A program made the translations under genes and the position numbers. DNA of 24,425 bases from a virus: positions 1 through 24,425 of the IMG/VR virus record IMGVR_UViG_3300032287_000361; one strand, written 5' to 3'. Shown piece after piece: positions 1 to 24,425 of the stretch; positions within the stretch are counted from its first letter, which is position 1; every line of letters starts with the position of its first letter. The notes under the pieces were generated by a model. It saw only the letters and a list, made by a program, of their open reading frames with translations. It had not been told where the DNA came from and made no database searches.

Positions 1-314
1 TCCTGCTGGATGCCTGCAAACTGATCGTATACGCCACTGGCCTTGGTTTTAAGGTCACTGGTGGGGAGTTGGCCCGCACACCTGAACAGCAAGCCCTCCA
101 TGTCAAGGCTGGCCGCTCTAAGACCATGAATTCAATTCACCTGAAAAGGTGCGCCATCGACTTGAACTTTTTCAAAGATGGGCAGATAATCTGGAACAAA
201 GAAACCATTGCTCCGCTGGGCGCGTATTGGGAGAATATGCACCCCAAAAATCGTTGGGGTGGAAACTTCAAATCGCTGGTAGATTGCCCGCATTTTGAGC
301 GCAATGTCGGATAA
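1..314 (+). CDS. Endolysin-type peptidase, M15/VanY-like (5' end outside window)
   Basis: C-terminal part of a zinc-dependent peptidoglycan peptidase, read in frame from base 3; the start lies upstream of the window. The visible 103 residues contain SIHLKRCAIDLNFF, in which His and Asp match the first two zinc ligands of M15 (L-alanyl-D-glutamate / D-Ala-D-Ala) peptidases, then W-G-G-N-F and D-C-P-H-F-E, supplying the third zinc His near the C-terminus. In this family the enzyme cuts the stem peptide of peptidoglycan, and in phages it acts at host lysis. It sits immediately upstream of the adaptor gene. A TTG at 69 could be mistaken for the start, but the frame is open with conserved-looking sequence before it. 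The family is fairly certain; the exact bond cleaved is inferred. Confidence 0.85.
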   Translation, partial: LLDACKLIVYATGLGFKVTGGELARTPEQQALHVKAGRSKTMNSIHLKRCAIDLNFFKDGQIIWNKETIAPLGAYWENMHPKNRWGGNFKSLVDCPHFERNVG

Positions 315-328
315 AAAGGAATAAGGCA

Positions 329-964
329 ATGACCACAACCGTTGTGATGACCTATGACAGTTTGGTGGCCGACATCCAGTCTTATCTGGAGCGTAACGAC
401 ACACAGACACTTGATAAGATTCCGACCTTCATTATGTTGGCGGAACAGGTTATTGCCAGCCAGATTAAGTTCTTGGGCAACCTGACCGTAAATACCTCGA
501 CGATGACTCTGGGTGATCCAGTAATCTCAAAGCCAGCCCGCTGGCACAAAACAGTCTCCATGAACATCACCATCGCTGGTGAGCGCCAGCCAGTATTGCT
601 CCGCACCTACGAGTATTGCCGAGAGTATTGGCCTAGTACCACAGCGACTGATGTCCCCAAGTATTACGCTGACTACGACTACACGCACTGGCTGGTTTCT
701 CCCACGCCTAATGCGGCCTACAACTACGAAATTTTGTACTACGAGCGCAACCAGCCTTTGGACTCTACAAACCAAACCAACTGGTTTACCGTGTACGCCC
801 CGCAAGCCCTTTTGTACGGTTCTTTGTTGCAAGCGATGCCGTTCCTCAAGAACGACGAGCGCACCCCTATGTGGCAACAGCAATATGATTTGATCATTGC
901 AACGCTGAAGACAGAGAACATTCAGCGTATTGGAGACCGTCAAGCCGCAGTATTGGATACCTGA
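329..964 (+). CDS. Head-to-tail adaptor protein (SU10 adaptor / tail accessory factor-like)
   Basis: Protein of 211 residues, mostly alpha-helical at both ends with an aromatic, beta-rich centre. The N-terminal part (about residues 7-50: a helix, then IPTFIMLAEQVIASQIK) matches the pattern of phage adaptor proteins that bind under the portal ring. The Tyr-rich centre (about 95-150) and a final helical segment near residues 180-200 fit as well. Such adaptors form a dodecameric ring joining portal to tail nozzle. It starts at ATG after an aaggaataaggc purine-rich ribosome site and is followed 2 bases later by the fibre-like gene. Recognition is by sequence pattern rather than alignment, so the role is probable rather than proven. 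Confidence 0.65.
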   Translation: MTTTVVMTYDSLVADIQSYLERNDTQTLDKIPTFIMLAEQVIASQIKFLGNLTVNTSTMTLGDPVISKPARWHKTVSMNITIAGERQPVLLRTYEYCREYWPSTTATDVPKYYADYDYTHWLVSPTPNAAYNYEILYYERNQPLDSTNQTNWFTVYAPQALLYGSLLQAMPFLKNDERTPMWQQQYDLIIATLKTENIQRIGDRQAAVLDT

Positions 965-966
965 CC

Positions 967-2208
967 ATGAGTTTTATCTCACCATTCACTGGGGATGTGA
1001 TCCAGCCAACGGATGTCTCGTATCGAGCCGTCACGCTTACAACCAATACGCAACTGAACTGGCCGTCAAACAGCCAGACAAACTCAGACTTTGCGGCACG
1101 CATTATGAATGTTCAGGCCACATCTGCTGGCCTCAATCTTTATATGCCACCTGCAAATCAGACCTCTGTAGGTACTGATGCGCTGATACGAAATGTTGGC
1201 GCAGTGGCGTTTACTGTCAAGACCTTTGGCGGCAATGGCACGATTGTCTCGATCCCTGCTGGTCAGGCGCAGTACATCTACATCACTGACAACCCTGATG
1301 TGTATGGCACATGGGGCGTGATTGCTTTTGGTATTGGCTCCTCAAGTTCTGATGCCAACGCTTTGGCTGGCTTGGGATTGATTGCAATCTCTACGACGCT
1401 GAACCAAAGCCATCCATCGCAAAGCATCACAAATGGCTACACCTACCTTGCTGGCGACCGCGCCCAAACCAAGGTGTGGTCTAGTGGCTCTGGCACATCT
1501 ACCTTGCCTTTGGCTACTTCGCTTGGCAATAACTGGTTTACGCTATTCAAGAACAACGGCACTGGCACGATGACGATTTCCACCACTGGTGGCAATTTGC
1601 TTGATGGCCTAGTCTCGAAAACATTCCAGCCTAACGAATCAGCCTTCTTGGTTTGTACTGGTACAGAATATGTGACGATTGGTTATGGCGTAAACTCATC
1701 GTTTGCGTTTACTGCTTTGGTCAAGCCAGTGACTGGTGGAACCTACACGCTGACAACCAACGAAGCGCAGAACACCATTCAGGAGTATGTGGGCAATCTG
1801 GTGGCGAATGTGATTGCCATCTACCCGCAAGTGGTGACGCTGTATGTGATCTCCAACCAGACGGTGGACAATGGCTTCACGCTGACGGTCAAAACAAGCG
1901 CGGCTGGTGGCAACACGGTGATCATCCCCCCGGGGCAACAAGCCACGCTCGTTTGTGATGGAACCAACTTCTTCAACGCCAACACCGTGCAGGCAGGTGC
2001 AACCTCTCTGAACTTGGTGAACGGCACGGTGACCACGCCTGCGATTAACTTTGCGGCTGAAACAAACACTGGTATCTGGCGTAATGGTACTGGTGAGTTT
2101 GACATCGCTGTTTTGGGCGTGAATCGATTTGCACTGACGGCCACGGGCCTCAACATTGCAGGTGTCGGCACCTTTACTAGCGGAGTCAAAGGGGGCACAT
2201 TCCCATGA
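967..2208 (+). CDS. Fibre-like virion protein with repeated beta modules
   Basis: Protein of 413 residues, rich in Thr, Asn, Gly and Val and lacking long helices, as expected for a beta-structured tail or decoration protein. I see three related modules of roughly 90-110 residues, each with a T-h-K/S-T-x-G-G-N segment followed by IPxGQxA and a C/V-D/T-GT-x-F/Y segment. The best copies are around AFTVKTFGGNG...IPAGQ, MTISTTGGN and LTVKTSAAGGN...IPPGQ. The C-terminus (TNTGIWRNGTGEFDIAV, then RFALTATGLNIAG) resembles the short repeats that precede tail-fibre chaperone or knob regions. The stop overlaps the next start by 4 bases. It could be a tail fibre, a head fibre or a neck protein; the receptor role is inferred only. 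Confidence 0.55.
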   Translation: MSFISPFTGDVIQPTDVSYRAVTLTTNTQLNWPSNSQTNSDFAARIMNVQATSAGLNLYMPPANQTSVGTDALIRNVGAVAFTVKTFGGNGTIVSIPAGQAQYIYITDNPDVYGTWGVIAFGIGSSSSDANALAGLGLIAISTTLNQSHPSQSITNGYTYLAGDRAQTKVWSSGSGTSTLPLATSLGNNWFTLFKNNGTGTMTISTTGGNLLDGLVSKTFQPNESAFLVCTGTEYVTIGYGVNSSFAFTALVKPVTGGTYTLTTNEAQNTIQEYVGNLVANVIAIYPQVVTLYVISNQTVDNGFTLTVKTSAAGGNTVIIPPGQQATLVCDGTNFFNANTVQAGATSLNLVNGTVTTPAINFAAETNTGIWRNGTGEFDIAVLGVNRFALTATGLNIAGVGTFTSGVKGGTFP

Positions 2209-4196
2209 CCAAAAAAGTTTTTGCCCTTGATAGCCAACCCGGCATCCAGCGCGACGGCACCCAATTTGACAAATCCTTTTATAGCGATGGTCGCTGGGTT
2301 CGCTTTCAGCGTGGCCGTCCTCGCAAGATTGCTGGCTACAAAGAGATCGTGAACAACTTGGCTGGCCCTTCTCGTGGCATCTATGTGTTGCCTGAGAACG
2401 CCTACACCTACATCTACAACGGCTACTCTGATGGTGTGCAGGTGCTACCCATCAACAATGTGGGTATTGGTACTGGTATCACCAACTTTACACTGACAAA
2501 CTTTTCGCCAAACCAATACAACTTGTGGCAGTTTGATTCGTTGTTTGACTCCCAAGGTAGTGGCAATGAGTTGTTGATTGGGCACCCGGGGCAAAACCTG
2601 CTTTACATCGACAGCAATGTAAACACACCTGTTTTGGGCGGCGATACGCTTGGCACCACCATGTCTGCGATTGGCGTGTTCACGGCCACAGCAACCACTG
2701 TCAATGGAAACACAACTATCACCCTGTCTGCCGCCAATACTCTAGTTGGCGCAGGCCAAACCGTAACAGGCACTGGCATCCCCGCCAACACGACTGTGGT
2801 GTCTGTTGCCACTACCAGCGTGGTAATTTCAAACGCCGCTACCGCAAGCGGAACTGTCACCGTAACCTTTAACAACAATGTGTCTGTCTCTGGCGGCGCG
2901 GTGGTGTTGCACCCTTATGTTTTTGTGTATGGCAACAATGGCCTGATTAGAAACTGCGCCGCAGGAGACCCTTCTAATTGGGTCTCTGCTGACTCAAACG
3001 AGACCAATGTGGCCTCCACAAAGGTTGTCAAGGGCTTGCCTGTTCGCGGTGGTTCTAACGCTCCTTCTGGTTTATTTTGGTCTTTGGATTCTTTGATCCG
3101 CGTTTCGTATACGCCAACCACTGTGACGGTTGCGGGTTCGCCCCAAACTTTCTACTGGCGCTATGACTTGATTTCAAGCCAGTCGTCTATCTTGTCGTCG
3201 TCATCTGTGATTGAGTATGACGGTATCTACTACTGGTGTGGTGTTGATCGCTTCTTGCTGTACAACGGTGTGGTCAAAGAAATTCCAAACACCTTCAACC
3301 AAAACTACTTTTTTGACAACCTGAATTACGACCAGCGTCAAAAAGTGTATGCCACCAAGGTTCCTCGCTTCGGTGAAATCTGGTGGTTTTACCCAAGCGG
3401 ATCGTCAACTGAATGCAACGACTGCATCATCTACAACATCCGCGAGAACTGCTGGTATGACTCTGGCAAAGCCTTGGGCGCACGCCGCTCTGCTGGATAC
3501 TTCTCGCAGGTGTTTCACTACCCAATCAACGCTGGCTGGGAAATCAATGTGGCTGGTGGCGTGAATGCCTACTCTTATGTTGGCGGCACGCTGTACACCA
3601 ATGGCACATATTTGGCCCAGCCCTTGACGGGCGGTGCTGGCACTGGCGCAACTGCTGACCTTGTGGTAACTGGCGGTATTGTGACCAGCGTGACCATTGT
3701 GAATCGTGGCTCTGGGTATGTGGTTGGTAACACATTGTCTGCGGCATTGCCTGTTGGCTCTGGCTTTGCACTGACCGTAAACACCCTAATGAACTTCACC
3801 AGTTTGTGGCAACACGAGATTGGTGTTGACGCTGTACAGGGGCTGGCTTCTTTGGCGATTGAGTCTTACTTTGAGACCAATGACCTTGGCTGGGTATCTG
3901 GTGGCCCGTCGCAAAACTCCCCAGTGGGCGACAATCGCTGGCTCAGAATTGAGCGTATTGAGCCTGACTTCATTCAATCTGGACAGATGAATGTGGTGGT
4001 AACTGGTAAACCTTTTGCTCAAGGATCAGACCAAGAGAGCGCGGCATATCCATTTGACCCAGACACCAGCAAGATTGACATGAGAGAGCAACGCAGGGAA
4101 CTGCGCTTGCGCTTTAGTTCAAATACAGCAGGTGGTGACTACCAAACTGGTAAAGTGATGTTGAACGCAGATATTGGTGATGTGAGGCCATACTAA
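2205..4196 (+). CDS. Tail nozzle/hub-like structural protein
   Basis: Protein of 663 residues. The N-terminal motif SDGRWVRFQRGRPRKIAGY (residues 27-45) followed by a beta-propeller-like sequence is typical of the large tubular or nozzle tail protein of short-tailed phages (functional counterpart of T7 gp12 or P22 gp10). Two stretches look like insertions. One is a Thr/Val/Ala-rich beta segment at about 159-225. The other, at about 469-528, carries GGAGTGATAD, GGIVTSVTIVNRGSGY, a motif that recurs in phage tail proteins as a small beta domain. Position after adaptor and fibre genes agrees with a nozzle. ATG start overlaps the previous stop (ATGA); aaaggggg upstream serves as ribosome site. 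Overall structural role is confident, exact identity moderate. Confidence 0.65.
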   Translation: MTKKVFALDSQPGIQRDGTQFDKSFYSDGRWVRFQRGRPRKIAGYKEIVNNLAGPSRGIYVLPENAYTYIYNGYSDGVQVLPINNVGIGTGITNFTLTNFSPNQYNLWQFDSLFDSQGSGNELLIGHPGQNLLYIDSNVNTPVLGGDTLGTTMSAIGVFTATATTVNGNTTITLSAANTLVGAGQTVTGTGIPANTTVVSVATTSVVISNAATASGTVTVTFNNNVSVSGGAVVLHPYVFVYGNNGLIRNCAAGDPSNWVSADSNETNVASTKVVKGLPVRGGSNAPSGLFWSLDSLIRVSYTPTTVTVAGSPQTFYWRYDLISSQSSILSSSSVIEYDGIYYWCGVDRFLLYNGVVKEIPNTFNQNYFFDNLNYDQRQKVYATKVPRFGEIWWFYPSGSSTECNDCIIYNIRENCWYDSGKALGARRSAGYFSQVFHYPINAGWEINVAGGVNAYSYVGGTLYTNGTYLAQPLTGGAGTGATADLVVTGGIVTSVTIVNRGSGYVVGNTLSAALPVGSGFALTVNTLMNFTSLWQHEIGVDAVQGLASLAIESYFETNDLGWVSGGPSQNSPVGDNRWLRIERIEPDFIQSGQMNVVVTGKPFAQGSDQESAAYPFDPDTSKIDMREQRRELRLRFSSNTAGGDYQTGKVMLNADIGDVRPY

Positions 4197-4456
4197 TGGC
4201 ACTTGCAGTCGTCTACGATCCTCGTTTTCATACATTTCCGTCATGGGCGTCGCTTATGTGCGAGGCGTATGCTGGCCAACAGTTGGCCATTCCAAACGAG
4301 GATACCGATTGGAAAGAGTGGGCGTCAGGGTTAAAAGCCATCGATATTTTTACAAACGAGGGCATCCCCGGGCCGTACATTTATGATGACTGGAAAGATT
4401 GGGCTTCCGCTTTGGTGGGAGCCGTAAACCAACCAACACAAGCACCAGACCAATGA
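4196..4456 (+). CDS. Small late protein with repeated DWK(E/D)WAS motif
   Basis: Protein of 86 residues whose family I do not recognise. Its start shares one base with the nozzle stop (TAATG), and its own stop overlaps the ACP start. It has an internal repeat: DWKEWAS at 38-44 and DWKDWAS at 65-71, each followed by a short helix with Leu, and a related PSWASL at 15-20. This suggests two or three copies of a small helical unit. No signal peptide or membrane segment is seen. Lying between the nozzle-like gene and the ACP/KAS pair, it could be a minor virion protein or belong with the acyl-chain genes; the sequence does not decide. Confidence 0.7.
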   Translation: MALAVVYDPRFHTFPSWASLMCEAYAGQQLAIPNEDTDWKEWASGLKAIDIFTNEGIPGPYIYDDWKDWASALVGAVNQPTQAPDQ

Positions 4457-4737
4457 TTGATTTTATCGAACTATTTAATGCTGTTGCACGGGTTGCAAAG
4501 CCTGCGCATATGTCATTCAAGCCAGCCGAGTCTATGGAAGACACAATGGCCGAGTTGAACATTGACAGCCTTGATGGTTTGGTGATGATTATGTATTTGA
4601 CTGAGTTGTATGGTATTGCCGACGAGGTCTGTAAAGAGTGGCACCCAACCACGGTGCAGGAAATCCATGACCTTGTTATGGCAAGTAAGACCATAGAGCC
4701 AGAGTCTGTCGAGAAGGCCAAGGAGCAGATCAAATGA
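4453..4737 (+). CDS. Phage-encoded acyl carrier protein
   Basis: Protein of 94 residues with the acyl carrier signature LNIDSLDGLVMIMYLTELYG. Ser39 in the DSLD motif is the expected site for 4'-phosphopantetheine attachment by a host phosphopantetheinyl transferase, and an amphipathic helix II follows as in bacterial AcpP. It is longer than typical AcpP (about 78 residues) at both ends, with a Lys/Glu-rich C-terminal extension. The ATG at 4453 is chosen because it makes an ATGA overlap with the previous stop and gives a clean ACP; an in-frame ATG at 4399 would add an unrelated leader inside the upstream gene. The KAS gene starts within its stop codon (ATGA), so the two are probably translated together. 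The carrier fold is confident; the acyl chain carried is unknown. Confidence 0.88.
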   Translation: MIDFIELFNAVARVAKPAHMSFKPAESMEDTMAELNIDSLDGLVMIMYLTELYGIADEVCKEWHPTTVQEIHDLVMASKTIEPESVEKAKEQIK

Positions 4738-5846
4738 TCTATCTGACGCACTACCGCACGGCTTCCACGACAAACTGCAATTTGTTTGACGACATCGTCT
4801 ACCCACAGAAGGCTCACTGGTTTCCTGATACCTACGCCCGCGCTAAGTCTGGGATGTTCTATGTGCCACACAAGTTGGCCGAGAAGGTGCTTGATCCTGA
4901 GTTACTGACCTATCTGCGTGAGAACCCTGTTGGCAAGACTGCATTCATTCTGGCGGCTGGCAACGCCCATTTTGCTGGTATCAACCAGCGCCCCTACCCA
5001 CAAAACAGCCTGAACTATGTTTACAAGTTCCTGCCATTCACCCTGACGCAAGTCTACGCTGGCCGTACTGCGCAGGCGTTTGGCAACATGGATATGGTCA
5101 CCACTGACTCGTCAGCCTGCGCCTCTAGCCTCAAGGTAATGATGGATGTGCAGAATTTGATCACCCACTATCATTTTGATAGGGTCATTGTGCTGACTGT
5201 GGAAGACGGCGTTACAAACGCTGTGTTGGAGTTTTTTGGTGAATCCAAGGCGGTGTTGACCCAAAAACAAGAGGAAACAGGCATCAAGCCCTCGGCTTTT
5301 GATGGCAAGAACTTTGGTTTCCGAGTTGGCCAAGGGGCCGCGCTGGCCGTGTTTGAGTCTGATTACGCCGTGGGCAAGTTGGACGCTACCCCTCACGCCG
5401 CCTTAATTGGTGCCTACAACGCTTCAGAAGCCTCTACAAACGCGATTGGCCAACTGGAGGATGGTGAGGGCTTTACCAAGGCTATAAACGGCGCTATCCA
5501 CTATTCCAACCTGATGCCAAACGAAATTACGATTGTGAAGACCCACGGCACGGGCACTGAATCCAACAATAAGGCTGAAAAAGCCGCCCTGTTGAACACT
5601 CTTGACCAGTTTGTGGCCACCTCGTACAAACAGAAAATTGGCCACACAATGGGTTCCAGTGGCCTATTGGAAACACTTTTGTTGCTAGAGGACTTAAAAT
5701 CTGGTTATGTGCCCGCAATCGAGAATAGAACTGAAACCGATTCGGTTTTCCTTTCGGATTCGGTTAGCGCCCCAGATGGGTTGATTCTGAGTTTGGCGGC
5801 TGGCATGGGAAACATTTATTCCGCCGCAATATTCAAGGGGCTATGA
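4734..5846 (+). CDS. Beta-ketoacyl-ACP synthase (KAS I/II-like condensing enzyme)
   Basis: Thiolase-fold condensing enzyme of 370 residues. Expected reaction: decarboxylative condensation of malonyl-ACP with an acyl group held on the active-site cysteine. The full catalytic set is visible: Cys129 in TTDSSACASSL, His271 in VKTHGTGTESNNKAE, Lys299 and His304 in SYKQKIGHTMGSSG, plus the FGF-type segment KNFGFRVGQGAALAVFE at 192-208 and the glycine-rich end AAGMGNIYSA. The Cys environment resembles polyketide synthase and FabF-type KS rather than FabH. It is about 35-40 residues shorter at the N-terminus than E. coli FabF and lacks the usual opening hVhTG-type strand. Ribosome site aaggag lies 9 bases before the ATG, which overlaps the ACP stop. 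No other fatty acid or polyketide gene is in view, so substrates must come from the host or elsewhere in the phage. Confidence 0.9.
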   Translation: MIYLTHYRTASTTNCNLFDDIVYPQKAHWFPDTYARAKSGMFYVPHKLAEKVLDPELLTYLRENPVGKTAFILAAGNAHFAGINQRPYPQNSLNYVYKFLPFTLTQVYAGRTAQAFGNMDMVTTDSSACASSLKVMMDVQNLITHYHFDRVIVLTVEDGVTNAVLEFFGESKAVLTQKQEETGIKPSAFDGKNFGFRVGQGAALAVFESDYAVGKLDATPHAALIGAYNASEASTNAIGQLEDGEGFTKAINGAIHYSNLMPNEITIVKTHGTGTESNNKAEKAALLNTLDQFVATSYKQKIGHTMGSSGLLETLLLLEDLKSGYVPAIENRTETDSVFLSDSVSAPDGLILSLAAGMGNIYSAAIFKGL

Positions 5847-5847
5847 A

Positions 5848-6300
5848 ATGCAGATGATTGACAGCAGGACGCAAAAGTTAAGTGGTGAGCAGATCGTTGA
5901 GATCGCCGCCAAGAACACCAAGGTTGACCGTCCATTGGATCAGGTCAAGGAGATGTTGACCATTGAGTTCAATATGCCCAACACTTGGAAAATGCGTGAA
6001 GGCAATACTATTTTCCTTTGTCACAAAAGCAAGCAACCCGGCTACGGATACTTTCGTGCTTTAAATGCTGACACGGCGCAAAACTTCTTGCAAAATAGCC
6101 GTGTGTTTGCCGATGCGGCATATAAGGTAGGGTTTGATGTTCTTGTGACTCAATTTCAAGACTCCAGTTTGTTGGGCTTATTCAAAATGATTTCGCGCAA
6201 TCCAGTTCGCGAAGGCATGGGGTACGCCGCCAAAAAAATAGAAGACGGCGGATTCCAAGTTACTTTGGTACTTGGCCCCGCAAGAGGGGGTAAAAAATGA
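5848..6300 (+). CDS. GNAT-fold-like small protein (T7 gp13-like position), possible acyltransferase
   Basis: Protein of 150 residues starting one base after the KAS stop, with aaggggct as ribosome site. Predicted order in the second half is strand (GYGYFRAL, 65-72), long helix (about 74-95), strand (DVLVTQF, 97-103), helix (SLLGLFKMISR, 107-117), strand (MGYAAKKI) and strand (FQVTLVLG). This is the beta4-alpha3-beta5-alpha4-beta6-beta7 order of GNAT acetyltransferases. The acetyl-CoA binding Q/R-x-x-G-x-G/A motif expected before the long helix is not visible. As I recall, T7 gp13, which lies at the equivalent place after the nozzle gene, is also placed in the acetyltransferase-like clan. It may be a virion or assembly protein without catalysis, or an acyltransferase that uses acyl-ACP from the two genes before it. 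Fold assignment is inferred by eye. Confidence 0.5.
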   Translation: MQMIDSRTQKLSGEQIVEIAAKNTKVDRPLDQVKEMLTIEFNMPNTWKMREGNTIFLCHKSKQPGYGYFRALNADTAQNFLQNSRVFADAAYKVGFDVLVTQFQDSSLLGLFKMISRNPVREGMGYAAKKIEDGGFQVTLVLGPARGGKK

Positions 6301-8264
6301 GCGCAATTGTTGAAGCCATAAGTGATGCAATTGGCGATGTCGTTGAGATGGTCGGCGATGTTGTTGAAGGCGTTGTTGACCTTGCTGAAGATGTCATTGA
6401 AACCGTTGCTGAAAACCCTTGGCTAATTGTTGCCGCAATTGCGGCCCCTTATGCTTTGAGCGCCCTAGCGGCAGAAGCCGCCGTGGTTGGAGTTGCGACT
6501 GCCGCAGAGACAGCAATTGCTGGTGAAGCGTTTGCAGGCACTTTGTCTGCGTTTGAGGTTGCTGGTGCCGCAGAGGCTGTTGCTTCTGGGACTGCTGTTC
6601 TTGAGGCTACTGGTGCCGTTACCGCAGTTGCCAGCGCAGAAACAGTTGCGGCAACCACATTGATTGAGGCTGGCGCAACAGTGGAAGCCGCCGCAACTGG
6701 CGCATCTTTGGTTGCCGAAGGCGCAACAGTTGCAGAGGCTGTTACTACTGCATCAGCAGGCAATGTCACTGCATCCAGTTTTGTTGAGGCTGTGACTAGC
6801 ACTTTTGACGCGGCATCAAGTACATTGCAGACCCTTTCTCAGGGTGCAACAAATATTACAAACATCATTGGCGAAACACTGCTCCCCGGGGCCGACGCAA
6901 CGCTACAAAATTTTGCAGGCAAAGTTGCTTTGAACACCGCCACAAACGGCGGCGATCTTGGCGAAGCATTGACTAGCAGTTTAATTTCTGTTGGAACTGG
7001 CTTTGTCGGTTCTGAAGTGGCCGCAGAGACTGGCTCAAAGATTCTTGGACAAACTGCCGCATCCACGCTTGGCACCGTTGTAAAAGGTGGCGATGTAAAC
7101 CTTTCAAGCATTGGATCAAACCTTGCTGGTAACTATGTTGGCAGTGAAGTTGCTGGCGATACTGGATCAACCCTTGCAGGGAATGCCGCAAAAACAGTGA
7201 CGACTAGTCTTCTTCAAGGCAAGGACGCAACAACTGGCCTGCTTAATCTTGGCATCAATGAACTAGGCAATGCGGTAACTGGTCAAATTAACGACTTTGT
7301 CAGTAGCGCGGGCGACGCCATTACAAGCGGCGGCGGTTTAACGGTTACCGATACAGATGTTGACGACTTAGTTTCTAGCATTAACTCAGCCAACGACACG
7401 ACCAGTTCAACTGGAACAAGTGGTTTGTCTGTTCTATCGGACGCATCATTGGCTGGAACCGCAGGGACTGGTGACGCAAGTAGCACTACAAATACAGGCG
7501 ACACAACACTTGACACTTCAACGCTGACATCAACAACCACAGGAACTGGTGGCACTGACACATCAAACTTGTTTGGTTCTGGTGCTGACGATTCATTCAC
7601 GCTGACTGGTGGCAATGACATTGACACTGGAGATGATGACGACACAATTGTTGGCGGTCTGACAACTGCAAGCACAGACACAACTACGGGTAGCACAGGC
7701 TCGACTACAGGCTCAACTACAGGGACTGATACTACGGCTGGAACAGGAAAAACAACCACCACTGGTGGACTGACTGCCGCCCAACAAGCCTTGCTTGATG
7801 CAAACAGCACAAGCACGGTCAACAACACTGCAAATGATGTTTCGTCTGCCGCTGATACGGCTGTTGTTGGTGGCTTGAATCAAGCATCCGATACAACGGC
7901 CACTGATACTGCTGGCACAACAGGAACTACTGGAAGCACAGCGGCCACTGCGGCGACCGCAGGTACAAATGTTTTGAGCAACATTCTTAAAAAGTCTATT
8001 GCCACAACTGGTTCCAACACTGCAAAAACTCTTATTAAGAAGGCCGCTGGACAAAAGACCGCCATGCCGTCTGTTGCTAAGACTTTGGGTAGCAATGTAC
8101 TGAACCAGATGCGAAGCACTGTGGTTCCAAAATCAGTTGATATTTCAAAACTGATGCCAGTTCCAAGCACAAAGAAAACGGCTCCTCTCAAAGTGAATGT
8201 GAGCAAATTGACTCCAGTCGGAAACATCTCTGGCTTGTCAACTCTGATCAAAGGTAAAGGATAA
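6297..8264 (+). CDS. Ala/Thr/Gly-rich putative internal virion protein with RTX-like segment
   Basis: Protein of 655 residues of low complexity. An acidic amphipathic start (ISDAIGDVVEMVGDVVEGV) leads to a hydrophobic Ala-rich stretch at about 40-110 that could insert in a membrane. Then comes a region with repeated GSEVAxxTGSxxxG elements (about 240-300), a Thr/Ser/Gly/Asp-rich segment, and at 425-455 an RTX-like Asp/Gly run (FGSGADDSF, TGGNDIDTGDDDDTIVGG). The C-terminal 100 residues are basic, with VSKLTPVG-type repeats (ISKLMPV, VSKLTPV). Its position between the GNAT-like gene and the very large protein corresponds to internal or ejection proteins of T7-like phages. ATG overlaps the previous stop. 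Function is inferred from context; no enzyme domain is visible. Confidence 0.6.
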   Translation: MSAIVEAISDAIGDVVEMVGDVVEGVVDLAEDVIETVAENPWLIVAAIAAPYALSALAAEAAVVGVATAAETAIAGEAFAGTLSAFEVAGAAEAVASGTAVLEATGAVTAVASAETVAATTLIEAGATVEAAATGASLVAEGATVAEAVTTASAGNVTASSFVEAVTSTFDAASSTLQTLSQGATNITNIIGETLLPGADATLQNFAGKVALNTATNGGDLGEALTSSLISVGTGFVGSEVAAETGSKILGQTAASTLGTVVKGGDVNLSSIGSNLAGNYVGSEVAGDTGSTLAGNAAKTVTTSLLQGKDATTGLLNLGINELGNAVTGQINDFVSSAGDAITSGGGLTVTDTDVDDLVSSINSANDTTSSTGTSGLSVLSDASLAGTAGTGDASSTTNTGDTTLDTSTLTSTTTGTGGTDTSNLFGSGADDSFTLTGGNDIDTGDDDDTIVGGLTTASTDTTTGSTGSTTGSTTGTDTTAGTGKTTTTGGLTAAQQALLDANSTSTVNNTANDVSSAADTAVVGGLNQASDTTATDTAGTTGTTGSTAATAATAGTNVLSNILKKSIATTGSNTAKTLIKKAAGQKTAMPSVAKTLGSNVLNQMRSTVVPKSVDISKLMPVPSTKKTAPLKVNVSKLTPVGNISGLSTLIKGKG

Positions 8265-8269
8265 GCATC

Positions 8270-11200
8270 ATGGCAATTTTAGAAAAACGCAGAGCGGTAA
8301 ATAAGTTGCCTCGATTTGAGAGGTATCAGGACACCCGTGGTGGTGATCGTGCCGCCGCGTTGCGTGGTGAGACACCAATTACTTCTGCCGTTCGTCAACT
8401 TGCTGGAACTAGCGGCTACGGCCCAATGAACCAGTCTCAAGGCTATAACCCTATGGGTGGCAACACAGCGTTGGCTGGTGGCATGGGTGGTCGTGGTGGT
8501 GCTGGCCCAATGGCAGGCGGCGCGGCTGGAGCAGGAGGCGCTGGCCCTATGGGCGGCGCAGGAAAGGCCACAGTTGATAAATTTGGCAATATGGCAGGTC
8601 AGCCTAAGACTGCTGTTACATCGGCTCTGAAAGGCTCTACGGCCCCTGCAAAGACCACTGGCGCTACTGCAACAAAACCTGTAACTTCAGCAACCAAAAC
8701 TGCTGGTACTACCGCCGCAAAAACGGCGGGTACAACGGCGGCTGGCACAACATCCAAGTTGCCCGGGTTGACCTCAAAAACAACGGCCACGGGCACAACG
8801 CCAGCAAAGTCTTTGACCTCAACTGGGGCCAAGACTACTGGGTTGACAGCCAAAACAACTGGCACAACTGGCGCTAAAACAACTGGCTCTACAGGCTCTA
8901 CGCTTGGCAAGACTTTGACCAGCGCGTTGGCTGGCGCGGCGTTGGGTGCTGGAACCAAGTTGGCAATTGATAAGTTGACTGGTGCAAAGAAGGTAGTCTC
9001 TGACACTGGTAAAACTGTTGTAGCCGATAAGACTTCTGGCACTGGCACAACCACCAGCAAAACCAGCGGAACAGGTCTTACAAGCAAAACCAATCCTTTA
9101 GGCACAGACATTGGCAAAAAGATTGTCAGCGATACTGGTGTGAAAAAAGTTGCAACTGATAAAGTAACTGGAACTACTGGAACTACTGGAACTACCAAAA
9201 CAACCGTACCAACTTCTGTTGTAAAAGGAACTGGCACCACCACTGGTACTACCAAAACAACTAGCCCAACTTCGGTTATAAAAGGGACTGGAACTACTAC
9301 TGGCGCAACCAAAACGGTTGGCCCCAAGACTCCTACAACTACTGGGCCAAAGACACCGACAACTGCTGGCCCTAAGACTCCGACTTCTGCAACAAAAACA
9401 ACATCGGGTACTGGGGCAACCAGAGGTATTGCTGGAACCGCTGGTGCGGTTGCTGGCGCTACTGGCACCGACACCGACACTGATACCGACACTGACACAA
9501 CAGTCACTGGCGTTGCATATGACGACGACGGCAATTTGATGCCGGGGTACGAGTTGGACGAAGAAGGCAACCCTGTTTATGTTGGTCTTGGTGATGACAC
9601 AACCACTGGCGGCGAAGGTGATGACACCTTAACTGGTGGGGATGGCAACGACACTCTTGATGACGGTACAACAACCGAAACTTTGGATGACGGCACAGTT
9701 GTCACCCTTGACTCAAATGGCGATGTTGTCTCTTACACCGACACCGATGGCGTTACATACAACGGTGACGGTGATGTAATTAGCGAAGATGATACGGTTA
9801 CAACTGGTGACGGTACGGACACAACGATAGATGAGACAACCGACGGTTTGTTCTCTGATGACGAAGGAAACCTGTACGACGCTGATGGTAATCTTGTTCA
9901 GTACGCTGACGGCACTATGGTTGGTGATGACACCGACACAGGTGACGAAGTTGCCTACACCGATGAGTACGGCAACACTTATGATGCCAACGGCGACTTG
10001 ATTGCAGAGGCTGACCACTCAGATTATGTTTACACCGCAGACGACGGTAGCACCTACGACTGGGATGGCAACCTTATCTCTGAGGCCGATCACTCTGACT
10101 TTGTGCAGTACGACGATGCTGGCAACTCCTATGACTGGGACGGCAATGTAATTGCTTACGCTGACGGCTACGGCGCTGAAGATGAATACGCGGCAGATGA
10201 CGAGTACAGTGACGAAGACGAATACAGTGCAGATGACGAAATCCCAGAAGACGCCAAGGGTGGCTTGGTTGGTATGCGTCGCGGTGGCGCACCTGTGCAT
10301 ATGCAAGAAGGTGGCGATCCTGATGAGGAAGACGGTGAGCCAGTCGGCGAAGAAGAAAACGAAGACGGCACGATCACGCAATACTTTGATGACGGCTCCT
10401 CCATTACTTACGACGCAAATGGCGAAGTAGTTGATGTGACCGACGCAACTGATGACACTGGCTCTACATTTACGCCTCGCGGTATTACCGTTGGGTCGGG
10501 TGGCCAGCGTTATTCAAATGTAGATTCTGCAACTGATTATCAAAACGCAGGTATTGGAACCAGCGCAAACACAAACAGGCTCCAGTCGTTTCTTGATGAC
10601 ATCCCAAGAACCAGCGCCGTAACAAGCGGTGACATTACAACTCGACCAAACCCAGAGGGCTGGCCTGATGGTTATGTTGACAATGGTGATGGCACGGCCA
10701 CTTATGTGGATGACGACGGTAGCACCGTAACGATTGATGCTGACAGCAACATTGTGTTTGTAACCGATGCAAATGGCGACATTGTTGCGCAGGACAACGA
10801 GCCAGTCACAACTGGTGGATTGACTCAAGCGACCCAAGGCAACCGTCAATACTTTGATGATGGCTCTAGCATTGAAACATTTGACGATGGCTCAACCATC
10901 ACCTATGACTCTGATGGTAATGTGTTCAGAACTACTGACGCATATCAGACTACATACGACGATGAAGGCAATGCTATCGTGACTGATGGCTTTGGCAACA
11001 TTGTCAATGTGTATGACCCCCAAGGAAATGTGATTCCTTTGGGTGGTGGCCGTGTGACTGGCCCCACCAAGATCACAGGCGGCGGTGGAGAGGGTGGTGT
11101 TGACATAACTAAAAACCCAACCATTAAAGACAAAATTGCAGATCAAAACCTTGACAAAGACACCAAGAGTGCAATTGATAGCCTGCTTGCAGGTTTGAAC

Positions 11201-12136
11201 ACATACGGTGGCGCAGGAGCGGCTGGCGCTGTTCTAGGGGCACTGTTGAGCAACACCGACTTGTTTGGCGGGAACTCAAGCAACGGCACTGGTGGTGGAT
11301 TTGATATGTCTGGTGTTGGTGCAATTGACCCACGCACGACAGACTTTGGCATTGGCCCAGCAAACTATGTTGGCTACGACCAGTACGGCACGCCAGAGCA
11401 GATGCCTGAGTTGTACGGCAATGAGTTGTATCAGAACCTGAACGCCCCCGGCTTCAACGAGGTGAACCCCGGCGACTACGCACGCATGGACGCGGAAGAG
11501 TCTGGCTTGGATCAGTTCATGGAAGGCGACGCTGAAGACCAAGAGATGGCCGACCAAGAGATGGGTATGAAAGACGGCGGCGAGGCTATGGGTGGTTTGG
11601 GGCAAACAGCGCCTCAGACCTACTACACCTTTGGCAAGCCCGTTGACCCGTTGCAGAACCTGCGCAATCCTATGCCTTTCCAGCAACAGCCACAGCAACC
11701 ACAGATGGCTCCTCAACAGCAAATGCCCCAACAGCAGATGCCACAGCAACAGGGAATGCCGCCGCAGGGAATGCCACAGATGGCTCCCCCCCAGCAAATG
11801 CCTCTGGGTATGCCACCCGCTGGCATGAAGAGCGGTGGCCTGCCTGCTTGGTCAAATGTGCCAATTACGCAAGGTCGCTTGAACTTCCGCCAAGGCGCGG
11901 CTGTCCACGGCGCAGGCGATGGCCAGTCTGACGACATCCCAGCCATGCTGGCTGATGGCGAGTATGTGATTGACGCTGAGACCGTAGCGCAAATTGGCAA
12001 CGGCTCTACAAAAGCAGGCGCACAGGCTTTGGACAGATTCAGAGAAAATATCAGGGCGCACAAGCGGTCGGCACCTGTGAACAAGATTCCGCCAAAGACT
12101 AAGGCGCTTACTTCCTACTTGAAAGGAGCCAGATAA
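8270..12136 (+). CDS. Giant low-complexity virion protein with RTX, DG-repeat and Gln/Pro/Met segments
   Basis: Protein of 1288 residues, the largest in the window. Order: basic N-terminus; Gly/Ala/Met region (about 60-105); long Thr/Gly/Lys region (about 110-400) with 19-residue and 8-residue tandem repeats; a poly Asp-Thr run near 400-411; two perfect RTX nonapeptides at 447-464 (GGEGDDTLT, GGDGNDTLD). Many (Y/F)DxDGN(L/V) repeats follow, including three 25-residue copies at 563-636, then a very acidic stretch, a GGLVGMRRGG segment, and more DG repeats to about 930. The Gln/Pro/Met run lies near 1136-1185. The folded C-terminal part has IPAMLADGEYVIDAETV, followed by GNGSTKAGAQALDRFR, a signature I associate with large phage tail or injected proteins. 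ATG at 8270 follows aaaggtaaagg. Likely virion protein; exact location unknown. Confidence 0.65.
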   Translation: MAILEKRRAVNKLPRFERYQDTRGGDRAAALRGETPITSAVRQLAGTSGYGPMNQSQGYNPMGGNTALAGGMGGRGGAGPMAGGAAGAGGAGPMGGAGKATVDKFGNMAGQPKTAVTSALKGSTAPAKTTGATATKPVTSATKTAGTTAAKTAGTTAAGTTSKLPGLTSKTTATGTTPAKSLTSTGAKTTGLTAKTTGTTGAKTTGSTGSTLGKTLTSALAGAALGAGTKLAIDKLTGAKKVVSDTGKTVVADKTSGTGTTTSKTSGTGLTSKTNPLGTDIGKKIVSDTGVKKVATDKVTGTTGTTGTTKTTVPTSVVKGTGTTTGTTKTTSPTSVIKGTGTTTGATKTVGPKTPTTTGPKTPTTAGPKTPTSATKTTSGTGATRGIAGTAGAVAGATGTDTDTDTDTDTTVTGVAYDDDGNLMPGYELDEEGNPVYVGLGDDTTTGGEGDDTLTGGDGNDTLDDGTTTETLDDGTVVTLDSNGDVVSYTDTDGVTYNGDGDVISEDDTVTTGDGTDTTIDETTDGLFSDDEGNLYDADGNLVQYADGTMVGDDTDTGDEVAYTDEYGNTYDANGDLIAEADHSDYVYTADDGSTYDWDGNLISEADHSDFVQYDDAGNSYDWDGNVIAYADGYGAEDEYAADDEYSDEDEYSADDEIPEDAKGGLVGMRRGGAPVHMQEGGDPDEEDGEPVGEEENEDGTITQYFDDGSSITYDANGEVVDVTDATDDTGSTFTPRGITVGSGGQRYSNVDSATDYQNAGIGTSANTNRLQSFLDDIPRTSAVTSGDITTRPNPEGWPDGYVDNGDGTATYVDDDGSTVTIDADSNIVFVTDANGDIVAQDNEPVTTGGLTQATQGNRQYFDDGSSIETFDDGSTITYDSDGNVFRTTDAYQTTYDDEGNAIVTDGFGNIVNVYDPQGNVIPLGGGRVTGPTKITGGGGEGGVDITKNPTIKDKIADQNLDKDTKSAIDSLLAGLNTYGGAGAAGAVLGALLSNTDLFGGNSSNGTGGGFDMSGVGAIDPRTTDFGIGPANYVGYDQYGTPEQMPELYGNELYQNLNAPGFNEVNPGDYARMDAEESGLDQFMEGDAEDQEMADQEMGMKDGGEAMGGLGQTAPQTYYTFGKPVDPLQNLRNPMPFQQQPQQPQMAPQQQMPQQQMPQQQGMPPQGMPQMAPPQQMPLGMPPAGMKSGGLPAWSNVPITQGRLNFRQGAAVHGAGDGQSDDIPAMLADGEYVIDAETVAQIGNGSTKAGAQALDRFRENIRAHKRSAPVNKIPPKTKALTSYLKGAR
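9191..9391 (+). repeat. Coding tandem repeats, 57-bp and 24-bp units
   Basis: Two full 57-bp copies (9191-9247 and 9248-9304) encode the 19-residue unit TTKTT(V/S)PTSV(V/I)KGTGTTTG, and a third copy starts and breaks off. Three 24-bp copies follow (9320-9343, 9344-9367, 9368-9391) encoding GPKTPTTT, GPKTPTTA and GPKTPTSA. Just before them, aactactgg is repeated in tandem (9172-9189). All are in frame in the giant virion protein. Confidence 0.85.
9608..9661 (+). repeat. Two RTX nonapeptides
   Basis: Residues 447-464 of the giant protein read GGEGDDTLT-GGDGNDTLD, both fitting the calcium-binding RTX consensus GGxGxDxUx exactly. Two copies are few for a stable beta-roll, which usually needs more, but a related Asp/Gly run is present in the upstream virion protein. 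Confidence 0.75.
9956..10177 (+). repeat. Three 25-residue DG repeats
   Basis: Residues 563-587, 588-612 and 613-636 of the giant protein are copies of Y-T-x-(E/D)-(Y/D)-G-(N/S)-T-Y-D-x-(N/D)-G-(D/N)-L-I-x-E-A-D-H-S-D-(Y/F)-V. The third copy keeps only the first two thirds of the unit closely. Acidic residues in DxDGN loops could bind calcium. Confidence 0.8.
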
Positions 12137-13062
12137 TGGCTGGACTGTTTCAGGGTGATCCCCTACCAGATGTAACGACGACGACGCAGACGCAAGCGAC
12201 TGCGCCAGAGTTCTATACAAACTACCTTCAAGACATCGCCAACCTTGGCCAAAACGCTGTCCAACAGGGTGGTGTGGCTGGCTTTAGCCCACTGCAACAA
12301 CAAGCCTTCCAGATGGCCCCAGATGTGGCTTTCTCTGGCGCTGGCTCACTGGGCGCGTCTTCTCAATTGCTAGGTCAGGCTGGCGCAACAACCGTTCCTG
12401 ATGTTGTGGCCGACTACATGAACCCCTACACTCGTGGTGTTGTGGATGAAATGGGTCGCCTGCAACAACGAAGCATTCAAGAGAACATCCTGCCAAACTT
12501 AAATGCGGCGGCTGTTGGCTCTGGTCAGTTTGGATCACGCCGTCAAGCGCAAGTTACTGGTCAGTCATTGCGTGACCTTCAGTCTGATTTGGTGGGTAAG
12601 CAGATGCAAGCCCTTCAGTCTGGCTATACAGAGGCTGGCAGGACTGCTCAAGCCGATCTGAGCCGCGCCTTACAGGCTGGCCAAGGCTTTACGCAACTAG
12701 GTCAAGAGCAACAGCAACTCGGCCTCGGTGGCCTCAAGGCTTTAAGCGAGTACGGTGGTCAACAGCAGGCTCTTGGCCAGAAGATGCTTGACTACCCAAT
12801 GGCGCAGACACAAGCCTTCTCTCAGTTGATGAGGGGCTACCAAATGCCTACTGGTCAGATTCAGCAACAGACTGGCCCGCAGGCTGGCGCATACTCAAAC
12901 AGCCCACTGTCTCAAATTTCTGGTTTGCTGGCAGGCTTGGGTGCGTTTATGAAAGGTGCCAAGGATGGCGGCGCGGTAATGATGAAGCACGGCGGCAAAG
13001 CCCACCGTTCAAAAGCCCACGCCTATTTGGCACGCGGCGGTTCAGTAAAAATGGCGAGGTAA
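12136..13062 (+). CDS. Gln/Ala-rich putative internal virion (ejection) protein
   Basis: Protein of 308 residues, mostly helical and rich in Gln, Ala and Gly. It contains FSPLQQQAFQMAP and DYMNPYTRGVVDEMGRLQQRSIQENILPNLNA-type sequence (about 50-130), a pattern common in phage injection proteins, with a long Gln-rich helix (about 145-240). The C-terminus is hydrophobic (ISGLLAGLGAFM) and then strongly basic and Gly-rich, ending ARGGSVKMAR. That end resembles the end of the transglycosylase-like protein encoded at 14908-16650 (ARGGLTLMR). The ATG shares a base with the previous stop (TAATG) and follows aaaggag. I infer a role in the internal core or genome ejection; there is no catalytic motif. 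Confidence 0.6.
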   Translation: MAGLFQGDPLPDVTTTTQTQATAPEFYTNYLQDIANLGQNAVQQGGVAGFSPLQQQAFQMAPDVAFSGAGSLGASSQLLGQAGATTVPDVVADYMNPYTRGVVDEMGRLQQRSIQENILPNLNAAAVGSGQFGSRRQAQVTGQSLRDLQSDLVGKQMQALQSGYTEAGRTAQADLSRALQAGQGFTQLGQEQQQLGLGGLKALSEYGGQQQALGQKMLDYPMAQTQAFSQLMRGYQMPTGQIQQQTGPQAGAYSNSPLSQISGLLAGLGAFMKGAKDGGAVMMKHGGKAHRSKAHAYLARGGSVKMAR

Positions 13063-13065
13063 TCA

Positions 13066-14898
13066 ATGGCAACAGCACCACAAGCACAAGGTGGGTTGGG
13101 AGCAATGGCTCCTGCGAAGCCTCCAACGCCTGACGCCCCTCCTGCTAATCCAGCACAGGCCGCACAGCGCATCTCTTCTTTAGAGCAGGCTCCTGTTGAA
13201 GAAGATTTTATGATGCGTGCCGCACGCAATTTGCGAGATCAAAAGGAAGCCTTAAACGCCCAAATGGAAGCAATGAGGAAAAGTGCCGAAACGCGCATGA
13301 ATCCTCCATTTGATCCCGCTTTGATGGCGGCGGCGGCTGGCTTTCTGAAGCCTACTAAGACAGGCGGCTTTGGTGAGTCTGCTGGCTACGCCGCTGAAGC
13401 GTTTGCCGCAGAGACAGACAAGGACTTGATCCGCAAACAGGCAATTGACAAAGCCAAGTTGGAAATGCTTCAGCAACAGCAGAAAATGCAAAATCAAAGT
13501 CTGTTGTTTGAGAACGAATTGCGCATGGCTGGCTACAGTCCTGAAGAGATCACCACGCTGTCTACTGGCCCTGCTGGTGGTGCGGCTCCTGCTGGTGGTT
13601 CTCCTGCTGGCGGCTCTGCCGCTGGTGCTGATACCGCAAGGGGTGCTGTTTCCGCGCCGCGTCAGCAACGACCTATTACTGAGCAAGACATTAGAGTCAC
13701 ATCTATGCTTGATCCTGAAAGAGGCAAAACTCTTTTGGAGCAGGCAAAGTTTCAGCGGGACAAGTATTTGTCTACGCCTCAAGGCTTGGTCAATAAAGAC
13801 ACTGGTAAAGCCCACGAAAGCGGTCTTGATGTGCCTATTGAAATTCCAATTCCTTTTGTTGGAACTCAGAAAATCACACAACGCATTGCTAACGAAATTG
13901 ATGCGCTCGATAGACAGTATCCGCAGGGTAATCCTAATCGTTCTGACGCTTTTGCTAAGTATTACGCAAGCAAAGGAATCGGTGGCGTTGAGTATGTGCC
14001 CGGGACTGAAGGTACTCCAGCAACCGTTAGCGGTATGGAATCAGCCAGCAGAAAGAAACTGACGGAAGAAGGTTCTTCACAAACTCAAAAACTTGACATT
14101 GAAGAAAACGCCGCCGCCAAGAAAAGTATTTACGAGGCTGGCCGTGGTGCCTACCCGCAAGTGCTGGCCGCTGATCAGTTGTATCGTTTGGCAACTGATC
14201 CCAAGACTAGAAACGCATTTGGTGTCCTGCAACAAAACAACATTCAATCGGCAATTATGGGCGCGATTTCCGATGGCATACAAACTCCAACTGGCTCAAT
14301 TAAGTTTGCTGGGATTGAAGATGCTGTTCGTAAAATTGGCGGAACCCAAGAGGAAATCAATGCCGCATTGCAAGCCGCTCGTTACTATGCTGAGTTGGAG
14401 TTGAACTACGCACGCACTTACTTGAAAGGCCAAGGCGCTGTGTCGGACAACGAGCGCAAGATTGTTGGCAAGATTGGAGGCAGTCTGTCTGACTCTGCGC
14501 AAGTTGCGGCGGCAAAAGCGGAGACCGTCAAGGCTCGTGCCAACTACGACAAGCAAGTGTCTGACCTTTACTACCAGTGGGAGAAAAAGAACCCCGGCAA
14601 GATGGTCAAGGACTTCGAGCGTGATCCCAAGTACATTGAGTTGCAAGGTCACTTTGATGAGCATATGGGCAAACTTGCTGACAAGTATTTCCCCGGCTCT
14701 CAGTCGCAAAATCCATCAACCTCGCCGTCTACGCCGCCTGCATCAGCGCCGCCTGCGGCCTCTAGGCCAGAGACTAAGCCGCCTGCAAATGCACCTGCCG
14801 CGCCACCCGTTGTTACTGGTGATGATGACCCTGCCTACAAGAATTTGAAGCCGGGCCAGCAGTACATTTATAACGGTCAAGTGAAGACAAAGAAATAA
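13066..14898 (+). CDS. Helical putative internal virion protein
   Basis: Protein of 610 residues of unrecognised family. A Pro/Ala-rich N-terminus (about 1-45) is followed by a strongly helical, charged region (about 50-165, with coiled-coil-like AIDKAKLEMLQQQQKMQNQ). A Gly/Ala/Pro/Ser linker comes next (about 167-192). A long central domain to about 530 includes a helical stretch with EINAALQAARYYAELELNYA and KGQGAVSDNERKIV, the latter a phrase often seen in phage internal virion proteins. A Pro/Ala/Ser-rich tail ends in YKNLKPGQQYIYNGQVKTKK. The start is 3 bases after the previous stop, with gaggt upstream. By size and position it corresponds to the middle ejection protein of the cluster. 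No enzyme motif is visible. Confidence 0.6.
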   Translation: MATAPQAQGGLGAMAPAKPPTPDAPPANPAQAAQRISSLEQAPVEEDFMMRAARNLRDQKEALNAQMEAMRKSAETRMNPPFDPALMAAAAGFLKPTKTGGFGESAGYAAEAFAAETDKDLIRKQAIDKAKLEMLQQQQKMQNQSLLFENELRMAGYSPEEITTLSTGPAGGAAPAGGSPAGGSAAGADTARGAVSAPRQQRPITEQDIRVTSMLDPERGKTLLEQAKFQRDKYLSTPQGLVNKDTGKAHESGLDVPIEIPIPFVGTQKITQRIANEIDALDRQYPQGNPNRSDAFAKYYASKGIGGVEYVPGTEGTPATVSGMESASRKKLTEEGSSQTQKLDIEENAAAKKSIYEAGRGAYPQVLAADQLYRLATDPKTRNAFGVLQQNNIQSAIMGAISDGIQTPTGSIKFAGIEDAVRKIGGTQEEINAALQAARYYAELELNYARTYLKGQGAVSDNERKIVGKIGGSLSDSAQVAAAKAETVKARANYDKQVSDLYYQWEKKNPGKMVKDFERDPKYIELQGHFDEHMGKLADKYFPGSQSQNPSTSPSTPPASAPPAASRPETKPPANAPAAPPVVTGDDDPAYKNLKPGQQYIYNGQVKTKK

Positions 14899-14907
14899 GG
14901 ACTGAAT

Positions 14908-16650
14908 ATGGCAATCGCAGATGACGCGCCAGCAAAAACGCCAAAGCCAACAAGCCCTGAAGAGTTTGTGAAGGCTTACGGCCCGATTGCCGAGCAGGTA
15001 GGTAAGGAGATTGGAGTTGATCCGCGTGTCATCCTTGGCAAGTGGGGCATGGAGACTCGTTGGGGAAGTGCCATCATTGGCGAACACAACCTTGGAAATG
15101 TCAAAGACCCAAGCGGCAAGGGAAAGAGGGCCGAAGACAAGCGCGAAGGCTCAAACGACCCTTACTTGAGTTTTGAAGACCCGCAGGGCTGGGGTCGGTA
15201 TTACTCCGACTTCATTCAGCGTGGCTACCCAGATGCTGTTGGTGCTGGCAAAGACATTCCAAAGTTTACGGCTGGCCTTGCCAAAGGTGTGAACGGTTCT
15301 TACTTTGGAAAGACAAAGCCAGAAGAGTACCAAACGGCTTTGACTGGCGGATATGACACGGCCACCAAGGTTTACGGTTCAGGCGAAGGCGAAGAGAAAA
15401 AGCCAAACCCTTTTGGTGATCCACAGCCGTTGCCTTCAACCATCAATGACAAGCCTGAAAACAAGCGACCAAACTTAGAAGGGATGCCTGACTGGTATAA
15501 AAATTTAAGTCCATCGGTTCGTAATCGTGAGGGTGACATCAGTGCAGGAACCATTGGAGCCGCTGGCGCTCTTGCAGGCATTCCTTTTGAGTTTGCCAAC
15601 AAAGGCTTGGCGGCGATGGAGACCAAGGTCAATGATGCCAAGGCCGCTTATGAAGCCGCCCGCATAGCCGCAAACAGTACGGCGGGCGCGTCTGCCGACA
15701 CCGCACAAAAGTTGGCCGCAGAGGCTCAAAGACTTGAGGCGGAGTATCGCGCCTCGTTGTCTGGCTATCAGGCGCTTGAGCGCGAGTTAGCAGAATCAAT
15801 TGCCGAATCTAAACGCTATCTGCCACCAGACCCTGATGCTCGTGGCAAAGTGGCTGGCGCTTCTGGCTCAGAAAATTACGCCCGCAAGATGCCGGGGCAA
15901 CTCCCGCCAGAGGCTATGCTTTCTCAAGTTGAAGACATGACCACAGGCAAGAATCCTCGCGGGATGGGTGCTGGAGATATTGCCGCAAGAAACGCCGCAA
16001 ACATTGAAACGCAAAAGCGTTTAGGGATGGGCGAATACAAAATGACGGGCACTGGCTCAGAGCAGTTTGTTTTGGGGCCAGAAGAAACTGCTCGTCGCCA
16101 AGCGCAAATGGATGCCGCTGGCCAAAGGGCAAAGCAGTTGTCTCCGCAAGTACAAACTGCGCAAGCACAGGCGGATACGGCTCTTGAGGCTCAAAGGTCG
16201 GCAGAAAAGATTCGCCAACGAGAAGTTGCCGCCGCACAAAAATCCGCACGAGAAGCCCAGACAGTCGCCGATGTCGCGCAAACTGGCCTCAAGTCAGCCG
16301 CCGAGCAGGCTCCAAGCGGTCTTGGTAAAGTTGGCGCAATTGCTCAGAAGATACCCGGCACCAACATTATTGGCGGTCTAGGCATGGGCATGAGCGCCGC
16401 AGAGGCTTTAAATCGGTATGAGAAGGGTGACACCTCTGGGGCCGTTTTATCAAGCGTACAAGTTATTTTGGACGGTATGTCTATGCTACCCCCCGGAACT
16501 CCCGTTACGGCGTTCCTGAAGGGGATTGGCGTGGTTGGTGGGCTTGCGACCACGGCTTACGACATCTACCGAACCCAGCAAATGCAGAACGCTGAAAAGT
16601 CAAAAAATCCACCACAGAAGGCTCGTGGTGGGTTAACATTGATGCGGTAG
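14908..16650 (+). CDS. Internal virion protein with N-terminal lysozyme/glucosaminidase-like domain
   Basis: Protein of 580 residues. Residues about 14-150 look like a peptidoglycan glycosidase of the lysozyme superfamily (glucosaminidase or lytic transglycosylase). GVDPRVILGKWGMETRWG carries the likely catalytic Glu49, followed by NLGNVK (61-66) and an aromatic segment YLSFEDPQGWGRYYSDF. After a Pro/Lys linker come long Ala/Glu/Gln-rich helices (about 230-310 and 380-470). A hydrophobic C-terminal part (about 485-560: IIGGLGMGMSAAEAL, VVGGLATTAYDIY) could cross a membrane, and the end is basic, ARGGLTLMR. Such proteins are injected first and open a local hole in the cell wall for DNA entry, as T7 gp16 does. 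ATG follows aaggactgaat. It is the last gene of the late unit, before a terminator. Confidence 0.75.
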   Translation: MAIADDAPAKTPKPTSPEEFVKAYGPIAEQVGKEIGVDPRVILGKWGMETRWGSAIIGEHNLGNVKDPSGKGKRAEDKREGSNDPYLSFEDPQGWGRYYSDFIQRGYPDAVGAGKDIPKFTAGLAKGVNGSYFGKTKPEEYQTALTGGYDTATKVYGSGEGEEKKPNPFGDPQPLPSTINDKPENKRPNLEGMPDWYKNLSPSVRNREGDISAGTIGAAGALAGIPFEFANKGLAAMETKVNDAKAAYEAARIAANSTAGASADTAQKLAAEAQRLEAEYRASLSGYQALERELAESIAESKRYLPPDPDARGKVAGASGSENYARKMPGQLPPEAMLSQVEDMTTGKNPRGMGAGDIAARNAANIETQKRLGMGEYKMTGTGSEQFVLGPEETARRQAQMDAAGQRAKQLSPQVQTAQAQADTALEAQRSAEKIRQREVAAAQKSAREAQTVADVAQTGLKSAAEQAPSGLGKVGAIAQKIPGTNIIGGLGMGMSAAEALNRYEKGDTSGAVLSSVQVILDGMSMLPPGTPVTAFLKGIGVVGGLATTAYDIYRTQQMQNAEKSKNPPQKARGGLTLMR

Positions 16651-16676
16651 TTGCAGTTGCCACTCTCCTACCCTTC

Positions 16677-16700
16677 GCCCCCGTAACTGGGGGCTTTTTT
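16677..16700 (+). terminator. Rho-independent terminator of the late unit
   Basis: A perfect 6-bp stem, gccccc (16677-16682) and gggggc (16689-16694), with loop gtaact, is followed by six T. It lies 26 bases after the last late gene. The T-run overlaps the final codon of the converging leftward operon, so the element separates convergent transcripts. Read leftward, the hairpin has no following U-run, so it is expected to act mainly on rightward transcripts. Confidence 0.88.
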
Positions 16701-17127
16701 ATGCGTCAAGAAAATCCTTCTGGCCAATCTTTAGCGGCCCGCTTTTGACACGCCACTGAAGGTTGGTCTGGTTGTCGATGGTGTACATGATCAGCCACGA
16801 CAGCATATCTGCGGATATGGTTTCGCCGCACTCGGAGACATCCCAGTATTTGATCCCTTCGACTTCGCGCTCGGTGACGATGGCCTTGGACTTATCTGGG
16901 CGCATCCACAGGGGCAAGGTGTTCTCTTTCAGCCACACGCATTTGTAGGTCTGGCAGGGGTTCTCTGGGCGGGTTTCGTAGATGCCGCAACCGTCCTGTA
17001 GGTAGAAGCATGGACGCCCCGGCTGGAAGGTGTGGCCGTGGGCTTCCCCAGTCAGCCACCCCTCACAGCAGGCCGTGCATTCCCCGCAGGCGCGTTCTGG
17101 AATTATTGGAATTACTTTGTCGGTCAT
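16699..17127 (-). CDS. CxxCxxCC metal-chelating protein (YkgJ / UPF0153-like)
   Basis: Protein of 142 residues with the Cys pattern of the YkgJ-type zinc- or iron-chelating family: CGECTACC (Cys14, 17, 20, 21), then Cys40 in GRPCFYL, Cys47 in DGCGIYE, Cys58 and Cys63 in RPENPCQTYKC. The phrase GCGIYETRPENPCQTYKC is characteristic. The C-terminal half has no Cys pair motif and contains a hydrophobic helix (DMLSWLIMYTI). The biochemical role of the family is poorly known; metal binding is inferred from the cysteines. It is the last gene of the leftward operon, its ATG overlapping the stop of the preceding small gene. Its T-rich end lies in the terminator of the opposite unit. Confidence 0.8.
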   Translation of the reverse strand: MTDKVIPIIPERACGECTACCEGWLTGEAHGHTFQPGRPCFYLQDGCGIYETRPENPCQTYKCVWLKENTLPLWMRPDKSKAIVTEREVEGIKYWDVSECGETISADMLSWLIMYTIDNQTNLQWRVKSGPLKIGQKDFLDA

Positions 17128-17306
17128 GCGTTTCCTGCTGGGGTCATAAGGAGTATTTGCGTCTGAATGAATTGTCTCTGGGCCTCTTCGACACCGTCGT
17201 CAAAGCCCTTCATGTACGCCTCAATCAAAGCCTCTTCTATTTCGGTCTCTGATTTCCCAATGAGCGGGAAACCTCTGGGTTCATATGGCTTACGATCTGT
17301 ACGCAT
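17124..17306 (-). CDS. Small acidic leftward protein
   Basis: Protein of 60 residues of unknown function. It has a basic N-terminus (MRTDRKPYEPRG) and an acidic amphipathic helix, TEIEEALIEAYMKGFDDGVEEAQRQF, in which G-F-D-D-G-V-E-E-A resembles small helical phage proteins. A strong ribosome site, aaaggag, stands 8 bases before the ATG although it lies inside the preceding gene, with which it overlaps by 70 bases in another frame. Its stop overlaps the start of the YkgJ-like gene. The ribosome site and the overlap support that it is real. Confidence 0.6.
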   Translation of the reverse strand: MRTDRKPYEPRGFPLIGKSETEIEEALIEAYMKGFDDGVEEAQRQFIQTQILLMTPAGNA

Positions 17307-17458
17307 CTTTGATGCTCCTTTGCGGCAATGATAGGCTCAACATACGCCGCAATTTTGTGCGCAAATTGAACAATGTCCACATCGTCGGCAACAACCGCGT
17401 TTGGTTCATGCAGATCGCAGTAGAAAAAGATTTGTTTGATGGTCTCTTCACTTAACAT
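17237..17458 (-). CDS. Small leftward phage protein
   Basis: Protein of 73 residues starting MLSEETIKQ. The ATG at 17458 is preferred over a more upstream in-frame start because ggaag lies about 8 bases before it. The segment DVDIVQFAHKIAAYVEPIIAA resembles the F-A-R/H-x-I-E/A-A helix found in many small early phage proteins of unknown role. It overlaps the end of the preceding gene by 11 bases and the start of the following gene by 70 bases. No function can be assigned. Confidence 0.6.
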   Translation of the reverse strand: MLSEETIKQIFFYCDLHEPNAVVADDVDIVQFAHKIAAYVEPIIAAKEHQRCVQIVSHMNPEVSRSLGNQRPK

Positions 17459-17660
17459 TTTTGGTCTTCCAGAGTTCCCAGTTGATGATGGTTGATCGAG
17501 CAATTGATCGTTGAGCGATGGCTTGGTAAGGGTTTAGTTCCCCATCCAAGAACTCGTCAACAATCATTTGCTTTTGCAAGAATAGTTCGTGGCGTTCTGC
17601 CTGAACGGCGTGGTCAAATAGTTTGCCGTCGCTGGTTTGGAAGGCTTGTATCTGTTTCAT
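17448..17660 (-). CDS. Small leftward phage protein, possible HTH
   Basis: Protein of 70 residues. The N-terminal part KQIQAFQTSDGKLFDHAVQAERHE matches a widespread small phage protein pattern (a short beta hairpin with DGK-x-F then A-x-x-H-E helix). The C-terminal NPYQAIAQRSIARSTIINWELWK could form a helix-turn-helix, but this is only by eye. The ATG overlaps the exonuclease stop (ATGA), so translation is probably coupled. No function can be assigned. Confidence 0.65.
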   Translation of the reverse strand: MKQIQAFQTSDGKLFDHAVQAERHELFLQKQMIVDEFLDGELNPYQAIAQRSIARSTIINWELWKTKNVK

Positions 17661-18424
17661 TTGTGATCGTTTTTAAGTTGCCAGAATGCTAGGAGGTGCA
17701 GGAACATCTCCCAGCCCTTATTGAGGTCTTCGAGGGGCCATTCTCTGACCACCACAAGGCCGGGGACATTGCGTGAGACAAAGACATTAGCACACCGTGC
17801 GTTGGGGATGCCAAGCCCCACACGATACGCGGCCAACTGCATCATGTGGTCATCGTATCCAACAACCTTGTCTGGATCGGTGAACTCTTTGGTTTTGATG
17901 TCCACAACGGCGTTGAGGGTGCCAGCGCAAAATAAATCGCACTTACCTCCAAAACCCGCCTCGTGTGCGAATGAACGCTCGGAAATCCAAACGGCTTCTC
18001 CGAAGTGGTCATTGATTGCTTTTGTGCAGGCGGCAACCATCTCGGCGTGCTTGCCTGTGTTCTGTCCTTCATAGTGTCCTTGTATCGATGCATGGATGTC
18101 TGTTCCAGCATCCGCCGCAGAACGACCCTGTTCTTTGGAATCGTTGATGATTCGGTCGATGTATTCCTTTTCAGGTTCGTCTGGGCGGCGTGGAAGCGTT
18201 AACGCCGCATACAACACTTGCTGTTGCATCCAAGCCAGTAGGGCTGGTTTCGCGGCGATGTTAAGGATTGTAGTGACGCTAGGCACCAAGTTCATCGTGC
18301 GGGCGTCGCGGAGGGTGGTGTTACGCTGTCCCCCCTTCTTGGCCTCTACGGTGTACTGAGGCACCCCGTCACGGGTGTACCAATGATTTGATTCACTTGC
18401 TCGTGGTGCTGATGCTTGTAGCAT
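17657..18424 (-). CDS. PD-(D/E)XK exonuclease (RecB/Cas4-like)
   Basis: Protein of 255 residues from the ATG at 18424, which is chosen because ggag stands 7 bases before it; an upstream in-frame start at 18532 would run deep into the coiled-coil gene. Motifs of the PD-(D/E)XK nuclease fold are in order: G-T-D-I-H at 107-111, E149 in ISERSF, D163 in GGKCDLF, D175-I-K177 in AVVDIKTK, and Q196 in HMMQLAAY. Such phage nucleases resect double-stranded ends for recombination. The company of an SSB-like gene upstream fits a recombination module, but no annealing protein (RecT, Erf or Bet type) is seen in the window. Confidence 0.85.
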   Translation of the reverse strand: MLQASAPRASESNHWYTRDGVPQYTVEAKKGGQRNTTLRDARTMNLVPSVTTILNIAAKPALLAWMQQQVLYAALTLPRRPDEPEKEYIDRIINDSKEQGRSAADAGTDIHASIQGHYEGQNTGKHAEMVAACTKAINDHFGEAVWISERSFAHEAGFGGKCDLFCAGTLNAVVDIKTKEFTDPDKVVGYDDHMMQLAAYRVGLGIPNARCANVFVSRNVPGLVVVREWPLEDLNKGWEMFLHLLAFWQLKNDHK

Positions 18425-18647
18425 TTTCTTTCTCCAGTTTTTTCTTTGCTTTGTAGCGTCGGTTGTACTCGCGTTGCTTGTCTTTTTGTATCTTGATTCG
18501 TTCTGCAATTTTTTCTTTATCGATGTTTTCAAGCACTTTGATTTTTGCCGCCAAAAAGATCACTTCTGTTTTCAACTTTTCAACTGTTGCAAACAAATCT
18601 GTAATGCTTCGCTCAATATAAAGTTTTTCGTTGTTTGAAATAAACAT
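18393..18647 (-). CDS. Small coiled-coil protein
   Basis: Protein of 84 residues beginning MFISNNEKLY. The ATG at 18647 has gggag 6-7 bases upstream; a GTG at 18653 would leave almost no space to the ribosome site. Residues about 8-70 are a heptad-like helix (ITDLFATVEKLKTEVIFLAAKIKVLENI) passing into a very basic Lys/Arg-rich stretch (KIQKDKQREYNRRYKAKKK), which could contact nucleic acid. It overlaps the exonuclease start by 32 bases. Function unknown; a role with the neighbouring SSB-like and exonuclease proteins is only an inference. Confidence 0.65.
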   Translation of the reverse strand: MFISNNEKLYIERSITDLFATVEKLKTEVIFLAAKIKVLENIDKEKIAERIKIQKDKQREYNRRYKAKKKLEKENATSISTTSK

Positions 18648-18666
18648 TGCCACTCTCCCTTATTAC

Positions 18667-19323
18667 TTAAAACGGTATGTCGTCGTCCATGTCATCAAAG
18701 CCCGAACCTTTGGAGGCACTTTGTGCTTTGTTGGACTGATTGCCTTGACGGGCTTGCCACTCTGGTGACTGCTCGATCTTGGCGCGAAGGTTGTCACTGA
18801 AGGTGTCAAACATATCCATGTCTGGACTTTCAATGTAGAACGCGGCGCACTTGTTGTGACCTTCAGGCAGAGCCGCCTTCATGGCCTTGGGCACCGAGTT
18901 GATGTTGGCAATGTTGGTGTACTCTTTGCCGTTGTTGCCCATCGCTTTTGTGATGGCAATCATGGCCCAAGCACCAAGAACATTGTCAATCTGAAACCCA
19001 CGCAGTTCGTCAGCGGTGAACTCTTTGCCACGCCAAGTCTGTAGGTCTTTTCGCAGGGTGGCTTTTTCAGCCAATGACAGCGTGAAGTTCTTGCTGATCG
19101 ACATCGGTTCACCCTTGGCCGTGACCAGTGGTTTGCCTGCGTCGTCTTCGCCATGCACTTCAAACTGCAACATGACCTTCGGTAGGTTCTTGACCTGTCC
19201 GAGGTATTCGCTCTTTTGTGTACCAAGGTCAACGATGCGGTAGCACCGTGCCAAGTACATTCCCGGTGGGACGGGTGTGAAAGTTCCACCGCCGCCGCTT
19301 TCTCGCGCTATTAAAGCCATCAT
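18667..19323 (-). CDS. Single-stranded DNA-binding-like protein
   Basis: Protein of 218 residues. An OB-fold-like beta-rich body (PPGMYLARCYRIVDLG, VMLQFEV, MSISKNFTLSL, AWAMIAIT) is followed by a Gln/Ser/Gly-rich tail and an acidic tip FDDMDDDIPF, the classical C-terminal protein-docking peptide of bacterial SSBs. It precedes the coiled-coil and exonuclease genes, in keeping with a phage recombination or replication module. Two consecutive ATGs begin the frame; the aggag site is 3 bases from the first and 6 from the second (19320), so the second may be the real start. The SSB-like role is well supported by the tail; the OB fold is inferred by eye. Confidence 0.78.
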   Translation of the reverse strand: MMALIARESGGGGTFTPVPPGMYLARCYRIVDLGTQKSEYLGQVKNLPKVMLQFEVHGEDDAGKPLVTAKGEPMSISKNFTLSLAEKATLRKDLQTWRGKEFTADELRGFQIDNVLGAWAMIAITKAMGNNGKEYTNIANINSVPKAMKAALPEGHNKCAAFYIESPDMDMFDTFSDNLRAKIEQSPEWQARQGNQSNKAQSASKGSGFDDMDDDIPF

Positions 19324-19505
19324 TCGCTCCTAGTTAAGGTTACTGTTTCTAAAGTCACTATTGGCCGTCTAGGCACCCGACACTCAAATCGGATGATGTC
19401 CCAGTCGTCCATCGTTGCAACGCCTGCCTCGGCCCGTTCTAGGGCTTCCTCAAGCATCTGTTGCCTCTCCAGCATCGCTTGGTTGTATTCCTCTTCGCTG
19501 TGCAT
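19320..19505 (-). CDS. Small acidic protein, first gene of the leftward operon
   Basis: Protein of 61 residues starting MHSEEEYNQ; the ATG at 19505 has aaggagg 5 bases before it, whereas an upstream in-frame ATG at 19544 would lie at or before the expected transcript start. The N-terminal 40 residues form a highly acidic helix (AMLERQQMLEEALERAEAG), followed by MDDWDIIRFECRV. It overlaps the SSB-like start. Unknown function; by place it is the first product of the leftward promoter. Confidence 0.65.
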   Translation of the reverse strand: MHSEEEYNQAMLERQQMLEEALERAEAGVATMDDWDIIRFECRVPRRPIVTLETVTLTRSE

Positions 19506-19535
19506 ACACTCCTCCTTCGCTGTTGATGTGTTGGT

Positions 19536-19563
19536 ATCATACACACTTTAACTTATTTTGCAA
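19536..19563 (-). promoter_or_regulatory. Leftward early promoter
   Basis: On the minus strand, -35 TTGCAA (19563-19558) and -10 TATGAT (19541-19536) are separated by 16 bases, giving transcription toward the small acidic gene starting at 19505. The -10 matches five of six sigma70 consensus positions and the -35 four of six. It mirrors the rightward promoter around a shared centre at 19566.5. Confidence 0.7.
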
Positions 19564-19569
19564 GAACCC

Positions 19570-19597
19570 TTGCGCAAATGATTTTTTGGTGTATGAT
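19570..19597 (+). promoter_or_regulatory. Rightward early promoter
   Basis: -35 TTGCGC (19570-19575) and -10 TATGAT (19592-19597) with 16 bases between; start of transcription expected near 19605, followed by aaggag (19614-19619) and the regulator ATG at 19625. The -35 is weak (three of six consensus bases), as would suit a regulated promoter. Confidence 0.65.
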
Positions 19598-19624
19598 GGA
19601 GTTTCACTAACACAAGGAGTCAGG

Positions 19625-19834
19625 ATGACACTAGATGAATTTTTTGAAGACAAGCCACGGGGCGCGAAGATAGAACTGGCGCGACACTTGGGCATCACCA
19701 AGCAGTGGATGGCCGCGATTATCACGGGGCGGGGGCTGGCCAGCGCAGAGGTTTGCGTGGCCATTGAACGGTATACGCGGGGCAAGGTGTTGCGTGCAAC
19801 ATTGCGGCCCGACATCTTTGGAGAAATCAAGTGA
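19625..19834 (+). CDS. Cro/YdaS-like HTH regulator
   Basis: Protein of 69 residues. A helix-turn-helix is visible at about 15-40 (KIELARHLGITKQWMAAIITGRG), and the ending AIERYTRGKVLRATLRPDIFG is the hallmark of the YdaS/Cro-like family, whose members end in a similar R-P-D-I-F phrase. The ATG is chosen for aaggag 5 bases upstream and its place after the promoter; longer readings of the frame would pass through the operator. As the first gene of the rightward operon beside a dyad operator, it probably represses its own promoter and the leftward one. It could act as a Cro-type switch; no CI-type partner is in the window. Confidence 0.85.
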   Translation: MTLDEFFEDKPRGAKIELARHLGITKQWMAAIITGRGLASAEVCVAIERYTRGKVLRATLRPDIFGEIK

Positions 19835-20481
19835 TCTGGTACAAATTCTATTTGGGCGACTACATCACACACACCAACCATCTGTCGGATGCTGAAGACT
19901 TGGCATACCGCCGCCTGCTTGATTTGTACTACATCAGCGAGAAGCCAATCCCGCTTGAGACCGAGTCCGTGGCACGCAAAATCCGCCTTGATTTGGACAT
20001 AACCGAATCGGTTTTAGATGAATTCTTTGACAAGGGTGTTGACGGGTATCGCAACCATCGTTGTGACATGGAAATCGCGAAGTACCAACATCAAGTCGAA
20101 AATAATCGACAACTCGGAAAACGAGGCGGCAGGCCGAAGAAAACCGATATGGAAACCGAATCGAAACCGAACACAAACCCTAAACAGATACAGATACAGA
20201 AGAAGAATATATCGTCGGCCAAGCCGACAACAACACGATTCGACGACTTTTGGTCATCGTGGCCTTTGTCCAAGAGGAAGGTTGCCCGCGCCGAATGCGA
20301 GAAGAAGTGGGCTAAGTACGACCTCGACATGGTGGCCGACACCATCATTGCCAGCGTGAACAAGTTGAAGCGCACCGAGCAGTGGACATCAGGCTTTGAC
20401 CCTGCGCCTTTGACCTTCATCAACCAGCGCCGCTGGGAAGATGAGAGCGGTGAAGCGCCAGCAGGGAGGAGGGTGATATGA
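19831..20481 (+). CDS. DUF1376/YdaU-type phage replication protein
   Basis: Protein of 216 residues. The N-terminal WYKFYLGDYITHTNHLSDAEDLAYRRLLDLYY is the DUF1376 signature seen in YdaU-like and phage replication initiator proteins. A basic linker (KRGGRPKKT, about 90-105) and a Gln/Lys/Asn-rich stretch lead to a C-terminal helical domain (FDDFWSSWPLSKRKVARAECEKKW, then FDPAPLTFINQRRWED), which resembles the C-terminal domain of phage O/DnaT-like helicase-recruiting proteins. It starts with GTG overlapping the regulator stop (GTGA), with ggag 7 bases before. It probably helps load the downstream helicase; that is inferred from order and family. Confidence 0.85.
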   Translation: MIWYKFYLGDYITHTNHLSDAEDLAYRRLLDLYYISEKPIPLETESVARKIRLDLDITESVLDEFFDKGVDGYRNHRCDMEIAKYQHQVENNRQLGKRGGRPKKTDMETESKPNTNPKQIQIQKKNISSAKPTTTRFDDFWSSWPLSKRKVARAECEKKWAKYDLDMVADTIIASVNKLKRTEQWTSGFDPAPLTFINQRRWEDESGEAPAGRRVI

Positions 20482-20912
20482 CACCAGCCGAGCGTTTTGT
20501 CTCGCGACTAGGTAAGGTCAAGGGCCGTAATGGTTCATGGACTGCACAGTGCCCAGCGCACGAGGACAAGTCACCATCGCTATCAGTTCGGGAGACCGAA
20601 GATGGTCGCGTGCTGGTGCATTGTTTTGGTGGATGCGCGGTGCATGATGTGGTTGGCGCAGTCGGCATGGAAATGAACGACCTGTTTCCACCAGACGACA
20701 AAAAGCGCGATTGGAACGATACAGGCAAGCCCAAGGTCAAGCCAGCGTTTTACGCCAGTGACCTCTTACGCATTGCGTCGTTTGAGTGCTTGGTGGTGAT
20801 GCTTGCGGCATATGACATGAGCAAGGGTAAACAACTCAGCAATGAGGACATGGAGCGATTGAAAGTGGCACAACAGCGAATAGAGGAGGTAGTGGTATAT
20901 GCAGGTGTCTGA
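20478..20912 (+). CDS. CHC2-type zinc-finger primase fragment-like protein
   Basis: Protein of 144 residues with a primase-type zinc finger: CPAHEDKSPSLSV supplies Cys25 and His28, VLVHCFGGC supplies Cys49 and Cys53. This is the CHC2 module that lets DnaG and T7 gp4-type primases recognise template. No TOPRIM polymerase core follows; the rest (about 70-144) is helical and ends in a segment (SKGKQLSNEDMERLKVAQQRIEE) unrelated to primase. It overlaps the helicase gene by 14 bases, so zinc finger and helicase are adjacent but separate polypeptides. ATG overlaps the previous stop; the ribosome site is gggagga. Whether it primes or only binds DNA is open. Confidence 0.82.
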   Translation: MTPAERFVSRLGKVKGRNGSWTAQCPAHEDKSPSLSVRETEDGRVLVHCFGGCAVHDVVGAVGMEMNDLFPPDDKKRDWNDTGKPKVKPAFYASDLLRIASFECLVVMLAAYDMSKGKQLSNEDMERLKVAQQRIEEVVVYAGV

Positions 20913-21900
20913 AATACAAAAACGGGCCAAGGAATTGGACGAGGCGCGTCGCATTCGGATTGTCAAACCTGATGAGGTTGACTTTGAGAAATACATCAAG
21001 GCCAATGACATTGGCCAAAAGGTGCGCGATGCTGAAGGGTTTTTGGAAGAGGTGCGCAATGACTTCATCAATCCAAAAGAAGAGCCGCATCAAACTATGC
21101 CGTGGGCAAAGACGCACCAAGGTTTTGGGTTCCGCGCTGGCGAGGTTACGCTGTACGCTGGCGGTAACGGTGGCGGCAAGTCAATGATTACTGGCCAGAT
21201 TGCGTTGAACCTGATCAAGCAGGGTCAGAAGGTGATGATTGCGTCGTTTGAGATGAAGCCCAAGCGCACGCTGACGCGGATGCTCCGCCAGTTTGCAGGC
21301 GAAGACATTTACAACCCGATGTATGTCAACAAGCAAAAGCATTTGCTTGAGTTGGTTGATCGACTGCAAATGTTTTCATACAACAAGTTGTGGCTGTACG
21401 ACCAGCAAGGAACAGTCACATCACAACAGGTGATTGCGGTCTCGCGTTACAGCGCAATTGAATTGGGTGTGCAACACATTTTTATTGACTCTCTGATGAA
21501 GTGCGTTTCTGGTGAAGACGATTACAACGCACAAAAAATGTTTGTTGATGAATTGACCGCACTCGCTCGTGATCACAATGTTCACATTCATTTAATCCAT
21601 CACATTCGCAAATTGCAGAGCGAAGAGATACAGCCCAACAAAAACGACATTAAAGGTTCTGGCGCTATCAGTGACCAAGTTGACAATGTGTTGATGGTCT
21701 GGCGTAACAAAAAGAAAGAACATCAAGCGCAGGTTGGTGTAGTTGATCCAATGATTCCAGATGCGATGCTGATGTGCGAGAAGCAACGCAACGGCGAAGC
21801 AGAGGACTGGTACAGCCTGTGGTATCACAAAGCCAGTCAGCAGTTTGTTGAACACGACAACAGCGTTCCAATGTCTTTTGACAATGGGGGAAGATTTTGA
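20899..21900 (+). CDS. DnaB/RepA-like replicative helicase ATPase
   Basis: Protein of 333 residues with a RecA-fold ATPase. Walker A GGNGGGKS is at 88-95, catalytic-type Glu118 in IASFEMK, Walker B IFIDS at 194-198, the HLIHH motif at 231-235, and a DIKGSGAISDQVDNVLMVWR segment (250-269) typical of hexameric DnaB/gp4 helicases. An N-terminal helical region of about 70 residues replaces the primase domain of gp4-type fusions. Expected role: 5'-to-3' unwinding at the phage replication fork, with the zinc-finger protein encoded just before it. The ATG lies inside the end of that gene, with gaggagg upstream. Confidence 0.9.
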   Translation: MQVSEIQKRAKELDEARRIRIVKPDEVDFEKYIKANDIGQKVRDAEGFLEEVRNDFINPKEEPHQTMPWAKTHQGFGFRAGEVTLYAGGNGGGKSMITGQIALNLIKQGQKVMIASFEMKPKRTLTRMLRQFAGEDIYNPMYVNKQKHLLELVDRLQMFSYNKLWLYDQQGTVTSQQVIAVSRYSAIELGVQHIFIDSLMKCVSGEDDYNAQKMFVDELTALARDHNVHIHLIHHIRKLQSEEIQPNKNDIKGSGAISDQVDNVLMVWRNKKKEHQAQVGVVDPMIPDAMLMCEKQRNGEAEDWYSLWYHKASQQFVEHDNSVPMSFDNGGRF

Positions 21901-22142
21901 ATGACAAGGAACAAGAAGCCGCAAGAGAGCGTGAGCATATGTACCGTTGTCTCGTTCGGGAGGTCATCACCATGCGACTTAAAGATCGTGATGGTGCATA
22001 CCGTTGGCTCCGTGGCTACAGTGACGCCTCTGGGAGGTGGAAGAAGGGGTGGAACGAACTTCACCCCGAATCGAATCTTGAAAAAGATGTTAGAGACCAA
22101 TGGTCTAAAGGTAACCGAGGTAACAAAGGAGAATGGAAATGA
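21897..22142 (+). CDS. Small Trp-rich phage protein
   Basis: Protein of 81 residues, family unnamed. Charged helix, then YRWLRGYSDASGRWKKGWNE and a C-terminal HPESNLEKDVRDQWSKGNRG, a phrase I know from small phage proteins near replication genes. TTG at 21897 is the likely start, because it overlaps the helicase stop (TTGA) and follows gggggaag. ATG at 21939 is an alternative that would remove 14 residues. A competing frame from ATG 21901 to 22158 has no such pattern. No function can be assigned. Confidence 0.65.
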   Translation: MNDKEQEAAREREHMYRCLVREVITMRLKDRDGAYRWLRGYSDASGRWKKGWNELHPESNLEKDVRDQWSKGNRGNKGEWK

Positions 22143-22399
22143 CAAAGCAAGACGCTGAACTCAGCCCTTTAGCAAGGCAACTACTTGGCAGTTCTGGGGC
22201 CATGAAGTTATTCACACAGACTGAGTTTGATGCGGCGCTGACCGAGGCCAAGGCCGAGATCATGGCGATAGCAATTCAGACCACTAAACAAGCAATTGCA
22301 ATTGAGCGCGAAGAGTGTGCAAAGTTGGCTGATGAATGTGTAAACATTGAATTGCTTGGCGATGCTATTCGCAATCGCATGAGGCCAAAGAATGATTGA
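22139..22399 (+). CDS. Small helical phage protein
   Basis: Protein of 86 residues starting MTKQDAELSPLARQLL. The ATG at 22139 overlaps the previous stop (ATGA) and has aaaggag 8 bases upstream; the ATG at 22133 would be too close to that site. It contains FTQTEFDAALTEAKAEIMAIAIQTTKQAIAIEREECAKLADE, a long Ala/Glu helix with an E-R-E-E-C-A-K phrase common in phage proteins of unknown function. It overlaps the RusA start by 8 bases. Confidence 0.65.
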   Translation: MTKQDAELSPLARQLLGSSGAMKLFTQTEFDAALTEAKAEIMAIAIQTTKQAIAIEREECAKLADECVNIELLGDAIRNRMRPKND

Positions 22400-22739
22400 G
22401 ATCACATTGCCGTGGCCACCATCGGTCAACACTTACTGGCGCAACTTTGATGGCCGCATGATTATCAGCGCAAGAGGCCGAGAGTACCGCGAGACTGTTG
22501 GCGACCAGATGACTTTGCAAAAACAAATCATGCATTTCAAGGGGCCATTACGCGTAGAGATTGAAGCATGGCGACCAGACAAACGACGCAGGGATTTAGA
22601 CAACCTGCTGAAAGCAACCCTCGATGGTTTGGCGCACGCTGGTGTGTATGAAGACGATTCACAAATTGTTGACCTGCGCATCTACTGGGCACCTGACCTT
22701 GGTGGTATGTTGAAGATCAAGATCGAGGAGATCGCATGA
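22392..22739 (+). CDS. rusA: RusA-family Holliday junction resolvase
   Basis: Protein of 115 residues, close to the 120 of E. coli RusA. It carries LPWPPSVNTYWR at the N-terminus and the catalytic region RRRDLDNLLKATLDGL with Asp68 and Asp70, then AGVYEDDSQIVDL with Asp88/Asp89 as the third metal-binding acid. RusA dimers cut four-way junctions symmetrically, here probably resolving recombination or replication intermediates before packaging. The start overlaps the preceding gene by 8 bases. Confidence 0.93.
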   Translation: MIEITLPWPPSVNTYWRNFDGRMIISARGREYRETVGDQMTLQKQIMHFKGPLRVEIEAWRPDKRRRDLDNLLKATLDGLAHAGVYEDDSQIVDLRIYWAPDLGGMLKIKIEEIA

Positions 22740-22894
22740 AACAAGAACCAGATTGGATTGATGTGTTGGCGCTTGTTGCGATGCATTCGTTTTTGCAGTC
22801 AGCGCCAAAGAATGCAAGGCCAGAAGAGATTGCATACGAAGCATACAAACAAGCGGAAGCAATGATGGAAGAGAAGGAGCGCAGAGATGAGTGA
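22736..22894 (+). CDS. Very small helical protein
   Basis: Protein of 52 residues (MKQEPDWIDVLALVAMHSFL...), unrecognised. It has a hydrophobic helix at 8-21, then KNARPEEIAYEAYKQAEAMMEEKERRDE, a charged helix. The ATG overlaps the RusA stop (ATGA) after gatcgagg, and the end overlaps the next start. The tight overlaps on both sides argue that it is translated. No function can be assigned. Confidence 0.6.
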   Translation: MKQEPDWIDVLALVAMHSFLQSAPKNARPEEIAYEAYKQAEAMMEEKERRDE

Positions 22895-23009
22895 ATTTTG
22901 GAACATTGCATTGATTTTTTTTGCACTTACTGGCGCACTGTGCTGGTTGTGCATGATTTTGTTAACCGTATTTTTTTGGATGTGTCAGCGTCCACCAGAA
23001 AAGGAGTGA
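22887..23009 (+). CDS. Micro membrane protein
   Basis: Protein of 40 residues. One membrane segment covers about residues 7-31 (IALIFFALTGALCWLCMILL then TVFFW), with an acidic start and a short tail CQRPPEKE. The ribosome site aaggag lies 8 bases before the ATG and the stop is 3 bases before the next gene. Small single-span early phage proteins often act on host membrane processes, but no specific role is supported. Confidence 0.6.
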   Translation: MSEFWNIALIFFALTGALCWLCMILLTVFFWMCQRPPEKE

Positions 23010-23012
23010 AGC

Positions 23013-23345
23013 ATGAGCGAAGAGCGAGACCCACACAAAGCAGTTGATTACATTTTGAAGCACGCGTCGTTGTTTGCAAAAGCAAAGGCCGAGCGAACAT
23101 ACATCGAGCATTACCGAAAGAGCCTGAAAGGCATCTTGATGAAGCGGTCGATGGAGACCGCCATCGGGGCGCAGGAGCGTGAAGCGTATGCACACCCAGA
23201 GATGGTTGAGTTGCTCAAAGGGTTGCAGGCCGCTGTCGAAATCGAGGAGAAATTAAAGTGGGACATTACAGCCGCAGAACTCAGGGTGGAAATTTGGCGC
23301 ACTGAGCAAGCGAACAACAGGGCTGAAGGAAAGGCCACGATGTGA
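23013..23345 (+). CDS. Conserved-looking helical phage protein
   Basis: Protein of 110 residues, helical throughout. KAKAERTYIEHYRKSLKGILMKRS and GAQEREAYAHPEMVELLKGLQAAVEIEEKLKWDITAAELRVEIWRTEQANNR match a pattern I recognise from many uncharacterised early phage proteins (the Q-E-R-E-A-Y-A segment and the W-R-x-x-x-A-N-N-R end). The ribosome site aaggag lies 7 bases before the ATG. It may bind nucleic acid or a protein partner; its function is unknown. Confidence 0.7.
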   Translation: MSEERDPHKAVDYILKHASLFAKAKAERTYIEHYRKSLKGILMKRSMETAIGAQEREAYAHPEMVELLKGLQAAVEIEEKLKWDITAAELRVEIWRTEQANNRAEGKATM

Positions 23346-23737
23346 ACACCTATCAAGGCGTAGTGATGCACGCGACTGGCTGGGTGCTGGTCATGCTGGA
23401 TGGGTGGGAGATGCACACCCACTGGTTGGCCGTGCTTGGTTTTATTTTTTTAATTTATTCAATGTGGAGCATATGTATGAAGACACCAGAAGATGAAGCG
23501 TTTGAAGAGATTGACAAAGCACAGGGCTGGCGCAAACGCCAGATCGAGATGAAGCAGATCAACGATGAATTTGACGAGGAATACATCAAATACCGTGATG
23601 CGTTTCCAAAAGAAAAATTTATCATGCCTGTTGATCGCAACGATGTTCTCGAAGAAGTTGCAAAAGAGTTTGACAAGATGCCCTTTGGTGACACCGCCGC
23701 ATCGTTTGCAATCTTTGTTCGAGGTATGAAACGATGA
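23342..23737 (+). CDS. Membrane-anchored small phage protein
   Basis: Protein of 131 residues from GTG at 23342, which overlaps the preceding stop. Residues about 10-46 are hydrophobic (WVLVMLDG, then WLAVLGFIFLIYSMWSI), giving one or two membrane passes. The rest is soluble: MKTPEDEAFEEIDKAQGWRKRQ, then a C-terminal VAKEFDKMPFGDTAASFAIFVRGMK, an ending I associate with many small phage proteins. An internal ATG at 23477 begins exactly at the soluble part, so two products, or a recent fusion, are possible. Function unknown. Confidence 0.6.
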   Translation: MNTYQGVVMHATGWVLVMLDGWEMHTHWLAVLGFIFLIYSMWSICMKTPEDEAFEEIDKAQGWRKRQIEMKQINDEFDEEYIKYRDAFPKEKFIMPVDRNDVLEEVAKEFDKMPFGDTAASFAIFVRGMKR

Positions 23738-23880
23738 CCGACAAACCAAAGACTTGTCAGGTGTGCCGCCTGCGACCAGCAGACAAGCAGGTGCGAACCA
23801 GCAAGGGCGCTCCGCAATGGAGGTGCCAGACCTGCCACGACCTGAAGAACCGTGGCGGCTTTACAAAGGGCAAGCAATGA
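23734..23880 (+). CDS. Micro zinc-ribbon protein
   Basis: Protein of 48 residues with two CxxC knuckles, Cys8/Cys11 (CQVC) and Cys31/Cys34 (CQTC), separated by 19 residues, with many Lys and Arg. This is the layout of a small zinc ribbon that could bind nucleic acid or a protein. The ATG overlaps the previous stop and the stop overlaps the next start. The partner is unknown. Confidence 0.65.
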   Translation: MTDKPKTCQVCRLRPADKQVRTSKGAPQWRCQTCHDLKNRGGFTKGKQ

Positions 23881-23987
23881 TTGACACACTTATTGGCTTC
23901 GTAATTGGGGTGTTGCTTGTTGCTGTACCGTTATTTTTGTACGGCTTTATTTCGGCATGGGTAAGGGATAAGCAATGGCCACGCTGA
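23877..23987 (+). CDS. Micro membrane protein
   Basis: Protein of 36 residues with a single membrane segment (about 5-28: LIGFVIGVLLVAVPLFLYGF) and a basic tail WVRDKQWPR, suggesting N-out/C-in orientation by the positive-inside rule. The ATG overlaps the zinc-ribbon stop (ATGA), and its end overlaps the nuclease start by 13 bases. Unknown function; existence rests on the overlaps and the clear hydrophobic pattern. Confidence 0.55.
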   Translation: MIDTLIGFVIGVLLVAVPLFLYGFISAWVRDKQWPR

Positions 23988-24277
23988 AGGAAAAGAAGCA
24001 CATGAGCGCGGTGGCTGAACTGGGGTGCGCGGTTTGCAGGCGGATGGGGTACGAGGGTACGCCAGCAGAACTACACCATCCAAGGCGATTGGCGGGGGGC
24101 TGGGGCCGTTCTAGCCACATGAGTGTCATACCGCTATGCCCAGAGCATCATCGCGGCTCTACGGGCCTCCACGGCCTTGGCACAAAGGGCTTCGAGGCGC
24201 ACTACGGCTACGACGAGGCAGACCTGCTCAAAGACACCCTGTTGTTGCTGGGCCACGAAGTTAGGGAAAACACCTAG
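23975..24277 (+). CDS. Ref/HNH-like nuclease
   Basis: Protein of 100 residues with a zinc-stabilised HNH-type core. GCAVCRRMGY gives Cys18/Cys21, ELHHPRRLAGGWGRSSH gives the His34-His35 pair, VIPLCPEHHRG gives Cys55 and His58-His59, and GLHGLGTKGFEAHYG follows. This order is that of the P1 Ref family (RecA-dependent nuclease) and related small phage HNH proteins. P1 Ref cuts at RecA-made displacement loops; whether this short form does so is unknown. The start ATG follows taagggataagca and overlaps the previous gene. It ends the rightward operon. Confidence 0.85.
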   Translation: MATLKEKKHMSAVAELGCAVCRRMGYEGTPAELHHPRRLAGGWGRSSHMSVIPLCPEHHRGSTGLHGLGTKGFEAHYGYDEADLLKDTLLLLGHEVRENT

Positions 24278-24296
24278 AAAATAATTTAAAAAAGTC

Positions 24297-24324
24297 TTGC
24301 ACAGGTGAAATATGGTGTTACACT
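24297..24324 (+). promoter_or_regulatory. Promoter of the next rightward unit
   Basis: -35 TTGCAC (24297-24302) and -10 TACACT (24319-24324) are 16 bases apart, in an AT-rich gap of about 100 bases after the nuclease gene. The -35 shares the TTGC start and the 16-base spacing with both promoters of the central divergent region. A gene start follows at 24381. Confidence 0.55.
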
Positions 24325-24380
24325 TACCTCACTGACCAAGCAATTGTTGCAAGGCAGAACCAGAGAACAGAAAGCGAATT

Positions 24381-24425
24381 ATGAACAACGACATCAACTT
24401 CACATCAGTAGACACACTCGGCACA
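24381..24425 (+). CDS. Start of a rightward gene (3' end outside window)
   Basis: Fifteen codons are visible (MNNDINFTSVDTLGT), open to the window end. The ATG lies 57 bases after the putative -10. The ribosome site is weak (agaacagaaagcg). Too short for recognition of a family; listed because of the promoter in front of it. Confidence 0.5.
   Translation, partial: MNNDINFTSVDTLGT

Follow-up and report, generated by a model that had tools for sequence, protein, structure and literature searches.

Phages carrying genes of fatty-acid synthesis have been described before. In three Rhodobacteraceae prophages, acpP, fabF and fabG lie together and have been interpreted as auxiliary metabolic genes (PMC8224337), and a Fonsibacter phage has fabF among its genes for lipid biosynthesis (PMC7029224). 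The earlier phage acpP/fabF cases that we found have a host-like gene order or are single copies, whereas the locus analysed here holds a diverged, phage-specific pair: an acyl carrier protein (ACP) gene and a beta-ketoacyl synthase (KAS) gene. Our search of open-licence papers returned no account of a tail module that contains a dedicated and diverged pair of ACP and KAS genes, nor, under the phrases tried, any paper naming a phage ACP or ketosynthase.

The ACP-KAS pair and its neighbours

The sequence is an IMG/VR virus record of 24,425 bases, which we refer to as the window. On its plus strand, a 94-aa ACP (4453–4737) with a DSLD motif and a net charge of −10, recognised from its open-reading frame, profile searches and a family alignment, precedes a 370-aa KAS of the FabF/polyketide ketosynthase (PKS-KS) type (4734–5846, phrog_35856), assigned from domain, profile and structure matches. 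The ACP stop and KAS start share an ATGA overlap (4734–4737), which probably couples their translation, and this −4 spacing recurs in 159 of 163 IMG/VR loci. The predicted phosphopantetheine attachment site, Ser39 (codon 4567–4569), is invariant in 34 diverse ACPs, whilst in the KAS alignment Cys129 (5118–5120), His271 (5544–5546), Lys299 (5628–5630) and His304 (5643–5645) fall on FabF residues C163, H303, K335 and H340. The first-pass annotation had named both proteins, these five residues and the overlap, all of which were confirmed to the codon. It had also set the pair between a nozzle-like gene and internal virion genes, and the neighbours bear this out.

Upstream lie an adaptor gene, a P22 gp10-like tail hub/nozzle gene (2205–4196, plus strand, PHROG match to phrog_3287) and a gene for a conserved 86-aa tail-module protein (4196–4456, plus strand), whose stop overlaps the ACP start in another ATGA. 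Downstream, an open-reading frame for a 150-aa protein with a predicted GNAT fold (5848–6300, plus strand) starts 2 bases past the KAS stop, followed by internal-virion-type genes, among them one for a putative internal virion (ejection-type) protein of 655 aa (6297–8264, plus strand), which is without a family match and was identified by its position. The upstream overlap and the 2-base gap downstream thus place the pair inside a gene run, and a promoter and terminator scan of the run of structural genes around the pair found nothing above chance level. Within the gp10-like gene, a Gly/Thr-rich insert (approximately residues 458–530) matches tail-fibre and structural PHROGs, and relatives of this gene often align to gp10 in pieces only, so inserts may vary. 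Elsewhere in the window, a Cys-rich 142-aa protein (16699–17127, minus strand; CGECTACC...C...C) with no Pfam match is encoded among minus-strand genes.

The KAS matched the Pfam domains Ketoacyl-synt_C (e-value 5.8e-14) and ketoacyl-synt (8e-10), the NCBIfam fabF model (TIGR03150, 5.5e-30) and FabF structures (2.6e-21), and a profile of 36 diverse KAS members reached FabF chains at 2e-28. As these matches are of the FabF/PKS type, a FabH-type KAS was ruled out, and the first-pass judgement that the enzyme stands nearer to FabF and polyketide KS than to FabH was upheld by family, structure and fold matches alike. Its score of 104.4 bits is below the FabF equivalog cut-off of 493.75; the phage protein is predicted to be a KAS, and no FabF equivalog. 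Structure prediction, which the first-pass annotation had put forward as a check, gave an AlphaFold2 model (pLDDT 91.1) with a full-length, thiolase-type KAS fold of the FabF type, aligning with S. pneumoniae FabF over 356 residues (Z 41, rmsd 3.2) at ~20% identity (E. coli FabF also ~20%); the top fold matches also included the actinorhodin and AntDE KS. The catalytic Cys/His/Lys/His set is kept in 72 of 72 distinct close KAS and 36 of 36 diverse KAS, and the KAS is predicted, by sequence, to be a catalytically competent condensing enzyme. The gating Phe of the GFGG loop (FabF Phe400) is missing, the phage KAS reads GMGN at this place, with Met358 (5805–5807) invariant in the phage family. 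A low-confidence stretch of the model (residues 80–84) aligns with FabF residues 107–108, which lie near the acyl pocket, so the predicted pocket shape is provisional.

The ACP is highly diverged, and single-sequence searches therefore fall short (weak matches, e-value 0.007–0.07, under the Pfam and NCBIfam ACP cut-offs), whereas profiles of 14 or 34 phage ACPs put ACPs at the head of the PDB list (best e-value 8.7e-5). The D-S-L-D motif is kept in 70 of 70 distinct close ACPs, and among the 34 diverse ones invariance is confined to Asp38, Ser39 and Asp41, the Ser sitting in DSL where helix II begins. The protein is small and as acidic as its family (median net charge −10). In the helix II alignment, E. 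coli Glu41 is replaced by Val44 and Glu47 by Thr50; the acidic residues that AcpP uses for its host partners are partly lost in the phage ACP, and host enzymes may therefore recognise it poorly. Mean p-distance is 0.42 for the ACP and 0.27 for the KAS, the ACP being the faster-evolving of the two. This faster evolution would fit a non-catalytic or interfering role, in which the ACP would tie up phosphopantetheine or the FAS enzymes of the host, or the two proteins would together form an assembly factor, with the KAS as partner; the absence of a visible host-independent pathway (see below) would fit it as well. Full conservation of Cys129, His271, Lys299, His304 and the ACP Ser39 would be unexpected under such a role, which we regard as very unlikely.

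Distribution, loss and relocation

Scanning IMG/VR with the window KAS gave 349 relatives, and an alignment-based scan gave at least 576 related stretches; the best 80 relatives were kept per scan, and 164 loci, near-duplicates included, were analysed. The same gene pair, which the first-pass annotation had proposed to seek in other phage genomes, is present as ACP directly upstream of KAS in 163 of the 164, the exception (L201) starting at a contig end. The tail-type setting, in which the gp10/86-aa genes precede the pair, accounts for most loci (152); six loci differ in the genes upstream (in the four inspected, structural genes surround the pair and a GNAT-fold gene follows), four have a helicase setting and two are too short to place. 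In one group, the 86-aa protein before the ACP is replaced by one of 113–115 aa (L146 9361–9708, L177 7361–7708, L213 7357–7698).

Among 50,697 phage records, the sole close relative was that of an uncultured phage (MW202545.1, 64% identity). Fifteen further matches at 23–29% identity, none of them annotated, were to Enterococcus, Listeria, Staphylococcus and Pseudomonas phages and unnamed faecal-phage records, and look like host FabF. In the genome_contigs set (84,980 bacterial and archaeal genomes), scanned with short patterns that diverged relatives can escape, L146 was the sole relative above 31% identity. This locus (JAGYJQ010000016.1) is a 37.6 kb contig binned in a Balneolaceae MAG and is phage-like, carrying the ACP-KAS pair alongside major head and tail-type genes; the bin is possibly a hint of the host, or a binning error.

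These distances bear on whether the pair are ordinary auxiliary metabolic genes, that is, host acpP and fabF copies that add host fatty-acid synthesis capacity. Such a role has precedents in the acpP, fabF and fabG of the three Rhodobacteraceae prophages (PMC8224337) and the fabF of the Fonsibacter phage (PMC7029224), and it would suit a pair that is dispensable and movable, as this one is. We nevertheless consider it unlikely, as there is no sign of a recent host copy (genome_contigs matches of ≤31% bar the phage-like L146, and ~20% for E. coli FabF), the ACP is under the Pfam and NCBIfam ACP cut-offs, and the helix II acidic residues for host partners are partly lost.

Median dN/dS was 0.075 for the KAS, 0.092 for the ACP and 0.082 for the GNAT-fold gene, and no closed KAS open-reading frame was shorter than 355 aa. 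A chance open-reading frame or pseudogene is ruled out by dN/dS and the conserved motifs, and the absence from relatives together with pseudogenisation that the first-pass annotation named as grounds against its reading was not what we found, absence not being the rule. ACP and KAS distances are correlated (Pearson 0.94), the highest value among the gene pairs tested (upstream gene vs. KAS, 0.88). On these comparisons of sequence, the pair is long established in the phage lineage, diverged and under purifying selection.

In five loci (L261, L292, L294, L310 and L331) the tail genes are the same but ACP and KAS are missing, the small upstream gene being followed by the GNAT-fold gene; these are natural empty-site alleles that retain the flanking genes (4926–5652 in L261), and 5 of 101 distinct GNAT-fold gene sequences are without the pair. 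The cultured Caulobacter phage GB2A, whose adaptor is 46% identical and whose tail hub is ~49% identical over part of its length, has no ACP, KAS or GNAT-fold gene, which prompted the idea of an obligate trio of the three. This was weakened by finding each without the other: the GNAT-fold gene stands alone in the five loci above, and the pair has no adjoining GNAT-fold gene in L205, L209, L210 and L215.

In these latter four loci (1576–5291 in L205), the setting is of a replication type: the pair lies between a SNF2/DEAD-type helicase and a 98–103-aa protein, with VRR-NUC, primase, DUF2800 and ssDNA-binding genes nearby in L205 and L209, and neither the GNAT-fold gene nor the tail genes of the window were detected within the three helicase-setting loci examined. 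The helicase-setting clade (support 0.999) is nested in the tail-type clade, which implies that the pair moved as one unit, and the parent node support of 0.81 leaves the exact branch of relocation uncertain. Clean losses and relocation together indicate that the unit is the pair itself rather than the tail region; as read from these loci and trees, ACP-KAS is an autonomous accessory two-gene unit, inherited, lost and relocated together. Given such autonomy, a place among virion genes says little for a virion role. The first-pass annotation had taken the late-gene placement to suggest expression at virion assembly; the helicase-setting clade and the clean losses from similar tail modules speak against reading an assembly role from that placement. 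With the pair in a tail module in the great majority of loci, a link to the virion may nonetheless exist.

Pathway context and proposed role

The first-pass annotation had found no reductase, dehydratase or malonyl transferase in the window, and we extended this to 19 long phage records (18 from IMG/VR plus MW202545.1), some of which are perhaps incomplete. Searches that gave positives in control genomes detected no malonyl transferase (Acyl_transf_1, FabD), adh_short_C2 reductase (FabG type), FabA/Z dehydratase or 4′-phosphopantetheinyl transferase (ACPS) in any of the 19, whilst exactly one KAS (PF02801 match) was present in each. For these four families and in the 19 records, additional pathway genes outside the locus were thus ruled out, and holo-ACP formation, malonyl loading and reduction would therefore be the work of the host. 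The phage ACP would be an ACP-family protein whose holo form, if made, depends on the host, since no phage phosphopantetheinyl transferase (PPTase) was found.

The reading that we prefer, tentatively and at a little short of an even chance, is that of a dedicated, competent KAS-ACP unit which makes 3-oxoacyl-ACP from host precursors for phage control of the host acyl-ACP/lipid pool. A host PPTase would convert the phage ACP to its holo form, the KAS would receive its acyl group from one of the host's acyl carriers and condense it with malonyl, and the 3-oxoacyl chain would be left on the phage ACP. The product may then leave as a 3-oxoacyl group, or host FabG/FabZ/FabI may complete it. In most phages the pair would be under the late operon and act mainly late in infection. 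Control of the host acyl-ACP/lipid pool during infection, and not virion building, would be the likeliest purpose, since a second genomic setting, without adjoining tail genes, retains the pair too. This suggests that uncultured phages with the pair redirect host fatty-acid chemistry, and it raises a testable question, namely which acyl group a virus needs that its host does not make, or does not make in time.

An alternative is that the pair feeds acyl-ACP to the adjoining GNAT-fold protein, which would acylate an amine, for instance a lysine of an internal virion protein bound to enter the host membrane, or a small molecule. HlyC-type acyltransferases, GNAT folds devoid of CoA-binding elements that draw on acyl-ACP, are the model for this reading. 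The gene directly downstream of the KAS belongs to the GNAT-fold family in 145 of the 146 loci with a downstream open-reading frame. Sequence searches of Pfam, PHROG and PDB gave no significant match for the 150-aa protein, and its assignment comes from a predicted model (pLDDT 90.8) with a GNAT fold (RimI: Z 11.4, 120 aligned residues, rmsd 2.9). The R/Q-x-x-G-x-G/A CoA pyrophosphate loop is missing, strand 4 and helix 3 being joined by a loop of ~3 residues that reads NADTA. The first Foldseek match was TofI, a LuxI-type synthase, and LuxI-type synthases use acyl-ACP; the match is weak (TM 0.42), and the best 50 rows of the VIA-align table contained generic GNATs only, with RtxC and LuxI structures absent. 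RtxC proteins are described as GNAT folds without CoA elements that use acyl-ACP (PMC8339906), and the nearly missing CoA loop would suit either an RtxC-like acyl-ACP user or a structural protein without activity. Among its fold relatives in viruses are proteins that bear the name internal virion protein A, such that the GNAT-fold protein, which may be an acyl-ACP user, may equally be structural, and no invariant His like that of HlyC was found in its family. As the GNAT-fold gene persists without the pair, and the helicase clade has the pair without an adjoining GNAT-fold gene, we rank this joint pathway second and, being drawn by analogy, as improbable. Its full form as a virus-specific acylation, with the 3-oxoacyl chain from ACP and KAS put by an acyl-ACP-using GNAT on an internal virion protein amine or a small signal molecule, seems to us distinctly unlikely.

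Comparison with known systems

With FabF/KAS II (TIGR03150), the phage KAS shares the fold, the order of catalytic residues and the malonyl-binding His motifs, but it is shorter (370 vs. ~410 aa), ~20% identical, has Met for the gating Phe, scores 104 vs. 494 bits, and comes with its own ACP gene, overlapping by ATGA. The type II minimal polyketide synthase (KS, chain length factor and ACP) likewise pairs a KS with an ACP, yet the phages have no second KS-like chain length factor, each of the 19 records encoding one KAS. HlyC/RtxC acyltransferases offer an analogy in that a GNAT fold stands beside an acyl-ACP source; in contrast, the phage GNAT-fold protein lacks the conserved His, is loosely linked to the pair and has no recognised sequence similarity to them.

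The 3-oxoacyl-ACP synthase of Caudoviricetes sp. ctpbd312 (MW202545.1) belongs to the same family with the same gene order, at the 64% identity given above; its annotation is automatic, its ACP is called hypothetical, and phrog_35856 carries no function label. In the Rhodobacteraceae prophages, a phage-borne ACP and KAS also adjoin, there in an E. coli-like fab order with fabG (PMC8224337), whereas the pair described here is without fabG, far from host genes, and located, across a large lineage of phages, in a tail module or a replication module.
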